A stretch of DNA of 64,000 nt. Origin: Sphingobium baderi (GTDB lineage: Bacteria; Pseudomonadota; Alphaproteobacteria; Sphingomonadales; Sphingomonadaceae). The position numbers and the translations under genes were made by a program. The notes under the pieces are model-generated. The model did no database searches. It saw only the letters and a list, made by a program, of their open reading frames with translations, and was not told the DNA's origin. How positions within the stretch are numbered: the first letter of the stretch is position 1; every line of letters begins with the position of its first letter. The DNA is taken from the NCBI RefSeq assembly GCF_001456115.1, contig NZ_CP013264.1:2994501-3058500 (forward strand), read 5' to 3'. Positions 1 through 64,000 of the stretch are shown here, one piece after another.

Positions 1-36
1 GCTGATGATATCCACATGGAAATGAAAGATCGCCAT
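1..36 (-). CDS. MobA/MobL-type relaxase, N-terminus only (partial)
   Basis: Only the first 12 codons lie in the window; the gene runs off the left edge. The peptide reads MAIFHFHVDIIS, the characteristic beta-strand opening of MobA/MobL and Ti-TraA-type relaxases, which nick DNA at oriT and lead the transferred strand. An AGGAGG ribosome-binding site (read on the minus strand) lies at 41-46, 4 bases before the ATG. The regulator at 83-499 is immediately upstream on the same strand, so the two probably share a transcript. The family call rests on a short but distinctive N-terminus; catalytic Tyr and His motifs are outside the window. Confidence 0.75.
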   Translation of the reverse strand, partial: MAIFHFHVDIIS

Positions 37-82
37 CTTTTCCTCCTGTCCCGGCGTCACGCCCGAACCGGACCGTCAATTT

Positions 83-499
83 TCATGACTGGTCCTTCCC
101 GTCGTCCCGCGACCATTCGGGCGAGAGGTCCTGTTTCAATCCGGTGATCACCGCGTCCGAGATCGCCTCGATGCACTTGCGCTCGATGTAGGCGAGGTCG
201 CCGTGGATCAGTTGCCGCGGGAACCGCATGCGTTGGCCCGCATAGAGGACGGGCAGCGCGATATGCGCGGTCGATGCACCGAGCCGGAGCATTGCGATCA
301 GATGATCCTCCAGCCTTATCCCCGGATCGCCGGACTCGATCGCGCGATACCAGCGCAGGCTTCCGCCCATTTCGGTGGCGACCTCCAGTTGCGTGAAACC
401 GAGCGCCTTTCGCGCCTGCCTGATCTTTTCGCCGGAGAGCTTCTTGAGTTCCTTGAAGATCGACAGGTCGACGTCGGCGAATTTTCCATCGGATGCCAT
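83..499 (-). CDS. XRE-type helix-turn-helix regulator
   Basis: 138 residues. A Cro/C1-type helix-turn-helix spans about residues 26-75, with the pattern IRQARKALGFTQLEVATEM followed by the YRAIESGDPGIRLED turn. The C-terminal 60 residues have no recognised domain. The ATG at 499 is chosen because GGGGAGGA stands 8 bases before it; the frame stays open a further 67 codons upstream but without such a site. It lies between the relaxase gene and the divergent transfer operon. It therefore probably represses one or both transcripts, and the palindrome at 754-775 is a candidate operator. That regulatory role is inferred from position. Confidence 0.8.
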   Translation of the reverse strand: MASDGKFADVDLSIFKELKKLSGEKIRQARKALGFTQLEVATEMGGSLRWYRAIESGDPGIRLEDHLIAMLRLGASTAHIALPVLYAGQRMRFPRQLIHGDLAYIERKCIEAISDAVITGLKQDLSPEWSRDDGKDQS

Positions 500-950
500 A
501 TGTCCTTCCTCCCCGGTTCGGCCCGTCGGGCTCTGTGGGTTATCCGGCGAAGGTAGAATCGCGAAGCGGTCGGCATCAAGAATAGATGCCGATGATTTTA
601 GAGGAATATTTCTGCTCATTTGCAACGGATGCGCGTGCATATTTATTTTCTGACGCGCGTAATGGGCAGATAATTTTCCTTTTCCTCCATATCGGATCAT
701 TCAGGAACTTTATTGCCGAACCGGCACCGGATCAGGCCATGTGATCCCGAAAGCGAACTTATAAGGCTAAGTTCGTATATTTACGGCTAATATCGCCATT
801 TCAGGCACCCTGCTGCCGGGGCCTGTTGCAATCCCCTTCGTTTCAAATCACTCAGATCGGGTTCCGAGGATTCAAGTCGAATCGGACCTGATACTTCGGA
901 CTGGTAAATATTCATCAACCATGGCGCGGGGCGCCAACATGGAGTCGTGC
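500..950. promoter_or_regulatory. divergent transfer-operon control region
   Basis: A 450-base stretch without a convincing gene separates the minus-strand regulator/relaxase pair from the plus-strand transfer operon. It is clearly richer in A and T at 560-800 than the coding DNA around it, as expected for promoters or an origin of transfer. The most organised part is 754-790, described separately. A shorter inverted repeat, TGCCG-AAC-CGGCA, lies at 714-726. No confident -35/-10 pair or nic site could be assigned by eye. Confidence 0.5.
754..790. promoter_or_regulatory. 22-bp palindrome with GGCTAA direct repeats, putative operator
   Basis: CGAACTTA at 754-761 and TAAGTTCG at 768-775 form a perfect inverted repeat with 8-base arms and a 6-base spacer. 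Its right half overlaps GGCTAA at 765-770, which recurs at 785-790, exactly 20 bases or about two helical turns away. The symmetric site is typical of a dimeric helix-turn-helix regulator, and the XRE protein at 83-499 is the nearest candidate. The binding partner is inferred. Confidence 0.5.
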
Positions 951-1256
951 ATGATGCCGATTGCCAAAGCGATGACGGCTGCCCTGGGCACACTGATCGC
1001 CACGACGACAGCCTGTGCCGGACCCGGCGGACATGGCCGACAGGCCAGTATCACGCCGACCGCCGAACGGCCGCGCATCGTGGTGGCGACGGTCGATGGG
1101 TTCGTTCTGCGCGTCGCCGCGACGAACCGGACGGAGCCGGCGCCCGCATCCTTCACTGCCAATCACATCCCGGTGGGCTCGGGCACGCATATCGATGCGC
1201 GCCTGCTCTCCCGCCCTGCCAGCACTCTTCAGGAGACTTCGCATGCGCATCCGTAA
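951..1256 (+). CDS. small exported protein at head of transfer operon
   Basis: 101 residues, family not recognised. The N-terminus has a Lys followed by a hydrophobic stretch (residues 7-21) and TTTACAGPGG, which could be a signal-peptidase cleavage region. Cys22 makes lipoprotein processing possible, but the lipobox is not canonical because no Leu precedes it. GGAG at 941-944 favours the ATG at 951 over earlier in-frame starts at 921 and 939. The gene overlaps dsbC by 14 bases in another frame, which suggests translational coupling and supports it being real. It is the first gene of the plus-strand operon. Confidence 0.5.
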   Translation: MMPIAKAMTAALGTLIATTTACAGPGGHGRQASITPTAERPRIVVATVDGFVLRVAATNRTEPAPASFTANHIPVGSGTHIDARLLSRPASTLQETSHAHP

Positions 1257-2025
1257 GTTCGCCGCCTCGCTCGGGGCGAGCGTCCCCGCCCTGCCCCTGC
1301 TGCTGGCCGCCCAGGGCGCAGCGTTCGCGCAAGCCGCCGACCCGCTTACGGCCACGGCGCGCGATGCCGAAAACGAATTGCGGCAGACCTTCGTCAATCT
1401 GCAATTCGAGGATTTCGGGCCGGCGCCCGTCAAGGGCCCGATCTACCAGGCGACGGCAGGCGGCCGCATCATCTATTATGCGCCTGACAGCGAGCATCTG
1501 CTGTTCGCGGAGATCTACGACCGCAACGGCCAGAACCTTACCGCGCTGGCGCAGAACGCCGCTTCAGCGAAGAAACTCGCCGGGATCGACATTGACAAGG
1601 CGCTAGCGATCGGTCCGGCGGGCGCGCCCACGGTTGTCGAATTCACCGATCCCGACTGCCCCTACTGCCGCGCGCTCGACCGTTTCTGGGCCGCGAAGGC
1701 CGCTGAAGGCAAGCCGGTACGGCGCCTGATCTTCTTCGTCTCCGGCATCCACGCCGAGGCCGCCGCCAAGGCGGAGCATGTCCTTTGCTCGCCGGACAAG
1801 GAAGCGGCGTTCAAGGCGATCTACGCCGGAGCCGCGCCGACACCTCTGCGCACATGCGCGGAGGGCAAGGCCAGGGTCGAGGCGCATGCCGGAATCGTCG
1901 GCAAGACCGGCATCACCGGCACGCCGACCCTGATCGCGGACGGACAGATGATTTCCGGGTTCCGGCAGGCCGAGATCGAGGCGTTCCTCGACGGCAAGAA
2001 GGCGCTCGCGAATGCCGGCCGCTGA
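1243..2025 (+). CDS. dsbC: DsbC-family periplasmic disulfide isomerase
   Basis: 260 residues with a signal peptide (about 1-30, ending AFAQ). A DsbC/DsbG-like N-terminal part covers roughly 35-110. The thioredoxin-fold domain has the active site CPYC at 139-142 and the cis-Pro loop TGITGTPTL. Such enzymes reshuffle wrong disulfides in the periplasm. AGGAG at 1231-1235 fixes the start. Placement at the head of an F-type transfer operon fits a private isomerase for the Cys-rich TraU, TraN and TraH proteins, comparable in role to TrbB/DsbC in F-like systems. Substrates are inferred. Confidence 0.88.
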   Translation: MRIRKFAASLGASVPALPLLLAAQGAAFAQAADPLTATARDAENELRQTFVNLQFEDFGPAPVKGPIYQATAGGRIIYYAPDSEHLLFAEIYDRNGQNLTALAQNAASAKKLAGIDIDKALAIGPAGAPTVVEFTDPDCPYCRALDRFWAAKAAEGKPVRRLIFFVSGIHAEAAAKAEHVLCSPDKEAAFKAIYAGAAPTPLRTCAEGKARVEAHAGIVGKTGITGTPTLIADGQMISGFRQAEIEAFLDGKKALANAGR

Positions 2026-2088
2026 TCGCCTCCTGACCCCCACCATCGCGAACGCGCGGCGCATCGCTTCTGCCGTCCGGCAGGTCGG

Positions 2089-2119
2089 CGCCGCCGCGCA
2101 AATCCCAATGCCGGCGGCG
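2089..2119 (+). repeat. stem-loop upstream of traA
   Basis: CGCCGCCG at 2089-2096 pairs perfectly with CGGCGGCG at 2112-2119 across a 15-base loop. It sits in the 196-base gap between dsbC and the pilin gene, about 100 bases before the traA start. No U-tract follows, so it is unlikely to be an intrinsic terminator. It may mark a 5' processing or stability element of the traA message. Confidence 0.4.
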
Positions 2120-2221
2120 GGACCCGAACCGGGCCGTCCAGCCTCGCCGTCGGCCGACAGCGATCCCAATCGATGCCGGCAAGCAGTCCCCGGAGCGGCC
2201 CATCTTCACTGGAGCAAGTGC

Positions 2222-2539
2222 ATGTTGAAGACTCTTCGCAGACAAACCGCCGACATCGCCAATGTCGGTATTCCCGTTACCCTCCTCGCGCTGCTCGGAG
2301 CCGGCGGGGCTCACGCCTTCTCGGCGCCGGCTGCCGGCGACCTCGGCTACGACATCTACGATATCGTGGTCAATCAAGGGGTCAAAGGCCCGCTCGGCTT
2401 CGTCGGCGGCGTCGCGGCCTTCCTGTTCGGCGTGAGCAGGCTCTTCTCGAACATCATGATCGGCATCCCGACCATCGTGGCGGCCGTCTGCCTGATCAAG
2501 GCGGACTCGATCCTCCAGACATTCGGAATGGTCATCTGA
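2222..2539 (+). CDS. traA: TraA-like propilin (F-type pilus subunit)
   Basis: 105 residues: a leader of about 32 residues ending GGAHA, then a mature part of about 73, close to the 70-residue F pilin. The mature part has two hydrophobic segments, GPLGFVGGVAAFLFGV and IMIGIPTIVAAVCLI, joined by a short basic turn, which is the hairpin layout of F-type pilins in the inner membrane. GGAG at 2211-2214, 7 bases before the ATG, sets the start. Its place directly before traL agrees. Primary sequence is poorly conserved in this family, so the call rests on architecture and context. Stem-loops flank the gene on both sides. Confidence 0.75.
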   Translation: MLKTLRRQTADIANVGIPVTLLALLGAGGAHAFSAPAAGDLGYDIYDIVVNQGVKGPLGFVGGVAAFLFGVSRLFSNIMIGIPTIVAAVCLIKADSILQTFGMVI

Positions 2540-2545
2540 CGGATT

Positions 2546-2580
2546 GGTCCGCCGCCGCGCCTGGGCGCGGCCGGCGGACC
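2546..2580 (+). promoter_or_regulatory. 15-bp stem hairpin directly after traA
   Basis: Bases 2546-2560 pair with 2565-2580 to give 15 base pairs, interrupted only by a bulged C at 2571, with a CTGG loop. It starts 6 bases after the traA stop codon. No U-run follows, so it is better read as a 3' stabiliser or partial attenuator. This would let the pilin message accumulate above the rest of the operon. The structure is seen directly; the role is inferred. Confidence 0.6.
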
Positions 2581-2675
2581 TCAACGGGCCAGGGCGCATG
2601 AGGCGCGCTGGCGGGACACCCCCCGAAGTTCAACCAGCTTCGCAGGGAGGTCACGACGCAAGGAGGAGAAGGCTC

Positions 2676-2942
2676 GTGGACGAGCGGCTACCCCAATATC
2701 TGCACAAACCCGTCCAGATCCTGTGGTTCGGATCGGACGAGTTCGTGCTCGTGATCACGGTGATCTTCGTCGCCGTGATCGTGGGCGGGATGCTCGGTTG
2801 GGCGCTCGTCGCGGGTCTTCTCCTTTTCGTACCCTGGCTCCGCACCAAGCCGCGCGGCTTCATCCCGCACATGGCCTGGCGCTGGGGCCTCGTCCGCTGG
2901 TCCAACTATCCGGGTCCGACCCAGACCCGGTTCTACGAATGA
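2676..2942 (+). CDS. traL: TraL, pilus assembly membrane protein
   Basis: 88 residues, close to F TraL (91). It opens with DERLPQYLHKPVQILWF, the typical start of this family. One long hydrophobic region (about residues 22-52) can hold two short membrane passes, and PRGFIPHMAWRWG follows. The start is a GTG preceded by AGGAGGAG at 2661-2668; the frame continues upstream without a comparable ribosome-binding site. TraL is an inner-membrane part of the type IV secretion assembly (VirB3-like). It overlaps the traE reading frame at its stop. Confidence 0.88.
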   Translation: MDERLPQYLHKPVQILWFGSDEFVLVITVIFVAVIVGGMLGWALVAGLLLFVPWLRTKPRGFIPHMAWRWGLVRWSNYPGPTQTRFYE

Positions 2943-2950
2943 GGCGGGCC

Positions 2951-3589
2951 ATGTTCGGACGCAAATCCCCCGGCACACCCCCACGCGATCCGCTGATCGG
3001 CAGGCCCGGCAGCTATGGCATCCACCGCTACCTGCAGGGGGCGAGCAACCTGTTCGAGGAGAACCGGCTGCTGAAGCTCGCCGTCATCGGCCTGTTCGGG
3101 ATCACGGCGGTGCTGGGCATGGTGATCTACACCTCCAACCAGAACACCCGGACGGTCATCGTCCCCTTCGGCGCGGGCGGCGACCTCTATGTCACGGGCG
3201 GCGAGCCGTCCGAGGCCTATCTGCGCTCGATGACCCGCAATGTCGTGTCGCTCTCGGGCACCTACTCGGCCTATTCTGCCGACCGGCAGTTCCAGGAACT
3301 GCTCAGCATCACGCACCCCTCGACCTACAACAGCCTGCGCGACAGCCTCAACCGGCTGCTCGACGAGTTGGCCAACAACCCCACGCTCTCGATCGCGACC
3401 TATATCCGTCCCGATCAGCCCGTGACCTGGACCCGGACCGAGATACTCGTGCCGGTCGAGAAGGTCCGCGTGATCGGCGGCGTGATCCGCAAATTCCGGG
3501 GCAATCTGCGGATTCGCTACGTGATCGACAATGGCCGTTTCTGGCTGACCGCCCTCACCGAGGAAAATTTCGATGCGAACCCCCGTTAA
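2951..3589 (+). CDS. traE: TraE, VirB8-like inner-membrane assembly protein
   Basis: 212 residues, a little longer than F TraE (about 188). A cytoplasmic N-terminus of about 40 residues contains YLQGASNLFEENRLLK, followed by one membrane segment at about 42-60 and a periplasmic domain. TraE belongs to the VirB8-type bridge of the secretion channel. The ATG at 2951 has GAGGCGGG just before it; an ATG at 2939 overlaps the traL stop (ATGA) and is the alternative. The gene overlaps traK by 17 bases. Confidence 0.87.
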   Translation: MFGRKSPGTPPRDPLIGRPGSYGIHRYLQGASNLFEENRLLKLAVIGLFGITAVLGMVIYTSNQNTRTVIVPFGAGGDLYVTGGEPSEAYLRSMTRNVVSLSGTYSAYSADRQFQELLSITHPSTYNSLRDSLNRLLDELANNPTLSIATYIRPDQPVTWTRTEILVPVEKVRVIGGVIRKFRGNLRIRYVIDNGRFWLTALTEENFDANPR

Positions 3590-4331
3590 GCGGGCGTTGG
3601 CGCTCGCCCTCCTGGCCGCGCCATTGCCCTCAATCGCGCAGACCGTCACCGCGCTGCCCGATCAGACCAGCACGATCCGCCTGTCCAATCGCGACATCAA
3701 CCATGTCGTCTGTGCCGGCGGCGAGATCGAGGACGTCAGGTTCTCGGCCGAAAAGGCGATCGCCGTCGAGCGCGCCGGTTCCGACGCGTGGATCAAGTTC
3801 CTCGTTCGCGAAATCGACGATGCAGGGATGGTTACGCGCAGCTTCGTCACCGTGCCGTCCGAGTTCTTCATCACCTGCAACGGCGCGGTCTATGCGCTCT
3901 ATGCCGAGCCGTCGGATATTCCGGCGCAGACGGTAATGCTTCAGCCCGGCGCTCCCCAGCGCGCCCGCGCCAATGAGGAATTGCTGGGGCCTCTGGTCGA
4001 AGAAGAACGGGCGGTCTCGATCACGCTCTCGATGCTCCAGGACCGGATCCCGGCGAGCTTCACCAGCGTCGCGCCCCGATCCGGGCCGATCCGGCTCCGG
4101 GCACTGCCGGGCGCCACGCTGGAGGAACGGCGGCGCATCGAGATCGACGGGTCCGGGCTCTCGGCATCGGAATATCTGGTCTCGGCCGCCGGCGGCGCGC
4201 AGCTCGACGAACGCGGCTTTCTCGACGGCGCGCTCGGCGCCAACATCTTCGCGATCACGCTCGACCGGGGCAATATCGAGGCCGGGGAAGCCGCGCGGCT
4301 GATCGTCGTTCGCCGGGGAGCCGGGCAATGA
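3573..4331 (+). CDS. traK: TraK, secretin-like outer-membrane ring protein
   Basis: 252 residues with a signal peptide (about 1-22). It is recognised as F-type TraK (VirB9-like) from its position after traE and from motifs such as STIRLSNRDINHVVC and the SEFFITCNGAVYALY stretch. TraK forms the outer-membrane core ring with TraV and TraB. The start, with GAGG 10-13 bases upstream, lies inside the end of traE, and its stop overlaps the traB start (ATGA), so translation is probably coupled. Confidence 0.87.
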   Translation: MRTPVKRALALALLAAPLPSIAQTVTALPDQTSTIRLSNRDINHVVCAGGEIEDVRFSAEKAIAVERAGSDAWIKFLVREIDDAGMVTRSFVTVPSEFFITCNGAVYALYAEPSDIPAQTVMLQPGAPQRARANEELLGPLVEEERAVSITLSMLQDRIPASFTSVAPRSGPIRLRALPGATLEERRRIEIDGSGLSASEYLVSAAGGAQLDERGFLDGALGANIFAITLDRGNIEAGEAARLIVVRRGAGQ

Positions 4332-5641
4332 GCGGCGGAGACTCTCGCGGTAGTCGCGGTCCCCGCGGGCGCGGTCCTGACGATCGCGCGGAGGAACTCG
4401 ACCTCGACGGCTATCAGGCGGACCGCCCTCGTCCCGGCGAGACTCCGCGTGGCCCCGCGCTGCTCGATCTCAAGACGCGGTGGCAGACGCTGACGGCTCG
4501 TCAGCAGCTGCGGTTGAGGCAGCTTGGCGTTGCCGGTGCGATCGGCGTGCTGGGGCTCGGCCTCTACACGGCGAGCGGCGACAAGACCGAGCAGGCCGCG
4601 CCATCGCCCAGCTCGAAGCTCGACATGGGCGCAGGCCTTCGCGGCGACAGCCTCGAGGTCAAGCTGCGCGGCGACCTCCAGAAGATCCTCGACGGCCAGC
4701 AATTGCTCGGCGATCGCGTCACCGCCATCGAGGAAGGCAAGGTCGTACCCGGTTCCGGCACGCCGCCCCATGCGCTGGACGGCGATCTGCCTCCGGCGAT
4801 CCCCGGCGCGGTTCCCGATTTTCCCGAACCGCCCGCGACCGGTGACATCGATCCGTCCGTCGCGAAGCCGCCCGCGCCGCCTGCCGCTCCGCCCGCGCCT
4901 CCGGCCCCGCCGGTCGAGAAGACCGTGGGCGCGATCGGCGCCGCAACCAGTCCGGTCGCGGCCGCCGATGGGGCACAGGCCGCTAAAAAAAAGACGCGGA
5001 CCATCTATTTGCCACCTGGTTTCATGAAGGCGCGGCTCCTCACCGGGATCGATGCGCTGGCGAGCCGGGATGCGACCAACAATCCCGAGCCGTTGATCGC
5101 GCGGGTGCAAGCCCCCGCCGTCCTGCCCAATGACGTCAAGGCCAACCTCGCCGGCTGCTTCGTCATCGGCAACGCCACCGGGTCGCTCGCGAAGGAACGG
5201 GTCGAGATCCAGTTGGTCAGTCTCTCCTGCGTCGATTTCGACGAACGCTCGGTCGTCGACCAGCCCATCAAGGGCTTCTTCGTCGACGCCGACGGCAAGA
5301 AGGGCCTCTCCGGCAAGGTCGTGACCCGCGCCGGCGCGGCGCTTGCCCGCGCGTTCATCGCCGGGACCATCACCGGGGTCGCCGATACCGTCCAGAACAC
5401 GATCGGCGACGTCTCGACCTCGGCGCTGGGTTCGGTGCGCACGCTCGATGCGGGCGACGCCGCCAAGGCCGGCATCGCCGGCGGCCTGTCGCGATCGTCC
5501 GAGAAGCTCACCGATTTCTATCTAGATCTCGCGCGCCAGGCGGGGCCGATCGTCGAGGTCGGCGCGGCGAAGGACGTCGTGGTCGTGATCCAGGAGGGCG
5601 TCACCCTCGAAATCAAGCCGACCGCCGGAAGCAAGTTCTGA
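4328..5641 (+). CDS. traB: TraB, VirB10-like trans-envelope core protein
   Basis: 437 residues, near the usual length of F TraB (about 475). Residues 1-60 are a hydrophilic cytoplasmic part, a single membrane anchor follows at about 66-82, then a Pro/Ala-rich linker at about 145-197 that spans the periplasm. The C-terminal beta domain begins near YLPPGFMKARLLTGIDA and contains the ARVQAPAVLP and CFVIGNATGSLAKERVEIQL strands. TraB connects the inner-membrane platform to the TraK/TraV ring. It overlaps traK by 4 bases and traV's upstream start by 1. Confidence 0.9.
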   Translation: MSGGDSRGSRGPRGRGPDDRAEELDLDGYQADRPRPGETPRGPALLDLKTRWQTLTARQQLRLRQLGVAGAIGVLGLGLYTASGDKTEQAAPSPSSKLDMGAGLRGDSLEVKLRGDLQKILDGQQLLGDRVTAIEEGKVVPGSGTPPHALDGDLPPAIPGAVPDFPEPPATGDIDPSVAKPPAPPAAPPAPPAPPVEKTVGAIGAATSPVAAADGAQAAKKKTRTIYLPPGFMKARLLTGIDALASRDATNNPEPLIARVQAPAVLPNDVKANLAGCFVIGNATGSLAKERVEIQLVSLSCVDFDERSVVDQPIKGFFVDADGKKGLSGKVVTRAGAALARAFIAGTITGVADTVQNTIGDVSTSALGSVRTLDAGDAAKAGIAGGLSRSSEKLTDFYLDLARQAGPIVEVGAAKDVVVVIQEGVTLEIKPTAGSKF

Positions 5642-5676
5642 TGCGCCGGCCTCTCATCCAACAGGGAGTATCGCCC

Positions 5677-6279
5677 ATGCGGCCTCTATCGCCCGCGCGC
5701 CGATCGCGCGCCCTCTCCCCGCTTCTTCCGGTCTGCGCCGCCTTCATGCTGAGCGGCTGCGCGACGCTGGGTTCGGTCATGTCGCCCTATAGCGAGAAGT
5801 TCAGTTGCAAAAATAACGATCACGGCCAGTGCATCCACCCTGAGAAGGCCTATGCCGATGCCGTTGCGGGCGTCGCGTCGAAGTCCGATCCGGCGGTCAC
5901 CAGGGACAGGAAACTGATCAGGGACAGCAAGCCTGCGCGCGGTTCGGGCGGATCAGGCTCGGGCAGAGCGGCATCGGGCGCCTTCGCCGGCTATCGCGAC
6001 AGCGTCTATCGCGAGCTTCAGGGGCTGATCGAGCAGCCGGTCACGCCGATGCTCAAGCCCTCGCGTTCGGTCCGCACGCTGATCCTGCCCTATGCCGACC
6101 GCCAGCGGCCCGACCGGCTCTACATGCCGCGCTATGTCTATTCGCTGGTCGAGCGCCCGCAATGGGTCGTCGGCGACTATCTCGTCGCCCCGGTTTCGCC
6201 CGCGTCCCGCGCGAACGTGCTCGAACAGGTCCGGGACCGCCCGGACGACGGGCCGAACGATGCGGGGCCACGGCCATGA
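5677..6279 (+). CDS. traV: TraV, outer-membrane core lipoprotein
   Basis: About 200 residues with a lipoprotein signal: a basic n-region, a hydrophobic core and the lipobox LSGC, followed by ATLGSVMSPYSEKFSC, typical of TraV. It anchors the TraK/TraB core complex in the outer membrane. Two starts are possible. The ATG at 5677 has GGGAG at 5664-5668 and gives a normal-length signal, so it is preferred. The ATG at 5641 overlaps the traB stop (TGATG) and would add 12 residues. The stop overlaps the traC start. Confidence 0.83.
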   Translation: MRPLSPARRSRALSPLLPVCAAFMLSGCATLGSVMSPYSEKFSCKNNDHGQCIHPEKAYADAVAGVASKSDPAVTRDRKLIRDSKPARGSGGSGSGRAASGAFAGYRDSVYRELQGLIEQPVTPMLKPSRSVRTLILPYADRQRPDRLYMPRYVYSLVERPQWVVGDYLVAPVSPASRANVLEQVRDRPDDGPNDAGPRP

Positions 6280-8792
6280 CCAGCTATCAATCGGGCATGA
6301 CGCTGGCGCGGCTGCGCCGCAGCGTCGAGCGCGACAGCTATTCCGATTTCCTGCCGCTCGCCGCCTGGGTCGAGGAAGAACAGGCCTTCCTCACCATCGA
6401 CGATGGCTGGGGGTATAGCTGGGAACTGGTCCCCTCCCCCTACATGTTCGCGCATGTCCATGAGGCGCTGCTGGGGCTGCTCAACGTCAATTTTCCCGAA
6501 GGCACGATCCTCCAGCTTCAGAGTTTCGCCGACCCGCTGATCGACGATGCGCTGGATGCCTTCCTCGACCTCAAGACCCGGCCCGATCCGCTGATCCAGG
6601 CCTCGGCGCGGCGCACCTTCGACTATCTGCGCGCCGGCACCATGGGCCTGAAAGCCCTGCATGGCATTCCCATCCGCGATTTCCGCACCTTCCTGTCGGT
6701 CAAGACGCGCGCGCCGATGGACAGCGACCTCAAGCGCCAGATCGAGGAGCAGCTCGCCAAGCTCGGCATCCGCCCGATGGCGCCGAGCGAGATCATCTCG
6801 CTCTATCGCCGCATATTCAACGGCGTCCATGCGCCCGCGCCCGGCGTCTTCACCCAGACCGCCGATGTGCCGCTGCGCCGCCAGATCATCGATGCCGGGC
6901 CCGCGCTCCGCTTCGACGGACCGGAAGTGTATCTGGGCAACCAGGTGGCGCGCTGCCTGACGCCCAAGTCGCCGCCGCGCCGGATCACGGCTGAACGCGC
7001 CAATCGCCTGACCGGCGGCATGCGCGGGTCGGCCGAGGACAGCGACCAGATCGGCGGGCCGTTCCTCTATACGCTCAATGTCCTTTTCGATCACTCGGCC
7101 TTCGAAATCCACAAGCGCGCGCAGATTCTCTCGGCGCAGAAGGCGGCAGGCAGCTTCGCGGTCGAAGTCGGCAAGCAGATCGAAGAGATAGGCTGGATCC
7201 TGGACGAGGCCGGAAACACCCGGTTCGTCTCGGTGATCCCGACCATGTGGGTGTTCGGCCGCGACCGGCACCAGGCCCGCGAGATGGCGGCCCGCGCCAA
7301 GCGGCTGTGGGAGAGCGAGCCGCTGCCCTGGATGGTCCAGGAGGAAAGCTACCTCAATCCGATCCTGCTGGCGGCAAGCCTGCCCTTCGGCCTGTACCCC
7401 GAACGCCGCACGATCGGCATGCTCCAGCGCGATTTCCGCGTGCCGGTGCGCGCGGGCGTGCTGATGTCGCCGATCCAGACCGATTTCCGGGGCGGCGGGC
7501 GGCCGGCGCTGCTCTATACAGGGCGCAAGGGACAGCTCATCACGCTCGACCTCTTCGATCCGCGCATCAACAACTACAATTTTATCGTCTCAGCGGAATC
7601 GGGCGCGGGCAAGAGCTTCCTGCTCAATAACCTGTGCCAGCAATATTTCGCGCAAAACGCCCTCATCCGCATCGTCGATATCGGCGGCAGCTACAGGAAG
7701 CTCTGCACGCTCTGCTCGGGCCGTTACATCGATCTCGGCGAAGAGCACCTCGTCCTCAATCCCTTCGACCTGGGGCTGGCTCTCGACGGCGACGATCGCG
7801 AGTCCGCGATCTCGATGGCGGTGTCGATCGTCGCGGAGATGGCCAACGCCGGGACGCGCAAGCCCGTCACGACGTCCGAATGGAACCTGCTCAAGTCCGC
7901 CGTGCAATGGGCGATCGAGAGCGGCCGCGCGGAAGCGGGCATCGATGCGGTGCGCGAATGGCTCGGCTCCTATCCGGCCAACACCGTCTCCGATCTCGAC
8001 CGGGTCGACCACCTGGTGCCCACGGCGCGCGAATTGGCCTTCAACCTGCGTGATTTCGGGTCGGACGGCGCTTACGGCCACTATTTCAACGGGCCGTCCA
8101 CTTTCGACATCTCGAACGATGAATTCGTGGTGCTCGAACTCGAGCGCCTGAAGGCCATGCCCGACCTGTTCAACGTGGTCGTCATGGTGGTGATCAACGC
8201 GGTAACGCAGGAACTCTACCTGTCCGCCCGCGATCGCCCTCGCTTCGTGCTGTGCGACGAAGCCGCGCAGTTCATGACCCGCGAAGAGGGCCAGGACCTG
8301 TCCCGCCTCGCCGAAGCGATCAGCCAGGGCTATCGCCGCGCCCGCAAATATCGCGGCAGCTTCGGCATCATTCTCCAGAGCATGAACGATCTGCTGCTGT
8401 TCGGCGGCACGGGACAGGTGATCCTGGAAAATGCCGCGACGCGCTTCCTCCTGCAAGGATCGACCTATGACAAGGCGGTCGAAAACAAGATCCTCGACTA
8501 TTCGGGTTTCATCCTCGACCTCCTGAAATCGGTCCGCAACAACAAGCCGAATTATTCGGAAGTCTTCATCGACAGCCCGCTCGGCCTCGGCATCGCCCGG
8601 CTCGTCGTCGACCCGTTCAGCTATTGGATCAACACCTCCGCGCCCGAAGACGTGGCCGCGTTCGAGGCGCTGGTCCGCGCCGGACGCTCGCCCCTCGAGG
8701 CGGTGTGCGACCTCGCCGGGGTCGACCCCGCCGGGATAATCGGCACGTCCTTCGCTGACGTCGCGCCGCTGAAGCGGAGTGCGCTGTCATGA
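6276..8792 (+). CDS. traC: TraC, transfer ATPase (VirB4 family)
   Basis: 838 residues (F TraC is about 875). This cytoplasmic ATPase powers pilus assembly. Walker A is GAGKS at about residues 443-447 and Walker B is VLCDEAAQ with Asp661 and Glu662. The N-terminal half is the TraC-type domain (DFLPLAAWVEEEQAFLTIDD). The start is the ATG overlapping the traV stop (6276-6279); an upstream extension in this frame lacks any ribosome-binding site. It ends in an ATGA overlap with the next gene. Confidence 0.94.
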   Translation: MTSYQSGMTLARLRRSVERDSYSDFLPLAAWVEEEQAFLTIDDGWGYSWELVPSPYMFAHVHEALLGLLNVNFPEGTILQLQSFADPLIDDALDAFLDLKTRPDPLIQASARRTFDYLRAGTMGLKALHGIPIRDFRTFLSVKTRAPMDSDLKRQIEEQLAKLGIRPMAPSEIISLYRRIFNGVHAPAPGVFTQTADVPLRRQIIDAGPALRFDGPEVYLGNQVARCLTPKSPPRRITAERANRLTGGMRGSAEDSDQIGGPFLYTLNVLFDHSAFEIHKRAQILSAQKAAGSFAVEVGKQIEEIGWILDEAGNTRFVSVIPTMWVFGRDRHQAREMAARAKRLWESEPLPWMVQEESYLNPILLAASLPFGLYPERRTIGMLQRDFRVPVRAGVLMSPIQTDFRGGGRPALLYTGRKGQLITLDLFDPRINNYNFIVSAESGAGKSFLLNNLCQQYFAQNALIRIVDIGGSYRKLCTLCSGRYIDLGEEHLVLNPFDLGLALDGDDRESAISMAVSIVAEMANAGTRKPVTTSEWNLLKSAVQWAIESGRAEAGIDAVREWLGSYPANTVSDLDRVDHLVPTARELAFNLRDFGSDGAYGHYFNGPSTFDISNDEFVVLELERLKAMPDLFNVVVMVVINAVTQELYLSARDRPRFVLCDEAAQFMTREEGQDLSRLAEAISQGYRRARKYRGSFGIILQSMNDLLLFGGTGQVILENAATRFLLQGSTYDKAVENKILDYSGFILDLLKSVRNNKPNYSEVFIDSPLGLGIARLVVDPFSYWINTSAPEDVAAFEALVRAGRSPLEAVCDLAGVDPAGIIGTSFADVAPLKRSALS

Positions 8793-9115
8793 CGCGGCGC
8801 TCCCCCTCTCCGGACCAGTTGCCGCTCCGGCTCGTGGAGAGCCCGGATGAGGATATCGAGCGGATCATCGAGGCGCGCGTCGCCGCACGGGCGGAAGCCG
8901 ACGCATTGCGCTGGCGCTTCCGCCTGGTGGTCATCGAGTCCGTGATGATCGCATCGCTCGTGCTCGCGGCCGGGCTGGTGCTCGAACAGCCCGCCGGCAT
9001 CGTTCTTCGCGGCGCGGCAATCGTCGGGGGCGGCTGTTTCCTGACCGGGCTCATCCTCATCGGCCTGACCGGGGCCGCGGGCCGTCTGCTCGCAAAACTC
9101 AGGAGGAAAAGATGA
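8789..9115 (+). CDS. small membrane protein of the transfer operon (1 of 4)
   Basis: 108 residues, family not recognised. Residues 1-45 are charged (ESPDEDIERIIEARVAARAE), then two hydrophobic segments at about 47-68 and 73-95 end in a basic tail (LLAKLRRKR). This suggests a hairpin membrane protein with both ends in the cytoplasm. It overlaps traC (ATGA) and the next gene (ATGATG), so it is firmly in the operon. In F, trbI occupies the traC-traW interval; one of these four proteins could be its counterpart, but no sequence similarity to TrbI was recognised. Confidence 0.75.
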   Translation: MTRRSPSPDQLPLRLVESPDEDIERIIEARVAARAEADALRWRFRLVVIESVMIASLVLAAGLVLEQPAGIVLRGAAIVGGGCFLTGLILIGLTGAAGRLLAKLRRKR

Positions 9116-9522
9116 TGCTGGATATGCTCCCGCCCAGTGGCGGCAATGAGCGCCTGACCCTCGTCGTGCGCAGGCCCGACGAATCCCTTTACGACTATCT
9201 GGTCCGCTGCCAGTGGGAACTGGGCGACCGGGTCCGGTTCCTCGCGTCCGTTCGCGACGCGCAATGGACCATCCTTGGAATGGAACGCCAGCGCTGGCGG
9301 CGGCGCAGCCTGCTGCTGACCTTCACCGGGCCGGTCATCGCTGCCCTGGCCTCCGCTGGTCTTGGCTTGTGCGGGGCCGCGGACAGCGTGCCAGTGCCGC
9401 TTATGGCCGGGCTGATCGCCTGTGCCGGACTTGCCGGCGCCGCGCTGGCGATCGGCATCGCCCGCATCATCGACAGCATCCCGAATTGGCTGGTCGCGCG
9501 GAGGGCACGGAGATGGGCATGA
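9112..9522 (+). CDS. small membrane protein of the transfer operon (2 of 4)
   Basis: 136 residues, not recognised. A soluble N-terminal part of about 60 residues (LTLVVRRPDESLYDYLVRC) precedes two hydrophobic segments at about 67-88 and 93-115, and a basic C-terminus (VARRARRWA). AGGAGG lies just before the paired ATGATG start; 9112 and 9115 are equally possible. It overlaps the previous gene by 4 bases and the next by 4. Presumed inner-membrane helper of the mating apparatus from position only. Confidence 0.75.
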   Translation: MMLDMLPPSGGNERLTLVVRRPDESLYDYLVRCQWELGDRVRFLASVRDAQWTILGMERQRWRRRSLLLTFTGPVIAALASAGLGLCGAADSVPVPLMAGLIACAGLAGAALAIGIARIIDSIPNWLVARRARRWA

Positions 9523-10028
9523 ACGGCAGCTTCTCCGGCTCGCCCGACCCGTCGTCGATCCGCCCGCTGGTCGGCGACATGATCCGCTGGCTTGCCCGGC
9601 AGATCGACGGCGGGATCGACGAAATCCCTCCTCGTCCCGGAAAACGGCCGGAGGATCTTTTGATCCGTCCAGGGATGGCGCCGCACCTGCCGGGCGAAAC
9701 GCAGGAAGCCTACGTCGAACGCCTGCATCGCTCGAATGAAGCCGCGCTCCTGATCATGGCCCGCGCCGCGCTTGCCATGGAATATACGTCCGGTCGGGAC
9801 GAGAGGATCGCGGCTCTGCGCTTTCGGCAGATCATGGGCCTCGAAGCGATGGCGGCCTCGATCATCGTCGGCCTGTTCCTGCTCGTCCCGGAAATGCCCC
9901 TGTTCATGCGGGCGGCCATTCTTGTCCTGACGCCGATCGCGCTTGTGCTTGGAGGGCTGTGGTTCCTGTACCGCGCGTCGAGGATGGCAAATGCCCTCGC
10001 CCGACATGCCGAAAGGTGGGGCCGATGA
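9519..10028 (+). CDS. small membrane protein of the transfer operon (3 of 4)
   Basis: 169 residues, not recognised. The N-terminus MNGSFSGSPDPSSIRPLVG is nearly repeated in the next gene. A hydrophilic middle (about 20-110) is followed by two hydrophobic segments (MAASIIVGLFLLV and AAILVLTPIALVLGGLWFLY) and a basic tail. The ATG at 9519 is preferred to the one at 9513 because GGAG stands at 9509-9512 and because it gives the conserved start shared with the neighbour. It overlaps both neighbours by 4 bases. Confidence 0.72.
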   Translation: MNGSFSGSPDPSSIRPLVGDMIRWLARQIDGGIDEIPPRPGKRPEDLLIRPGMAPHLPGETQEAYVERLHRSNEAALLIMARAALAMEYTSGRDERIAALRFRQIMGLEAMAASIIVGLFLLVPEMPLFMRAAILVLTPIALVLGGLWFLYRASRMANALARHAERWGR

Positions 10029-10261
10029 ACGGCATCTTCTCCGGCGCGCCTTGTCCGTCATCCATTCGCCTGCTGGTCGGCACGCATCTGCTGTTGATAC
10101 TCCAGTCCTCGCTGGTGCTTTGGTCGGCTCCCGATCTCGGCGGCGGCCAGGCGTTGATCTGGCTCACCCTGTTCCTGGGCGTCACCGCGTTCATCTGCGC
10201 GGTCTGCGGCGAGAGCCGCACACCTGCCGTTCCCTGGAGGGAGCGCCGCCGTGGCCGATAG
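10025..10261 (+). CDS. small membrane protein of the transfer operon (4 of 4)
   Basis: 78 residues, not recognised. It begins MNGIFSGAPCPSSIRLLVG, matching the previous protein at 15 of the first 19 residues, and then diverges into two hydrophobic segments (LLLILQSSLVLW and ALIWLTLFLGVTAFICAVC) and a basic tail. GGTGGGG precedes the ATG, which overlaps the previous stop. The gene ends 11 bases inside traW. Similarity to its neighbour suggests partial duplication or a shared interaction motif. Confidence 0.68.
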   Translation: MNGIFSGAPCPSSIRLLVGTHLLLILQSSLVLWSAPDLGGGQALIWLTLFLGVTAFICAVCGESRTPAVPWRERRRGR

Positions 10262-10910
10262 ACGTGTTCCCCAGGGCTGGCATGTCGTCGCCATCCAGTC
10301 GGCGCTCATCACCGGGTGTCTGGCCGGCGCGCTGATCGTCGCGGGCGTGGCCCACGCCGAGACATCGACCATCGGGCGCACCTGGCCAGTCGCCGAGCTC
10401 GACGCGATGGCCGAGATCGAGGCGCGCGCCGCAAAGCAGCCGCCCAATATGGCGGAAAAGTTCGGACCACGTTCGGGCTGGAGCGCATTGAAGGGCGCGA
10501 TGCTCGGCGTCGCGCGCCAGACACAAGTTCGCAGCGTTGTGCCGTTCTACACGCTCGATCGGGAAATCCGGCTGCCGGACGGCAAGCTGCTCTATCCGGC
10601 CGGCTTCACCTTCAACCCGCTGACCTATGTGTCGCTGCCGCAGAAACTGGTGGTCGTGCATCCCCGCGATCTGGGCTGGGCGCTGAAGACCGCCGCGCTC
10701 ACCGACTGGATCATCCTGACGGGAGGCGGCGCCCCCAAGGACGATGCGCTATCGCTCGGCGAACGCCACGGCCGCGCGCTGTTCGTGCTCGAAGAGCGGG
10801 TGAAGGACCGCCTCGGTCTCACGGTCGCGCCGGTCATCGTCCGGCAGGTCGGCCAGCGCCTCGAGCTTCGCGAAATTCGTCTCGAACCCAAGGGCAGGCC
10901 AAACCCATGA
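10251..10910 (+). CDS. traW: TraW, pilus assembly protein
   Basis: 219 residues with a signal peptide of about 36 residues (ending GVAHA). The mature protein matches F TraW in motifs IGRTWPVAELDAMAEIEARA and PAGFTFNPLTYVSLP. TraW acts in the periplasm with TrbC and TraU in pilus extension. The start is a GTG preceded by GGAGGGAG at 10237-10244. It overlaps the upstream small gene by 11 bases and traU by 4. Confidence 0.88.
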   Translation: MADRRVPQGWHVVAIQSALITGCLAGALIVAGVAHAETSTIGRTWPVAELDAMAEIEARAAKQPPNMAEKFGPRSGWSALKGAMLGVARQTQVRSVVPFYTLDREIRLPDGKLLYPAGFTFNPLTYVSLPQKLVVVHPRDLGWALKTAALTDWIILTGGGAPKDDALSLGERHGRALFVLEERVKDRLGLTVAPVIVRQVGQRLELREIRLEPKGRPNP

Positions 10911-11923
10911 GCCGCATCGCATCCACCCTCCGCGCCACCGCAGCCGCCCTCGCATTGGCGCTGCTCGCGCCCGCCGCGCCTGCGCACGCTTCGAAATGCG
11001 AGGCGGGCACCGTCTTCAATCCGATCACGAAGGTCCGCTGGAACTGCATCTTCCCGATCACCATCGGCGGGGTTCGGGTCGGCTCCTACGACAAGCTCGA
11101 CAAGGAACTCGACGCGCAGTCGGCGTCCAAACCCCTGTGCGCGTGCCGCAAGGGCGCGACCTTCTGGTTCGGGGTCAAGGTCAGCTTCTGGTCGCCCAAC
11201 CGCATGGTCGACGTCGTGACCGAGCCGGGCTGCATGATGGCGCTCGGCGTCGATCTCATGCCGACGGGCGGCAAGCTGCAGGGCAGCCAGTCGTCGATCT
11301 CAGATGGCACCAACACCACCAAGCTGTTCGCCCAAGCACACTATTATATCTCGCCGGTCTGGAAGATGCTCGACATGTTCACCGACCTGCCCTGTATCGA
11401 GGATGACGGCTTCGACGTCGCGATGATCACCGAGGTCCTGCCCACCTGGCAGTCGGGAACGCTCGGCGCGATCATCCAGCCTGAAGGCATATTGTTCGGC
11501 AATCCCGCCGCCGGGCTTGCCTGCATGGCCGACAGTGCCGCGGCCGCCGCGGGCAAGACGATTGACCCTTTATTCTGGTGCATGGGGTCCTGGGGCGCGA
11601 CCTATCCGGTGGCCGGGGACATCCACATGGGCGACCGGGTCGAAGCCTGGGCCGGGCTCGCCGCACGCTCGACCTTCATAATGGGGCGTTTGGGCGCCCT
11701 CACGATCCACTCGGCGGACGGCTGCTCGTTCAAGCCGCAGCCGATCTGGACCAAGAGCCGCTACAAGATGCAGATCATGGAGCCCGTCAAGGGCGGGAAA
11801 TGCGTCAATATCGGCCGCCCCGGCGCGCTCTGGACTTCCGGCAAGCACGCGCCCGGAAAGGACAACGCCCAATTCATGTTGTTCGAAAAGGCGATTTGCT
11901 GCGCGGGGATTTCCACGCCGTGA
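10907..11923 (+). CDS. traU: TraU, mating-pair formation protein
   Basis: 338 residues (F TraU is about 330), signal peptide about 1-28. The mature protein is Cys-rich and opens with GTVFNPITKVRWNCIFPI, then PLCACRKG, and ends AICCAG, all typical of TraU. It is a periplasmic protein needed for DNA transfer and pilus function and depends on disulfide formation. The ATG overlaps the traW stop by 4 bases. Confidence 0.92.
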   Translation: MSRIASTLRATAAALALALLAPAAPAHASKCEAGTVFNPITKVRWNCIFPITIGGVRVGSYDKLDKELDAQSASKPLCACRKGATFWFGVKVSFWSPNRMVDVVTEPGCMMALGVDLMPTGGKLQGSQSSISDGTNTTKLFAQAHYYISPVWKMLDMFTDLPCIEDDGFDVAMITEVLPTWQSGTLGAIIQPEGILFGNPAAGLACMADSAAAAAGKTIDPLFWCMGSWGATYPVAGDIHMGDRVEAWAGLAARSTFIMGRLGALTIHSADGCSFKPQPIWTKSRYKMQIMEPVKGGKCVNIGRPGALWTSGKHAPGKDNAQFMLFEKAICCAGISTP

Positions 11924-12021
11924 GCCGATCGCTTCCCCCAAACCGTGCGCCACGCACGGGTAGCTGCCCCGCTCGTCACGGAACGCTCCCCACCGTGAGC
12001 GGGCGCGCGGAAGGAGCGGCG

Positions 12022-12249
12022 GTGTCCCTTTCCGCCGCCGCTCCCCCCTCGGTCAGCGCGGCCGAAAGCCCCCCGCCGGGGCCGGCAATACCCCCTCCCG
12101 CCGTGTCCCCGGTGGCGGCCGCGCTGACCATTTTTGAGGGACAGGCCGTCTTTAAGGTACTCTCGCCCGGTTCCGCCGCGTTCCGGGCGGGAGACGTGCT
12201 GCGCTTTGCCTATGGCTCGCGGACCACCCGCGCGAGGACGCCATGGTGA
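12022..12249 (+). CDS. small Pro-rich hypothetical between traU and traN
   Basis: 75 residues from a GTG at 12022 with AAGGAG at 12011-12016. The first 40 residues are Ala/Pro/Ser-rich. The last 35, with VFKVLSPGSAAFRAGDVLRF, resemble a PDZ-type turn and strand but are too short to assign. The frame is open back to a GTG overlapping the traU stop (11920), which is the alternative start. It overlaps traN by 7 bases. It may be real because it links two coupled genes, but no family is recognised. Confidence 0.4.
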   Translation: MSLSAAAPPSVSAAESPPPGPAIPPPAVSPVAAALTIFEGQAVFKVLSPGSAAFRAGDVLRFAYGSRTTRARTPW

Positions 12250-14180
12250 GGCGCGGCATATTCCTCCTCGCAGCCACCGCGCTGATGGCGTCTCCTGTTT
12301 CGGCGCAGACGGTCGAGGACCGCGCCCGCGCCGCCGCCGAAGTATCCCGCGCGAAGACCTCGGACAGCGATGCGATCCAGCAGAATTACCTGACGCCGGG
12401 TCTTGCCGGACAGCCGATCTCGACGGTCGACAACAGCCAGACGTTCAACCCCAACATCGCCTGCCAGAAGACCGCAACGCTGCTCGAGCTGATCGCGCAG
12501 CCGGCGGCGACCGGCGATATCGGCACGCTGCGGATATCGCGCGACAAGGATCTCGACGGCACGGTCGACCAGACATTGACCCTGCCGGTGCCGGTATCGG
12601 GCATTTGCGCCAATGGCGTGGTCTCCTGTCAGCCCGGCACCTGGAACCAGTGCAAGAGCTTCAAATGGGACGTCGCGTCTGGCGGCGATCTCAAGCTCGC
12701 GCAAGTCGAGCTGACCGATCTCGCCGGCTGCTACTGTGTCAACAATAGCTGCGGCAGCAATCTTGTCTGGGGCAATATGGCCTCGGTGCTGAAGGACCTG
12801 GGCGGCGGCGTGATCGGTGCGCTCACCACCGCCGATCCACGCGTCGGCGTCGCGCAGGCGGTGATCGACGGCCCGGCCATCCGCTATACCGGCGCGCAAA
12901 GCACGGCCTGCTCGCCCGACCCCGCGCTCCCGCAGACGGCCTATCGCGCCAGTCCCGCTACGATCCAGGGCGATGCCGCGAGCGTCGCCGCATCGAACAG
13001 CATTTTTCAGGCGCTGAAAGCATCGCCCGCCGGGGTCGGCAAGGCCGATCAGATCCGGTCCTGCACGATCACGCGGGAGATCAGTATCAAGCCCTGGCAG
13101 TTCGACGACATCGTCTCAGCGAGCGGCGGCATCACGTCGAGCTGGAGTTGCGGCGATGGCTGCCGCCGCTACCAGATCCGCGGCGCAGGCGCCTGCGGCA
13201 GCAATCCGCCGGTCTATTCCGCCATCTTCAGCACGCAAGCGCCGGAGCGGATCACCTCCGCGCGCATCGTCGAAATGGGCGCCGACGACTGGGTGCAGGC
13301 CCGCGTCAACGGCGTCGCGGTCGGCTATGCGGGCAAGCGCGTGTGGATGCACGACGGCATCCCGTCGGGCGATTGCCGGATCAGCGGCAGCGCCTGGTAC
13401 AACCATGCGCCGATCGACATCACCACCCAGTTGAAGGCCGGCGCCGCCACCGTGTCGGCGCGGGTGCGCGGCGGTGGCGGCGGCAACTGGGGCTATGTCG
13501 TCGTTGAAATCCAGGCCGACACCGCCTGCGATGTGAGCGAGCGCATCATCGATCTCTGTTCGGGCTATGCCGGCGACGCCAATTGCGCGCTCCATGACGA
13601 GAACGTCGATGGCGTGGACACGTTCCGCAGCGGCGTCGGAACCGGGCTCACGCCCTTGCCGCAGACGCGCCTGTTCGAGAGCGGCGCCTGTTCGCTCCGT
13701 CTCGCGCGGCCATGGTTCGAGCGGCAACGGCGCTACCGCTGCACCGTCGATACCGGATCGATGCCGGAACCGGATCTGGGCCGCGGCGCCTGGATCATCG
13801 ACCATTCGACCGAGACGATGCTGGCCGACCGCGTCAGGACAGCCGACGGCGGCTACTCCACCTCGTCGCGCTCGTTCGCGCTGCCCGATCGCGGTTCGGT
13901 TCCGGCCTGCGAGCCGGTCTGCAAGACCCGCGCGCCCGCGCGCAACACGGCGGCGGCGATCGACGGGGTGGTCGGCGCCAAACAGAATGCGCCTGTCGGG
14001 TGGGACACCTTCTACCATGCCTGCACGGCGGCAAGCGGCGGCGATGTCTGCCCTGTGGGTCCGGGCGAGGAGATCGTCTCGCCCTGCGGCTGCCTCGACG
14101 ATTTTCCCGAAGCGGTAGTGATGATGCAGACCGTCCGCCTCGGCGGGGCCGACATGGTCTGCACGGGAGAAGTGCGATGA
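12243..14180 (+). CDS. traN: TraN-like mating-pair stabilisation protein, N-terminal unit
   Basis: 645 residues with a signal peptide (about 1-21, ending PVSA) and 25 cysteines. It resembles the N-terminal and middle part of F-type TraN, the outer-membrane protein that contacts the recipient cell, with the CQKTATLLELIAQP, GCYCVNNSCGSN and SPCGCLDDFPEAV segments. The C-terminal Cys-rich part expected in TraN is encoded by the next gene with its own signal peptide. The two overlap by 4 bases (ATGA). Confidence 0.75.
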   Translation: MVRRGIFLLAATALMASPVSAQTVEDRARAAAEVSRAKTSDSDAIQQNYLTPGLAGQPISTVDNSQTFNPNIACQKTATLLELIAQPAATGDIGTLRISRDKDLDGTVDQTLTLPVPVSGICANGVVSCQPGTWNQCKSFKWDVASGGDLKLAQVELTDLAGCYCVNNSCGSNLVWGNMASVLKDLGGGVIGALTTADPRVGVAQAVIDGPAIRYTGAQSTACSPDPALPQTAYRASPATIQGDAASVAASNSIFQALKASPAGVGKADQIRSCTITREISIKPWQFDDIVSASGGITSSWSCGDGCRRYQIRGAGACGSNPPVYSAIFSTQAPERITSARIVEMGADDWVQARVNGVAVGYAGKRVWMHDGIPSGDCRISGSAWYNHAPIDITTQLKAGAATVSARVRGGGGGNWGYVVVEIQADTACDVSERIIDLCSGYAGDANCALHDENVDGVDTFRSGVGTGLTPLPQTRLFESGACSLRLARPWFERQRRYRCTVDTGSMPEPDLGRGAWIIDHSTETMLADRVRTADGGYSTSSRSFALPDRGSVPACEPVCKTRAPARNTAAAIDGVVGAKQNAPVGWDTFYHACTAASGGDVCPVGPGEEIVSPCGCLDDFPEAVVMMQTVRLGGADMVCTGEVR

Positions 14181-15295
14181 TCGGGCGCCGCCTTTCCTGG
14201 CCGAAGCGCGCGGCGTTGTTCGCGCTCGGCCTGTCCGGCTTCCTGCTCGCGGCGCACGTCACCCCGGCACAGGCGCAAACACTCCCAGTCTGCGCGGTCG
14301 ATCTCAACGGCAATGGCGATGCCGGTGATCCCGGCGAGGTCGCGAACTGCACCATCATGGCGGATGATGCCTGGCTCTGTCCGATGCAGCAGACGATGTG
14401 CGTAGCCGATGCCGAGGGCGCCTATAGCTGCCCGCTCGGCAGCCAGCACCCATGCCTGACGCCGGTCGGCGGCGGCACGCCGATGTGCTCGCCCAATGCC
14501 TGCACCGGCAGCGATGGTGCCGGAATTGAGGACGATCCCATCGTCGACGATCCCGGCGCGCCTGCTGATGGCGAAGTCGACGCCGAAGGGCATTGCCTCG
14601 GCAATATCGAGATATTCGCGGGACGCGCGGTGCGCTGCCGCCCGGCGGGCCTCAAGACCACCTTCTCCAATTGCTGCAAGGACAAGGGGAAAATCGTCAA
14701 GGACGGCATGGGCTCGTCCATTTCGTCGATCGGCACCAAGATCGCGGTGGCCAAGGGCGTGTTCACCGGCATGAAGGCCGCCTACGGCGCGTTCAAGGCG
14801 GGCGCGACCGCCGGCCAGGCCGCAAGCTCGGGCGCGAACGCGATCATCGCCGGGATCGATCCGACCTCGATAGCCATCAGTCTCGCGATCAACTTCATGA
14901 TGGATTTCCTCCTGTCCGGCTGTGACAGCCAGGACATGGAAGTGGGCATGCTCCGGGGCTCGGGCATGTGCCATGAGGTCGGCACCTACTGCTCTTCCAA
15001 GATCCTCGGCATCTGCGTGCAGAAGTCGAAGGGCCACTGCTGCTTCAACACCAAATTGGGCCGCATCATCCAGGAGCAGGGCCGCCCGCAGCTCAAGAGC
15101 TTCAATAGGCTTGGCTGGGGCACGCCGAAGAACCCCTACTGCCGCGGCTTCACCCCCGAAGAGTTCCAGGCGCTGGATTTCTCCAAAATGGACCTTTCCG
15201 AATATTATTCCGAGATCGAGGCCCGCGCCCAGGCCGACATCCAGATCGACATGAAGGACAAGATCGATGCGTATATGCGGGTTATCGGCCAGTAA
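14177..15295 (+). CDS. TraN-like mating-pair stabilisation protein, C-terminal unit
   Basis: 372 residues with a signal peptide (about 1-34, ending PAQA) and 19 cysteines. The segments TTFSNCCKDKGK, CSSKILGICVQKSKGHCCFN and QGRPQL are the conserved C-terminal part of F-type TraN. A Gly/Ala-rich hydrophobic stretch lies at about 195-255. Because it has its own signal peptide it is exported separately and probably rejoins the product of the gene before it. It overlaps trbC by 29 bases. Confidence 0.78.
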   Translation: MIGRRLSWPKRAALFALGLSGFLLAAHVTPAQAQTLPVCAVDLNGNGDAGDPGEVANCTIMADDAWLCPMQQTMCVADAEGAYSCPLGSQHPCLTPVGGGTPMCSPNACTGSDGAGIEDDPIVDDPGAPADGEVDAEGHCLGNIEIFAGRAVRCRPAGLKTTFSNCCKDKGKIVKDGMGSSISSIGTKIAVAKGVFTGMKAAYGAFKAGATAGQAASSGANAIIAGIDPTSIAISLAINFMMDFLLSGCDSQDMEVGMLRGSGMCHEVGTYCSSKILGICVQKSKGHCCFNTKLGRIIQEQGRPQLKSFNRLGWGTPKNPYCRGFTPEEFQALDFSKMDLSEYYSEIEARAQADIQIDMKDKIDAYMRVIGQ

Positions 15296-16148
15296 CGCGC
15301 GCGTCCTCACCGCGCTCGCCCTGCTGCTTTCCACTTCCGCGCCGTCCCACGCGCAGGACGCCGCGCCGCCGGTGAACGCCAGGGAACACGCGCAAGAGCA
15401 AGGCGGCGCGGCGATGGACCGGCTCGAACGCGCCACGGCCGCGCGCAAGGCCGAAGCGGAAGCGCGTGGCCCGACGGCGCTGCCAACCCCGTCCGAAGAG
15501 AGCCGCCGCCGCGCCTTCGAGGGGCTGCGCAAACGCGCCCCGTCGCCGGCGATGGACGCGCGGGCGCGCACCGCGCTCGACAAGGGCAAGCAAGCGATGG
15601 CCGCCGAGCGCGACGCCATGGCCAAACGGCTCGGCCAGGCACTCGGTCTCGATGCGCCCGACATGGCGGCGGTGGCGGGCGCGACCACGCCACTGGATGC
15701 CAAAGGCTGGGTGCCCGTCTTGTTCGTCTCGTCCTCGATGCCGGTGACGACATTGCGCACCTATGCCGGGCAACTCGAACGGGTTGGCGGCGTGCTGGCG
15801 TTCCGGGGAATGCCCGGCGGTCTCACCAGGGTCGCGCCGATGGCGAAACTCTCGGCGGAAATCCTGCGCCATGATCCCGGATGCGAAGGCCCGGCCTGCG
15901 CGATGCGCGACGTGCAGCTGATCGTCGATCCGCTGATTTTCCGCCAGCAGGGCGTCACCCGCGTGCCCGCGCTCGCCATGGTGCCGGGCGATCCGGCGCT
16001 CCCCTATTGCGAGCGCGAGGATGATGCCCCGCGCGCCGCGCATGTCATCTACGGCGACGCGGCGCTTTCCGGACTTCTCGAAGAATATGCCCGCCTCGGC
16101 GGCAAGCAGGAGGTCCGCGATGCTCAGACTCGCCTTCAGGGCCGCTAG
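15267..16148 (+). CDS. trbC: TrbC, F-type pilus assembly protein
   Basis: 293 residues; signal peptide about 1-29. A charged, helix-prone N-terminal half (residues 35-125) is followed by the TrbC domain with VPVLFVSSSMPVTTLRTYA and GGVLAFRGMPGG. TrbC acts with TraW in the periplasm in pilus elongation. The ATG lies 29 bases inside the preceding gene. The C-terminus overlaps the peptidase start by 29 bases. Gene order W-U-N-C differs slightly from F (W-U-TrbC-N). Confidence 0.87.
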   Translation: MRICGLSASNARVLTALALLLSTSAPSHAQDAAPPVNAREHAQEQGGAAMDRLERATAARKAEAEARGPTALPTPSEESRRRAFEGLRKRAPSPAMDARARTALDKGKQAMAAERDAMAKRLGQALGLDAPDMAAVAGATTPLDAKGWVPVLFVSSSMPVTTLRTYAGQLERVGGVLAFRGMPGGLTRVAPMAKLSAEILRHDPGCEGPACAMRDVQLIVDPLIFRQQGVTRVPALAMVPGDPALPYCEREDDAPRAAHVIYGDAALSGLLEEYARLGGKQEVRDAQTRLQGR

Positions 16149-16731
16149 ATCCGGCTGGGCCGAACTGAAGCTGCTGCCGCTCAAGGCCGCGGTCGCGCTC
16201 GGCAGTTCCGGCCTCGGCCAGCCACCCCGGCCCAAACAGCTATGGAAGGCGTTCGGGATCGTCCTGCCGGTCGGCCTACTGGCCTGGTGGGCCATTCCCC
16301 AGGCGACCATCGTGATGAGCCCGTCGATCGACGCCTGGCTCGTCCGCAAGGCGCCAGGGCCGATCAACCGCGGCGACTTCGTATCGTTTACCCTGTCGCA
16401 TCCGCTCGCCGGTCCCAAGCCGGTCGATGTCACCAAGATGGCGCTGTGCCTGCCGGGCGACCGCATCGACTGGATCGAGAAGCCGTCGTCTGCATCTGGG
16501 CCCATCCATCCCGGCGAATGGGATGGCTGGTACTTCTGCAACGGCAAGCTGCTCGGGATCAGCAAGCCCTATGGGCATAACGGCCAGAAGCTCGAGCACT
16601 GGCGGCCGTTCTATCCGACGATCCCGGCGGGCATGATCTATGTCGGCTCGTCGCACGCCAGCGGGTTCGACAGCCGCTACTACGGCCCGGTCGCAATCGA
16701 GCGGCTGAAGCGCATGGAGAAGCTGCTGTGA
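16120..16731 (+). CDS. S26-family signal peptidase of the transfer system (TraF-RP4-like)
   Basis: 203 residues. A membrane anchor at about 45-62 is followed by TIVMSPSIDAWLV, whose Ser69 is the likely nucleophile, and VDVTKMALCLPGD, whose Lys106 is the likely general base. Conjugative S26 peptidases such as RP4 TraF mature the pilin, and the traA product here has a leader to remove. AGGAGG at 16108-16113 sets the start. The stop overlaps traF (GTGA). Catalytic residues are assigned by motif comparison only. Confidence 0.82.
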   Translation: MLRLAFRAARSGWAELKLLPLKAAVALGSSGLGQPPRPKQLWKAFGIVLPVGLLAWWAIPQATIVMSPSIDAWLVRKAPGPINRGDFVSFTLSHPLAGPKPVDVTKMALCLPGDRIDWIEKPSSASGPIHPGEWDGWYFCNGKLLGISKPYGHNGQKLEHWRPFYPTIPAGMIYVGSSHASGFDSRYYGPVAIERLKRMEKLL

Positions 16732-17600
16732 TCCGCGTCGCCCTCCTCATCGTGGCGGTGCTCCTGCCGATCCTGCCTGTCCATGCGCAGACCGGCGATC
16801 AGCGCACCGGCTACTGGTGGTATCAGGCGCCGCCCAAACCCGCCGACGATGAACCCGATCCCGACGCGCTCAAAAAGCCCGCGATCCCGCCGATGGTCGA
16901 GCTGGCGACCTGGACGCCGCCGAAGATCAGGAAGCTGATCGAGGAACAACGGGATTACGCGGCGACCGTGCTGACGGTCGATGCGGTGAGCGATTTCTGG
17001 CGCCTGCAGGACTTCGCCCGGCGCAAGGCCCGCGCCTTCGCCGGCGTCACCCAGATCGCCATGCTGCAAAATCCCGAACTCAACGCTAAATCGGCGAACC
17101 CGATGGTCGGCGAGGCGCGCGATCAGCTTTCCGCGCAGAAGGATCAGGTCCGGCGGCAGTATCTGCGCAGCCGCGCCAACGAGTTTGCGCTCGTCATGTT
17201 CTCGCGCTCGACCTGCGGCTACTGCCGCGTCCAGTGGCCGATCGTCCAGCGCTTCCAGGACGAGATGGGCTGGCAGGTCACGCTGCAGGACATCGACCGC
17301 AAGCCCGAACTCGCGCAGCGTTTCGGGGTCGAGGTCACGCCCACGACGATGGTGATCCGGCGGGGCAGCCAGCAGCGCATGGTGATCGCCAGCGGGGTCG
17401 AGGCCTATCCCAACCTCATCCAGATGGCCTACCAGGCGGTCCGGCTGCTCGCGGGCGATATCCGGCCCGAACAGTTCCTGACCGGCGCGGGCGAAGAAGA
17501 CGGCTTCTTCGACGCGCTCGCCAACGGCCCGGTGTCGGCCACCGATCCGCGCGTGCTGGGCGGCGATCTGGTGGACGTTCGGATGGAGCCCCGGCCATGA
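16728..17600 (+). CDS. traF: TraF, thioredoxin-like conjugal transfer protein
   Basis: 290 residues with a signal peptide (1-20, ending PVHA). GYWWYQAPP near the N-terminus is characteristic of F-type TraF. A C-terminal thioredoxin fold carries CGYC at 163-166; F TraF itself lacks this pair, so the protein here may be redox-active. Start is the GTG overlapping the peptidase stop. Needed for pilus assembly; probably assists disulfide formation in TraN, TraU and TraH. Confidence 0.87.
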   Translation: MIRVALLIVAVLLPILPVHAQTGDQRTGYWWYQAPPKPADDEPDPDALKKPAIPPMVELATWTPPKIRKLIEEQRDYAATVLTVDAVSDFWRLQDFARRKARAFAGVTQIAMLQNPELNAKSANPMVGEARDQLSAQKDQVRRQYLRSRANEFALVMFSRSTCGYCRVQWPIVQRFQDEMGWQVTLQDIDRKPELAQRFGVEVTPTTMVIRRGSQQRMVIASGVEAYPNLIQMAYQAVRLLAGDIRPEQFLTGAGEEDGFFDALANGPVSATDPRVLGGDLVDVRMEPRP

Positions 17601-18181
17601 TCCGCTTCGTCGCCATCCTGTTTGTGGCGCTGGTCATGGCCAGTGCGCCCACTCACGCGCAGGCGCCGACGCGCGAACAGGCGATGCGCGCGGCAATCCA
17701 CCCCATCTCGACCGACGCGGAGATGCGCCAGTGGCTCGCCCGCGTTCCGGTGACCCGCGACTGGCCGCCCGACTTCGCCGAAACCATGAAAGGCCAGCCC
17801 CCCGCGTTCATCGTCGAGATGAGCACGGCACCCGGTTGCATCCCCTGCGCCGATCTCTGGGCCCGGCTTGGAACCCTGGGGCAACGCTATGGCTGGAAAG
17901 TCCGCACCATCGGCAGCCAGGAAGCGATGCTGCGCTCCGGGCGTCTCGGCCTGCCCTGGGTGGGGCATCCCGTCGCCTGGGTCCGCCCTGTCGCCGATTC
18001 CAATCGCATCATTCCCGTCGCGATCGGCACCGATCATGAGCCCAACCTCGCGCGCAATCTCTACCTCGCCGCCAAGATGCTGACCGGGGTGAAGCCCGCT
18101 GTCGGCGTGCGCGGCATGGCGAAGTTCACCGGGATCGTGGCCGCGGCCACGCGTCTCTCCTCCAACCGGGCGAGGAACTGA
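17597..18181 (+). CDS. periplasmic thioredoxin-like protein
   Basis: 194 residues, signal peptide about 1-22. The sequence FIVEMSTAPGCIPCADLW places a CIPC pair at 81-84 in a thioredoxin-like strand-helix context. The position between traF and traH corresponds to TrbB of F, a periplasmic thiol oxidoreductase, but sequence identity to TrbB was not established. It overlaps traF by 4 bases. With dsbC and traF it gives this operon three Cys-x-x-Cys proteins. Confidence 0.72.
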   Translation: MIRFVAILFVALVMASAPTHAQAPTREQAMRAAIHPISTDAEMRQWLARVPVTRDWPPDFAETMKGQPPAFIVEMSTAPGCIPCADLWARLGTLGQRYGWKVRTIGSQEAMLRSGRLGLPWVGHPVAWVRPVADSNRIIPVAIGTDHEPNLARNLYLAAKMLTGVKPAVGVRGMAKFTGIVAAATRLSSNRARN

Positions 18182-18182
18182 C

Positions 18183-18230
18183 ATGGAGAGCCGCTTCCTC
18201 GCCCACATCATCGAAGGCTCTCTGCCATGA
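18183..18230 (+). CDS. 15-residue leader ORF overlapping traH start
   Basis: ATG at 18183 preceded by GAGGAAC, then 15 codons (MESRFLAHIIEGSLP) and a TGA that overlaps the traH ATG (ATGA at 18227-18230). It starts 1 base after the previous gene's stop. Its most likely role is to carry ribosomes across the 45-base gap to traH by termination-reinitiation; the peptide itself may have no function. Confidence 0.3.
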   Translation: MESRFLAHIIEGSLP

Positions 18231-19651
18231 CTTCGCCGCGTCGCCGCCTGCCCCTGCTCACCCTCCCTCTGCTGGCATGCCTTTCCTTTGCCACCCCGGC
18301 TTCCGCGCAAAGCTGGGCCGAGAGCTGGTTCGACAATGTGACCTACACCAGCCCGGGCTCTTTCGAGGATCAGACCCGCGGCTATATCACCGCGGGCGGT
18401 ATGTCGGGCCGGATCGACGTCCATAACGACTATCTGATGAGCGTCACGCTGCCCAAGGTCCGCGCGGGCTGCGGAGGGATCGATATGTTTTTGGGCGGCA
18501 TGTCGTTCCTCGACCCCGACTATCTCGTCCAGAAGCTCGAAAGCATCCTTCAGGCTGCCCCGGCGGTCGCTTTCCAGTATCTGCTGGAAACGCTCGACGA
18601 GAAGATGGGTAACATCATCTCGAAGATGGAGGCCGCCACCAATTTCCTGAACTCGATCCAGGTCAACGATTGCCGCCTCGCCAACCGCATGGTGCAGATC
18701 GCCAAGGGCGATGACAATATGTCGGGCATCATCGAGGAAATGACCGGCTATAAGAGCGTGCGGGAGGGCTTTTCCAAGAGCTATCAGCAGAGCCGCGAGA
18801 AGATCCAGGCGAACCAGGGCAATCCGACCGAGGATTTGCGCGACGCGCTGGAAAACTGCCCGGCGGAAGTCACGGATATCTTCAAGACCGGCTCGCTGCT
18901 AGCCCACGCCGCCGCGCGTGTCGGCGCGTCCGACTGGGCCGGCGTCATGCGCGCCCGCGTTGGCGACGTCTATATGCGCTGGGACCCGGCGGACAAGGTT
19001 CCGCTGTTCACCGCCATCCCCGCCTGCGCACGGCAGGACACCGAGAGTGTCGACGATTTCCTGACCGGCAAGGTCCAGACCCGCGCGATCGCAGTGCCGC
19101 CGACCGCGGCCGATTGCTCGACCGACGGCAGCGGCAAGGGCGCACTGGTGCTCGCACGCGGCCGGATGGAGTCGATCGCGGTCAAGATTCGCACGCGCGC
19201 GGCGTTGACGGCAGAGGAGCGGCAGTTCGTCGCCAATGTGCGCACCCTCCCCGTCTATCGTCTTCTGGAATGGGGCGTGCGCCAGGGGCTGGTCGAGAGC
19301 GTGATCGGCGATACCGACGAACTGGTCGCGTTGACGCTCGCATACCAGATGCTCAACGACCTCACGCGCAGCATAGATTTTGCCGTGTCCAATGCCGAAC
19401 GTGGCGTGACCGCCGCCGGTGCGGCCGATGCCGGCAGCGCCAGGATCTGCCAGACTCGCATCCTCGCCAAGGGCATCGAGCAATTGAGCGGGCTGCGCGA
19501 CGAGGTGCTGCGCCAGCGCGCGCAGATGCGCCAATCCTACATGGCCGCTCTCAACCAGGCGAACCTCTCGGCCAACTATGCCGGGGTCGTGCGCCAGCGC
19601 GACCGCGATGCGCGCGACGCCGCCGGCGCCGCCGCCAACCGCAACCGCTGA
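18227..19651 (+). CDS. traH: TraH, pilus assembly protein
   Basis: 474 residues (F TraH about 458), signal peptide about 1-28 (ending PASA). Typical TraH features include SFEDQTRGYITAGGMSGRI and the VRAGCGGIDMFLGGMSF motif, followed by helical segments. TraH is exported and functions with TraF and TraU in pilus assembly. GAAGG lies 10-14 bases upstream; the start overlaps the leader ORF stop. It is 14 bases from traG. Confidence 0.92.
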   Translation: MTSPRRRLPLLTLPLLACLSFATPASAQSWAESWFDNVTYTSPGSFEDQTRGYITAGGMSGRIDVHNDYLMSVTLPKVRAGCGGIDMFLGGMSFLDPDYLVQKLESILQAAPAVAFQYLLETLDEKMGNIISKMEAATNFLNSIQVNDCRLANRMVQIAKGDDNMSGIIEEMTGYKSVREGFSKSYQQSREKIQANQGNPTEDLRDALENCPAEVTDIFKTGSLLAHAAARVGASDWAGVMRARVGDVYMRWDPADKVPLFTAIPACARQDTESVDDFLTGKVQTRAIAVPPTAADCSTDGSGKGALVLARGRMESIAVKIRTRAALTAEERQFVANVRTLPVYRLLEWGVRQGLVESVIGDTDELVALTLAYQMLNDLTRSIDFAVSNAERGVTAAGAADAGSARICQTRILAKGIEQLSGLRDEVLRQRAQMRQSYMAALNQANLSANYAGVVRQRDRDARDAAGAAANRNR

Positions 19652-19665
19652 CGGAGGGCCGCGTC

Positions 19666-22600
19666 ATGCATCGCCTCGTTCGCGCTCTCTCGGTCCTGAT
19701 CGCTCTCTTCGCGGCCAGTCCCGCCCTGGCGATCGATGCGAGTTTCCACACCTATGACGGCTTTGCCGAGACGGTGGATGCCTTCCGCCTCGTCTCGATG
19801 ATCTTCGGTGACTCGCGTTACGAGACATTGGTGCTGATCGTCGCGGTGGTGGGCATCGCGGTCGGCGTGCTGCTCGCGAGCATCCGCGGGCAAGGCATGG
19901 GTATCGTCACCTTCGGGTTCCAGATGCTGATCGGCGTCGGGCTGTTCGTCGGCCTGGTCGCGACTACCGGCACGGTCCATGTCTATGACCGCGTCCGCAA
20001 CGCCTATCAGCCGGTCGGCGATGTGCCGAACCTCATCGTGCTGGTCGCGGGCATGACCAACATGATGGAACGCGCGCTCGCGGAGGTGATCGACGACAAC
20101 ACCACCGATCCGCATGCCAAGCTGGAATTTGGCGCGGGCGGGCACAGTTTCGACCTGTTCCTCAATGCCGCATCCCCGCGCGGGCCGATGACCGACACCT
20201 TCCTCGATGCGACGATCAAGGACTATGTCCGGCAATGCTATCCGGTCGCGCGGGTTTCACCGGCCTATGGGGTCGACGACGATCAGCTGTTCCGCACGGC
20301 GACCGATCTTCCTGGCGCCTTTGCGGCAATGGCCGGACCGGCGACCTTCAGCACCGTGTTCACCGCTACCGACAAGGGCGGCACGACCGTGAGCTGCAAT
20401 GAGGCCTGGGAGCATATCTCGACACGCCTTTCGGAGCCCGCGCTGTTCGACAATTATGTCGCGCAGGTCTGCACCCGCACCGGCTACGACATCGGCAATG
20501 CGACCCAGCTTCAGCGCTGCCGGTCCAACATCGGCGAACTCGGCCAGATGATGATGGATACGCCGCTCTCGCTCCAGCAATTCCTGACCAACGTGATGCT
20601 CGGCAGCACGGTGGGCGACGTATTGTTCGAGGATAGCCCCGCCACCGCCGCGCGCGTCATGGCCAATCGCGCGGTCGTCTCGTCCGGCCTTGCCACCATG
20701 TCCACCGCGAACGAGTGGATGCCGACGATCCGCGCCACGGTGTTCGGGATCATGCTGTTCATGATGCCCGTCGCGCTGCTGTTCATCCTCACCCCGATCA
20801 ACCTGCGCGTCGCAAGCTTCGCGCTCGGCCTGTTCGTGTTCGTGGCGCTCTGGGGCGTGATCGACGCCGGGATCTATCAGCTGACGCTCGGCCGCGCGAC
20901 CGATGTGCTGGCCGAGATGCGCGCCAACCATGTCGCGGCCAATGCCTGGATGCTGGCGCCGTCGTCCGCGATGAAGGCGCTCGCCATCTTCGGGAGTTTC
21001 CGCACCGCATCTGCCGGTTTGGCAGGCGCTTTCGTGTTCACCGTGTTCCGCTTCTCCGGCAATGTATTCACCTCGTTCACATCCGGCGCGCTCGGCGTGC
21101 AGGGCCAGGGCACGGCGGCGGCAGCGCCGCTTGCCACCAGCGAAGGCTATGCCGGCGCGCTCGAAGCGCAGGCGGGGGCTGCGGGCACGATGGCGCGCCG
21201 GGGCGCGGCCTCGAACTTCGGGGACTTCGGCGAACGCACGACCTTCGGCGCCAATCGGGCGTTCGGTGCGGCGAGCAGCGTGCTCGGCGAACATGGCGGC
21301 GGCGCCAGCGGGACGGCCGCGTTCGGCTTGGGCAAGCTCGATGCGGCGCGCGAACTGGGCGGCCTCTCCCCTGCCCTCACCGGCCGCAGCCTCACCGATC
21401 CCGCGACCGTGCGCGCCGTGCGCGACAATGCGACGACGAGCGCCATCCATAATTTTGCCGAGAAGGATGCGCTGCGCAGCCTTGGCACCGGCTATTTTGG
21501 CGAGGGACAGTCCGGGGAGCGCGCCTTCGCCGCCTTCGCGCAGAAGATGGTCCAGTGGAAGGCGTTCGGGGATACCCGCGCCTATGACATGATGCTGTCC
21601 GGCGCGCAGCGGCATTTCGAGAGGAGCGGCTACGACCAGCAGGATGCCGCGCTCAAAGCCTCGACGGTGATCGCGCAGGCGTCGGCCGATCCGACCTTCG
21701 CCAAGCTGATCGCTAATACCTTCGACCAGGAGCAGATGCTGAGGAACGATCTGACCGGCGCGCAGATCCAGGTCGGCGCGATGGAAGGCAGGCGCGATTT
21801 TGCTGGCGACAATGTAAGGCGGATCGAGCGCGGCAATGTCGCGACCGAGCAGGCGCATAGGACCGGCAGCAATGAGGGCCAGCGCAACGCTTCCTCCATG
21901 CTCGGCCTCTCCGTTCAGGAAACCTCCCGACGCGTCGCCTTTATCAACGCGCTATCCGGAGAGGCTCGCTCCACCGCCATTTCCCAACTGTCGCGCGCAA
22001 CGGGCAGAAATGAAGCGCAGGTCATGCGGGCGCTCGAAACCTACAATGCCGCCGTGCAGGTCGGCACCGCCGACGGTGCGACCGCCGAGGCCGCGCGCGA
22101 GGGCACCAGCGTCTATGGGCGCACCCGCGAGGCAGCGGGCTTCGATTTTGCCGAACGGTCGGGCAAGCTCGACGCGCAGCGTGAGGTCGGTCACGACGGG
22201 ACACGGTCCGCCGCCCGGATCGGTGAGCAGCGGCGGCAGGCCGACAACGCCGGGTTCGCGGAAGGCGCGGCCGCGGCGGGCATGTCGGTGCGACAGGCCG
22301 CACATCTCGACAGCTTCATCCGCACGCTCAGCCAGGGTGCCGGCAATCAGGTCGATATGGCCGAAGGCGGCGCGGCAGGCATCGCTGATCGCGCCCGCAA
22401 CGAACGGTTGACGCGGATCATCGACAATGAGCGCTTGACCCGCATGCAGAAGTTGCTGGCCGATCATGGGGTGGACATGTCGAAGCGCGAGATCGCCATG
22501 GCGCAGAATGGCGATCTGAGCCTCAATCTTACCCCGGAGACGGCGGCGCAGATGTGGCGTGGCGGGCTCATCAACGAAAGCCAGCTCGGCGCGGTCGCCA

Positions 22601-23436
22601 ATGGCGGGCGGGCAAGGTTCTCGTTCGCCGACAACGATCTTCTCGTCTCCAGCTCGGTCGGGTTCCAGCAATCGGCACGCAACGACACCTCCACGCGGTT
22701 CGAGGCGGGCAAGCAGGCAGGCCCTGACACCATTGAACACTTCCTCAGCAGCGGCGAACAGGGCCAGGCGATGATGCAGAACTGGCTGCGCGGCGGGTTC
22801 GAGATGGATCGGCATGGCAACTGGCGGCTTAACCCGCAGGTGGCCGATACGCTTACGCGCGACGTCCAGGCGATCATCGCGCAGACCGGATGGCAGCGCG
22901 GGCTCTCACGATCCGCGCAGGACCAGACCACGATGGGGACCACTATCGGCGCTCATGTTGGCGGCACTATCAGTGCCAATGAGTCGGAAGCGACGGGCGG
23001 TCGCGGACAACCTAGCGGCAAAGGGCAACAATCGAACCAAAGCCCGATCACCCAAAAGGGACGCTCCACATCGGGGCGTGTCGGTGGGAGTCTTGGGTTT
23101 GAGAGCCGTGACGTTGGCACCACGAGCGAGACGGCGCAGTCAGCGATTGATATCGTGAACTACGACGTCCGCAATGCAATAGCAGCGGCTGAACGGGCGG
23201 CTGCCCGCTCCGGCAGCCCGGAAGCGGCCTTCTCGCGCGAACTATCGGAACGCATTCTTGGCCCGAACGGGATGCGCAATCGCTACCTGCAGGATGCGGA
23301 TTCCGGGCGAGCTACGTTCGATATCACCGGTCCGCTCACCTCAATCGAACAGAATTCCGTCCTGAAAAGTGGTCGGTTCTCGACCGATCTCGATAACAGC
23401 CCCGGCGACGGGGACAGTAGCTTCAAGAAGCGTTAA
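19666..23436 (+). CDS. traG: TraG-like mating-pair stabilisation protein, extended
   Basis: 1256 residues, longer than F TraG (about 938). A signal-like N-terminus (1-23) and several membrane segments follow: about 50-70, 78-100, and a group at about 355-475 including FGIMLFMMPVALLFILTP. The last 770 residues are hydrophilic, Gly/Ala/Gln-rich and predicted to be largely helical. The N-terminal half functions in pilus assembly and the C-terminal half in mating-pair stabilisation in F. ACGGAGGG precedes the ATG. The stop overlaps a convergent gene by 4 bases. The segment near 22980-23170 (residues about 1105-1170) is Gly/Ser-rich and less GC-rich. Confidence 0.88.
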   Translation: MHRLVRALSVLIALFAASPALAIDASFHTYDGFAETVDAFRLVSMIFGDSRYETLVLIVAVVGIAVGVLLASIRGQGMGIVTFGFQMLIGVGLFVGLVATTGTVHVYDRVRNAYQPVGDVPNLIVLVAGMTNMMERALAEVIDDNTTDPHAKLEFGAGGHSFDLFLNAASPRGPMTDTFLDATIKDYVRQCYPVARVSPAYGVDDDQLFRTATDLPGAFAAMAGPATFSTVFTATDKGGTTVSCNEAWEHISTRLSEPALFDNYVAQVCTRTGYDIGNATQLQRCRSNIGELGQMMMDTPLSLQQFLTNVMLGSTVGDVLFEDSPATAARVMANRAVVSSGLATMSTANEWMPTIRATVFGIMLFMMPVALLFILTPINLRVASFALGLFVFVALWGVIDAGIYQLTLGRATDVLAEMRANHVAANAWMLAPSSAMKALAIFGSFRTASAGLAGAFVFTVFRFSGNVFTSFTSGALGVQGQGTAAAAPLATSEGYAGALEAQAGAAGTMARRGAASNFGDFGERTTFGANRAFGAASSVLGEHGGGASGTAAFGLGKLDAARELGGLSPALTGRSLTDPATVRAVRDNATTSAIHNFAEKDALRSLGTGYFGEGQSGERAFAAFAQKMVQWKAFGDTRAYDMMLSGAQRHFERSGYDQQDAALKASTVIAQASADPTFAKLIANTFDQEQMLRNDLTGAQIQVGAMEGRRDFAGDNVRRIERGNVATEQAHRTGSNEGQRNASSMLGLSVQETSRRVAFINALSGEARSTAISQLSRATGRNEAQVMRALETYNAAVQVGTADGATAEAAREGTSVYGRTREAAGFDFAERSGKLDAQREVGHDGTRSAARIGEQRRQADNAGFAEGAAAAGMSVRQAAHLDSFIRTLSQGAGNQVDMAEGGAAGIADRARNERLTRIIDNERLTRMQKLLADHGVDMSKREIAMAQNGDLSLNLTPETAAQMWRGGLINESQLGAVANGGRARFSFADNDLLVSSSVGFQQSARNDTSTRFEAGKQAGPDTIEHFLSSGEQGQAMMQNWLRGGFEMDRHGNWRLNPQVADTLTRDVQAIIAQTGWQRGLSRSAQDQTTMGTTIGAHVGGTISANESEATGGRGQPSGKGQQSNQSPITQKGRSTSGRVGGSLGFESRDVGTTSETAQSAIDIVNYDVRNAIAAAERAAARSGSPEAAFSRELSERILGPNGMRNRYLQDADSGRATFDITGPLTSIEQNSVLKSGRFSTDLDNSPGDGDSSFKKR

Positions 23437-23882
23437 AGTCGTTTGTGAGGCCAGTGAGAGCTCAAAGGATTTCCGATCCACAATGCACCAGACCTCGGAT
23501 CGAGAATATCGGAGCTGGCATGGAGATCCTCCATTGCCCGATCATGCTCCTCCCATACATCGGCGATTCTAGCTACCGTTTCATCGGACAGCGAAGTTCC
23601 GTCACCCTGCTTTGGAAACTGCGCGAGCCAATGCTGTGCATAGCCGATTCCGAGCACCATAAGCGCCATCATCGGGAAGAACAGGACGTTGAGAAAACCG
23701 GCCGCCGCGCTGTCGTAGAACGCCTCAAGCGGCGCGATCCTGGTCGATGCAGCCATGCCGATCCACCAGACCGGAATTGCCGACCACCACAGCTTCGCGT
23801 ACCACGGACGCCAAAGCCAATCGGCCGGTTTCAGCCGAGGCGATGCCGGTTCGGGCGCTTGAATATGGGCGGCGTTGTTCAT
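23433..23882 (-). CDS. small membrane protein convergent with traG
   Basis: 149 residues, not recognised. A cytoplasmic start of about 25 residues is followed by two hydrophobic segments (LWWSAIPVWWIGMAAS and AGFLNVLFFPMMALMVLGIGYA) and a charged C-terminal half (ARIADVWEEHDRAMEDL). The ribosome-binding site GAGGA is 8 bases before the ATG but lies inside a hairpin (23884-23910). The last 4 bases overlap the traG stop on the other strand. Since F-type operons place the entry-exclusion gene traS just after traG, an exclusion or immunity role is conceivable, but no similarity to TraS was seen. Confidence 0.7.
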   Translation of the reverse strand: MNNAAHIQAPEPASPRLKPADWLWRPWYAKLWWSAIPVWWIGMAASTRIAPLEAFYDSAAAGFLNVLFFPMMALMVLGIGYAQHWLAQFPKQGDGTSLSDETVARIADVWEEHDRAMEDLHASSDILDPRSGALWIGNPLSSHWPHKRL

Positions 23883-23883
23883 C

Positions 23884-23910
23884 GCTATATCCTCACTGGA
23901 GGACTATAGC
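23884..23910 (-). promoter_or_regulatory. hairpin covering the ribosome-binding site of the 23433-23882 gene
   Basis: GCTATATCCTC at 23884-23894 pairs with GAGGA-TATAGC at 23899-23910, leaving one bulged C at 23904 and a 4-base loop. In the minus-strand transcript the 3' arm contains GAGGA, the only good Shine-Dalgarno sequence before the ATG at 23882, so the fold would hide it. Alternatively the same symmetry is a DNA operator. The pairing is directly visible; the control role is inferred. Confidence 0.5.
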
Positions 23911-24479
23911 AGAATTCTGTCGGTGTTCCATCATTTGTGAATCGGCTCGATCTGGAAACCGATTGGGAACAACGCTTCTAATCTATCGGCATTGACCCAT
24001 CTTTGCGAACAGGGATCGATGTGGCGGCGTCAATTCCAGAGAGAGGGTATTGGCGCCGCCGCAATAACCGTCACCAATGTCAATGCATGACGGTCGTTCT
24101 TGCCAGTTCCGGTAAATGTCGCGGTTGGGACAGCTTTTGCGGTGTCCAACACGGACTGCGTCTCAGCCGCTTCTGCTGGGCATATGACTTACAAGGTCGG
24201 CACGAGACCGTGCATTTTCCATATCTCGAGCATCTCCATCCCCGGGCAACCCCCTTCTCGGCACCTCCGCTGATGCGAGCGGCGGCGCGACCTGTAAGGC
24301 TGGCAGTCATGATGTTTTCAAAATCTGAAGTCCGGCTAACGGCTCGGAAACCATAAAATAGCGCATGGCACCTTCGCGCAAAGAGCCAGCGCACAACAAT
24401 ATCCAAGTTGGGGGTTGTTGTTGATGAAAATCCCGCGATTTCTGTCATGCTCCTCTGCAACTAAGAAGGAGGTGAGAGC
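23911..24479. other. intergenic stretch without a supported gene
   Basis: About 570 bases between the convergent membrane gene and the sigma-like gene. Open frames on both strands here have unusual composition, no ribosome-binding sites and no recognisable motifs. A short inverted repeat, AAATC-CCGC-GATTT, lies at 24428-24441, about 40 bases before the next gene, and could belong to its promoter. Otherwise nothing is seen. Confidence 0.4.
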
Positions 24480-24833
24480 ATGGGGAGCGGTAACGAGCCG
24501 GGCAACGACGAATTAAAAGAACAAGCGCTGGAAATGATGGAGCAGTCCTTGGCGATCCTATACGCCTTGCAGGAACCCGCTGCTGCCGATCTCCACGATG
24601 TGATTGAGAGGGTCATGGGGTCGTCGGGCAAGATGGGGGAAGAAGGCGAGGTATGGGATTCTGTTTTTACCGATCTACCGCACCTGACCATGCGGGCCTT
24701 GTTCCTTCATCGCAATGACGGCTTTACCGTTGGCCAGATCGCACGCCGCCTCCGCATCAGCGAGGCCGACGCGGCGGAGCGCCTCGACCACGCTGTGCGC
24801 TATGTTCGCGCGCCTGCATCACCAAGAATATAG
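24480..24833 (+). CDS. small sigma-region-4-like helix-turn-helix protein
   Basis: 117 residues with an excellent AAGGAGGTG ribosome-binding site. The N-terminal half is acidic and helical. The C-terminal half, TMRALFLHRNDGFTVGQIARRLRISEADAAERLDHAVRYV, has the layout of a sigma-70 region 4 helix-turn-helix (recognition helix about residues 88-108) with no region 2. It may be a DNA-binding regulator or anti-/pro-sigma partner. Its target is unknown. A hairpin follows the stop codon. Confidence 0.68.
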   Translation: MGSGNEPGNDELKEQALEMMEQSLAILYALQEPAAADLHDVIERVMGSSGKMGEEGEVWDSVFTDLPHLTMRALFLHRNDGFTVGQIARRLRISEADAAERLDHAVRYVRAPASPRI

Positions 24834-24840
24834 CCAGCGC

Positions 24841-24872
24841 TGGCGGAAAGACATTGCCCGGCCATTCCGCCA
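24841..24872 (+). terminator. stem-loop after the sigma-like gene
   Basis: TGGCGGAA at 24841-24848 pairs perfectly with TTCCGCCA at 24865-24872 across a 16-base loop, 7 bases after the preceding stop codon. It is followed by AAAATCC rather than a T-run, so it would be a weak intrinsic terminator at best on the plus strand. Confidence 0.35.
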
Positions 24873-25046
24873 AAATCCATGTCGAACCGTAAGCCTTCAA
24901 TGTACCTGCTGGTCCCAAACGCGAGCGGCTCCCTCTCCCATCACCTCCACCCTTTCCTCGCTGCTCCCGCACTTCACCTAACCACCACCCTTCCGCGCTG
25001 CTCGCCGCAAACAGGCTGACCTGCAGGCGTCGGAGGGGCGCCTGAC
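24873..25046. other. gap between convergent genes
   Basis: About 175 bases separate the hairpin from the end of abiEii. The stretch 24920-24990 is C-rich and purine-poor on the plus strand. No gene, terminator with a T-run or repeat is seen. Confidence 0.3.
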
Positions 25047-25967
25047 CTATCCCGGCAGCAATTGCTTCTCCAACGCGGCAACAAGCTCCTGCCTCTTGCC
25101 AGGGTCCAACCGGTCCAGGTTACGTTGCTTCCACAAAACCGCGGGCAGTCGCCTCGCCTCATCAATGCCCGCAAGCGCCCAGTCCGGTTCACCACGCTTG
25201 AAGCCGACAAGGAATTGCCGATGAGTGTCAGGCATCCCGGCAACCATGCACGCGATGATGTCTTCACGCGCTGATTCCAGTTCCGCCAGAGTGATCGGCT
25301 GGTGAGTCATTCCGACGAAACCGCGCTCGAACTCCTCGGCGAGCGGTTTACGGGCGGGAGCGAGAACCTCGGCCATCGGGCGATTATGGCTGGCGAGGTA
25401 GACGAGAAATGCACGTCGCAAATCGTCTGTGACGCCTTCGTTCGCCAGCAAGTCGCGGACGTCGAAGAGGTCGCGAGGGTGCTGCCGGTCGAGCGCCGCC
25501 ACGATTTTTCCCGCATAGAGATCGGCGAAGGACACCACCTGAATCTCAGCAAAACCAAAGGCGTCCTCGACTGCGGGAACGACACCCATAACGACGGGAT
25601 CATAGACCGTCCCGCGCAACACTGGCGTGACCTCGATCTTGATCTGCACATCATCCGCACGAACGATGAGCTTGGTGACGATTTTTTCGTCAGCGGAACG
25701 CGACGCATGAATCCTGGCTCCGACCAGTCCTTCCTCGATGCGTTCCTTGATCCGCAGCATCGCCGCATCGATCGTGGCGAGCGAGGTCGCGCGGTCCTCG
25801 ATCGGCAGATAGGTGAGGTCGATGTCCACCGAAAGTCGCGGCAGGTCACGCACGAACAGATTGATCGCTGTTCCGCCTTTCAGCGCGAAGATATCCTCCT
25901 TCGCGACGTGAGGCATAACACGCAGAAGAAGAGCGACCTGTCTCCGGTAGCCGTCGAGAAACGCCAT
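25047..25967 (-). CDS. abiEii: AbiEii-like nucleotidyltransferase toxin
   Basis: 306 residues. The nucleotidyltransferase motif is clear: FALKGGTAINLF followed by LPRLSVDIDLTYLP, giving the GG(T)xxN and DxDxxY signature of AbiEii and other DNA polymerase-beta-like toxins. Such toxins act on cellular RNA or nucleotides to stop growth, for example during phage infection. The start at 25967 leaves 4 bases to the antitoxin gene and matches the family N-terminus (MAFLDGYRRQVALLLRV). The antitoxin gene abiEi lies directly upstream in the same operon, the usual AbiE order. Confidence 0.88.
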   Translation of the reverse strand: MAFLDGYRRQVALLLRVMPHVAKEDIFALKGGTAINLFVRDLPRLSVDIDLTYLPIEDRATSLATIDAAMLRIKERIEEGLVGARIHASRSADEKIVTKLIVRADDVQIKIEVTPVLRGTVYDPVVMGVVPAVEDAFGFAEIQVVSFADLYAGKIVAALDRQHPRDLFDVRDLLANEGVTDDLRRAFLVYLASHNRPMAEVLAPARKPLAEEFERGFVGMTHQPITLAELESAREDIIACMVAGMPDTHRQFLVGFKRGEPDWALAGIDEARRLPAVLWKQRNLDRLDPGKRQELVAALEKQLLPG

Positions 25968-25971
25968 ACAG

Positions 25972-26757
25972 CTATTCTCCCGCCAGGTCGGAGGGCACGG
26001 TGATGTTGTAGCGCCGGTCGAGCTTCCCTCCTTTGACCAGGACGCGTTTGCCCGATCCGAGATCCAGGCGGGAAACATCGAGCTTCGAACGCCAGGCATG
26101 GCCATGGCGATCCGCGAAGAAGAGGAAGAGACGCTTCACTTTTACGCTCGCGCACGCCTCAAGAAGTGTCTGAAGGCGACGTGGGCTGAGGTCGCTCATT
26201 CCTTCCATCAGCATGTCGACCTGATGGAAGCTCTCATGGGGAAGCTCATCGAGCAGTTCGAGAACGGCGCGTTCCTTGCTCGAACAGCGGATCGGCAAGG
26301 TCGTGCCGGCGGTGCTGGACATCCGGGGCGCAGGCTCGGGAGGAATCTCGCCGTCGACTGGAAACAGCCGGAGGCTGTTATGCCAGCGGAACGAGACATC
26401 GAGTGGCAGGCTGTCGAGCCATGTCGGCGGCCGGCTTGGCCCATAGAGATGGACTTCGCGCACCGTTATGGAGAGATAATGAGCGTAGCCCTGCTGTTCG
26501 AGCGCTGTGCGCCCGCCAACTGTCAAAGGCAGGTCCAACAGGGATTGCAGTGAGATAACGGCCTGTTCCCAGGTGAGCGGTCCACGCGAGCGGCGATAGA
26601 CGCGCCGGGTCGGGCTATCGAGCCATCCCGCGCGAACATATTGGCTCCGCAGCGATGATGAGTAACCATGGGCTTCCATCCATGCCGCGTCGACCAGCAG
26701 GCTCTCTGGGAGATCCCGTTGCAGCCGGTTTAATTTTCCTAATGTTTGCGAAGCCAT
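25972..26757 (-). CDS. abiEi: AbiEi-like antitoxin and autoregulator
   Basis: 261 residues. The N-terminal winged-helix part starts SQTLGKLNRLQRDLPESLLV, followed by WLDSPTRRVYRRS and the GGRTALEQQGYAHYL motif typical of the AbiEi family. The C-terminal antitoxin domain includes ERAVLELLDELPHESFHQVD. AbiEi proteins bind inverted repeats in their own promoter and neutralise AbiEii. The ATG at 26757 is preferred; another at 26766 would add 3 residues. No strong Shine-Dalgarno sequence is seen. Two inverted repeats lie just upstream at 26770-26813. Confidence 0.87.
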   Translation of the reverse strand: MASQTLGKLNRLQRDLPESLLVDAAWMEAHGYSSSLRSQYVRAGWLDSPTRRVYRRSRGPLTWEQAVISLQSLLDLPLTVGGRTALEQQGYAHYLSITVREVHLYGPSRPPTWLDSLPLDVSFRWHNSLRLFPVDGEIPPEPAPRMSSTAGTTLPIRCSSKERAVLELLDELPHESFHQVDMLMEGMSDLSPRRLQTLLEACASVKVKRLFLFFADRHGHAWRSKLDVSRLDLGSGKRVLVKGGKLDRRYNITVPSDLAGE

Positions 26758-26769
26758 GCTATGCATTTT

Positions 26770-26813
26770 GACAGATTGGGAAACTACTGTCGAGTTTATT
26801 AATTTCGAAATTA
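26770..26813 (-). promoter_or_regulatory. two inverted repeats in the abiE promoter region
   Basis: Repeat 1, GACAG (26770-26774) with CTGTC (26787-26791), starts 13 bases upstream of the abiEi ATG. Repeat 2 is the perfect 14-base palindrome TAATTTCGAAATTA at 26800-26813. Characterised AbiEi antitoxins repress by binding paired inverted repeats near the promoter, so this arrangement suggests autoregulation. Spacing and arm length differ from the published streptococcal sites. Confidence 0.5.
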
Positions 26814-26950
26814 GCTAAGCCTTGCTTGGCATTATCAGAGCTCGGCAAACTGGATCGTGCGACCGTAGGTCAATACACTTATCCGCCCTAGGCATGGCGG
26901 TTCGCGGGCCAATTGACGGGATGCGCAACACGGCGACACCGACAGGACTG

Positions 26951-27742
26951 TCAAGGACTGCGCCGTTTCGCCCTGTGGCGCGGGCGGCGGGGTCCAGCCT
27001 CAATGATCCCTTGGTCGTTTCGAAGGATCTGCGCGTCGATGAGCGCCCTGGCGACAAGCTCTGAGCGCTTGTAGACGCCGTAACGCTGCTTTGCGTGGGA
27101 GACGAAATAGCGCACCGAGGTCTCGCTCAGACCGAGTATCTGGCTGATCTCCCAATCGCTCTTGCCGACGGCGACCAATGCCGTGCATTGAGCTTCGCGG
27201 CGCGTGAGCCTGGGTACGTCATGTCCGCGCGAGGCATGATGTAGTCTGAGGCCCGCCTTGAACCCGAAGGCAGCGACGATGTGGAGCGTCGTCAGTAGCG
27301 ATGGCGAAGCCATGATCGGCTCCGCGCGTGCGAAAGTGCAAGACGCATGGGATTCGCTCGGTATGTGGAGCGGCACGGTGACACCGTGGACGAGACCATG
27401 CAGCCGCGCTTCTTCGAACAGGGCTGATTGTGTGCCTGTGAGATCGACATAACCGGGAATCTCGTCCCAGCTGAACGGGCGGTCCAGCAACTGGCTCACC
27501 TCATAGACTGGATCGATGACGTACGCGTGGCTCTCGGTGTAGAAACGCACGAACTCCGCCGGATAGTTGGTAATAACCAGCGCCCGTTCGACCAAGCGTG
27601 GGAGGCCGCCATGTTGGATCATCGCGACATAGGGGAAGCCCATTTTCGTGGCGGCATCAGCTAAGGCGGCGAGCAGCGCTTCCATTGAAGAAGCGACATT
27701 GAAGCGTGAGAGTGTCTCACGCAGTCTGGCATTGACATACAT
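26951..27742 (-). CDS. LuxR-type quorum-sensing-like regulator (no LuxI partner)
   Basis: 263 residues. An autoinducer-binding-type domain spans about 20-165, with NYPAEFVRFYTESHAYVIDPVY; the LuxR helix-turn-helix is at about 175-240 (LTRREAQCTALVAVGKSDWEISQILGLSETSVRYFV). In acyl-homoserine-lactone receptors the position of Phe in YPAEFVRFY is normally Trp, so ligand preference may be altered. AAGGAGG 7 bases before the ATG sets the start. No synthase gene is in the window, so it is a solo here. It could tie expression of nearby mobile functions to population density; this is inference. Confidence 0.85.
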   Translation of the reverse strand: MYVNARLRETLSRFNVASSMEALLAALADAATKMGFPYVAMIQHGGLPRLVERALVITNYPAEFVRFYTESHAYVIDPVYEVSQLLDRPFSWDEIPGYVDLTGTQSALFEEARLHGLVHGVTVPLHIPSESHASCTFARAEPIMASPSLLTTLHIVAAFGFKAGLRLHHASRGHDVPRLTRREAQCTALVAVGKSDWEISQILGLSETSVRYFVSHAKQRYGVYKRSELVARALIDAQILRNDQGIIEAGPRRPRHRAKRRSP

Positions 27743-27835
27743 GGCATCCTCCTTGGGTTGTGTTGGCCGTGCACCGGCAAACGTGCCAGAAGAAGCCGTT
27801 GTGATACCTATGGGAGATAGGGGGCATTCACAGCC

Positions 27836-27857
27836 GTCAGCCAGCGCTATGGCTGAC
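27836..27857. promoter_or_regulatory. 22-bp palindrome upstream of the LuxR-type gene
   Basis: GTCAGCCA (27836-27843) and TGGCTGAC (27850-27857) form perfect 8-base arms around GCGCTA. It lies 94-115 bases before the LuxR-type start codon and about 180 bases beyond the end of the efflux operon. Length and symmetry resemble lux-box-type operators, but the sequence is not the classical consensus. It has no T-run, so it is unlikely to be a terminator. Confidence 0.45.
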
Positions 27858-28036
27858 GCGTGAGGCTGCTAGGGCAATCGTGGATTCGCTGTTTCGAAAA
27901 CCTGGCTCAGGATCCGTGACACCGCCGCCGGTATTATTCTCCTGCGAAACCTGCGCGGAACCGTTCGGCAATCGTTAGTCTGAAGCATCGTTACGATGCC
28001 CCACGCAATTTGGTGTTCTGACATTCGACTGCCTCC
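27858..28036. other. gap between the palindrome and the efflux operon end
   Basis: About 180 bases with no gene. GGAACCGTT at 27957-27965 superficially resembles part of a stress-sigma promoter but lacks correct spacing. No terminator is seen for the efflux operon that ends at 28037. Confidence 0.3.
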
Positions 28037-29161
28037 TCACGCCATCGTGCCGATGGTTCGCCGGAACCTCGCCAACGCAATGGCGAAGAAGATCGCGCCG
28101 ATAGCAATGATAGCCAGGAACTGGGGCCAGACCACGTCAAAGCCCGCGCCCCGGTAAAGGATGGCCTGCGCCATCTTCACGAAATGGGTGGTGGGCGCGG
28201 CCAACATGACCGTCTGGACGAACTCAGGCATGCTTTCGCGCGGCGTCGAACCGCCGGACAACATCTGCAACGGCAGCAGCACCAGCATCAGCAACAAGCC
28301 GAACTGCGGCATGGAGCGCGCGATCGTCCCCATGAAGATGCCGATGGAGGTCGTGGCGAACAGGTGCAGCCCCGCTCCGGCGAGGAACAGCGCGATCGAC
28401 CCTTCGACGGGAACGGACAGTACCCCTTCCACCATCGCGAAAAGCGCGAAAGCGCAGGCGACCAGGACAACGAGCCCCATGGCCCAGACCTTGCTGGCCA
28501 TGATCTCGAATGGCGTCACCGGCATCACCAGCAAATGTTCGATCGTGCCGTGCTCGCGCTCGCGGATCAGGGCCGCGCCCGTCAGCACGATCGACAGCAT
28601 GGTGACGCTGTTGATGATTTCCATGACCGCGCCGAACCAGCTTTGCGCCAGCGTAGGATTGAACCGCACGCGCAGCGCCAGCTCGACCGGGACCGGCGTG
28701 CTCGCACGCGTGCCTTTCATGAATTCGGCAACTTCGCCCTGCACGATCTGCTGGATGTAGCCGCCGCCCGTGAAAGCCTGGCTCATCCGCGTAGCGTCAA
28801 CGTTGAGCTGCAAGCCGGGTTGGCGTCCCGCAAGTACGTCTCGCTGAAAATCGGGCGGGATGTCGAGAGCGAACGTATAGCGCCCGGCATCCAGCCCCTT
28901 GTCCACTTCGTTCAGTCCCACGATCGAAGGGGGCGTGAAGTGCGGCGGATAAAAGGCGCCGGTTATCCGGCTGGAAAGCTGCGACTGGTCTTCATCGACG
29001 ATCGCGATAGGCGCCTTGTGCAGCGTTTCCGGCATGGCGGTTGCCGCGACGTAGATCCCCACCGAGAACGAATAGAGGATCAGGAACAGCATCATCGGAT
29101 CGCGCCACAGGCTGCGCAGTTCCTTGATGCCGAGCCGGTAGATGTTGGCCGCGTGGCGCAT
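28037..29161 (-). CDS. yhhJ: ABC-2 type permease (YhhJ-like)
   Basis: 374 residues. One N-terminal membrane segment (LFLILYSFSVGIYVAATAM) is followed by a periplasmic domain of about 130 residues (PIAIVDEDQSQLSSRI), then five hydrophobic segments including MEIINSVTMLSIVLTGAALI and the ABC-2 motif REREHGTIEHLLVMPVTPFEI. This is the layout of YhhJ/YbhS-type exporters. The ATG at 29161 is 1 base past the RbbA-like gene's stop. It probably forms the membrane channel with the permease half of that fusion protein. Confidence 0.88.
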   Translation of the reverse strand: MRHAANIYRLGIKELRSLWRDPMMLFLILYSFSVGIYVAATAMPETLHKAPIAIVDEDQSQLSSRITGAFYPPHFTPPSIVGLNEVDKGLDAGRYTFALDIPPDFQRDVLAGRQPGLQLNVDATRMSQAFTGGGYIQQIVQGEVAEFMKGTRASTPVPVELALRVRFNPTLAQSWFGAVMEIINSVTMLSIVLTGAALIREREHGTIEHLLVMPVTPFEIMASKVWAMGLVVLVACAFALFAMVEGVLSVPVEGSIALFLAGAGLHLFATTSIGIFMGTIARSMPQFGLLLMLVLLPLQMLSGGSTPRESMPEFVQTVMLAAPTTHFVKMAQAILYRGAGFDVVWPQFLAIIAIGAIFFAIALARFRRTIGTMA

Positions 29162-29162
29162 A

Positions 29163-31913
29163 TCAGCTCTCCTGCTTGCGCAGCAACGCGACACACAGCG
29201 CCAGGATGACGGGAAACGTCGCGAACAGCACGAGAAGGTCGGGCCAGAGGTCGGCGAACCCCAGCCCCTTGGAAAAGACGCCGCGGCAGATGGTGACGAA
29301 CCAGGTCGCGGGATATATCGATCCGATCACCGCGCCCGCCCCCTCGAGCGAGGACACCGGGTTGATCAGGCCGGAAAACTGCACGGCGGGCAGGATCGTG
29401 CCGATGGCGGTGGCGAACATCGCGGCAATCTGGCTGCGCATGAAGATGGAGAACAGCAGGCCGATGGCCGTCGCCGACAGCGTATAGAAGAGAGCGCCCA
29501 GCGTCATCGCGAGGAAACTGCCCGTCAACGGCACGCCGAACATCGTGACGGCGAGGAACACCAGCAGGACATAGTTCAGCATGGCGAGCGCGACATAGGG
29601 AAGCTGCTTGCCCAGCAGGAATTCCACCTTGCTGATCGGCGTCACGTAGAAATTGACGATGGATCCCAGCTCCTTTTCCCGCACCACGCTCAAAGCCGTC
29701 AGCATCGCCGGGAACAAGAGCAGCATCATCGGAATCACGGCCGGCGCGATGGCCACAAGGCTTTTCACGTCCGGATTGTAACGATAGCGCAGCTCGATAT
29801 TGACGAGACCCATCGATGGCCGCGCACCTGTTTCCTGCACGGCCATTTCACTGAGCCAGTGGGCATGCAGGGCCTGGACATAGCCTTGCACGGTCTCAGC
29901 CCGCTGCGGCATGGCGCCATCGACCCATACACCGATCTGCACCGGCACGCCCCGGCGCAGGTCGCGCGCGAAATTGGGCGGAATCTCCAGGGCCACGCTC
30001 AGTTCGCCCGAGCGCATCCGCCGGTCCAACTGGCTATAGTCGGTGATCGGCGGCCGTTCGATGAAATAGCGCGATCCGGCCAGGTTGAGGACGTAGTTCT
30101 CGCTGGTGGTCGTGCCGTCGCGGTCCAGCACGGCGAACGGCAAGTCCTCCACGTCCATGCTGATGCCATAGCCCATGATGAACATCAGGATGACGCTGCC
30201 GAGCAGAGCCAGAGTGGCGCGGATGGGATCACGGCGCAATTCCAGCCCTTCGCGCCGGGCATAGCTCATCATCCGGCGCCGCATGAACCATGGGGAGCGG
30301 GCCGGTGCAGCCGAAATGTCCTGATCGGCCGCGGCAGGCGCGCCCGCAGGAACCGGATCGTCCCTCTTTTCTGTCGGCGTCTCGCCGCTCGCATCCTGAA
30401 GATAGGCGATGAACGCTTCTTCCAGGTCCGCCGCGCCGCGGTTCTCGACAATGGCGGCGGGAGTGTCGCTGACCAGCACCTTGCCCGCATGCATCAGCGA
30501 TATGCGGTCGCACCGCTCCGCTTCGTTCATGAAGTGCGTGGAAATGAAGATCGTCACCTTGTCGCGCCGGGACAGGTCGATCATCATCTGCCAGAACTGG
30601 TCCCGCGCGATCGGATCGACGCCGGACGTCGGTTCATCGAGGATCAGCATTTCCGGCTTGTGGATCATGGCGACGGCTAGGCTGAGCCGCTGGCGCTGGC
30701 CCAGCGGCAAGGCGCCGGGCAACGCATCCATGATGCCATCCAGGCCGAACCGCTGCGCCATTTCCCTCACGCGGGCCGGCACGTCTTCGGCGGGAACATG
30801 GAAGAGCTGGGCATGCAGCTCGAGGTTCTGCCGGACCGTCAGTTCCGAGTAGAGCGAGAAGGCCTGGCTCATATAGCCGACGCGCCGGCGCGTCGCCATG
30901 TCGTCATTCTCGACCTCGCGGCCGAACAGCCAGGCCTGGCCTTCGCTGGCTTTCAGCAGGCCGGTCAGCATCTTCATGGTGGTTGACTTGCCGCAGCCGT
31001 TGGAGCCGAGGAATCCAAAGATCTCGCCGCGCTCGATGCGAAAATCGACATGATCGACTGCCGTGAAATCGCCGAAACGCATGGTGAGCCCCTGCGCCTC
31101 GATGGCGATCTCGGCCTCGCCGCCGTCGCTGCGCGGCGGAATTTCCACCGGCTTGTGCCCGCGGCGGCGCTCCTCGGGAAGCATCGAGATAAACGCCTGT
31201 TCCAGCGACTGTTCGCCGGTGCGTGCATAGAAGTCGGCTGCGGTGCCGGTGGCCAGCACCTTTCCCGCGTCCATCGCGATCAGCCAGTCGAAGCGTTCGG
31301 CCTCTTCCATATAGGCCGTGGCGACCAGCACGCTCATGTGCGGGCGGTTCGCGCGGATGCGGTCGATCAGATCCCAGAATTGCGCGCGCGACATGGGATC
31401 GACGCCGGTTGTCGGCTCATCCAGCAGCAGGAAATCGGGATCGTGGATGAGCGCGCAGCACAAGCCGAGCTTCTGCTTCATGCCGCCCGAAAGCTTGCCC
31501 GCCGGGCGCTTGCGGAACGGCGCGAGGCCCGTGCTTTCGGTGAGGTCGGCAATGCGGCGCTCGCGTTCGGCCGCGTCCTGCCCGAACAACCGCCCGAAGA
31601 ATTCGAGATTTTCGTCGATGGAGAGCGTAGGATAGAGGTTCTTGCCCAGCCCCTGCGGCATATAGGCGATGCGCGGACACACGGCGTTGCGGTGGCGGGC
31701 CTCGGCCATGTCGCCGCCCAGCACCTCGACCCGGCCCTCCTGGATGGCTCGCGCGCCCGCGATCAGGGAAAACAGGCTGGACTTGCCGACGCCGTCCGGG
31801 CCGATCATCGCCACCATGCGCCCGGCGGGGATTTCAAGATTCACATCATCGAGCGCCAGCACCTTGCCGTAATGCAGGCTCACGCCCGAAACGCGGGCGA
31901 CAGCTTCCGTCAT
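29163..31913 (-). CDS. rbbA: RbbA-like ABC fusion: two ATPase domains plus permease
   Basis: 916 residues, matching E. coli RbbA (911). Nucleotide-binding domain 1 has Walker [10 protein letters not shown] (about 38-45), signature LSGGMKQKL and Walker [10 protein letters not shown]. Domain 2 has Walker [10 protein letters not shown] and Walker [10 protein letters not shown], but its signature reads LPLGQRQRL in place of LSGG. The last 370 residues are an ABC-2 permease like the next gene's. RbbA was described as ribosome-associated; here it is encoded with an HlyD adaptor and an outer-membrane factor, which favours a tripartite exporter. The start overlaps the HlyD stop (ATGA). Confidence 0.92.
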
Positions 31914-32986
31914 TGCGGCACGTTGACGGTCAGTTTCGCGGGCCATTCGGATTTCGGATCGATCCGCACATAGGCCATGCCCGGAAGGCCGGTCTTGACC
32001 TGGGTGATATAGCGATCGAGCAACTTGCGATCGATCTGCGCCTTCACGCGGAACATCAGTTTCTGGCGCTCGCTTTGCGTCTCCACCGTCTTGGGCGTGA
32101 ACTGGGCCACATCGGCAACGAAGCTGACTTTCGCAGGGATCGCACGATCCGGAAGCGCATCGAGCACGATGCGTACATCGCTGCCCAGCGCCACCTTGCC
32201 CGCGACCGTTTCCGGCAGGAAGAAGGTCATGTAGACGTCGCCCAGATTGACCAGGTTGAGCACGCGCCCGCCGCCACCCACGACTTCGCCCGGCTGGGCG
32301 ACGCGATATTGCACGCGGCCGGCCGTCGGCGCCTTGAGGTCGCTGTCGCGGATATCGGCCTCGATCCGCTGGATGGTGGCGCGCACGGCATCGACCTGCG
32401 AACGCGCGCCGATCACCTGGTTGCGCGCCGTCGTGATCGCCGCGTCGACGGCCGCGAGTTGGGCGCGAGCGGCCTCCACTGCCGCCGCCGCGCCTTCGAC
32501 GCGGGCCTGATCGTCATCCCGTTCCTGCACGGCGGTCGCACCTTCTCGCGCCAGCGTTTCCGATCGCGCCAGCCGCTTGCGCGCCGCGTTCAGCTCCGCC
32601 TCACGCTGGCGGACGCCGGCGAGAGCCGCCGCCCGGTTGCTCTGCTGCTGCGCGACCTGGCTGGTCGCGATCTGGATGCCGTTCAGCGCCTGCGCCAGTT
32701 GCGCTTCGGCTTCGGCCCTCTGGGCACTCAGCACGTCCGTATCCATATGGGCGACGACTTGCCCCGCCTGCACGAACGCGCCTTCGTCGACCAGGATTTC
32801 GCGGATGCGGCCGGGCGATTTGGCGGAAACGTCGATTTCAACCGCTTCGATCCGGCCGTTACCGCCGACGATGCCTTCGGGCAAATCGCCGGGCTTGAGC
32901 ACCTGCCAAAGGAGCAGAGCTACAACGACGAGCGCCGCCGCGATGCCGCCCCTGATGAGCCATGTCTTCCGGGACGCCGTCATCAC
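31910..32986 (-). CDS. HlyD-family periplasmic adaptor (YhiI-like)
   Basis: 358 residues: one N-terminal membrane anchor (about 11-30), a lipoyl-type half motif ([28 protein letters not shown]), a long coiled-coil hairpin (about 85-215, rich in Ala/Gln/Glu) and the second lipoyl half ([25 protein letters not shown]). It would bridge the inner-membrane ABC pump to the outer-membrane factor. Start ATG overlaps the upstream stop by 4 bases; the stop overlaps the RbbA-like start. Confidence 0.91.
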
Positions 32987-34446
32987 CTGTGTTCTCCGCC
33001 TTGATCGTTGCTGTCGTGGACGACTTCGGCGGGACCCCCGCCAAGCGCCGCGTAGAGGGCTATGCCGCTCGCCAGATGAGCGCGGCGCAACTGGATCAGC
33101 GCCTGTTCGGTGTCGAAAAGGTCGCGTTGCGCGTCCAGCACTTCCAGATAGGCCGAACGCCCGTTGTCGAACCGCAACCCGGCCAGCCGAGCCCGTTCGC
33201 GCAAGGCGTCCAGCGAGCTGCGCGCGGTGTCGATCCGCAACGCCAGTTGCCGGCGCCGGACCAGCGCGTCGGAAACATCACGAAACGCGCCCTGCACGGT
33301 CTTTTCATAGCTGGCCACGGCTTCGACCTGCCGCGCTTTCGCCAGATCGAGGTTGCCGGAAAGGCGGCCCGCATTGAACAGCGGCAGGGCGATCGTCGGG
33401 GTGAAGCTCCACGCGCGGCTCCCGTCGCCGAACAGCCCGTCGAGATCGGAACTCGCCGTGCCGAAGGCACCCGTCAGGCTGATATTGGGAAAGAACGCCG
33501 CCCGCGCCGCGCCGATATCGGCGTTGGCCGCCCGCAATTGATATTCCGCCGCCACGATATCAGGCCGGTTGACCAGAAGGTCGGAGGGCAAGCCCGGCGG
33601 AAGGGCGATATCCGGTCCGGTTTCGGCAAGACCGAGGGGCCCAGGCACGATCTCCACGGGCCGCCCGACCAGCAGCGCCAGCGCGTTGCGGTTCACGTCG
33701 CGGTCCTGCTCAAGCGCTTGCAGCGCATCCTGCGCCTGCGCCAGCAGCAACTGCGCCTGGGTCATTTCCAGTTTGGAACCTGAACCAACTTCATAGCGGC
33801 GACGCATGATCCGCAGCGAGTCCTCGCGCGTGACGATCGTCCGCCGGGCAAGCGCGAGGCGTTCCTCATATTCGCGCTCCAGCAGATAGCCATTGGCGAC
33901 CTGCGCGATCAGGCCGGTGGCAACGGCGCGCTTCGCCTCTTCCGTCGCCAGATAACGATTGCGCGCGGCGTCGTTCAGGTTGCGCAGACGGCCCCAGAAA
34001 TCGATTTCCCAGCTCGCGCTCACCTGCGCGGTGACCTGCTTGATGTCATAGCTCTGCGTGCCTGCGCCCGGCAGGCTGATGATGGAACGACCCCGCGTGC
34101 CGGTGCCGACGGCGTTGAGTTCGGGATAGAGCGCCGATCCCTCGATACGCCAGGCCGCGCGCGCCTGATCGACGCGGGCCGCGGCGATACGGATATCGCG
34201 GTTGTTCTCCAGCGCGGCCGCGATCAGCGCACGCAGATGCTCTTCCCGGAAGAAATCATGCCAACCGATCCGCGCGATGGACGCGCCCAGCGCGGCTGGC
34301 GCGGGATAGTCCTGCGGCACCGGCTGGGCCGGCCGGACATTGGGCGGCGCGAAGGAACAGCCGGACAGGAAAGATGGCACGATCATCGCCGCCATGACGG
34401 CCCGGAACCCGCATAAACGGCCAGTAATATGAGCGCGGCGAGCCAT
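32983..34446 (-). CDS. NodT-family outer-membrane efflux lipoprotein
   Basis: 487 residues. The lipoprotein signal ends in LSGC, followed by SFAPPNVRPAQPVPQDY, typical of NodT/OprM-type factors. Two outer-membrane-factor repeats follow (ASWEIDFWGRLRN and LFNAGRLSGNLDLAKARQVEA). It forms the trimeric exit duct. First gene of the minus-strand operon OMF-HlyD-RbbA-permease, divergent from the TetR gene, which probably represses it. Confidence 0.92.
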   Translation of the reverse strand: MARRAHITGRLCGFRAVMAAMIVPSFLSGCSFAPPNVRPAQPVPQDYPAPAALGASIARIGWHDFFREEHLRALIAAALENNRDIRIAAARVDQARAAWRIEGSALYPELNAVGTGTRGRSIISLPGAGTQSYDIKQVTAQVSASWEIDFWGRLRNLNDAARNRYLATEEAKRAVATGLIAQVANGYLLEREYEERLALARRTIVTREDSLRIMRRRYEVGSGSKLEMTQAQLLLAQAQDALQALEQDRDVNRNALALLVGRPVEIVPGPLGLAETGPDIALPPGLPSDLLVNRPDIVAAEYQLRAANADIGAARAAFFPNISLTGAFGTASSDLDGLFGDGSRAWSFTPTIALPLFNAGRLSGNLDLAKARQVEAVASYEKTVQGAFRDVSDALVRRRQLALRIDTARSSLDALRERARLAGLRFDNGRSAYLEVLDAQRDLFDTEQALIQLRRAHLASGIALYAALGGGPAEVVHDSNDQGGEHR

Positions 34447-34515
34447 CTAGTCCGGTTCCATTCTGGTTCAAACAGGCGGTACGCCTATGGGCAAGCACCT
34501 CTCCGGACTATTAGT

Positions 34516-34534
34516 ATCTACACTTAGTGGTTTT
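34516..34534. promoter_or_regulatory. 19-base element shared with the phaC upstream region
   Basis: ATCTACACTTAGTGGTTTT, in the AT-richer gap between the efflux operon and the TetR gene, matches 15 of 19 bases of AACTATACCTAGTGGCTTT at 36304-36322. Both lie between divergent genes. A third, shorter inverted repeat, AGGCG-GTA-CGCCT, is at 34474-34486 and is another candidate TetR operator. Confidence 0.4.
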
Positions 34535-34588
34535 GATATTGCCCGGTATCACTTGCCGATCAAGCGCGAAAGCTGGAATGAAGCAGCG

Positions 34589-35311
34589 ATGGGCCGCGAG
34601 CGATTCATGAAAGATGACGGCGCCGCATCGGGAACCGGCTCGCGTCTGCCTGCCCGCGATCCCAGGGGAGGAAGGCCGCCACAGGAGGTCGCAGCCCGGC
34701 TTGGACATCATATCCTCGAGACGGCGCTTGCCCAATTCATCGCCGGCGGCGTCGAGGGTACGAGTATGGAAGCTATCGCCGCCGCCGCACAGACATCGAA
34801 GCGAACGCTCTATTCCCGCTTCGGCTCAAAGCTCGCCCTGCTCGTCGCCGCCATGGAACACGGCCTTGCCCGCTATCTCGATCCGATCGCGGCATCGGTC
34901 CCTCGAGGAAGCACCCGCAAAAAAATCGCCTATATCGCTCGCAGGATGCTCGACCTGTCGCTTCAAGGCGATGTCGTGGGCATCGAAGCGCTCATCATCT
35001 GGCTGGCAAACCACAATCCGGGCATGATGCGGGCACAGCCCGCGATCGGCACCCAGTTCGGCATCGATCTGATGCAGACGATCCTTGCCGAGGCGAGCGA
35101 ACCGAACAGCGAGGAAGCAGGCGATCTTCCGTTCCTCGCTGCTTTTCTCTTCGACGCGCTGGTCACCGTGCCGCGCCAGCGCATCCTGCAGCGCCATGAT
35201 CTGCACAACACCACCCGGACAAAGGCTGCCTATATCGAGCGAGCGCTCGACCTCATGGCAAAGGCCATTCCGTTCCTGAACGAAGGGCGCGGTAACCGCC
35301 TCACATCCTGA
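34589..35311 (+). CDS. TetR-family repressor
   Basis: About 240 residues. The TetR helix-turn-helix is clear: HILETALAQFIAGGVEGTSMEAIAAAAQTSKRTLYSRFGSK at about residues 38-78. The C-terminal part resembles TetR_C domains of efflux regulators. ATGs at 34589 and 34607 are both possible; neither has a strong ribosome-binding site. It is divergent from the OMF-HlyD-RbbA operon, the usual position of an efflux repressor. Its last 11 bases overlap the end of the convergent lptB-like gene. Confidence 0.86.
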   Translation: MGRERFMKDDGAASGTGSRLPARDPRGGRPPQEVAARLGHHILETALAQFIAGGVEGTSMEAIAAAAQTSKRTLYSRFGSKLALLVAAMEHGLARYLDPIAASVPRGSTRKKIAYIARRMLDLSLQGDVVGIEALIIWLANHNPGMMRAQPAIGTQFGIDLMQTILAEASEPNSEEAGDLPFLAAFLFDALVTVPRQRILQRHDLHNTTRTKAAYIERALDLMAKAIPFLNEGRGNRLTS

Positions 35312-36224
35312 AGCCCTCGCCAAGATAGCGATGCCGGACTTCGGGGTTGTCGAGTACCGCTTCTGGGCCGCCCTCGAACAGCATCCTGCCCTGATCGATG
35401 ATATAGGCCCGCTCGACCAGTTCGAGCATCTCATGCACATTGTGGTCGGTCAGAAGGATCGCCACGCCTTCTCGCTTGAGCTTTCGCACCATCGCCTTGA
35501 CGTCGGCGATCGACATGGGATCGATGCCCGCGAACGGTTCATCGAGCAGGATGACCGAGGGCGCTGCCGCCATGGCCCTGGCGATCTCGCAGCGCCTGCG
35601 TTCCCCGCCGGACAACCGCTGTGCGGGAACGTCGCGAATGTGGGCGATATTGAACTCGGCAAGAAGTTCATCGAGCCGCGCGGCAGCTACATCGCGATCG
35701 GCGATATGCAGTTCGAGCACGGCCGCGATATTCTCCGCAGCCGTCATGCCGCGGAAGATCGATCCTTCCTGGGGAAGATAGCCGAGGCCCAGCTTCGCTC
35801 TTCGATCCATGGGAAGCGCGGTGACATCCTGACCGCCAATCTCGATCCTGCCGGCATCCACGCTCATCAGGCCGGCAATCGCATAGAAGCAGAGCGTCTT
35901 GCCGGCCCCGTTTGGCCCCAGAAGCCCCACGATTTCGCCTGCCCGCACTTCGAGCGCGACATCGTCAAGCACCTTCCGCTTGCCAAAGGACTTCTCGATC
36001 CCGGCGATCGAAAGAACCGTCGGCGCGCGCTCGACTGCGACCGGTCCGATTGACGCGGGCGCAAGCGGCTCGCTCTCCGAACGCGCGGCCGGCGATACGA
36101 GTTGGGCATCATGCCCGAGATTTCCGCCAAGGTCCCTCAAAAGCCGGGTCAGTACGCGTCTCCATCCCGGCCGGCCAGCACCAGCGCAACCGCTGCCATC
36201 ATGGCGATCTCGCGGATCATCCAT
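35301..36224 (-). CDS. lptB: LptB-like ABC ATPase, extra copy with unusual N-terminus
   Basis: Up to 307 residues. From about residue 70 it is a full ATPase: Walker A GPNGAGKT, LGYLPQEGSIFRGMTAAENI (Q-loop), signature LSGGERRRCEIARA, Walker B ILLDEPFAGIDP and TDHNVHE, the LptB-specific pattern of the lipopolysaccharide export ATPase. LptB normally sits beside lptA/lptC; here it is alone. The first 69 residues are Arg/Gly-rich and match no domain. The ATG at 36224 is only 1 base from its GGAG, so translation may begin later. It is divergent from phaC. Confidence 0.85.
   Translation of the reverse strand: MDDPRDRHDGSGCAGAGRPGWRRVLTRLLRDLGGNLGHDAQLVSPAARSESEPLAPASIGPVAVERAPTVLSIAGIEKSFGKRKVLDDVALEVRAGEIVGLLGPNGAGKTLCFYAIAGLMSVDAGRIEIGGQDVTALPMDRRAKLGLGYLPQEGSIFRGMTAAENIAAVLELHIADRDVAAARLDELLAEFNIAHIRDVPAQRLSGGERRRCEIARAMAAAPSVILLDEPFAGIDPMSIADVKAMVRKLKREGVAILLTDHNVHEMLELVERAYIIDQGRMLFEGGPEAVLDNPEVRHRYLGEGFRM
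36149..36220 (-). CDS. 23-residue hydrophobic mini-ORF overlapping the lptB-like start
   Basis: ATG at 36220 with GGAG 5 bases upstream, an ideal spacing, and 23 codons encoding MIREIAMMAAVALVLAGRDG and three more residues. It overlaps the first 25 codons of the lptB-like gene in another frame. It could be a small membrane peptide or a translational leader. It has no known homologue to me. Confidence 0.3.
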   Translation of the reverse strand: MIREIAMMAAVALVLAGRDGDAY

Positions 36225-36303
36225 TCTCCTTCAATTTCCCGCAAAATTGCCCGGGATGACGACCGCCGTACACTGTATCTCCAGGCAATGCATCGCCATC
36301 GTG

Positions 36304-36338
36304 AACTATACCTAGTGGCTTTACGCTCAATGATTGAG
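36304..36338. promoter_or_regulatory. shared 19-base element and 13-bp palindrome upstream of phaC
   Basis: AACTATACCTAGTGGCTTT at 36304-36322 is the partner of the element at 34516-34534. Four bases further on, CTCAAT-G-ATTGAG at 36326-36338 is a perfect palindrome. The region 36225-36565 holds no other feature I can support and must contain the promoters for the divergent lptB-like and phaC genes. Confidence 0.4.
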
Positions 36339-36565
36339 GCTCCTTTTTCTCCAGCAGGCCATGGCCGAATATCCCCGCGCCCGCGGTTGCGACTGGCCGT
36401 CAGACAGCCGTCCGGTCGCAACCAAGCTCCGTGCGGCTTGCATTCTATCTTACCTATGCAGTACCGTTCGGCATAAGAAGAACCGGGAGGGGCGGCCCAA
36501 ACATCTGCTGTGGAATCCTGTCGGAGAGACGAGGCACCTTCCAGCGGAACTCGGAGTATATAGTC

Positions 36566-38320
36566 ATGGCCACGTCCCCTCCGCCTTCCGACGATCCGCT
36601 GGACGGAATCAGCGAAACGCTCGACCGCACGGCATCGGCGGCCATCGCGCAGACGACTTTCGGCCTTTCGCCGGCCACGCTCCTGCTTGCCATGGCCGAT
36701 TGGGGGATTCATCTCGCCACGTCGCCGGGCAAACAAATGCAGCTTGGCGCCAAGGCCATCCGCAAGCATGCCCGGCTTTTCGACTATCTGCAGCGCCGCA
36801 TGGAAGACAGCGAGGCCGAACCGGCCATCGAACCATTGCCGCAGGACCGGCGCTTCGCCGATCCCGCCTGGAAAGAATTACCTTTCAATCTCGTCGCTCA
36901 GGCCTTCCTGCTCAACCAGCAATGGTGGCACGCCGCGACGACAGGCATTGGCGGTGTCTCGAAACATCATGAAGACATGGTGGAATTCGCCGCACGGCAG
37001 ATGCTGGACATGCTCGCGCCGACCAACTTTCTCGCCACCAATCCCGTTCTCCAACACAAGATCGCGGAAACAGGTGGCCAATGCCTGGTCGACGGCTTCC
37101 GGCACCTGGTCGAGGACATGCAGCACATGGCGCGCGGCCTGCCGCCGGTCGGCGCCGAAGCCTTTCGCGTGGGCGAAAACGTCGCCACTGCCAAAGGCAA
37201 GGTCGTCTACCGCAACAAGCTGATCGAACTGATCCAGTATGAACCGACCACGGACACCGTGCGGCCCGAGCCAATCCTGATCGTGCCCGCGTGGATCATG
37301 AAATACTATATTCTCGACCTGTCGCCCGAGAACTCGCTGGTCCGCTGGCTGACGGCGCAAGGCTTCACCGTGTTCATGATTTCGTGGCACAATCCCGGCA
37401 GTGCCGACCGTGACCTCGACATGGACGCCTACCGGCACCTCGGACCGATGGCGGCGCTCGATGCGGTGACGGCGATCACCGGCGCGACGGGCATCCATGC
37501 CATGGGCTATTGCCTTGGCGGCACGCTGCTTTCCATCGCGGCCGCGGCCATGGCGCGCGACGGAGATGACAGGCTCGCCAGCGTCACACTGCTGGCCGCA
37601 CAGACGGAATTCAGCGAGCCGGGGGAATTGGGCCTGTTTATCGACGAAGGCCAGCTCAACCTGCTGGAGAACATGATGTGGAGCCGGGGCTATCTGGACA
37701 GCAGCCAGATGGGCGGCGCCTTCCAGGTCTTGCGTTCCAACGACCTGGTCTGGTCGCGTGTGCTCGCCACCTACCTGATGGGCGAGCGCGAACCGATGAA
37801 CGACCTCATGGCCTGGAACGCCGACGGCACACGGATGCCCTATGCCATGCACAGCCAGTATCTGCGCCGCCTGTTCCTCGACGACGACCTGGCCGAAGGA
37901 AAATACCGGGTGGATGGGCGAACCATCAACCTTGCCTCCATCCGCAAACCGCTGTTCGTGGTCGGAACCGAGCGCGATCATGTCGCGCCGTGGCATTCCG
38001 TCCACAAGATCCACCTGCTGACCGGGGCCGAGATCACTTTCGTCCTGACCAGCGGCGGGCACAATGCCGGCATCGTTTCGGAACCGGGCCACAAGGGCCG
38101 CCGCTACCGCGTGTTGACCCGCGAGGTCGACGGCACCTCCTACGATCCCGAAGAATGGGCAAGCCGCGCCGAGCAAAAGCAAGGCTCATGGTGGACGGCG
38201 TGGGGAGAATGGCTGGCCGCGCGTTCGGGAGAACCTGGTGCGCCGCCGCCCATGGGCGCAGCGGACAAGGGCTATGCGGCGATCGCCGATGCTCCCGGCC
38301 ATTATGTGCTGGAGCATTGA
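36566..38320 (+). CDS. phaC: class I-type poly(3-hydroxyalkanoate) synthase
   Basis: 584 residues, normal for class I PhaC. The N-terminal PhaC domain (DRRFADPAWKELPFN; LNQQWWHAATTGIGGVSKHH) precedes an alpha/beta hydrolase fold. The lipase-like box GYCLGG has the catalytic Cys316; Asp471 (GTERDHVAPW) and His499 (GGHNAG) complete the triad. It polymerises (R)-3-hydroxyacyl-CoA into storage granules. GGAG lies 10 bases before the ATG at 36566. Clustering with a phosphotransacylase and kinase, not phaA/phaB, suggests a redox or stress role instead of ordinary storage. Confidence 0.9.
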   Translation: MATSPPPSDDPLDGISETLDRTASAAIAQTTFGLSPATLLLAMADWGIHLATSPGKQMQLGAKAIRKHARLFDYLQRRMEDSEAEPAIEPLPQDRRFADPAWKELPFNLVAQAFLLNQQWWHAATTGIGGVSKHHEDMVEFAARQMLDMLAPTNFLATNPVLQHKIAETGGQCLVDGFRHLVEDMQHMARGLPPVGAEAFRVGENVATAKGKVVYRNKLIELIQYEPTTDTVRPEPILIVPAWIMKYYILDLSPENSLVRWLTAQGFTVFMISWHNPGSADRDLDMDAYRHLGPMAALDAVTAITGATGIHAMGYCLGGTLLSIAAAAMARDGDDRLASVTLLAAQTEFSEPGELGLFIDEGQLNLLENMMWSRGYLDSSQMGGAFQVLRSNDLVWSRVLATYLMGEREPMNDLMAWNADGTRMPYAMHSQYLRRLFLDDDLAEGKYRVDGRTINLASIRKPLFVVGTERDHVAPWHSVHKIHLLTGAEITFVLTSGGHNAGIVSEPGHKGRRYRVLTREVDGTSYDPEEWASRAEQKQGSWWTAWGEWLAARSGEPGAPPPMGAADKGYAAIADAPGHYVLEH

Positions 38321-38323
38321 GCA

Positions 38324-39745
38324 ATGACTGACGGAACCATGATCGAGAACCGCACCTTCGACGAGATAAAAGTGGGCGATACCGCCAGTATCTCGCGCAC
38401 GCTGACCGAAGAGGACATCCAGCTTTTCGCGCTCGTGTCCGGCGACGTGAACCCGGCGCATATGGACGCCGACTATGCCGCGACCGACATGTTCCGCCGC
38501 GTCATCGCGCACGGACTATGGGGCGGCGGTCTCATCTCCGCCGTGCTGGGCACCGAACTGCCCGGCCCCGGCGCGATCTATCTCAGCCAGTCGCTGCAGT
38601 TCACGCGGCCGGTAGGCCTTGGCGACACGATCACGGCGTCGGTGACGGTGGCGGAAAAACGCGCGCACCATGATATCCTGTTCGATTGCCGCTGCGTCAA
38701 CCAGGACGGCGAGGAAGTCATCAGCGGCCAGGCCGAAGTCAAGGCGCCGGCCGAGAAGGTCCGCCGCCCCCGTGCGGCGCTGCCGGAGGTCAGCCTGCGC
38801 GACCATGACGGCTACCGCAAGCTGATCGAGATGACCGCCAATGGCGTGCCGGAACCGACGGCGGTGGCTCATCCCTGCAGCGCGGCCGCCATGCTGGCCG
38901 CGATTGAAGCCGCCGAAGCCAATCTCATCATGCCGATCCTGGTCGGGCCGGAAGCGAAGATCCGCAAGGCGGCCGAAGACGCCGGCAAGGACATTTCGCC
39001 TTTCCGCATCGTATCCGCCGCCCATAGCCACGAAGCGGCGGCAAAGGCCGTGGACCTGGTGCGCGGCGGCGAAGCGAAGCTGTTGATGAAAGGCTCGCTC
39101 CATACCGACGAACTGATGGGCGCCATCGTGCGCTCCGCCACGGGCCTGCGGACCGAACGGCGGATCAGCCATGCCTATATCATGGACGTGCCGGGCCATC
39201 CGACGCCGCTCATCATCACGGATGCCGCGATCAACATCGCCCCGACGCTCGATGAAAAGGCGGACATCATCCGCAACGCCATCGACCTTGCCCATGTCAT
39301 CGGCATCGAGAAGCCGAAAGTGGCGATCCTTTCCGCCGTGGAGACGGTCAATCCCGCGATGCAATCCACGCTGGACGCTGCCGCCCTGTGCAAGATGGCG
39401 GATCGCGGGCAGATCACGGGCGGCATTCTGGACGGGCCCCTGGCTTTCGACAACGCGATCAGCGAAGCCGCCGCCAAGGAGAAAGGCATCGTCTCGCTGG
39501 TGGCGGGCAAGGCCGAAATCCTCGTCGTGCCCAACCTGGAAGCGGGCAATATGCTGGCCAAGCAGTTGACGTTCCTGGGCGGCGCGGACGCGGCGGGCAT
39601 CGTGATGGGCGCGCGCGTGCCGATCATCCTCACCAGCCGGGCCGACAGCCTGCGCACCCGCCTCGCCTCCTGCGCGGTCGCGGTGCTGATGGCGCGCGCC
39701 GCCACCAAGGCCGCGCCCGGCCTGCCGGGAGCGGCGAGCGCATGA
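38324..39745 (+). CDS. MaoC-type enoyl-CoA hydratase fused to phosphate acyltransferase
   Basis: 473 residues. Residues about 10-140 are a MaoC/hot-dog hydratase with the catalytic Asp/His motif (FALVSGDVNPAHMDADYAA, then AHGLWGGGLISAVLG). Residues about 160-460 are a phosphate acetyl/butyryltransferase (PTA_PTB: HPCSAAAMLAAIEAAEAN; GGILDGPLAFDNAIS). The first half interconverts 3-hydroxyacyl-CoA and enoyl-CoA; the second converts acyl-CoA to acyl phosphate. It starts 4 bases after phaC and overlaps the kinase gene by 4 bases, so intermediates could pass along. Chain-length preference cannot be read from sequence. Confidence 0.91.
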   Translation: MTDGTMIENRTFDEIKVGDTASISRTLTEEDIQLFALVSGDVNPAHMDADYAATDMFRRVIAHGLWGGGLISAVLGTELPGPGAIYLSQSLQFTRPVGLGDTITASVTVAEKRAHHDILFDCRCVNQDGEEVISGQAEVKAPAEKVRRPRAALPEVSLRDHDGYRKLIEMTANGVPEPTAVAHPCSAAAMLAAIEAAEANLIMPILVGPEAKIRKAAEDAGKDISPFRIVSAAHSHEAAAKAVDLVRGGEAKLLMKGSLHTDELMGAIVRSATGLRTERRISHAYIMDVPGHPTPLIITDAAINIAPTLDEKADIIRNAIDLAHVIGIEKPKVAILSAVETVNPAMQSTLDAAALCKMADRGQITGGILDGPLAFDNAISEAAAKEKGIVSLVAGKAEILVVPNLEAGNMLAKQLTFLGGADAAGIVMGARVPIILTSRADSLRTRLASCAVAVLMARAATKAAPGLPGAASA

Positions 39746-40935
39746 AAGCCGTCGTCGCCATCAACTCCGGTTCGTCCAGCATCAAGTTCTCGCTGTTCAC
39801 GCTCGATGGCCGGGACGGGCTGACGCTCTCGGCAGGCGGCAAGATCGAGAAGATCGGCATCGCGCCCAGCCTGCGGGCCCGCTCCGCGACGGGGGAAACG
39901 CTCATCGAGCGGGACTGGCCGGACGGCGCCGCGCTCAGCCATGCCGACCTGCTTATGGACCTCTTCGCCTGGGCAGGAGACCATCCGCTGGAAGGGCGGG
40001 ACGTGATCGCCATCGGCCATCGCGTGGTGCATGGCGGCCTGGACTTCGTCACGCCCCGCCTGGTCGATGCCGACCTGCTGGACAGGCTGGAAACGCTGTG
40101 CCCCCTCGCCCCGCTGCATCAGCCGCACAACCTCGCGGCGATCCGCGCGATCGCGAAGCTGAAACCCGACCTGCCGCAGGTCGCCTGCTTCGATACGGCC
40201 TTCCACCACGACAAGCCGGACGTCGCCTCGCGCCTGGCCATCCCGCGCAAGTTCCACGATCAGGGCATCCGCCGCTACGGCTTTCACGGCCTGTCCTATG
40301 AATATGTCGCAATGCGTCTCGCGGAGATCGACCCGGCGCTGGCCGCGGGCCGCGTGGTCGCGGCGCACCTGGGCAACGGGGCCAGCCTCTGCGCCATGCG
40401 GGACTGCAGGAGCGTCGATACGACCATGGGCTTCACTGCGCTCGACGGCCTGGTGATGGGCACGCGCTGCGGCACTATCGATCCCGGCGTGATCCTGCAC
40501 TTTCAGCTCCGCATGGGCATGAGCGCGGCCGATGTGGAGGACATGCTTTACCGGCAGTCCGGCCTGCTCGGCGTGTCCGGCCTGTCGAGCGACATGCGGG
40601 CGCTCGCGGCCAGCGATGCGCCGGAAGCGGAAGAAGCCATGGCGCTGTTCGCCTGGCGCGCCGCGCGCGAGACGGCCGCGCTCGCCTCGTCGATGGGCGG
40701 GCTGGACGGCATCGTCTTCACCGCCGGGATCGGAGAGAACGACGCCGCGATGCGCCAGCGTATCTGCGCACGCCTCGCATGGCTGGGCGTGGAACTCGAC
40801 GAACAGGCGAACGCTGCCGGCGCCCCGCTTGTCAGCACGCCCGGCAGCCATGTCGCGGTGCGCGTCATTCCCACCGACGAGGAACGGATGATCGCGCTCC
40901 ACACCTTGCACGTGCTGGGGGAGAATCCATCATGA
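39742..40935 (+). CDS. ackA: acetate/propionate/butyrate kinase
   Basis: 397 residues. Opens VVAINSGSSSIKFSLF, the acetate-kinase phosphate loop; further motifs HRVVHGG, FDTAFHHDKPDVA and VAAHLGNGASLCAM are conserved active-site segments. It transfers phosphate from acyl phosphate to ADP. The ATG overlaps the upstream phosphotransacylase stop by 4 bases, and the stop overlaps the phospholipase start by 4 bases. Confidence 0.94.
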   Translation: MKAVVAINSGSSSIKFSLFTLDGRDGLTLSAGGKIEKIGIAPSLRARSATGETLIERDWPDGAALSHADLLMDLFAWAGDHPLEGRDVIAIGHRVVHGGLDFVTPRLVDADLLDRLETLCPLAPLHQPHNLAAIRAIAKLKPDLPQVACFDTAFHHDKPDVASRLAIPRKFHDQGIRRYGFHGLSYEYVAMRLAEIDPALAAGRVVAAHLGNGASLCAMRDCRSVDTTMGFTALDGLVMGTRCGTIDPGVILHFQLRMGMSAADVEDMLYRQSGLLGVSGLSSDMRALAASDAPEAEEAMALFAWRAARETAALASSMGGLDGIVFTAGIGENDAAMRQRICARLAWLGVELDEQANAAGAPLVSTPGSHVAVRVIPTDEERMIALHTLHVLGENPS

Positions 40936-42155
40936 GGCGCGCGATAAGCCTTGCCACCATCGCGCTTGCCGTCCCTGCCGCGGCTCATGCCGCATCGCCC
41001 GTCGAAATCCTGATCAGCGATGCCGGGCAGGAGGACGAAACCGGCGCTGTCCTAGTCGATCTGCGCCTGCTCAATGACAGCGGCGATCCGCAGGGCATGG
41101 CCCTTCCGGACCGCATCGAAGCGCAGGTGGAGCAGAGCGGCGTCTCTCGCACCGCCTGGCTGGAGCGCATGGCGACGACGCCTCCAAACCCGATCATTCC
41201 ACCTGGCGGTTTCACGCGCGCGACCTACCGGCTTGCGCGGAGGACCAATCTGTCGCTGGAAGGCGCCGCGATCTCCGTTCCCGCATGGGGCACGCGGCAG
41301 ATCACGCTGGCATTGCGGCCCGCGGACCGAGGGGCGCAAATAGCCACGAACACCTCCGCGCAATCCGGGCCTCCCAACGCGCCGGGGTTGGAAAACAAGG
41401 CTGTGCCGCCTCCCTCGGACCGGTCGGCGGGCAACGCCTTTTTCGCCAACCTGTCGGCCTATGAACCGATCTATGCTGTCTATGGTCCGGGCACCGACAG
41501 CGCCGCACGCATCCAGATCAGCTTCAAATATCAGATTTTCGGAACGAGACGCGCCCAGGGCTTGCCACTTTCCTGGCGCGACGGACTGCATTTTGCCTAT
41601 ACCCAGCGCATGTTCTGGGATCTTGGCGCGGATTCCTCGCCGTTTCGTAACATCGACTATCAGCCGGAACTCTTCTACCTGACCCCTTCAGCTACGTTGA
41701 CACGCGGCATCTCGCTGAGCGCACAGGGCGGCTTTCGCCATGAATCCAACGGTCGCTCCGGTCTCGATTCCCGCAGCCTCAACACGCTCTATGTGGCGCC
41801 GATGGCCGCCTTCCCGCTCGGCGGCGGCTATCGCCTGTCGGTAGCTCCGCGCTTCTCCCTCCTTGTCGGCGACAAATCCGACAATCCCGATATCCGCCGC
41901 TACAGAGGCAATAGCTCGCTCTTCCTGGAAGTCGGGAAAGATGACGGCCTACGCCTTACGACATCCACGCGGTTCAGCGTCTCCAGCGGCAAAGGCGCAC
42001 TCGCCGCCGATTTTTCCTATCCGCTCTCGCGGCTATTGGGCGGGGGACCCGACTTCTATCTCTTCGGCCAGAGCTTCATCGGCTATGGCGAGAATCTGCT
42101 CGACTATGATCGCCATACGACCCGTTTTCGTCTGGGCGTGGCACTGGTGCGTTGA
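40932..42155 (+). CDS. pldA: outer-membrane phospholipase A (OMPLA-like)
   Basis: 407 residues, longer than E. coli PldA (about 290 with signal). Signal peptide about 1-20 (PAAAHA). Residues 20-150 are an extra N-terminal beta-rich domain; the barrel starts near FFANLSAYEPIYAVYGP. The active-site segment FRHESNGRSGLDSRSLN gives His270 and Ser272, with Asn in SRSLN as the third member of the OMPLA triad. It hydrolyses phospholipids that reach the outer leaflet. Coupled to ackA by a 4-base overlap, an unusual operon partner. Confidence 0.87.
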   Translation: MRRAISLATIALAVPAAAHAASPVEILISDAGQEDETGAVLVDLRLLNDSGDPQGMALPDRIEAQVEQSGVSRTAWLERMATTPPNPIIPPGGFTRATYRLARRTNLSLEGAAISVPAWGTRQITLALRPADRGAQIATNTSAQSGPPNAPGLENKAVPPPSDRSAGNAFFANLSAYEPIYAVYGPGTDSAARIQISFKYQIFGTRRAQGLPLSWRDGLHFAYTQRMFWDLGADSSPFRNIDYQPELFYLTPSATLTRGISLSAQGGFRHESNGRSGLDSRSLNTLYVAPMAAFPLGGGYRLSVAPRFSLLVGDKSDNPDIRRYRGNSSLFLEVGKDDGLRLTTSTRFSVSSGKGALAADFSYPLSRLLGGGPDFYLFGQSFIGYGENLLDYDRHTTRFRLGVALVR

Positions 42156-42295
42156 AACCCGCCTTCATGCACATCACGCACTTGAGCGACGCCTCCTGCG
42201 ACATCAGCGCTTCCTGCTCGACTTGAGGTTGCACTCTGGCAATAGTCGACACGCTCACAGCAAAAGTTCCGAGTCACCAAGAAGGAGCCCTTCAC

Positions 42296-42868
42296 ATGCC
42301 GTCACAATCGAGGCGCTATTCCAGCCCCTATGGTATGGCCGACCCGGCATTGGAGACCAGTTGGGGCTGGGTCCTGGCTTATGGGCTGCTCGTGATCCTG
42401 ATCGGCGTTTTTGCGCTCCTCAACCCAATCGCGACGGGCTTCGCGACAGGTGTTTTCCTTGCCGTGGCGCTCCTCATATACGGAATACTGGCTATCGCGG
42501 CCGGGTTGTCCTCGCTCTCCCGGCGCGCACGCTGGATCGAGATCCTCCTCGGCGTGCTGAGCCTCGTCGCGGCCGCCATCACTTTCTTCAATCCCTTCGC
42601 CGGGGCCTTGACGCTCGTCGCGCTGATCGGCGCCTGGTTGCTCATCATCGGCGTTTTCGAAATCGTCGGCGCATTCCAGTCTGCGCATGACCGGGGCTGG
42701 CGCCTGCTACTCGGCGTTCTCGACACTGTTCTGGGCGGTCTCCTCCTGTTCAGCGATCCCGCGACCGGACTTGCCTTCCTGGCATTGGCGGTCGGCCTGA
42801 GCTTCCTGCTGCGAGGAACCTTCCTCATCATCCTCGCCATGGGTCTGCGCCGCATCGGTAAGCTATAG
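42296..42868 (+). CDS. HdeD-family membrane protein (DUF308)
   Basis: 190 residues with six hydrophobic segments in three pairs, each with the HdeD pattern (ETSWGWVLAYGLLVILIGVFALLNP, then ARWIEILLGVLSLVAAAITFFNP and RGWRLLLGVLDTVLGGLLLFSDP). HdeD is an acid-resistance-associated inner-membrane protein in E. coli; function here is not defined. AAGGAG precedes the ATG by 8 bases. It lies 140 bases after pldA, in a gap without other features. Confidence 0.87.
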   Translation: MPSQSRRYSSPYGMADPALETSWGWVLAYGLLVILIGVFALLNPIATGFATGVFLAVALLIYGILAIAAGLSSLSRRARWIEILLGVLSLVAAAITFFNPFAGALTLVALIGAWLLIIGVFEIVGAFQSAHDRGWRLLLGVLDTVLGGLLLFSDPATGLAFLALAVGLSFLLRGTFLIILAMGLRRIGKL

Positions 42869-42918
42869 ACTTAGTGCGGCAAGGGTGCCCTGCCCCGAAC
42901 AACAAAGGAAACGCCAGG

Positions 42919-43329
42919 ATGATCGGAGGATACAAACCGCTTTCGGTCTTGCTCATCCTGGCGGCAACGGTCGGAAATGCTCCGGCATCGAGCATTTCCG
43001 GGACTATCTGGCGCAACCCTGCAAACAGTGTGCATATCCGCGCGCAACCGTGCGACGACAGGATGTGCGGTGTCGTCGTCTGGGCTAACGACAAGGCGAA
43101 AGCCGATGCGCGCAAGGGCAGCCCGGATCCTCTGGTGGGCGCACAGCTGTTTCGTGATTTCGAGCAGGAGCAGCCCGGCGTGTGGCGCGGCCGCGTTTTC
43201 GTGCCCGATATCGGCCGGACCTTCACCGGGCGCGTCACGGTACTCGACAGCAACAGGCTCGAGGCGAACGGCTGCCTCGTCGGGCGCATCGGGTGCCGGT
43301 CGCAGATCTGGACGCGCGTCGAGAAGTAG
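42919..43329 (+). CDS. DUF2147 exported protein
   Basis: 136 residues, signal peptide about 1-24 (ending APASS). The mature part, with ISGTIWRNPANSVHIRAQPC, CGVVVWANDK and FTGRVTVLDSNRLEANGCLVGRIGCRSQIWTRV, is the DUF2147 domain common in Proteobacteria, a small lipocalin-like periplasmic protein of unknown function. AAGGAAA lies 9 bases upstream of the ATG. CTATAGACTTAGTG just before it (42863-42876) weakly recalls the shared element at 36304. Confidence 0.86.
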   Translation: MIGGYKPLSVLLILAATVGNAPASSISGTIWRNPANSVHIRAQPCDDRMCGVVVWANDKAKADARKGSPDPLVGAQLFRDFEQEQPGVWRGRVFVPDIGRTFTGRVTVLDSNRLEANGCLVGRIGCRSQIWTRVEK

Positions 43330-43410
43330 ACGCATGGATTGACAGGCTGAAAGACACCTCTCCCATCCGGCTCGCTGACCCTGCGCAAATGCGATAACGC
43401 CGAAGGCGAA

Positions 43411-43995
43411 ATGACCGCGTGCCTGATTCTCTTCCTGATCGTCCTTGGTATCAACCTGTTGCCCGCGTTCGGTCCCCCGACATGGTCGATCATCGTTCTC
43501 TATGGCCTGACGACCGATCTGCCTGTCGCCTTGATCGTGTTCATTGGCGCGCTCGCGGCCGCTCTTGGACGTTTGCTGCTTGCCTGGGGCTTTCGATTTC
43601 TCAAGGACTATTTGCCCGCGAAACAAAAGCGCAACCTCGAAGCAGCGAAAAAAGTCGTCGAGGACCGACCGAAAAGCGCGATTTTCGGGCTCGCGTTGTT
43701 CGCGCTCTCTCCGCTTCCCTCGGCGCAACTGTTCGAAGCGGCCGGCCTTGCGGGTATCAGGCTGGGGAAGTTCACAGCAGCGTTTTTCGTCGGGCGTCTC
43801 GTCTCCTATTCGATCTATGCCGCGACAGCAGGCGTGATCCGCAAATCGAGCCTGGGTGACGTCTTTACCGAGCGCCTCACCAGTCCGTGGGGCATCGCGA
43901 TGCAGATCGGCATGATCATCCTGCTTGCTGCGCTCGCCCAGATCGACTGGAGCAGATTTCTGCGCTCCGACAACGATCCGCGCTCAAGCGCATGA
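43411..43995 (+). CDS. VTT/DedA-like inner-membrane protein
   Basis: 194 residues with about five hydrophobic segments, including LFLIVLGINLLPAFGPPTWSIIVLYG and FGLALFALSPLPSAQLFEAAGLAGI. The re-entrant Pro motif and GLAGIRLGKFTAAFFVGRLVSY are typical of VTT (SNARE-associated) domains, some of which act in phospholipid translocation. GAAGG lies before the ATG. It is the last gene of this plus-strand series; an 84-base gap without a clear terminator follows before the convergent phospholipase-D gene. Confidence 0.75.
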   Translation: MTACLILFLIVLGINLLPAFGPPTWSIIVLYGLTTDLPVALIVFIGALAAALGRLLLAWGFRFLKDYLPAKQKRNLEAAKKVVEDRPKSAIFGLALFALSPLPSAQLFEAAGLAGIRLGKFTAAFFVGRLVSYSIYAATAGVIRKSSLGDVFTERLTSPWGIAMQIGMIILLAALAQIDWSRFLRSDNDPRSSA

Positions 43996-44079
43996 TCTCA
44001 AGGAAACAGGTCCCCGTCGCAGACGGTCCATTCGTCGGCAACACGCAAAATTGAAGACGGCGCCGAAAGCCTGCTTGGG

Positions 44080-45630
44080 TCAAAGCTGCGATTCCAGCGG
44101 CAGAAGGCCAATGGCCTGTGCGGTTAGTCTGCGCCAGAACGAGGCTTCCGGTTCCCGGTCGTATCGGACGGGCACGCCGTTCCGGCTCCCGGCCCATGCC
44201 ACGTCGCCATCCGACGTCAGACAGACCTCATAGCTGCGGGAGGGCGCGGTATCGCGCTGCCAGATGGCAGCCATCTTCCGGGCCAGGGCCTCGGACTCGA
44301 AGAGGACGCCCATTTCCGTGTTGAGGGAAGCCGAACGAGGATCCAGGTTCATCGAGCCGATGAACCCCATATGCCCGTCGGCAGTGAAAGCCTTGGTGTG
44401 CAGGCTTGCCCGGCTCGATCCTCGCAGGGAAAAGTCCCGCTCCTGATGCTCGGGGCGCAATTCCCAGAGCTTGATCCCTGCCTCGAGCAGCGGAACACGG
44501 TAGCGCGCATAACCGCCATGGACCGCGGCGACATCGGTTGCCGCAAGAGAATTGGTCAGGACCGAGACCGAAACCCCCTTTGCCGCAATCGCGGCGAGCG
44601 CCGCCGTGCCTTCCTCGCCGGGGATGAAATAGGGCGAAGTGATTTCAAGCCTTTCCCGCGCCGCATCGAAGACCGGCAGCAGGTCGTGCATCAGCCAGTT
44701 CTTGCCCTCCTTGCCCAGCACCTTGCGCGGCGGATCGGCGATCACGCGGGCGGCGCGAGTCCAGTCGGGCCGCGTGGTCTCGGGATCGAGAAGCGAGAGC
44801 CGTTTGGCGATGCGCTCCAGATAGGGGCGCGCGGCAGCCTCATTGGCAGCGTTGCTCAATTCGGCGGCGATCCGCGTCAGCGCCGCGCCAGGATCTTTCA
44901 AGGGCGAAAGCCTATCGACCGGCAACGCCAGGCCGCTGTTCCAGTAATCGTCGAAGATCTTCTCCGTCTGGGCGACGGCTGGCCCCATCACCAGCACGTC
45001 CATGTCGCGGAAATTGGTTTGCGTCGCGGCATCGAAATAGGCGTCGCCGATATTGCGCCCGCCAAGGATGGCAACGCGGCCATCAGCGATCCAGGCCTTG
45101 TTGTGCATGCGCCGGGTCACGCTGAAGGCGCGCAGCATCATTTCGATGCCGCGCCGCAAGCCGCCCTGCCGCGCCCGGGTCGGGTTGAAGATACGGATCT
45201 CGATATGCGGATGATGCGCCATGGCGATCATCGCATCAGATGTATGGCTGGTGCCGATGTCGTCGATCAGGATCCGCACCCTGACGCCGCGATCGGCCGC
45301 GGACAGGGCCTCGGCCAGAAGAAGGCGGCCGGTCAGATCGTCGTGCCAGATGTAATACATCAGATCGAGCGAGCGCTCGACCTTGCGCGCCGACAATCCA
45401 CGTGCCGCGAAGGCGTCGAGATTCTCGTCCAGCAAAAGCAGGCCGCTCTCACCGGGGTGCGCATCCGTCGTGGCGCCGATACGCTGATCGAGCGGCGTCC
45501 GGCCGCGTTCGATCGACAGTGCGTAGGAAGGCTCCCCCTGCGCGCGACTGGCGAACAGGCCGTAGACCCAAGTCGCGAGCATCGACGCCGCGACGAAGCC
45601 CAGGCAGGCAAGGATGACGATCCGGATCAG
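44080..45630 (-). CDS. phospholipase D / cardiolipin-synthase-like protein
   Basis: About 516 residues. Two HKD motifs are intact: HNKAWIADGRVAILGGRNIGD and HTKAFTADGHMGFIGSMNLDP. A single membrane anchor (IRIVILACLGFVAASML) is at the N-terminus. Such enzymes transfer or cleave phosphatidyl groups. The start is uncertain. The frame has no ATG before the anchor, and the best candidate is a CTG at 45630 that overlaps the universal-stress-protein stop (CTGA), preceded by AGGCGGA. Context with pldA, VTT and LptB points to envelope lipid remodelling. Confidence 0.85.
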   Translation of the reverse strand: MIRIVILACLGFVAASMLATWVYGLFASRAQGEPSYALSIERGRTPLDQRIGATTDAHPGESGLLLLDENLDAFAARGLSARKVERSLDLMYYIWHDDLTGRLLLAEALSAADRGVRVRILIDDIGTSHTSDAMIAMAHHPHIEIRIFNPTRARQGGLRRGIEMMLRAFSVTRRMHNKAWIADGRVAILGGRNIGDAYFDAATQTNFRDMDVLVMGPAVAQTEKIFDDYWNSGLALPVDRLSPLKDPGAALTRIAAELSNAANEAAARPYLERIAKRLSLLDPETTRPDWTRAARVIADPPRKVLGKEGKNWLMHDLLPVFDAARERLEITSPYFIPGEEGTAALAAIAAKGVSVSVLTNSLAATDVAAVHGGYARYRVPLLEAGIKLWELRPEHQERDFSLRGSSRASLHTKAFTADGHMGFIGSMNLDPRSASLNTEMGVLFESEALARKMAAIWQRDTAPSRSYEVCLTSDGDVAWAGSRNGVPVRYDREPEASFWRRLTAQAIGLLPLESQL

Positions 45631-46484
45631 ACGGCAGCATCCGCCTGCGGCTGCTGGCGCACGAGCAGGACATCGCAATCGAGACGGCTGAGCAGCGCCC
45701 GCGCCGTGCTGCCGAGCACCGCCACCGTCAGGGCCGATCGACCGTGCGTTCCGATCACGGCCAGGTCGGTTTCGCTCAGCTTCACATGATTGCGGACAAC
45801 CTCGCAAACCTCGCCATAGTCGACATTGATATCCAGCCTGTCGCGTGCGTCGGCGGGCAGATCGGTCCTGTCCAGAAAGGCATCCAGATCATAGGCTATC
45901 CTGGCCTGCAGCGCAGCTGCCGGCCCTTCCCGGCCCCGAAGTGCCTCCAGCGGCACGTGATAGGCGTGAACGAGAGTGATCTCGGCAGCGGGGAATGCGG
46001 CCATGGCCGTGCGAAGCGCCTGGGCCGAGCAGCCGGAGAAATCGGTTGCGACCAAGACCCGGCGATAGTGGTGCTGGGTCTTTTCCTTCACGATAAGCAC
46101 CGGCGCATGAGCATGGCGTATCATGCGCTCCACGGTCGTGCCGATCAGGAAATCCCCGATATCGTCATGGCGCGAGATGCCGGTCACGATGAGATCCGCC
46201 CCGCATGCGGTTGACGCTTCCAGCACCGCCTGCGAGACGGCGCCGGTGGCGAGGCGTGTCTCGACCGGAATATCCGGGTCCGCCACCTCCGCCCGCAAGC
46301 GGGCATGAAGGCGACTCTCGGCGGCCTGCAGTCCGTCGAGCATGTCTGCGGGATCGGGATCCCTCTGAACGTGGAGAAGAACCAGATGTGCGCGCCACTC
46401 GCTCGCCAGCTGTATCGCGCGGTCGCGGGCTCGGTCGCAGCGACCGCTAAAATCGGTTGGAAACAGAATCGTTCGCGGGGTCAT
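45627..46484 (-). CDS. tandem universal stress protein (UspA family)
   Basis: 285 residues made of two Usp domains. Domain 1 starts RTILFPTDFSGRCDRARDRA and domain 2 RRVLVATDFSGCSAQALRTA; the second ends VIGTHGRSALTVAVLGSTARALL, the ATP-binding G-2x-G-9x-G(S/T) pattern. The cytoplasmic protein probably senses energy or stress state. The start at 46484 (MTPRTILFPTDF) matches the family; the frame stays open 12 codons further. It is upstream of and overlaps the phospholipase-D gene. Confidence 0.9.
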   Translation of the reverse strand: MTPRTILFPTDFSGRCDRARDRAIQLASEWRAHLVLLHVQRDPDPADMLDGLQAAESRLHARLRAEVADPDIPVETRLATGAVSQAVLEASTACGADLIVTGISRHDDIGDFLIGTTVERMIRHAHAPVLIVKEKTQHHYRRVLVATDFSGCSAQALRTAMAAFPAAEITLVHAYHVPLEALRGREGPAAALQARIAYDLDAFLDRTDLPADARDRLDINVDYGEVCEVVRNHVKLSETDLAVIGTHGRSALTVAVLGSTARALLSRLDCDVLLVRQQPQADAAV

Positions 46485-46623
46485 ATCGACGCAACATATC
46501 AGCAGTGGTCCGCCAACCAAGGAACGTGTCGCCGTGTATTTGCAGGACGGACAGAAATGTTCTTCGGCAAGGATTCGCTGGCCGTCGCGAAGCAGACCGA
46601 TATTATGGCCTGATCAGAAGAGG
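46485..46623. other. divergent promoter gap between usp and L,D-transpeptidase
   Basis: 139 bases between two divergent genes. It must hold both promoters, but no box or palindrome stands out and no ribosome-binding site is clear for usp. Confidence 0.3.
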
Positions 46624-47706
46624 ATGGATAAAATCACAACACCAGACATCATATTGCGAACCCCGACGCTCACTGCCGTGGCAACGGCCGGCGCATCCCA
46701 CGCACCATCGACACGCTTCTCGCGCCGAACGCTTCTTGCCGGCACCATGACTGCCGCGCTCTGCCTGACCGCCGCTCCGATCCGCGCTATGGCGCTTGAT
46801 CCAGGATCGATCGCGGCGAGCGTGGAAGCGTTACGGCCAGGAGAGTTCCTGTGGGCGCCCGAAGCGGCTCCCGATGGTCCGGTGGTCATCATCGTCAGCC
46901 TCGCCAGGCAGCGGGCCTATGTCTATCGCAACGGCGTCCTGATCGGCATCTCGACCGTTTCCACCGGCGCAGCCGGCCACGAAACGCCGACCGGGGTTTT
47001 CACCATCCTCCAAAAGAAAGTCGCGCACAGATCGAACCTCTACAATGACGCGCCGATGCCCTACATGCAGCGCCTCACCTGGGACGGGATTGCCATGCAC
47101 GCCGGCAATCTTCCGGGCTATCCCGCCTCGCACGGATGCATCCGGTTTCCCCTGACGTTCGCCGAGCACCTCTATGATGTCACGCAGCTTGGCCTGACGG
47201 TCATCATCACGCAGGCAAGCGAGATTCCGCGCTTTGCCCCAGCTCCCCGTATCCTGCAGGATACGGCCCGGCGCTCGTCGTTCGGGAATGCCTTTTTGAC
47301 GGTCTGGCAGCCAGAGAAAGCACTCACAGGGCCGATCTCCATAATCGTCAGCGCGGCGGACCAGCGCGCCGTGGTGTTGCGAAACGGCATCGAAATCGGT
47401 TCGGCGCCTGTCGCCATCCGCGGCAAGATCTCCGGCCTTCAGGCCTTCAACCTCGCCTCCATCGACGAACACGGGACGCATTGGATGTTCCTCCCTGTAT
47501 TTGGCGGTGCACAGACGGGGGAAGTCTCGCGGCAGGACCGGGAGCGGCTAATCCTTCCCGAGGACTTCAGACGGGGCCTGCTGTCGGTGCTCAAACCGGG
47601 AAGCACGCTGATCGTCACGGCCGATACCCTCGAAAGCGGGAGTACAGGCACATCCCTGACCGTGCTCACGGGCGAGGATGCCCAAGCGGATACAAACGAA
47701 CGATGA
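46624..47706 (+). CDS. Tat-exported L,D-transpeptidase with internal duplication
   Basis: 360 residues. The N-terminal twin-arginine motif TRFSRRTLLAG and hydrophobic core (about 28-56) indicate Tat export. The YkuD catalytic domain (about 85-200) contains HAGNLPGYPASHGCIRFP with nucleophile Cys172, which cross-links peptidoglycan via diaminopimelate. The segment at about 236-264 (GPISIIVSAADQRAVVLRNG) closely repeats residues 85-113 (GPVVIIVSLARQRAYVYRNG) but no second catalytic Cys follows. AAGAGG precedes the ATG. No clear operon partner downstream. Confidence 0.88.
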   Translation: MDKITTPDIILRTPTLTAVATAGASHAPSTRFSRRTLLAGTMTAALCLTAAPIRAMALDPGSIAASVEALRPGEFLWAPEAAPDGPVVIIVSLARQRAYVYRNGVLIGISTVSTGAAGHETPTGVFTILQKKVAHRSNLYNDAPMPYMQRLTWDGIAMHAGNLPGYPASHGCIRFPLTFAEHLYDVTQLGLTVIITQASEIPRFAPAPRILQDTARRSSFGNAFLTVWQPEKALTGPISIIVSAADQRAVVLRNGIEIGSAPVAIRGKISGLQAFNLASIDEHGTHWMFLPVFGGAQTGEVSRQDRERLILPEDFRRGLLSVLKPGSTLIVTADTLESGSTGTSLTVLTGEDAQADTNER

Positions 47707-47827
47707 CGTTGCGCAATCCCGACTTCGCGTCCATCGCAGCGTCTTACCGCCTGATTCCAAACAGCCCCCTGCCATAATTGCGAAGACCGGCCTAATTACG
47801 ACATACTCACCAGAGGATTTGACTTCG

Positions 47828-48478
47828 ATGTCCCGATCATTGCGCGTTCCAGTTTCCCTTGCCGCCGCCATCCTGCTGGGGCTGTCCTCGGCGGCTCCGT
47901 CACTGGCTGAAACCGCGCCCGCTGCGCCGCCTTCGGCCGACGCCACGGCAATCGCGGTACCCGACGGATTTGAGTTGGCGCCGGACGGCACAACTCTTGT
48001 CCACGTGGCCAGCGGCCTGCGCTTCCCGGAGGAATTCGAGGGCTTTACCCGCCTCAGGGAACGGGCATTCGATCCGGGCGGCGAGTATATCGCCATCGGC
48101 TACGACCGGCCACTCGGCACCGGCGACGATCGCATCGTGGTGCGGATGGCGGTGGTCCATATCGACCAGATGTCGCCACGCGACCACTATATGATCATGC
48201 GTCAGGCTACGATGTCCCATTTTGCCGCGCCGACCATCGTGTCGGAAGGACCGGCGACGATCCCAACCAATCGCCGCCTCAAGGCCTATCGCGGAACTTT
48301 CACCGGCTATCGCGACGGCAAACCATGGCGTTCCAGCCTGACGACAGTCGACTATGGCTATTGGAGCGGACGCATGACGGCCGCCTATCCCGAAAGCGAA
48401 GCTGCCGAAGCTGAGAAATATCTTGGCGTGCTGCTGGCGGAAATCCGCGCGCAGCGCCCAAAGGCGCCGAAACGGTAG
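47828..48478 (+). CDS. exported protein of unknown function
   Basis: 216 residues with a signal peptide (about 1-28, ending PSLA) and an Ala/Pro linker. The mature part is mixed alpha/beta with FELAPDGTTLVHVASGLRFP, FDPGGEYIAIGYDRP and YRGTFTGYRDGKPWRSSLTTVDYGYW. It ends in a Lys/Arg-rich tail. No family is recognised. GAGGA lies 13 bases before the ATG. It is 122 bases after the transpeptidase and may be cotranscribed with it. Confidence 0.75.
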   Translation: MSRSLRVPVSLAAAILLGLSSAAPSLAETAPAAPPSADATAIAVPDGFELAPDGTTLVHVASGLRFPEEFEGFTRLRERAFDPGGEYIAIGYDRPLGTGDDRIVVRMAVVHIDQMSPRDHYMIMRQATMSHFAAPTIVSEGPATIPTNRRLKAYRGTFTGYRDGKPWRSSLTTVDYGYWSGRMTAAYPESEAAEAEKYLGVLLAEIRAQRPKAPKR

Positions 48479-48506
48479 ACTGGGGACGATGCCCGCGCGA
48501 AACCGC

Positions 48507-48689
48507 TCACTTTGACGGAGCAAGCAGCGAGAGGAGGCGCCGCCAATCTTGTTCGATCATCCGCCAGCGAAAAACGGCAAGCATGTGGGTCAGCAATCGG
48601 GAAAGATAATTCCTTTCCCGTGATCGGGCTACGATTTCGTGGACCTCCCTTTCGGTCCACGGCTTCCATTGTCCAGCGACGGCGATCAT
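48507..48689 (-). CDS. possible 60-residue helical protein
   Basis: 60 residues with a plausible protein composition: WKPWTEREVHEIVARSRERN then a Trp/Arg/Leu-rich amphipathic stretch. No ribosome-binding site is evident and no family is recognised. It is convergent with the exported-protein gene at 47828-48478. Retained only because composition and codon use look coding. Confidence 0.3.
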   Translation of the reverse strand: MIAVAGQWKPWTEREVHEIVARSRERNYLSRLLTHMLAVFRWRMIEQDWRRLLSLLAPSK

Positions 48690-49358
48690 GTTCGAGCGGA
48701 AGGCCGTATCACTTCATCTCGCAATATACGCTCGGTTTCCGTTATCCGAATGGGGATTGCCGCAGTTATTGAGCGACGCAGTGCAAGTTATCCTTGCCCA
48801 GTTCGGCTCCCGTTCCGCTATTTCCTGGGCTGGAAGCTGATGCGGCTTGTAAGCCCCTCTAACGCGCCTCTCACTCATACGCGACGTTCCGCAGCGATCA
48901 AAGCGGCCTGATAGGCCGCATCCTCACCCATAATCGCACGCGCTGTCGCGATTAGTTCAGGACTCGCATTACGTGGACGACCCGTATCGAACGGGGGGCT
49001 GGATCATATTCGATCGCGAGTTACGTAATTTTTGCAGTCTCTTCACCCCGAAGTTTCGCAAGAAGACGGATTCCGAAATCGATCCCCGCGGTCATGCGAA
49101 GGCCAAAGCTGTGAACATAGCCGTCATGCACGTCGAAACCATATTGGAGGCAGCCGTCGAACCGGATGATCTGGAATTGGCGCTGCCTCTCATGAGCCGC
49201 CTGCAGGAGGCCATGATCACATGAACTAGGCCGGGTCTCTCCAATCTCTATGGATTCAAGCGTGACGGCCCCTTCACCGAGTGCCGATTTCAGCGTGGTG
49301 CGACAAATGTAGACCGATTCAAGTAGGGATTGCTGAGCTATGCCGGCTACCAATCATC
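48690..49358. other. gene-poor stretch with a possible gene remnant
   Basis: About 670 bases with no supportable complete gene. It is less GC-rich than its surroundings. On the minus strand, 48875-49003 is open and reads like protein (GRPRNASPELIATARAIMGE and on to AALIAAERRV) but has no start codon, suggesting decay. It separates the envelope genes from the metal region and is a plausible old junction. Confidence 0.4.
48875..49003 (-). pseudogene. start-less C-terminal gene remnant
   Basis: A 42-codon open stretch ending in TGA encodes PFDTGRPRNASPELIATARA and a following Ala/Glu-rich helix. The frame is closed upstream by a stop at 49004-49006 with no ATG, GTG or TTG at its beginning. Family unknown. 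Confidence 0.25.
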
Positions 49359-49375
49359 GTCAGGGTTTCGTCAGG
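49359..49375. promoter_or_regulatory. tandem GTCAGG box 1 (VIT promoter)
   Basis: GTCAGG-GTTTC-GTCAGG: two direct repeats with an 11-base period, ending 42 bases before the VIT start codon. Same architecture as boxes 2 and 3. OmpR-family regulators bind tandem repeats of about 10-11 bases. Confidence 0.65.
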
Positions 49376-49417
49376 AAAGACTGTTGAACTTTTTCACGGC
49401 ATTTTACGAAGGACACC

Positions 49418-50119
49418 ATGAGCCGACTAAGATCCCATCCCGAACGCCATGCGGTGTCACGCATCGGCTGGCTACGCGCGGCAGTGCTGGGAGCCAATGA
49501 TGGGATCGTTTCGACCGCGAGCCTCATCGTCGGCGTCGCAGCCTCCGGCGCGGGCAAGGCCAATATCCTGGTCGCAGGGATGGCGGCGCTGGTGGCAGGC
49601 GCCATGTCGATGGCCGCCGGCGAATATGTCTCGGTCAGCTCTCAGGCGGACACGGAGAATGCCGACCTCGCCCGGGAAAGAGGTGAACTCGCCGTTCAAC
49701 CGGTGCTCGAGCATCAGGAACTGGCGGACATCTATGTCAAACGCGGTCTGAATGAGGAACTGGCCCGGCAGGTAGCCGACGAACTAATGGCAAAGGATGC
49801 GCTGGCCGCGCATGCCCGCGACGAACTCGGCATTTCCGAAGTCGTGACCGCCCGCCCTATCCAGGCCGCGCTCACATCCGCCGCAACTTTCAGCACAGGC
49901 GCCCTCATGCCCCTGTTGTTGGTCGCCGTCGTTCCGCATGATAGCCTCGTCGCAATCGAGGTCGCGGCAACCCTGTTGTTTCTCGCACTGCTGGGCGCGC
50001 TTGGCGCCTGGGCCGGGGGCGCCCGCCCCATGAAATCAATCCTACGGGTCACATTCTGGGGCGCGCTGGCCCTGGCTGCGACCGCGGGCATCGGGAGGCT
50101 GTTCGGAACAGTGGTTTGA
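49418..50119 (+). CDS. VIT-family iron/manganese transporter
   Basis: 233 residues. The VIT/CCC1 signature is clear: LRAAVLGANDGIVSTASLIVGVAA and GAMSMAAGEYVSVSSQADTE, which carry the transport-site Asp, Met and Glu residues. About five membrane segments; a cytoplasmic helical region (about 90-140) lies between segments 2 and 3. Family members move Fe2+ or Mn2+ out of the cytosol. Its promoter has tandem box 1. A 14-base palindrome, GTGGTT-TG-AACCAC, spans the stop codon (50111-50124). Confidence 0.92.
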   Translation: MSRLRSHPERHAVSRIGWLRAAVLGANDGIVSTASLIVGVAASGAGKANILVAGMAALVAGAMSMAAGEYVSVSSQADTENADLARERGELAVQPVLEHQELADIYVKRGLNEELARQVADELMAKDALAAHARDELGISEVVTARPIQAALTSAATFSTGALMPLLLVAVVPHDSLVAIEVAATLLFLALLGALGAWAGGARPMKSILRVTFWGALALAATAGIGRLFGTVV

Positions 50120-50136
50120 ACCACGCTGCTCACATC

Positions 50137-50153
50137 GTCAGGATTCGGTCAGT
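50137..50153. promoter_or_regulatory. tandem GTCAGG box 2 (cytochrome b561 promoter)
   Basis: GTCAGG-ATTCG-GTCAGT, 11-base period, ending 38 bases before the ATG of the cytochrome gene. One mismatch (T for G) in the last position of the second half. Confidence 0.62.
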
Positions 50154-50191
50154 GAACACCCGTAGCCCTTCCAGCTGGAAAGGCGAACGTG

Positions 50192-50881
50192 ATGACAAAT
50201 TCTGAATATACAAGGACATTCAAGGTTTGGGACACGCCGCTACGGCTATTCCATTGGCTGCTGGTCCTAGCGATCTCGATCGCGTTTCTCTCTTCCGACG
50301 ACGATAGTCCGATCGCATCGTGGCATATGGTCGCAGGATGGTCTGCTGCTGCCTTGCTTGCGTTCCGTCTGATCTGGGGCTTCGTCGGAGGCGAGCATGC
50401 CCGGTTCGTGAATTTCATTCGGCCAACAGCAATCGCCACCCATGCACGCGACCTTCTAGCTGGCCATCCTCGACGTTCCGTGGGTCATAATCCACTGGGC
50501 GCGATCGCAGTCGTGGCGCTGATCGGATTGACCGGAATCGTCATCTGGAGCGGCAGCAGCGTTGCGGCAGGCGGCATGGACAAAGACCTTCATGAAACCC
50601 TCGCCTACAGCCTGCTTGCTTTGATCGGGCTTCATGTCGGCGCCGTGCTGTTGATGTCGCTGCTCACCGGCGAAAACCTTGTTCGCGCGATGATCAGCGG
50701 CCGCAAGAAGAACAGCCTCTATCCGAATGTGCGTGAGGCTCGGGGACCAGGCTTGTTTGCGGCTCTACTTGGTGCCGCAGCGATCGTTCTGGCAATCATC
50801 GCCATTGTCATGGTGGATCCGACCGCCTTCGCGCCGCAGCAACGCCATTCCCATCACGGTTCGCACGAGGAAAGGGATTGA
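50192..50881 (+). CDS. cytochrome b561-type di-haem membrane protein
   Basis: 229 residues. FKVWDTPLRLFHWLLVLAI opens a cytochrome b561/Ni-hydrogenase b-type fold, with membrane His residues in LFHW, in ASWHMVAGW, in KDLHETLAY and in GLHVGAVLL as likely haem ligands across four segments. The C-terminus has one more membrane segment and a His-rich tail (RHSHHGSHEE) that could bind metal. The ATG at 50192 is preferred to a GTG at 50189. Tandem box 2 lies upstream, so it is probably in the same regulon as VIT and the RND pump. Confidence 0.88.
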   Translation: MTNSEYTRTFKVWDTPLRLFHWLLVLAISIAFLSSDDDSPIASWHMVAGWSAAALLAFRLIWGFVGGEHARFVNFIRPTAIATHARDLLAGHPRRSVGHNPLGAIAVVALIGLTGIVIWSGSSVAAGGMDKDLHETLAYSLLALIGLHVGAVLLMSLLTGENLVRAMISGRKKNSLYPNVREARGPGLFAALLGAAAIVLAIIAIVMVDPTAFAPQQRHSHHGSHEERD

Positions 50882-50959
50882 AAACATCGGTTGATGGTCT
50901 GGTAGAAAGCTTCAATCCTTCTTGCCTTTCGTTCCTGGTGGAAAGTCTACATTAAACCC

Positions 50960-51637
50960 ATGCGCCTTCTCATCGTCGAAGATAATGAGCGAATGGCGGC
51001 ACTGATCGCCGACGGTCTTCAGCGCCGGGGCTTCGTGTGCGATGTTGCCCATGATCTCGCACAAGCCGACGCTGCGATGGGCAGCGCGAGCTATGATGCC
51101 ATCATACTCGACCTCGGCCTGCCCGACGGCGACGGGATCGACTGGCTCGCGAGCCGCCGAAAATATCAGCAGATGCCGCCTGCCATCATCCAGACCGCGC
51201 GTGGGGCGCTGGAGGATCGCGTCACCGGTCTCGATTCCGGCGCAGACGATTATATCGTCAAACCCTTCGAGATCGACGAGCTCGCCGCGCGCATCCGCGC
51301 CCTGCTGCGCCGGCCTGGCGTTCGAACCCAGCCCGTCATCGAAGTCGGCATGCTGCGTTTCGACACGGCAAGCCGCTCTGCCAGCATTGGCGATCGCGAG
51401 ATCGACCTTTCGCGCCGCGAGGCGGACCTTCTGGAACTGCTGATGCGGCGAGCCGGCACGGTGGTCCATCGCGAAGTGATCGAGAACGCGCTCTACAGCT
51501 TCAACGATCCGGTGACCCCCAATGCGGTCGAAGCCGCCATTTCGCGTCTGCGCCGCAAGCTCGAAGACACGGGCGTGGCCGGCGCGCTCCATACCGTTCG
51601 GGGTGTCGGCTATATGCTGAAGGACGGGAAGGCATGA
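50960..51637 (+). CDS. OmpR-family response regulator
   Basis: 225 residues. Receiver domain with acidic pocket VEDN (Glu7-Asp8), phosphoacceptor Asp51 (LDLGLPDGDG) and Lys in VKPFE; winged-helix DNA-binding domain about 125-222 (RREADLLELLMRRAGTVVHREV; AISRLRRKLE). QseB/PmrA-like. It overlaps the sensor-kinase gene by 4 bases. It is encoded in the middle of the three tandem GTCAGG promoters and is the natural candidate to bind them. Its own promoter shows no such box. Confidence 0.94.
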   Translation: MRLLIVEDNERMAALIADGLQRRGFVCDVAHDLAQADAAMGSASYDAIILDLGLPDGDGIDWLASRRKYQQMPPAIIQTARGALEDRVTGLDSGADDYIVKPFEIDELAARIRALLRRPGVRTQPVIEVGMLRFDTASRSASIGDREIDLSRREADLLELLMRRAGTVVHREVIENALYSFNDPVTPNAVEAAISRLRRKLEDTGVAGALHTVRGVGYMLKDGKA

Positions 51638-52650
51638 CCGTGCAGCGCTCCATCTCACGGCGCCTCAAACGCGGTTTGGGCCTGATTGGTGTGGCGGGCA
51701 CCGTTCTGCTGCTGGCGGCGGTCGCCTTCTTCTACAGTGTCACCTTCACACATCTCGATGCACGCGCGGCGATGATCCGCGCGATCAAGGAAATGCTTGA
51801 GCATGTCGCTCTGCCGCTTGTCGTCCTGCTCGTTCCCGTCGCGATCATGGTGCTCCGAGTGATCCGCCAGGCCTTCGCACCGCTGGAAGATGCCGCCGCC
51901 CGGATCGAGGCTGCACAGGGCCACGAACGAGGGTTCCGCATCGATGCGTCGCAAATGCCCGCCGAGGCGCTACCCTTCGTCTATGCGGTCAACGATCTGT
52001 TGGCGCGGCTCGATCAGGCCGCGCGGCGGCAGGAAGCGTTCGCCGCCGACGTCGCGCACGAGTTGCGCACGCCGCTCGCCCTCCTGTCTCTCGAACTCGA
52101 CCGGCTTGACTATGACGACGCCGCGCGCCTCAAGGAAGACGTGGCGGCCATGCGCCGGCTGATCGACCAACTCATGCTGCTCGCGCAGATCGACGCGGCG
52201 GAGGCCGCCCAGACCGCTCCCGAACAGGTGTCACTCGCGGATGTGGCGAGCGAGGTCGTCAGCGCCGTGGCGCCGGGGATCATCGCACAAGGCAAGCTGA
52301 TCGCGTTCGATACCCGCGGTCAGGCTGCGGTCGTGAACGGCAGGCGCGAAGCGATTGCGGCAGCGCTGCGCAATCTGATCGAGAATGCCGCGCGCGTGAC
52401 GCCGGCTGGTGGCACGATCCAGGTCTTCGCCGGCCCCCACGCGCTATTGGGCGTGCGGGACGAGGGCCCTGGGCTGGCGCTCGAAAGGTTGCGCGACCTT
52501 GTGCAACGCCACCGCCGCGCCGACCATGCGAGCAAGGATGGCGCCGGCCTCGGCCTCGCTATCGTCGACCGGATCATGGCGGCCCATGGCGGCACGCTTG
52601 AGACCGATCCGGCCGACCGTGAACTGGTGCTGCGTTTTCCCGCGACCTGA
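51634..52650 (+). CDS. sensor histidine kinase
   Basis: 338 residues. Two membrane segments (about 16-36 and 58-76) enclose only about 20 residues of periplasm. The H-box is VAHELRTPLALL with His142; N-box LRNLIENAARV, G1 VRDEGPGL and G2 GAGLGLAIV follow. The short loop suggests sensing within the membrane or through a partner. The gene overlaps the response regulator by 4 bases. Confidence 0.93.
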   Translation: MTVQRSISRRLKRGLGLIGVAGTVLLLAAVAFFYSVTFTHLDARAAMIRAIKEMLEHVALPLVVLLVPVAIMVLRVIRQAFAPLEDAAARIEAAQGHERGFRIDASQMPAEALPFVYAVNDLLARLDQAARRQEAFAADVAHELRTPLALLSLELDRLDYDDAARLKEDVAAMRRLIDQLMLLAQIDAAEAAQTAPEQVSLADVASEVVSAVAPGIIAQGKLIAFDTRGQAAVVNGRREAIAAALRNLIENAARVTPAGGTIQVFAGPHALLGVRDEGPGLALERLRDLVQRHRRADHASKDGAGLGLAIVDRIMAAHGGTLETDPADRELVLRFPAT

Positions 52651-52669
52651 TCTTCAATCCTCATATCCC

Positions 52670-52686
52670 GTCAGGGTTCGGTCAGG
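52670..52686. promoter_or_regulatory. tandem GTCAGG box 3 (RND operon promoter)
   Basis: GTCAGG-GTTCG-GTCAGG, a perfect pair of 6-base repeats with an 11-base period, ending 21 bases before the RND adaptor start codon and 20 bases after the kinase stop. Confidence 0.68.
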
Positions 52687-52707
52687 AACGCTCCCTAGCC
52701 CGAGCGC

Positions 52708-53820
52708 ATGTCCAGACGATACACCCTCATTGCGGGCGCCGCGACGATCGCCTTGATTCTATCAGGCCTGTGGTGGTTCGCCAGTCGACCGGTCGAGACG
52801 GGCAACTCCGCGCCGGCAAGCAACGCCCAACCGACAGATGGGATCCTGGCGGTGGATGCGCGCCGCGCCGCGCAGATGGGTATCCGCCTTATGCCCGCGA
52901 CGGCAGCCGCGGATGCGGCGCTCGCCACCATCCCCGCGATGATCGAGCCTCCCGCCAACGCCCGGGTGGCGGTGGCCGCGACCTTTCCCGGCACCGTGTT
53001 GCGGACTCTCGTGGTCGAGGGCGACAGCGTGCGGCGGGGCCAGCCGCTGGCGATCATCGCCAGCCGCGACGTGCTGACGATCGGCGCGGACCTCAGCCGC
53101 GCGAACGCGCGGCGTGGCGTAGCCGAGGCCAATGCCGCGCGGCTCTCCCTGCTCAGCCGCGAAGGCATCATCGCAGGCGCGCGCGCTGACGAAGCCAATG
53201 CCATCGCAGCCGAGGCTCGCGCCGACGTTTCGGAAAAGTCGCGCATCCTGGCGATGGTGGGCGGTCATGGCGCCAGCGGCTCCTATACGCTGACGGCTCC
53301 TATCGCGGGTCGCGTCACCAGCGCCTCCATCCAGACCGGCAATCCGGTGGACGGCACCACCGCGCCCTATGTGATCGACGCGACGGATCGCTATGAAGTG
53401 GTCGGCCAATTGCCCGAACGGCTGATCGGGCAAGTGCGCCCCGGCATGAGCGTGCGGCTACTTCCCAACCTCACCGGCCGGATCGTCGCGGTGGGAACGG
53501 CCATCGATCCCGCGACCCGTTCGGCCGGCCTCAAGGCGGAGATTCCGGCCGGACCCGGTGTTGTCGCGGGGCGCGCAACCAGCATCGTCATCGTCGGCCC
53601 GGCGCCGGCGGGCGCGGTCAGCGTGCCCGATACGGCGGTCACCATGATCGACGGCAAGCCGGTTGTGTTCGTGACCGCGCGCGGCGGCTTTGCCGTGCGC
53701 GCCGTGACCGGCGGCAGCGGCAGTGATGGCCGCACGGTGCTGCTCTCCGGGATCAGGCCCGGTGAACAGGTGGTGGTTTCCGGTACGAGCGCGCTCAAGG
53801 CGCTCGCCACCGCGCAATAG
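52708..53820 (+). CDS. RND heavy-metal efflux adaptor (CusB/CzcB-like)
   Basis: 370 residues with an N-terminal anchor or signal (about 7-25). Lipoyl halves are at TFPGTVLRTLVVEGDSVRRGQPL and TLTAPIAGRVTSASIQTGNPV with a helical hairpin between. Barrel and membrane-proximal domains follow (VVGQLPERLIGQVRPGM). It joins the RND pump to the outer-membrane channel. First gene of the operon adaptor-pump-DUF3240-TolC; 9 bases before the pump. Box 3 lies in its promoter. Confidence 0.9.
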   Translation: MSRRYTLIAGAATIALILSGLWWFASRPVETGNSAPASNAQPTDGILAVDARRAAQMGIRLMPATAAADAALATIPAMIEPPANARVAVAATFPGTVLRTLVVEGDSVRRGQPLAIIASRDVLTIGADLSRANARRGVAEANAARLSLLSREGIIAGARADEANAIAAEARADVSEKSRILAMVGGHGASGSYTLTAPIAGRVTSASIQTGNPVDGTTAPYVIDATDRYEVVGQLPERLIGQVRPGMSVRLLPNLTGRIVAVGTAIDPATRSAGLKAEIPAGPGVVAGRATSIVIVGPAPAGAVSVPDTAVTMIDGKPVVFVTARGGFAVRAVTGGSGSDGRTVLLSGIRPGEQVVVSGTSALKALATAQ

Positions 53821-53829
53821 GCTCTCCCG

Positions 53830-56800
53830 ATGCTGCGTTCGCTTGTCGCCACCGCGCTGTCCTATCGTCTGCTCGTCCTGATCCTTGCCGCCGCCACGGC
53901 CGGGCTCGGGGTCTGGGCTTTTGTCAACTTGCCGGTCGATGCCTATCCCAACATCGCGCAGACCCAGGTGAAGCTGATCCTCAAAGCCCCCGGCATGACG
54001 CCGGAGGAGGTCGAGAGCCGCGTCATCACGCCGATCGAGACGGAGATGCTCGGCATTCCCAACCAGGCGATCCTGCGCTCGAGCGCCAAATATGCCATCG
54101 CCGACATAACCATCGACTTTACCGACGGCACCGACATCTACTGGGCGCGCCAACAGGTCGCCGAACGGCTGGCGGGCGTGACGGGCGATCTGCCTGCTGC
54201 CGTGACCGGCGGTCTCGCGCCGATCTCGACGCCCCTGTCCGACGTCTACATGTTCACGATCGAAGGGCCGCTGTCTCTCCAGCAGAAACGCGAACTGCTC
54301 GACTGGACGATCCGCCCGGCGCTGCGCACAGTGCCCGGCGTCGCGGACGTGAACGCGCTGGGCGGCTATGTTCGTACCTTCGAGGTCCGGCCTGATCCGG
54401 TGGCGCTGGCGAGCGCGAAGCTCTCGATCTCCGATCTGCGCACCGCGATCGAAAGCGGCAATCGCAATGACGGCGCGGGGCGCCTGACCGATGGCGAGGA
54501 ATCGCTGATCGTCCGAGCCGTGGGCGCGATCCGCAGCGTGGAGGATCTGCAAACGCTGGTCATCGCCAGCCGGGACGGCCGCATCGTCCGCCTGGGCGAC
54601 GTCGCCACAGTCGGCACCGGCAGCCTCACCCGCTATGGGGCGGTGACGCGCGGCGGCAAGGCCGAGGCGGTGGAGGGCCTGGTGATCGCGCTGCGCGGCG
54701 CGGATGCGCGGGCGGTGGTCGATGGCGTGCGGACGCGGCTTGCCGGGCTTCAGCACAGCTTGCCCGCAGGCACGCAGATCCATGTCTTCTACGATCGCTC
54801 CGATCTGATCGGGCGCGCGGTCGGCACGGTCGAGGAGGCGCTGCTGGAAGCGACCGTGCTGGTCGTCGTGCTGCTGATCCTGTTCCTCGGCGACTGGCGT
54901 GCGGCCACGATCGTCGCGGCGACCCTGCCGATGGCCGCGCTCATCACCTTCCTGTTCATGCGCGGCATGGGGCTGTCCGCGAACCTCATGAGCCTCGGCG
55001 GGCTCGCCATCGCGATCGGGATGCTGGTCGACGGCGCGGTGGTGGTGGTCGAGAATGTCGTCGAGCGCCTGAGCCATGCCCAGGGCGAGGACACGCCCCG
55101 ACTCAACCACGTATTCCGCGCAACCAGCGAGGTGATCGTGCCGGTGTCGGCGGGCATCGTCATCATCGCGCTCGTGTTCCTGCCCCTGCTTTCGCTGCAG
55201 GGGCTGGAGGGCAAGCTGTTCGCGCCCGTCGCGCTCACCATCGTCTTCGCGCTCGCGGGCTCCCTGCTGCTCGCCCTGACGCTGGTGCCGGTCCTTGCCT
55301 CCTTCAGCCTCAGGAGCGGCCATCATGGTGAGCCATGGATCATGCGGCAGATCGGCCCACGCTACCAGGCGCTGCTCGACGCGGCGTTCGCGCACAAGAA
55401 GCTGGTCTATGGTCTCTCCGCCACCGGGCTGGTGCTGGCGGGCCTCGCTTATGGCGCGGCCGGGAAGACCTTCATGCCGACGATGGACGAAGGCTCGGTG
55501 ATCGTGCAGCTTACCAAGCTGCCCTCGATCAGCCTGGACCAATCGGTGGCCGGCGACATGGCGGTGCAGCGCGCGCTCCGCACCGTGCCGGAGGTGGAGG
55601 ACGTGATCGCCCGCGTCGGCTCCGACGAGATCGGTCTCGATCCGATGGGACCGAACGAGACCGACAGCTTCGTCCAGTTGAAGCCGCGCTCGCAATGGCG
55701 CGGGGACAAGGATTTCGTCGTCGGGGAAATGCGCAAGGCGCTGGACGGCCTGCCCGGTATCCAATCGAGTTTCACCCAGCCGATCGAGATGCGCGTCTCG
55801 GAGATGCTCACCGGCGCGCGCGGCGATCTAGCGGTCAAGATTTTCGGGCCTGACACCGCAACGCTCGCCGAGCTCGCGGGTCGGATCCAGCATATCCTGT
55901 CCGGCATCCACGGCTCATCGGAGGTCCTGACGGTCGCCAACGACAATGTGGACTATCTCCAACTCGACATCGACCGCGCGGCAGCGGGGCGGTTCGGGAT
56001 GCCGGTCGACCAGCTCCAGGACGCGCTGCGCGGACAGGTCGAGGGCGTGCGGTCCGGGGTCGTGGCCGAAGGTCAGAAACGCATTCCGATCGTCATTCGC
56101 GGTGACGACGGCATCCGGAGCGATCCGGCCCGTTTCGCCGACCTGCAATTGCGCACGCCCGATGGCACGCTGGCGCGTGTCAGCGACATGGCGCGGGTGG
56201 AGCGCACGCAGGGACCGGTGAAGCTCGATCACGAGAACGGCTCGCGCTTCGCGCTGGTGCAGGCCTTCGTCTCCGGCCGCGATCTGGTCGGCTATGTCGA
56301 TGAGGCGAAGGCGCAGGTCACCGCCAAGGTACGGCTACCGGCAGGCTACAGCATCGTCTGGGGCGGTCAGTTCGAGAACCAGCAGCGCGCATCGGCCCGG
56401 CTGATGATGGTGGTGCCCGTAGCGCTGGTGTTGATCTTCCTCGTCCTGCTGGCGGCGCTGCGCTCATTGCGCGCCGCGCTGCTGATCCTCTCCAACATCC
56501 CCTTCGCGATGGTCGGCGGGCTGATCTCGCTGTGGCTGTCGGGCGAGTATCTCTCGGTCCCGGCGTCGGTGGGGTTCATCGCCCTGCTCGGCATCGCCGT
56601 GCTCAATGGGTTGGTGCTGGTGGCCTATTTCCGCCAGTTGCGCGCCGACGGGGTGGGTATGGCCGAGACCGTGCGCCTGGGCGCGCAGCGTCGGCTGCGA
56701 CCGGTGCTGATGACTGCCGGCATCACGGCCTTCGGCCTCGTCCCCCTGCTGTTCGCCAGCGGGCCGGGGTCCGAGATCCAGCGGCCGCTCGCGATCGTGG

Positions 56801-56901
56801 TGATCGGCGGCCTCATTACCTCCACTTTGCTGACGCTGGTCCTGCTGCCGATCCTGTTCGAGCGCTTCGGGGAAAGCGCCGGGGAGGCCGCTAATGCCTG
56901 A
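53830..56901 (+). CDS. heavy-metal RND efflux pump (CusA/CzcA family)
   Basis: 1023 residues, normal for this family, with twelve membrane segments in two sets. In segment 4 the sequence is GGLAIAIGMLVDGAVVVVEN, giving Asp401 and Glu408 for proton transfer. The DFG motif of Zn/Co/Cd pumps (CzcA) is absent, as in CusA-type pumps. The neighbouring copper-receptor-like genes also point to copper or silver, but the substrate is inferred. The stop overlaps the DUF3240 gene by 8 bases. Confidence 0.93.
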   Translation: MLRSLVATALSYRLLVLILAAATAGLGVWAFVNLPVDAYPNIAQTQVKLILKAPGMTPEEVESRVITPIETEMLGIPNQAILRSSAKYAIADITIDFTDGTDIYWARQQVAERLAGVTGDLPAAVTGGLAPISTPLSDVYMFTIEGPLSLQQKRELLDWTIRPALRTVPGVADVNALGGYVRTFEVRPDPVALASAKLSISDLRTAIESGNRNDGAGRLTDGEESLIVRAVGAIRSVEDLQTLVIASRDGRIVRLGDVATVGTGSLTRYGAVTRGGKAEAVEGLVIALRGADARAVVDGVRTRLAGLQHSLPAGTQIHVFYDRSDLIGRAVGTVEEALLEATVLVVVLLILFLGDWRAATIVAATLPMAALITFLFMRGMGLSANLMSLGGLAIAIGMLVDGAVVVVENVVERLSHAQGEDTPRLNHVFRATSEVIVPVSAGIVIIALVFLPLLSLQGLEGKLFAPVALTIVFALAGSLLLALTLVPVLASFSLRSGHHGEPWIMRQIGPRYQALLDAAFAHKKLVYGLSATGLVLAGLAYGAAGKTFMPTMDEGSVIVQLTKLPSISLDQSVAGDMAVQRALRTVPEVEDVIARVGSDEIGLDPMGPNETDSFVQLKPRSQWRGDKDFVVGEMRKALDGLPGIQSSFTQPIEMRVSEMLTGARGDLAVKIFGPDTATLAELAGRIQHILSGIHGSSEVLTVANDNVDYLQLDIDRAAAGRFGMPVDQLQDALRGQVEGVRSGVVAEGQKRIPIVIRGDDGIRSDPARFADLQLRTPDGTLARVSDMARVERTQGPVKLDHENGSRFALVQAFVSGRDLVGYVDEAKAQVTAKVRLPAGYSIVWGGQFENQQRASARLMMVVPVALVLIFLVLLAALRSLRAALLILSNIPFAMVGGLISLWLSGEYLSVPASVGFIALLGIAVLNGLVLVAYFRQLRADGVGMAETVRLGAQRRLRPVLMTAGITAFGLVPLLFASGPGSEIQRPLAIVVIGGLITSTLLTLVLLPILFERFGESAGEAANA

Positions 56902-57193
56902 CCTGCTGTTCACCCTCCATTGCGCCACCCGCGATACCGAGCTTCTCGTGGACGCGATCCGCGCCGTCTCCCCCACGCCAATCCATGTCCGCGGGGAAGC
57001 TGTGCGAGGTCGCGATTTTGGCGATGCGGGAACCGCCGAGCGCGTGTCGGGCGAATTGAAGCGTTCGACGCTCGAACTGATCGTGAGCGCGGACGCGGTG
57101 CCCGACCTGCTCCGCACCGTAAAAGACGCGCGGCGCGATCTGCCGGTCCGGTGGCGCACGACGCCCCTGCTCGATCATGGAAGGATCGCCTGA
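56894..57193 (+). CDS. DUF3240 (PII-like) small protein
   Basis: 99 residues. The sequence PDLLFTLHCATRDTELLVDA opens a ferredoxin-like PII fold; DUF3240 proteins are regularly encoded beside CusA/CzcA pumps and are thought to be small cytoplasmic regulators. Here it lies between pump and outer-membrane channel and overlaps the pump by 8 bases and the TolC gene by 1 base. Confidence 0.83.
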   Translation: MPDLLFTLHCATRDTELLVDAIRAVSPTPIHVRGEAVRGRDFGDAGTAERVSGELKRSTLELIVSADAVPDLLRTVKDARRDLPVRWRTTPLLDHGRIA

Positions 57194-58431
57194 TGCGGAT
57201 CGTACTCGCCGCTCTCGGCCTTCTGACGGCCGCGCCTGCCCTGGCCCAGCATACCGATCTGCCGCCTGCCGACAAGGTCAACGAAGCGCTCGACAATCAC
57301 CCCAGCGTCGCCGCCGCAATTGCGCGCGTCGAAGCCGCACGGGCACGCGGCGATATGCTGCGCAAAGGCCCCCACGAAGTGACGGTGAGCGGCAGCTACA
57401 TTCGCCGAACCGTCGATCGCGAAGGCGGGTTCGACGAATTCGATACGACAATCAGCCGCCCATTCCGCCTGCCGGGCAAGGCCGCGCTCGACCGCGAAGC
57501 CGGTGCGCTCGGCATTGAGGTCGCGGAAAACCAGATGGAGGATGTCCGCCATCAAACCGCGCTGCTGCTGGCCGGCTATTGGCACGACTGGCTCACTGCG
57601 GGAAGCCATTATCGCAACGATCTCGACAGCGTCCGCGGGCTGGAGGAGGCAATCGCCGCCATAAAGCGGCGGGTCACGCTGCGAGACGCCGCCCAACTCG
57701 ACCTCGACCAGGCGCAGGCGGCGCTGGCTCAGGCGCGCGCGCAGGCCGCATCGTCACTCTCGCTGCGCGAACAGGCGCGCGTGACCTTCGCAGCGTCCTT
57801 TCCGGAAATCCCGCTCCCCTCCGAACCACCAGAACTGGCCGACCCCATGCTGCCCGCCCAGGGGCTGGAAGCGATGCGCGACCTGGTAATCGAGCGCAGT
57901 CACGAGATCCGCGCCGCCGACAAGGAAGCGCAGCGTCTGAACGTGACTTCGCGTCGGGTGCGAGCGGATCGCATCGCAGACCCGAGCTTCGGCGTCCGCC
58001 TGTTCAGCGAGCGCGGCGGCGCGGAAGCCGGCGCGGGCGTGGTGGCTTTAATCCCGCTCGGCGGTGGCTATCGCAGAGCCGCAGCCGATCAGGCGTCAGC
58101 CGAGGCCAATGCCGCGCGCATGGAACTCGCGGCCGTGCAGCGCAGCATCGAGGCGACCGCCAATGCCGACCTTTCCAACGCGCACACCCGGCTCGATGCC
58201 TGGCGCAATGCCGACGCTTCGGCGCGCAGCGCCGGCGACGCCGCCGAAAGGACGGTGCGCGGTTACCAACTCGGGCAGATCGACCTCTCCGATATGCTCT
58301 ATGCCCGCCGGCAGGCCAATGACGCGCGCCGAATGGAAATCGAGGCGCGCTCCGAAGCCGATCGTGCTCTGCTCAAGATCCAGATCGATTCCCACAGCAT
58401 CTGGGCACCAGATGAAGCGGGGCACGACTAG
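57193..58431 (+). CDS. TolC/CzcC-type outer-membrane efflux channel
   Basis: 412 residues with signal peptide 1-18 (PALA). Two outer-membrane-efflux repeats (VNEALDNHPSVAAAIARVEA; GLEAMRDLVIERSHEIRAAD) and long helices. No lipobox. It completes the RND tripartite pump. The ATG overlaps the DUF3240 stop (TGATG). Confidence 0.9.
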   Translation: MRIVLAALGLLTAAPALAQHTDLPPADKVNEALDNHPSVAAAIARVEAARARGDMLRKGPHEVTVSGSYIRRTVDREGGFDEFDTTISRPFRLPGKAALDREAGALGIEVAENQMEDVRHQTALLLAGYWHDWLTAGSHYRNDLDSVRGLEEAIAAIKRRVTLRDAAQLDLDQAQAALAQARAQAASSLSLREQARVTFAASFPEIPLPSEPPELADPMLPAQGLEAMRDLVIERSHEIRAADKEAQRLNVTSRRVRADRIADPSFGVRLFSERGGAEAGAGVVALIPLGGGYRRAAADQASAEANAARMELAAVQRSIEATANADLSNAHTRLDAWRNADASARSAGDAAERTVRGYQLGQIDLSDMLYARRQANDARRMEIEARSEADRALLKIQIDSHSIWAPDEAGHD

Positions 58432-58491
58432 CTAACATACGGCAAGCAAACATTCTCGACATGAAACGAGCCTGCACTTAGAGGATGCTGC

Positions 58492-58890
58492 GTGACCGAA
58501 GCTCGCAAATTCCTTGTCCGGCACCATTGGCTGTGCGCGCTCCTGCTAGGCGCTGCGCTGCTCGTGAAGGCGTTGGTGCCGGCGGGTTTCATGCCGGTCG
58601 TCTCGAATGGCGTGATCCTGGTCCAGCTGTGCTCGGGGCAAGGGCCTCAGAAGATCGCAATCAAGTTGCCGAGCAAAGGCGGCGAGCAGGACCATGACGA
58701 GCACAAGAAGGCGGAAGCGCCTTGCGCCTTTACCGGCCTGTCCTCGCCATCGCTCGCGGCCGTCGATGCGCTGCTCCTAGCCGTCGCCCTCGCCTTCATC
58801 CTCGCAACGGTTTTTCGGCGTCCAAACCGCCTAGTCCTCCGGCGCGGCACCTATCTGCGCCCGCCGGCGATCGGTCCTCCCACCACCTGA
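58492..58890 (+). CDS. DUF2946 membrane protein
   Basis: 132 residues, start GTG. A hydrophobic segment (HHWLCALLLGAALLVKALVPAGFMP) and a second one (AAVDALLLAVALAFILATVF) surround a loop with His/Asp/Cys (EQDHDEHKKAEAPCAF). DUF2946 proteins are commonly next to copper-related TonB receptors, as here. Exact role unknown. Confidence 0.8.
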   Translation: MTEARKFLVRHHWLCALLLGAALLVKALVPAGFMPVVSNGVILVQLCSGQGPQKIAIKLPSKGGEQDHDEHKKAEAPCAFTGLSSPSLAAVDALLLAVALAFILATVFRRPNRLVLRRGTYLRPPAIGPPTT

Positions 58891-58914
58891 TTCCTTCGAC
58901 ATTCCCCGTTGATG

Positions 58915-58935
58915 GGCGCCCCTCGCCGGGGCGCC
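58915..58935 (+). promoter_or_regulatory. GC-rich hairpin before the copper-receptor-like gene
   Basis: GGCGCCCC at 58915-58922 pairs perfectly with GGGGCGCC at 58928-58935 around a TCGCC loop. It starts 24 bases after the DUF2946 stop and ends 22 bases before the receptor ATG, with the AGGA ribosome-binding site just beyond it. Without a T-run it is a weak terminator; it may influence receptor translation. Confidence 0.5.
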
Positions 58936-58957
58936 GCATGTGAATCAGGATTCCGAC

Positions 58958-61192
58958 ATGACGATTATGCTTGATTCCGCGCATTGCGCGGCAACCACCA
59001 TGCCTGCCTTCGCTCGCTCCACCAGCAAGCAACCAACTTTCAAGGTTCGCCTCGCCGGGAGCTTCGCTTTTCCCGCACTCGTCGCTGTGCTGGCGGGCGC
59101 CCCCATCTCGCGAGCCTTCGCCCAGGACGGGACGCCGCTGCCAGAGGTCGACGTTAGCTCGGCGAGCGAGGCGGGGTCGACGGTTTCGGGTGAGCGGCTT
59201 TCCCCCTCGCGCCTGCGCGACCTTCAGGTCGGCTCGAGCGATACCGCAGCGATCCTGCAAAGCGTACCCGGCGTCAGCGGCTATGGGGCCGGGGGCTTCT
59301 CGACCTTGCCGGTGATCCGGGGCCTTGAAGCGCAGCGCTTGACCGTGCTGGTCGACGGCGTGGCGATTGCCTCGGCCTGTCCGAACGATATGAATCCGCC
59401 CCTGTCCTACACCGATCCGCAAACCGTGAGCGCGATCGACGTCATTACCGGCGTTTCGCCAGTCAGCTATGGCGGCGACAGCATCGGCGGGATCATTCGC
59501 GTCGAGAGCGCTCCGCCCCGCTTTGCTAAGCAAGGGGAAACGCTGCTGACCGGCGAAACCTCGGCCTTCTATCGCAGCAATGGCGACGGGTTCGGCGGCG
59601 CCCTGTCAGTGACGGCCGCGAGCGACAAGGTCAGCCTGACTTACAATGGCTCCTACACTCAAGCCGACAATTTCAAGGGCGGCGGCTCGCTGGGCGTCGT
59701 GCGATCCAGCGAATATGCCAAGACCGACCACAGCCTCAATCTCGCAGCGCAAGTCAGCAACGGCCTGATCGAGCTGAAAGGCGGCTATCATTTCGCGCCC
59801 TATGAGGGTTTCCCGAACCAATATATGGACATGACGTCCAACAAGTCGTGGTTCCTGAACGGCCATTATGCCGGCGTCTTCGATTGGGGCAATCTCGATG
59901 TGCGGGCGAGCTGGCGCGACACCGACCACGTCATGAACTTCCTCGCCGACAAGGGCGGGACCGCGACCGGCGGGATGCCGATGAACACGGAGGTCCACAG
60001 CGCGAGCTATACCGTCCAGGCGGATATATTGCTCGGCGGCGGCACGCTGCGCCTGGGCAGCGAATTCCAGCATCAATGGCTCAACGACTATTGGCCGCCC
60101 GTTGTGGGCAATATGATGATGGGGCCGAATGCGTTCATCAACGTCAACGGGGCCAAGCGCGATCGGCTCGGCACCTTCCTCGAGTGGGAAACGCGCTGGG
60201 ATAGCGGTTTCTCCCTCATCGCCGGCATCCGTAACGATCAGGTCTGGATGAACACCGGCAAGGTCGCGCCCTATGGCACCGGCATGATGCAGATGGCCGA
60301 TGTCATGGCGGCAGCGGCGTTCAACAAGGCCGACCGCAAGCGCCACGACAGCAATTGGAGCGGCAGCCTGCTGGTCCGCTACGCGCTTTCGGACGGGGCG
60401 GATATCGAGATCGGCTATGCCCGCAAGGTTCGCTCGCCCAATATCTACGAGCGCTATAGCTGGGGCCGGGGCAGCATGGCGAGCCGCATGATCGGGTGGT
60501 TCGGCGACGGGAACGGCTATGTCGGCAACCTCGACCTTCGCCCCGAAAAGGCCGATACGCTGAGCGCCGCCCTGGCCATTTCCGGAGGCGGCAAGGATGG
60601 CTGGTCGTTCAAGATCGCGCCCTATTACACCCATGTCGACGAATATATCGACGCCTTTAAGCTGGCGGACTTCACCGACATGATGGGCAGTCCGACCGGG
60701 TTCGTTCAATTGCAGTTCGCCAACCAGAAGGCAGAGATCTACGGCATCGACATATCGGGCGCCGTGCCGCTATGGTCATCGTCGTCGGCCGGCACCGCGC
60801 GTCTGACCGCGCGCGCGAGCTGGCTGCACGGCCAGAATCTGACCGACCACGCACCGCTCTATCACCAGATGCCGTTCAATGCGGCGCTGAGCCTCGAGCA
60901 TCGGATCGGCGGCCTCGAAACCCGGATTGACCTCGACATCGTGACGGAAAAGGATCGCGCCGATCCGACCCGCAACGAACCGCGGACGGGCAGCTACGCG
61001 CTGCTCAATGTCCAGCTCGCCTATCGCATCGACAAGGTTCGCCTGACGCTCGGCGCCGACAATCTGTTCGACAAGGCCTATTATGCTCCGCTTAGCGGCA
61101 TGTCGCTCGGCGATCTGAAGGCGACCGGCGTGCGCCGCCCGGTTCCGGGCCGGGGGCGATCGGTCAACGCCGGGATCACGATTGCGTTTTGA
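58958..61192 (+). CDS. TonB-dependent copper receptor (OprC/NosA-like)
   Basis: 744 residues. Signal peptide ends near AFAQD. The plug domain has STLPVIRGLEAQRLTVLVDG and then ACPNDMNPPLSY, where Cys141 and Met145 form the CxxxM motif that binds copper in OprC. The barrel contains Met-rich loops (NMMMGPNAF; GTGMMQMADVM) and ends in ITIAF. It would take up copper, or a copper complex, using TonB. AGGA 7 bases before ATG 58958 sets the start; a GTG at 58940 is the alternative. Confidence 0.88.
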   Translation: MTIMLDSAHCAATTMPAFARSTSKQPTFKVRLAGSFAFPALVAVLAGAPISRAFAQDGTPLPEVDVSSASEAGSTVSGERLSPSRLRDLQVGSSDTAAILQSVPGVSGYGAGGFSTLPVIRGLEAQRLTVLVDGVAIASACPNDMNPPLSYTDPQTVSAIDVITGVSPVSYGGDSIGGIIRVESAPPRFAKQGETLLTGETSAFYRSNGDGFGGALSVTAASDKVSLTYNGSYTQADNFKGGGSLGVVRSSEYAKTDHSLNLAAQVSNGLIELKGGYHFAPYEGFPNQYMDMTSNKSWFLNGHYAGVFDWGNLDVRASWRDTDHVMNFLADKGGTATGGMPMNTEVHSASYTVQADILLGGGTLRLGSEFQHQWLNDYWPPVVGNMMMGPNAFINVNGAKRDRLGTFLEWETRWDSGFSLIAGIRNDQVWMNTGKVAPYGTGMMQMADVMAAAAFNKADRKRHDSNWSGSLLVRYALSDGADIEIGYARKVRSPNIYERYSWGRGSMASRMIGWFGDGNGYVGNLDLRPEKADTLSAALAISGGGKDGWSFKIAPYYTHVDEYIDAFKLADFTDMMGSPTGFVQLQFANQKAEIYGIDISGAVPLWSSSSAGTARLTARASWLHGQNLTDHAPLYHQMPFNAALSLEHRIGGLETRIDLDIVTEKDRADPTRNEPRTGSYALLNVQLAYRIDKVRLTLGADNLFDKAYYAPLSGMSLGDLKATGVRRPVPGRGRSVNAGITIAF

Positions 61193-61198
61193 GCGCCC

Positions 61199-61915
61199 AT
61201 GCTCCCGAACTCGCACGACATGAACGAGGAGCCGAGGGCAGGCTATGGCCAGCCCTCGGCCTGGTCGCAGCGCCTGGGCGCGGGCCTTGCCGCCGCGTCA
61301 TGCTGCCTGCTGGTGCTAGTGGCGCTCAATGCCAATCTATCGGGACGGCTGCGAATGACGCAGCCTGTGCAGGTGAGCCGCTTCCGGTTGTTTACCCCGT
61401 CGCCACCGTCACCACCGCCTTCAACGTTGTCGCGATCGCGGACAGACGAGGCCCGCCTATCGCCGGAGCGGCGCCCTGCGCACCCGCCCGAGCTGGCTAC
61501 GACGGGAGAAAGAGGCGGACCAGCTTCGTCGCCTATACCCGCTGCTCCAGCAATCGCCTCTCCGTTCGCTGTCGCGCCGGTAAGCAGACCGCCCGCGCCG
61601 GAACCCGAGGTCGCGCCGCCGCAAGCCCAGGATGATAAGAAACAGTCCGCGCTTGCGGCCTATCAGCGCCAGCTCTGGGCGCGAATAGCCGCGCGCAAGC
61701 CCGCGGGGATCCACCTCGACGGGGTCGCAACGGTCCGCTTCATCGTCGGGGCTGACGGCGCGCTGATTGCCGTCGAGCTGGCCGGCAGCAGCGGGAATGC
61801 CGCGCTCGATCGCCTGGCGCTCCGCACGGTGCGCAATGCTGCTCCTTTTCCAACACCGCCTATGGGCGTGGAAAGCGAGCAGTTGGTCTTTACGATACCA
61901 TTCAGCTTTCATTGA
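61199..61915 (+). CDS. tonB: TonB-family energy transducer
   Basis: 238 residues: N-terminal membrane anchor (about 28-48), Pro-rich periplasmic linker (about 63-150) and C-terminal TonB domain (about 155-235: YQRQLWARIAARKP; GVATVRFIVGADGALIAVELAGSSG). It couples the proton-motive force to the adjacent receptor. Start at 61199 or 61220. It lies 7 bases after the receptor and overlaps a minus-strand gene by 7 bases. Confidence 0.88.
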   Translation: MLPNSHDMNEEPRAGYGQPSAWSQRLGAGLAAASCCLLVLVALNANLSGRLRMTQPVQVSRFRLFTPSPPSPPPSTLSRSRTDEARLSPERRPAHPPELATTGERGGPASSPIPAAPAIASPFAVAPVSRPPAPEPEVAPPQAQDDKKQSALAAYQRQLWARIAARKPAGIHLDGVATVRFIVGADGALIAVELAGSSGNAALDRLALRTVRNAAPFPTPPMGVESEQLVFTIPFSFH

Positions 61916-62160
61916 GGCCGCATGGCGGACGAGGATGGCTCGATCGTCAATAGGGCGACGCGCACACGTTCCAGAAACAAAACACGGTGATCGTCGCGAG
62001 CCTTGATGGCAGCCTGCGCCTCATCGACAAGAGCCTGTCCGGCACGTTGCCCATGCGTCTCGATCAGTGCGAGCGCCGCCGCTATTTCCTCGGAATTGGC
62101 AGCGTCACCATCGGATGAACCTTTCCCCGGAAGCCGAAGCGATAGCTTCTTGCGCGCCAT
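61909..62160 (-). CDS. small hypothetical cytoplasmic protein
   Basis: 83 residues, not recognised. The basic start (ARKKLSLRLPGKG) is followed by two helical segments (SEEIAAALALIETHGQRAGQ; AAIKARDDHRVLFLERVRV). AAGGGTG lies before the ATG, at good distance. It follows the methyltransferase gene on the same strand (26 bases) and overlaps the tonB end. Possibly cotranscribed with the methyltransferase. Confidence 0.6.
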   Translation of the reverse strand: MARKKLSLRLPGKGSSDGDAANSEEIAAALALIETHGQRAGQALVDEAQAAIKARDDHRVLFLERVRVALLTIEPSSSAMRPQ

Positions 62161-62185
62161 ATTATCACCCTTTTCTTGAATGCTC

Positions 62186-63046
62186 TCAGGCCCGTGCGCT
62201 CACCAGCCAGGCCTTCGCCCCCATATGAACGCCATTCTCATCGCAATGGCGCTCGAACAGCTCGACAAGATGCTGGTGAATGGCCTTGCGTACCTCTGCC
62301 CCGTTCTGTCGAACAAGATCGCCGATCTGCATCCCCTCAAGCACGAAGCGAGCGGCGCTCTCGGGATCACTGCCGGGGCCGCCCACGCGCTGCTCACCTG
62401 TCCAGGCATCGAATCTGACCTCGCAGAAACCCGCGCTTTGGAGAAGGTCGATCACATAGTCCTGCTCGCCGAGCGCGAATGGTCCCGGCGCGCGCGACTG
62501 CGGCGTCGGCAGGTCCATATGCTCCTTGATGATGCCCATGACACTAAGCTGCCACGGATTGTCAGCGATGGACGCCCAGACAGCGATGTCGAGCCGCCCG
62601 CCATCGCGCAACATCCGGCGCAGATTGGCGAAAGCGGGATAAGGCTCAGCGAAGAACATCGAACCGAAGCGCGAGAACAGCCGATCGAACGGCGCTTCCT
62701 CCAGCATCGTCGTCGCGGCATCGCCCTGCTCGAAGCGGATATTGGCAAGGCCCGCGCGCTGTGCCCGTTCCCTGGCCATCCCCACCAGATCGGGTGAGAT
62801 GTCGAGGCCGAGCGCAAATCCGGTGTTGCCGACGGCCGTGGCGATCTGCCGCGTGGTCCAGCCACCGCCGCATCCGACATCGACCACCGTTTCGCCGGCG
62901 TTGTATGCGGCCTGGGCAAGCAACGCCCTGCCGATCGGCTCGATCATGCTTTCGAAGCGGTCGAGCTGGGCGAGCCAACGCATGCCCGCCTGGCCGGCCC
63001 AATCGTGCGCGGCCAAACCTTCCCTGTTCTCGCCAGCATCGTTCAT
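62186..63046 (-). CDS. class I SAM-dependent methyltransferase
   Basis: 286 residues. Motif I is VVDVGCGGGWTTRQIA, followed by LGLDISPDLVGMAR and IRFEQGDAATTMLEEAPFDRLFSRFGSMFF, the cofactor-binding pattern of class I methyltransferases (ubiE-like). The substrate cannot be named. It is 28 bases after the TauE gene on the same strand. Confidence 0.88.
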   Translation of the reverse strand: MNDAGENREGLAAHDWAGQAGMRWLAQLDRFESMIEPIGRALLAQAAYNAGETVVDVGCGGGWTTRQIATAVGNTGFALGLDISPDLVGMARERAQRAGLANIRFEQGDAATTMLEEAPFDRLFSRFGSMFFAEPYPAFANLRRMLRDGGRLDIAVWASIADNPWQLSVMGIIKEHMDLPTPQSRAPGPFALGEQDYVIDLLQSAGFCEVRFDAWTGEQRVGGPGSDPESAARFVLEGMQIGDLVRQNGAEVRKAIHQHLVELFERHCDENGVHMGAKAWLVSARA

Positions 63047-63074
63047 CGATGTACTCCCATCGTCGTTTCAAGAA

Positions 63075-63863
63075 TCAGCCCAGGATCGCGGCGGTACTTT
63101 GCCACAGCATGTAGGCGGCAACCGCAAAGATCAGCAGTGCGAATATCGTATTGAGCGCCCCCTTGTGCGCCGACAGCCGCCAAGAGAGCGCCGCGCCCAC
63201 AAGGCCGCCGATGACGCCGCCGGCGATGAACGCCGCAGCAAGCCCCCAATCAACCAAGCCGGAAAGGGCATAGTTGAGCGCGGCCGTCAGACCAAAAGCG
63301 GTGACGGCGACCAGCGACGATCCGACGGCGTTGCGCATCGGCATCCCGGTCGAAGCCATCAGTCCCGGCACGATCAGGAAGCCCCCGCCGATGCCGAAGA
63401 ACCCGGAAAAGAGACCAGTGGCGGCCCCATAACCGATCACCTTGGGCGCATTCTCGCGCCGGCATTGGACATCGGGATTGCCGGGATCGCCCCGGCTTTT
63501 TAGCATCAGCCCGCCAACCAGGACCATCAGCAGAGCGAACAGGAACAGCAGCTTCTGTCCATCGAACGCTTTACCGAGTGTCGATCCGGCATAGGCGCCG
63601 GCGACACCAGCAGCGGCGAACATGCCGGCGCAACGCCATTTGATCGTCCGCTGGCGCGCGTGGGGAACGAGATTGGCCCCGGCATTGGCGGCGACCGCCA
63701 GCGCGCTGGTGCCGATCGCGACATGCGGCGAGGCGACGCCGACCAGATAGACCATGAGCGGGACGGCGAGGATTGAGCCCCCACCGCCCACCAGCCCCAG
63801 CGTGAATCCGACGAGCGAGCCCGATCCGGCACCAAGCAGATATTGGATGGATTCGAGTGCCAT
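63075..63863 (-). CDS. TauE/SafE-family sulfite/sulfur exporter
   Basis: 262 residues with about eight membrane segments. Repeats GFTLGLVGGGGSILAVPLMVY and GLFSGFFGIGGGFLIVPGLMAS are the two halves of the TauE fold. The gene starts 4 bases after the stop of an MBL-fold hydrolase, a frequent pair in which the hydrolase oxidises persulfides and the exporter removes sulfite. Confidence 0.9.
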   Translation of the reverse strand: MALESIQYLLGAGSGSLVGFTLGLVGGGGSILAVPLMVYLVGVASPHVAIGTSALAVAANAGANLVPHARQRTIKWRCAGMFAAAGVAGAYAGSTLGKAFDGQKLLFLFALLMVLVGGLMLKSRGDPGNPDVQCRRENAPKVIGYGAATGLFSGFFGIGGGFLIVPGLMASTGMPMRNAVGSSLVAVTAFGLTAALNYALSGLVDWGLAAAFIAGGVIGGLVGAALSWRLSAHKGALNTIFALLIFAVAAYMLWQSTAAILG

Positions 63864-63867
63864 GGCC

Positions 63868-64000
63868 TTACAGCGCGTTTATCGGCAGCTTGAGGTAGCG
63901 CATGCCATTGTCTTCCGGCTCGGGCAGGTGGCCGCCGCGCATGTTGACCTGGATGGACGGCAGAATGAGGCGCGGCATCCCGAGCGTCGCATCGCGCGCC
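63868..64000 (-). CDS. MBL-fold metallo-hydrolase, C-terminus only (partial)
   Basis: The last 43 codons lie in the window: GMPRLILPSIQVNMRGGHLP followed by EPEDNGMRYLKLPINAL and stop. This is the C-terminal segment of the persulfide-dioxygenase-like MBL proteins paired with TauE exporters. The gene continues past the right edge. The metal ligands are outside the window. Confidence 0.75.
   Translation of the reverse strand, partial: ARDATLGMPRLILPSIQVNMRGGHLPEPEDNGMRYLKLPINAL

Follow-up and report, generated by a model that had tools for sequence, protein, structure and literature searches.

Three tandem copies of a GTCAG-N6-GTCAG core stand before a VIT transporter gene, a cytochrome b561 gene and an RND efflux operon in one island of Sphingobium baderi, and likely serve as operators from which the response regulator encoded at 50960-51637 is predicted to activate transcription. 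The window analysed here is a 64,000-nucleotide stretch of contig NZ_CP013264.1. The original prediction of an OmpR-type regulon at tandem boxes gains support, at the level of sequence comparison, from orthologous promoters and from the distribution of the boxes in the genome.

Boxes and genes of the island

An identical GTCAGG-N5-GTCAGG repeat had been described at three promoters. The coordinates and boxes 1 and 3 stand, but box 2 is mismatched in its last base (Table 1). All three boxes share the core GTCAG-N6-GTCAG with an 11-base period, the sixth base being free. OmpR/PhoB-family operators are marked by half-sites repeated directly at a constant period (PMC4832192, in the text available), and such a repeat is found here and is conserved across loci. 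The distances of 42, 35 and 21 bases from box to start codon are correct provided that b561 starts at GTG 50189, and the ORF and domain layout confirms that the regulator/kinase pair is sited between boxes 2 and 3.

Table 1 Boxes, predicted promoter elements and genes of the island (window positions)
Feature	Position	Strand	Basis or remark
Box 1, GTCAGG-GTTTC-GTCAGG, GTCAGGGTTTCGTCAGG	49359..49375	+	before VIT gene; exact copy
VIT family transporter	49418..50119	+	Pfam PF01988, 229 bits
Box 2, GTCAGG-ATTCG-GTCAGT, GTCAGGATTCGGTCAGT	50137..50153	+	before b561 (probably b561-regulator-kinase)
Predicted -10 TAGCCC of b561 promoter	50163..50168	+	9 bases after box 2; inferred
Cytochrome b561	50189..50881	+	Pfam PF01292, 69.8 bits; ATG 50192 likelier start
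OmpR/PhoB-family response regulator	50960..51637	+	PF00072, PF00486
Recognition-helix region VTPNAVEAAISRLRRKL (V185-L201) of regulator	51512..51562	+	alignments
Histidine kinase	51634..52650	+	PF00512, PF02518
Box 3, GTCAGG-GTTCG-GTCAGG, GTCAGGGTTCGGTCAGG	52670..52686	+	head of RND operon; exact copy
Predicted -10 TAGCCC of RND operon	52696..52701	+	sequence and +11 A rule; inferred
RND periplasmic adaptor	52708..53820	+	TIGR01730, 115.3 bits (cut-off 94.9); ATG at box +22
CusA/CzcA-family RND pump	53830..56901	+	TIGR00914, 989.1 bits (above cut-off 701.45)
DUF3240 protein	56894..57193	+	PF11582
Outer membrane efflux protein	57190..58431	+	PF02321
132-aa ORF, earlier labelled DUF2946	58492..58890	+	ORF list
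TonB-dependent receptor	58940..61192	+	PF00593, PF07715
TonB-like protein, last gene of presumed box-3 operon	61199..61915	+	ORF; homologs adjoin receptor in relatives

The efflux pump is of the heavy-metal type by its TIGR00914 score; copper or silver as the metal of the island is not borne out. The receptor scored below the TIGR01778 cut-off, so no metal is assigned to it, and profile searches gave no family match for the 132-aa ORF that had been called DUF2946. One homolog of the last protein is annotated as a TonB family protein on pMI2. The 60-base gap between the efflux protein and the 132-aa ORF holds no box, and no fourth copy had earlier been seen at this ORF, the receptor or the regulator's own promoter. 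Membership of the receptor genes in the box-3 operon would explain why they lack a box of their own. Where receptor genes stand apart in relatives, a fourth box is present in 5/9 loci and absent from 4/9; the rule that such genes always receive one failed.

Distribution of the core and predicted promoter layout

With up to two mismatches the window contains 12 matches, whereas its shuffled versions average 4.89 and none of 100 attains 12; boxes 1, 2 and 3 are exactly the top three of these matches. The exact GTCAGG-N5-GTCAGG form has two copies in the 4.58-Mb genome, both in the island, a distribution opposite to the random one that would have spoken against the regulon. Allowing one mismatch yields 26 genome matches (13 for the reversed pattern), and the core alone 14 (5 reversed). 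Each of the 11 core matches outside the island overlaps a mechanically called ORF of 60 aa or more, although at L095, L096 and L104 the only such ORFs are short (192-411 nt); a genome-wide regulon was therefore dropped in favour of a local predicted one. Three extended-pattern matches come from genomes that lack a close regulator, and all three overlap ORFs of 690-1353 nt; 6 matches in total were obtained with the reversed pattern.

Orthologous promoters were compared in 21 kinase-related loci (L037-L057), many of which are near-copies. The core lies ahead of the RND adaptor gene in 20/20 testable cases, of the VIT gene in 18/18 and of b561 in 15/15, so that the boxes expected at orthologous promoters were found at all 53 testable genes. 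The half-site had been relaxed from GTCAGG to GTCAG once L070 and L076 did not fit the strict form, which on its own finds a box before only 7/15 b561 genes; the idea that b561 lacks its own box in L045-type loci proved wrong, as the relaxed core reveals one. This relaxation came before the collection of L120/L121, of the 28 class-wide loci and of the 12 regulators used for comparison, all considered below. In L046 the adaptor operon has moved and is inverted, and the core was kept with it. The S. naphthae plasmid locus L121, which was not among the loci used for deriving the core, has it before the adaptor, the PepSY-b561-regulator-kinase run and the VIT gene (3/3).

Downstream of the box, an A lies 11 bases away in 56/64 thinned sites (mean A elsewhere 0.22), in a setting that would resemble a sigma-70 -10 element. 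Box 1 breaks this rule, with its A at +12. The adaptor ATG falls at +22 to +24 in 21/22 adaptor sites, and from this spacing the adaptor mRNA is probably leaderless. A scan of 49000-62300 for consensus sigma-70 promoters returned four sites, none at a box, such scans being weak evidence. Several relatives also have the core within their pump/DUF3240 stretch, without an A at +11. It occurs, likewise without this A, at two unexplained places, in L027 and L028.

The regulator lineage and known relatives

Within the same order, the core lies no more than 1.5 kb from the regulator in 16/18 loci (32 sites) where regulator identity is 48% or higher, and the two misses carry another recognition helix; the 12 next most similar regulators (40-44% identity) have it in 0/12. 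Fifty-nine permuted half-sites averaged 0.53 of the 18 loci, with a largest value of 7. Class-wide, 28 new loci outside the order gave the core in 8, whereas permutations averaged 0.47 with a maximum of 5. Each of these 8 core-bearing loci encodes SRLR in the recognition helix, and none of 13 class-wide HRLR regulators has the core. Of the 14 class-wide regulators with SRLR, six have no core within the fetched flanks, so SRLR alone was rejected as a rule, the residue pair being insufficient. Mapped on a tree of 69 regulators, presence of the box requires 2 changes, compared with 23.4 when labels are shuffled, which amounts to few independent events, with two tree changes and many loci near-copies. 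Both plasmid-borne copies examined have the core.

The regulator scores 80.3 bits with PF00072 and 75.3 bits with PF00486, both above cut-off, as expected of an OmpR/PhoB-family protein. Its best solved relative is BasR/PmrA (E 2.1e-50 over residues 1-222). In the alignment N188 and R198 of PmrA are retained at the same numbering, whereas H195 and N196 are replaced by S195 and R196. The PmrA box has a hexamer-N5-hexamer tandem layout, a geometry also seen in the window boxes. PmrA binds its half-sites head to tail (PMC4660055, PMC3973317), but the half-site is 5'-TTTAAG-3' in the available text of PMC3973317, in contrast to GTCAGn here, and the boxes contain no TTAA-type site. The NCBIfam PmrA equivalog gave 205.5 of 330 bits, missing its cut-off. 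The pho box half-site contains TGTCA; it shares with the boxes an 11-base direct repeat and GTCA, and differs in its flanks. R196 of the window regulator would presumably occupy the place of Arg201 in PhoB. This arginine is reported to hydrogen-bond a guanine (PMC3973317). PhoB governs the phosphate regulon, unlike the window island, and its model gave 152.5 of 296.2 bits.

Other relatives resemble the system in part. The PmrA-related PreA/QseB of Salmonella is reported to activate operons beside its own genes and to raise a cytochrome b561 gene (PMC2653508), as predicted here, but the gene content is otherwise different and the QseB model gave 172.8 of 345 bits. UzcR of Caulobacter crescentus is likewise an alphaproteobacterial regulator that responds to metals (U, Zn and Cu) and counts envelope and transporter genes among its targets, but its reported half-sites are CATTAC-N6-TTAA (PMC8963506, in the text available), a site absent from the GTCAG-N6-GTCAG boxes; UzcR, for which a GTCAG-like site had been supposed, was dropped as the owner of the motif. 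CusR/CopR/CzcR pairs adjoin a CusA/CzcA-type pump as here; the regulator reached 189 of 279.2 bits with TIGR01387 and the kinase 146.4 of 292.55 bits with the CusS/CopS model TIGR01386, both short of cut-off. A nickel study of Sphingobium ba1 reports an induced OmpR-type regulator/CopS pair, which from the accessible part of PMC5557971 could not be tied to the window locus. The available portions of PMC12864828, PMC8224329 and PMC10133563 do not give motif letters, the motif string in several spellings had no match in the literature searched, and topic-wise literature, most matches left unopened, held no recognised description of this operator. The best reading is that the operator is a tandem of the PmrA/PhoB type, new in sequence and known in kind.

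Proposed mechanism and alternatives

We propose that the kinase, with E53-x3-H57 at the edge of its second membrane segment and a short periplasmic loop (layout by eye; E and H both kept in 28/30 aligned rows), would sense a metal or an envelope/redox cue through this loop and phosphorylate the regulator. The regulator is predicted to bind GTCAG-N6-GTCAG as a head-to-tail dimer that would occupy -38 to -22 in place of a -35 element, recruiting RNA polymerase to the predicted -10, 9 bases downstream of the 17-base box. The adaptor mRNA would begin at its own ATG, and the VIT and b561 mRNAs would have short leaders. The b561, regulator and kinase genes may form one unit; the pair is probably transcribed from box 2 by way of b561, and the regulator would then be expected to activate itself. 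Metal efflux and membrane redox genes are thus predicted to be switched on together.

A site at -38 to -22 could also block polymerase, and the regulator might instead repress from the boxes, its dimer covering the stretch upstream of the -10 until the kinase signal changes. This is unlikely: PhoB and PmrA are described as activators (PMC4660055, PMC3973317, as far as these texts were available), and the lack of a consensus sigma-70 site at the boxes, weak as such evidence is, would be expected if the regulator replaces the -35 element. Since the link between box and regulator is one of co-occurrence, a transcription factor coded elsewhere might read the boxes, with the neighbouring pair merely a target. 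We regard this as very unlikely: the core goes with the regulator lineage, neither the 12 next most similar regulators nor the two with another helix have it beside them, and an unlinked partner would need to have been available to each of the two plasmid-borne copies.

The boxes might also be functionless and alike through shared ancestry or because the island was recently duplicated. A 21-kb block is indeed 99.6-100% identical in four named genomes, with 18.2 kb of it in a fifth, and those copies are not independent; in Sphingobium chlorophenolicum NBRC 16172 the locus matches at 99.995% over 21 kb. However, in relatives with about 50-75% regulator identity the flanks diverge but the core and the +11 A persist, and the three window boxes precede unrelated genes, which leaves this explanation scarcely plausible.

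Activation by the neighbouring regulator would provide a little-studied alphaproteobacterial two-component lineage with a concrete predicted operator and a predicted regulon of three promoters. The broader view, which is about as likely as not, is of an unnamed alphaproteobacterial regulator family with an S195-R196 helix (H195-N196 in PmrA) and a portable promoter, GTCAG-N6-GTCAG with a -10 at fixed spacing. Its plasmid- and island-borne cassette would couple divalent-metal RND efflux, from a leaderless adaptor message, to membrane electron transfer (b561 and a ferric reductase-like protein) and VIT. Helix residues set against half-site offer a simple candidate rule for protein-DNA recognition. 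The data suggest that transcripts of the RND adaptor gene are commonly leaderless, and that one signal may link metal efflux to membrane redox proteins.

Tandem boxes in the genome and before orthologous genes

The S. baderi genome (4,583,422 bases, 9 contigs) holds two exact copies of GTCAGG-N5-GTCAGG, both in the window. The original prediction had three identical boxes; this stands for the outer two, whereas box 2 ends in GTCAGT. The core, GTCAG-N6-GTCAG, occurs 14 times in the genome against 5 for the reversed control. Each of the 11 core matches outside the window overlaps an ORF of at least 60 aa from mechanical calling (in three cases short ORFs only), and two of these matches have A at +11, counted in bases after the 17-base box. 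Box 3 too is overlapped by an ORF, one of 348 nt that lies across the kinase and adaptor genes and that we take as spurious. Across 61 genomes (own and 60 relatives) GTCAGGNTTNNGTCAGG was found at 12 sites in 8 genomes, against 2 for its reversed control, and 10 of these sites belong to islands of the same kind as that of the window. The other two, at loci L027 and L028, are exact and come from other families of the order; both lack A at +11.

Features of the island, with positions in the window and family matches
Feature	Position	Family match
Box 1, before VIT transporter	49359-49375	
VIT transporter		PF01988
Box 2, before cytochrome b561	50137-50153	
Cytochrome b561		PF01292
Regulator (OmpR/PhoB family)	50960-51637	PF00072, PF00486
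Kinase	51634-52650	PF00512, PF02518
Box 3, before RND adaptor	52670-52686	
RND adaptor	52708-53820	TIGR01730
CusA/CzcA pump	53830-56901	TIGR00914
DUF3240 protein (rest of island)		
Outer membrane efflux protein (rest of island)		
TonB-dependent receptor (rest of island)		

A kinase scan gave 29 loci, of which 21 (L037-L057, 69-100% identity) were kept and eight weak ones (L058-L065, 24-35%) dropped. The boxes expected in orthologous promoters are present: the core precedes the adaptor gene in all 20 loci holding it (L048 has no adaptor match), VIT in all 18 loci that allow the test (the gene is absent from L043 and L044 and cut off by the contig end in L046) and b561 in 15 of 15. The strict form GTCAGGN5GTCAG precedes adaptor, VIT and b561 in 20, 16 and 7 of these same loci. 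L040, L041, L046 and L048 have no b561 match, and there the regulator comes next after VIT; a b561 match is missing from L055 and L056 too, yet these keep the core 122 bases upstream of the regulator. The inverted adaptor operon of L046 still has its box. Further boxes with A at +11, outside the set assigned to the window's genes, lie in L046 (2051-2067) and L048 (11049-11065, 14426-14442). Several relatives have additional core copies within the pump/DUF3240 stretch, on the - strand in L043 (15283), L045 (15288), L050 (10355) and L055 (15288) and on the + strand in L046 (6568). These copies run antisense to the genes, have no A at +11 and are probably fortuitous coding sequence.

Five of the 21 loci (L037, L038, L039, L042, L053) are near-copies of the window. 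The block 41634-62647 recurs with 99.6-100% identity in five other genomes, along 21 kb in four of them (S. phenoxybenzoativorans, S. chlorophenolicum, Sphingomonas sp. Y57 and Hephaestia caeni) and along 18.2 kb in the fifth (S. jiangsuense), which probably reflects recent transfer. Plasmid CP021183.1 of Rhizorhabdus wittichii DC-6 matches the queried stretch only at its 49300-50460 end (12% of the query, 99.7%).

Promoter anatomy

The fetched loci contain 81 distinct core sites, 64 after thinning at 70% identity. The thinned sites have A at +11 in 56 cases, compared with a mean A of 0.22 at other positions; 35 have T at +10, 31 have TA and 40 have C at -1. Before thinning, 54 of the 81 were attributable to a particular gene (adaptor, VIT, b561 or regulator); 49 of them carry A at +11 and five, box 1 among them, do not. 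The same base is found in 20 of the other 27 sites, the seven exceptions being L027, L028 and one each in the pump/DUF3240 stretch of L043, L045, L046, L050 and L055. Bases -12 and -11 of a sigma-70 -10 element would match positions +10 and +11 after the box, and the composition of the sites fits such an assignment.

The adaptor ATG (22 sites) lies at +22 (12), +23 (6), +24 (3) or +54 (1), the position of the expected transcription start point. In the window no obvious ribosome site is seen in the 21 bases before this ATG, and from such sequence features we infer a leaderless adaptor mRNA. For VIT and b561 the start lies between +35 and +44 in 16 of 18 sites, in several cases preceded by a GGAG-like sequence.

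Regulator lineages and the box

An order-wide search of 296 genomes gave 18 regulator matches (E up to 1e-60) in 15 genomes. The core lies within the fetched 3.6 kb at 16 of these 18 loci (32 sites); permuted half-sites average 0.53 of 18 loci, the largest value being 7, for TGACG. For the 12 regulators next in similarity (40-44% identity), taken from a second search of 147 genomes, no locus has the core; one of these loci is only 2.2 kb long. L086 (genome G265) has a more distant regulator (43% identity, helix RNAVEAHISRLRRKI) with two core sites nearby, which overlap an ORF of 1353 nt. The class-wide search covered 385 genomes and yielded 36 matches, spread over 35 of them; loci of 28 new ones were used (L122-L149) and six without loci were left out. 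The core is present at 8 of these 28, all with SRLR in the recognition helix (8 of 14 SRLR regulators), and at none of the 13 HRLR regulators or the single YRLR regulator. The longer motif GTCAGGN5GTCAGN10TAG has 10 sites in 8 of the 296 genomes, against 6 reversed, and five of the 15 genomes with a regulator match account for seven of the ten.

When 69 distinct regulators, 35 of them with a box, are placed on a tree, presence of the box requires 2 label changes, against 23.4 with shuffled labels; bootstraps give 2-4 changes and are not settled. The box is therefore a property of a few lineages: the link is strong, the independent events not many.

The two box-less order-wide loci, L080 and L083, belong to one genome, with helices IASN(A/T)IPVHxxH. 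Of the 30 rows in the kinase alignment, 28 retain both E53 and H57; H is missing in L080 and both are missing in L083, so that the two deviating kinases are those whose regulators lack the box. E53-x3-H57 (window 51790-51804), at the edge of the second membrane segment, is a possible metal-sensing site.

Extent of the regulon and proposed mechanism

The gene originally assigned to DUF2946 is a 132-aa ORF that gave no match in the family search. In the window the box-3 operon is followed by this DUF2946-like ORF, the receptor and a TonB gene, across gaps of 60, 49 and 6 bases; a window scan detected no terminator-like site on the + strand in any of these gaps or between b561 and the regulator. 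The DUF2946-like gene lies upstream of VIT in nine relatives. In five of them (L045, L047, L049, L055, L056) a core stands some 1.54 kb ahead of this gene, whilst none was found within 2 kb in L051, L052 and L057 or in the 1.46 kb that L041 holds. The small gaps lacking terminator-like sites, together with the relatives' fourth boxes, make it plausible that the receptor genes have no box of their own because they are part of the box-3 operon; where they stand apart, a fourth box is not universal. In L045 (2925-4265) and the plasmid pMI2 locus L120 (1171-2511) a ferric reductase-like gene comes directly after the fourth box, then the DUF2946-like gene, receptor and TonB gene.

The pump contains AIGMLVDGAVVVVEN, which we take to be the AIGX3DGAX3VEN form of the Nies scheme (HME5, tentatively nickel) and not the CusA form. 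This suggests an HME5-class pump rather than CusA and is a mild argument against copper/silver.

The closest solved structure to the regulator is PmrA/BasR, over residues 1-222. According to published work, OmpR/PhoB regulators sit as tandem dimers on direct repeats (PMC4832192), PmrA makes base contacts through N188 and N196 and hydrophobic contacts through H195 (PMC4660055), and PhoB Arg201 bonds guanine (PMC3973317). The regulator keeps N188 but has S195-R196 in place of PmrA's H195-N196. We assume that R196 stands at the place of PhoB Arg201 and that GTCA is common to the window boxes and the pho box. The boxes are best read as predicted operators of the regulator, which would activate transcription from them and, via box 2, activate itself. 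A search of the open literature yielded no paper carrying the motif string; the predicted operator and regulon are new, within the known PmrA/PhoB kind.
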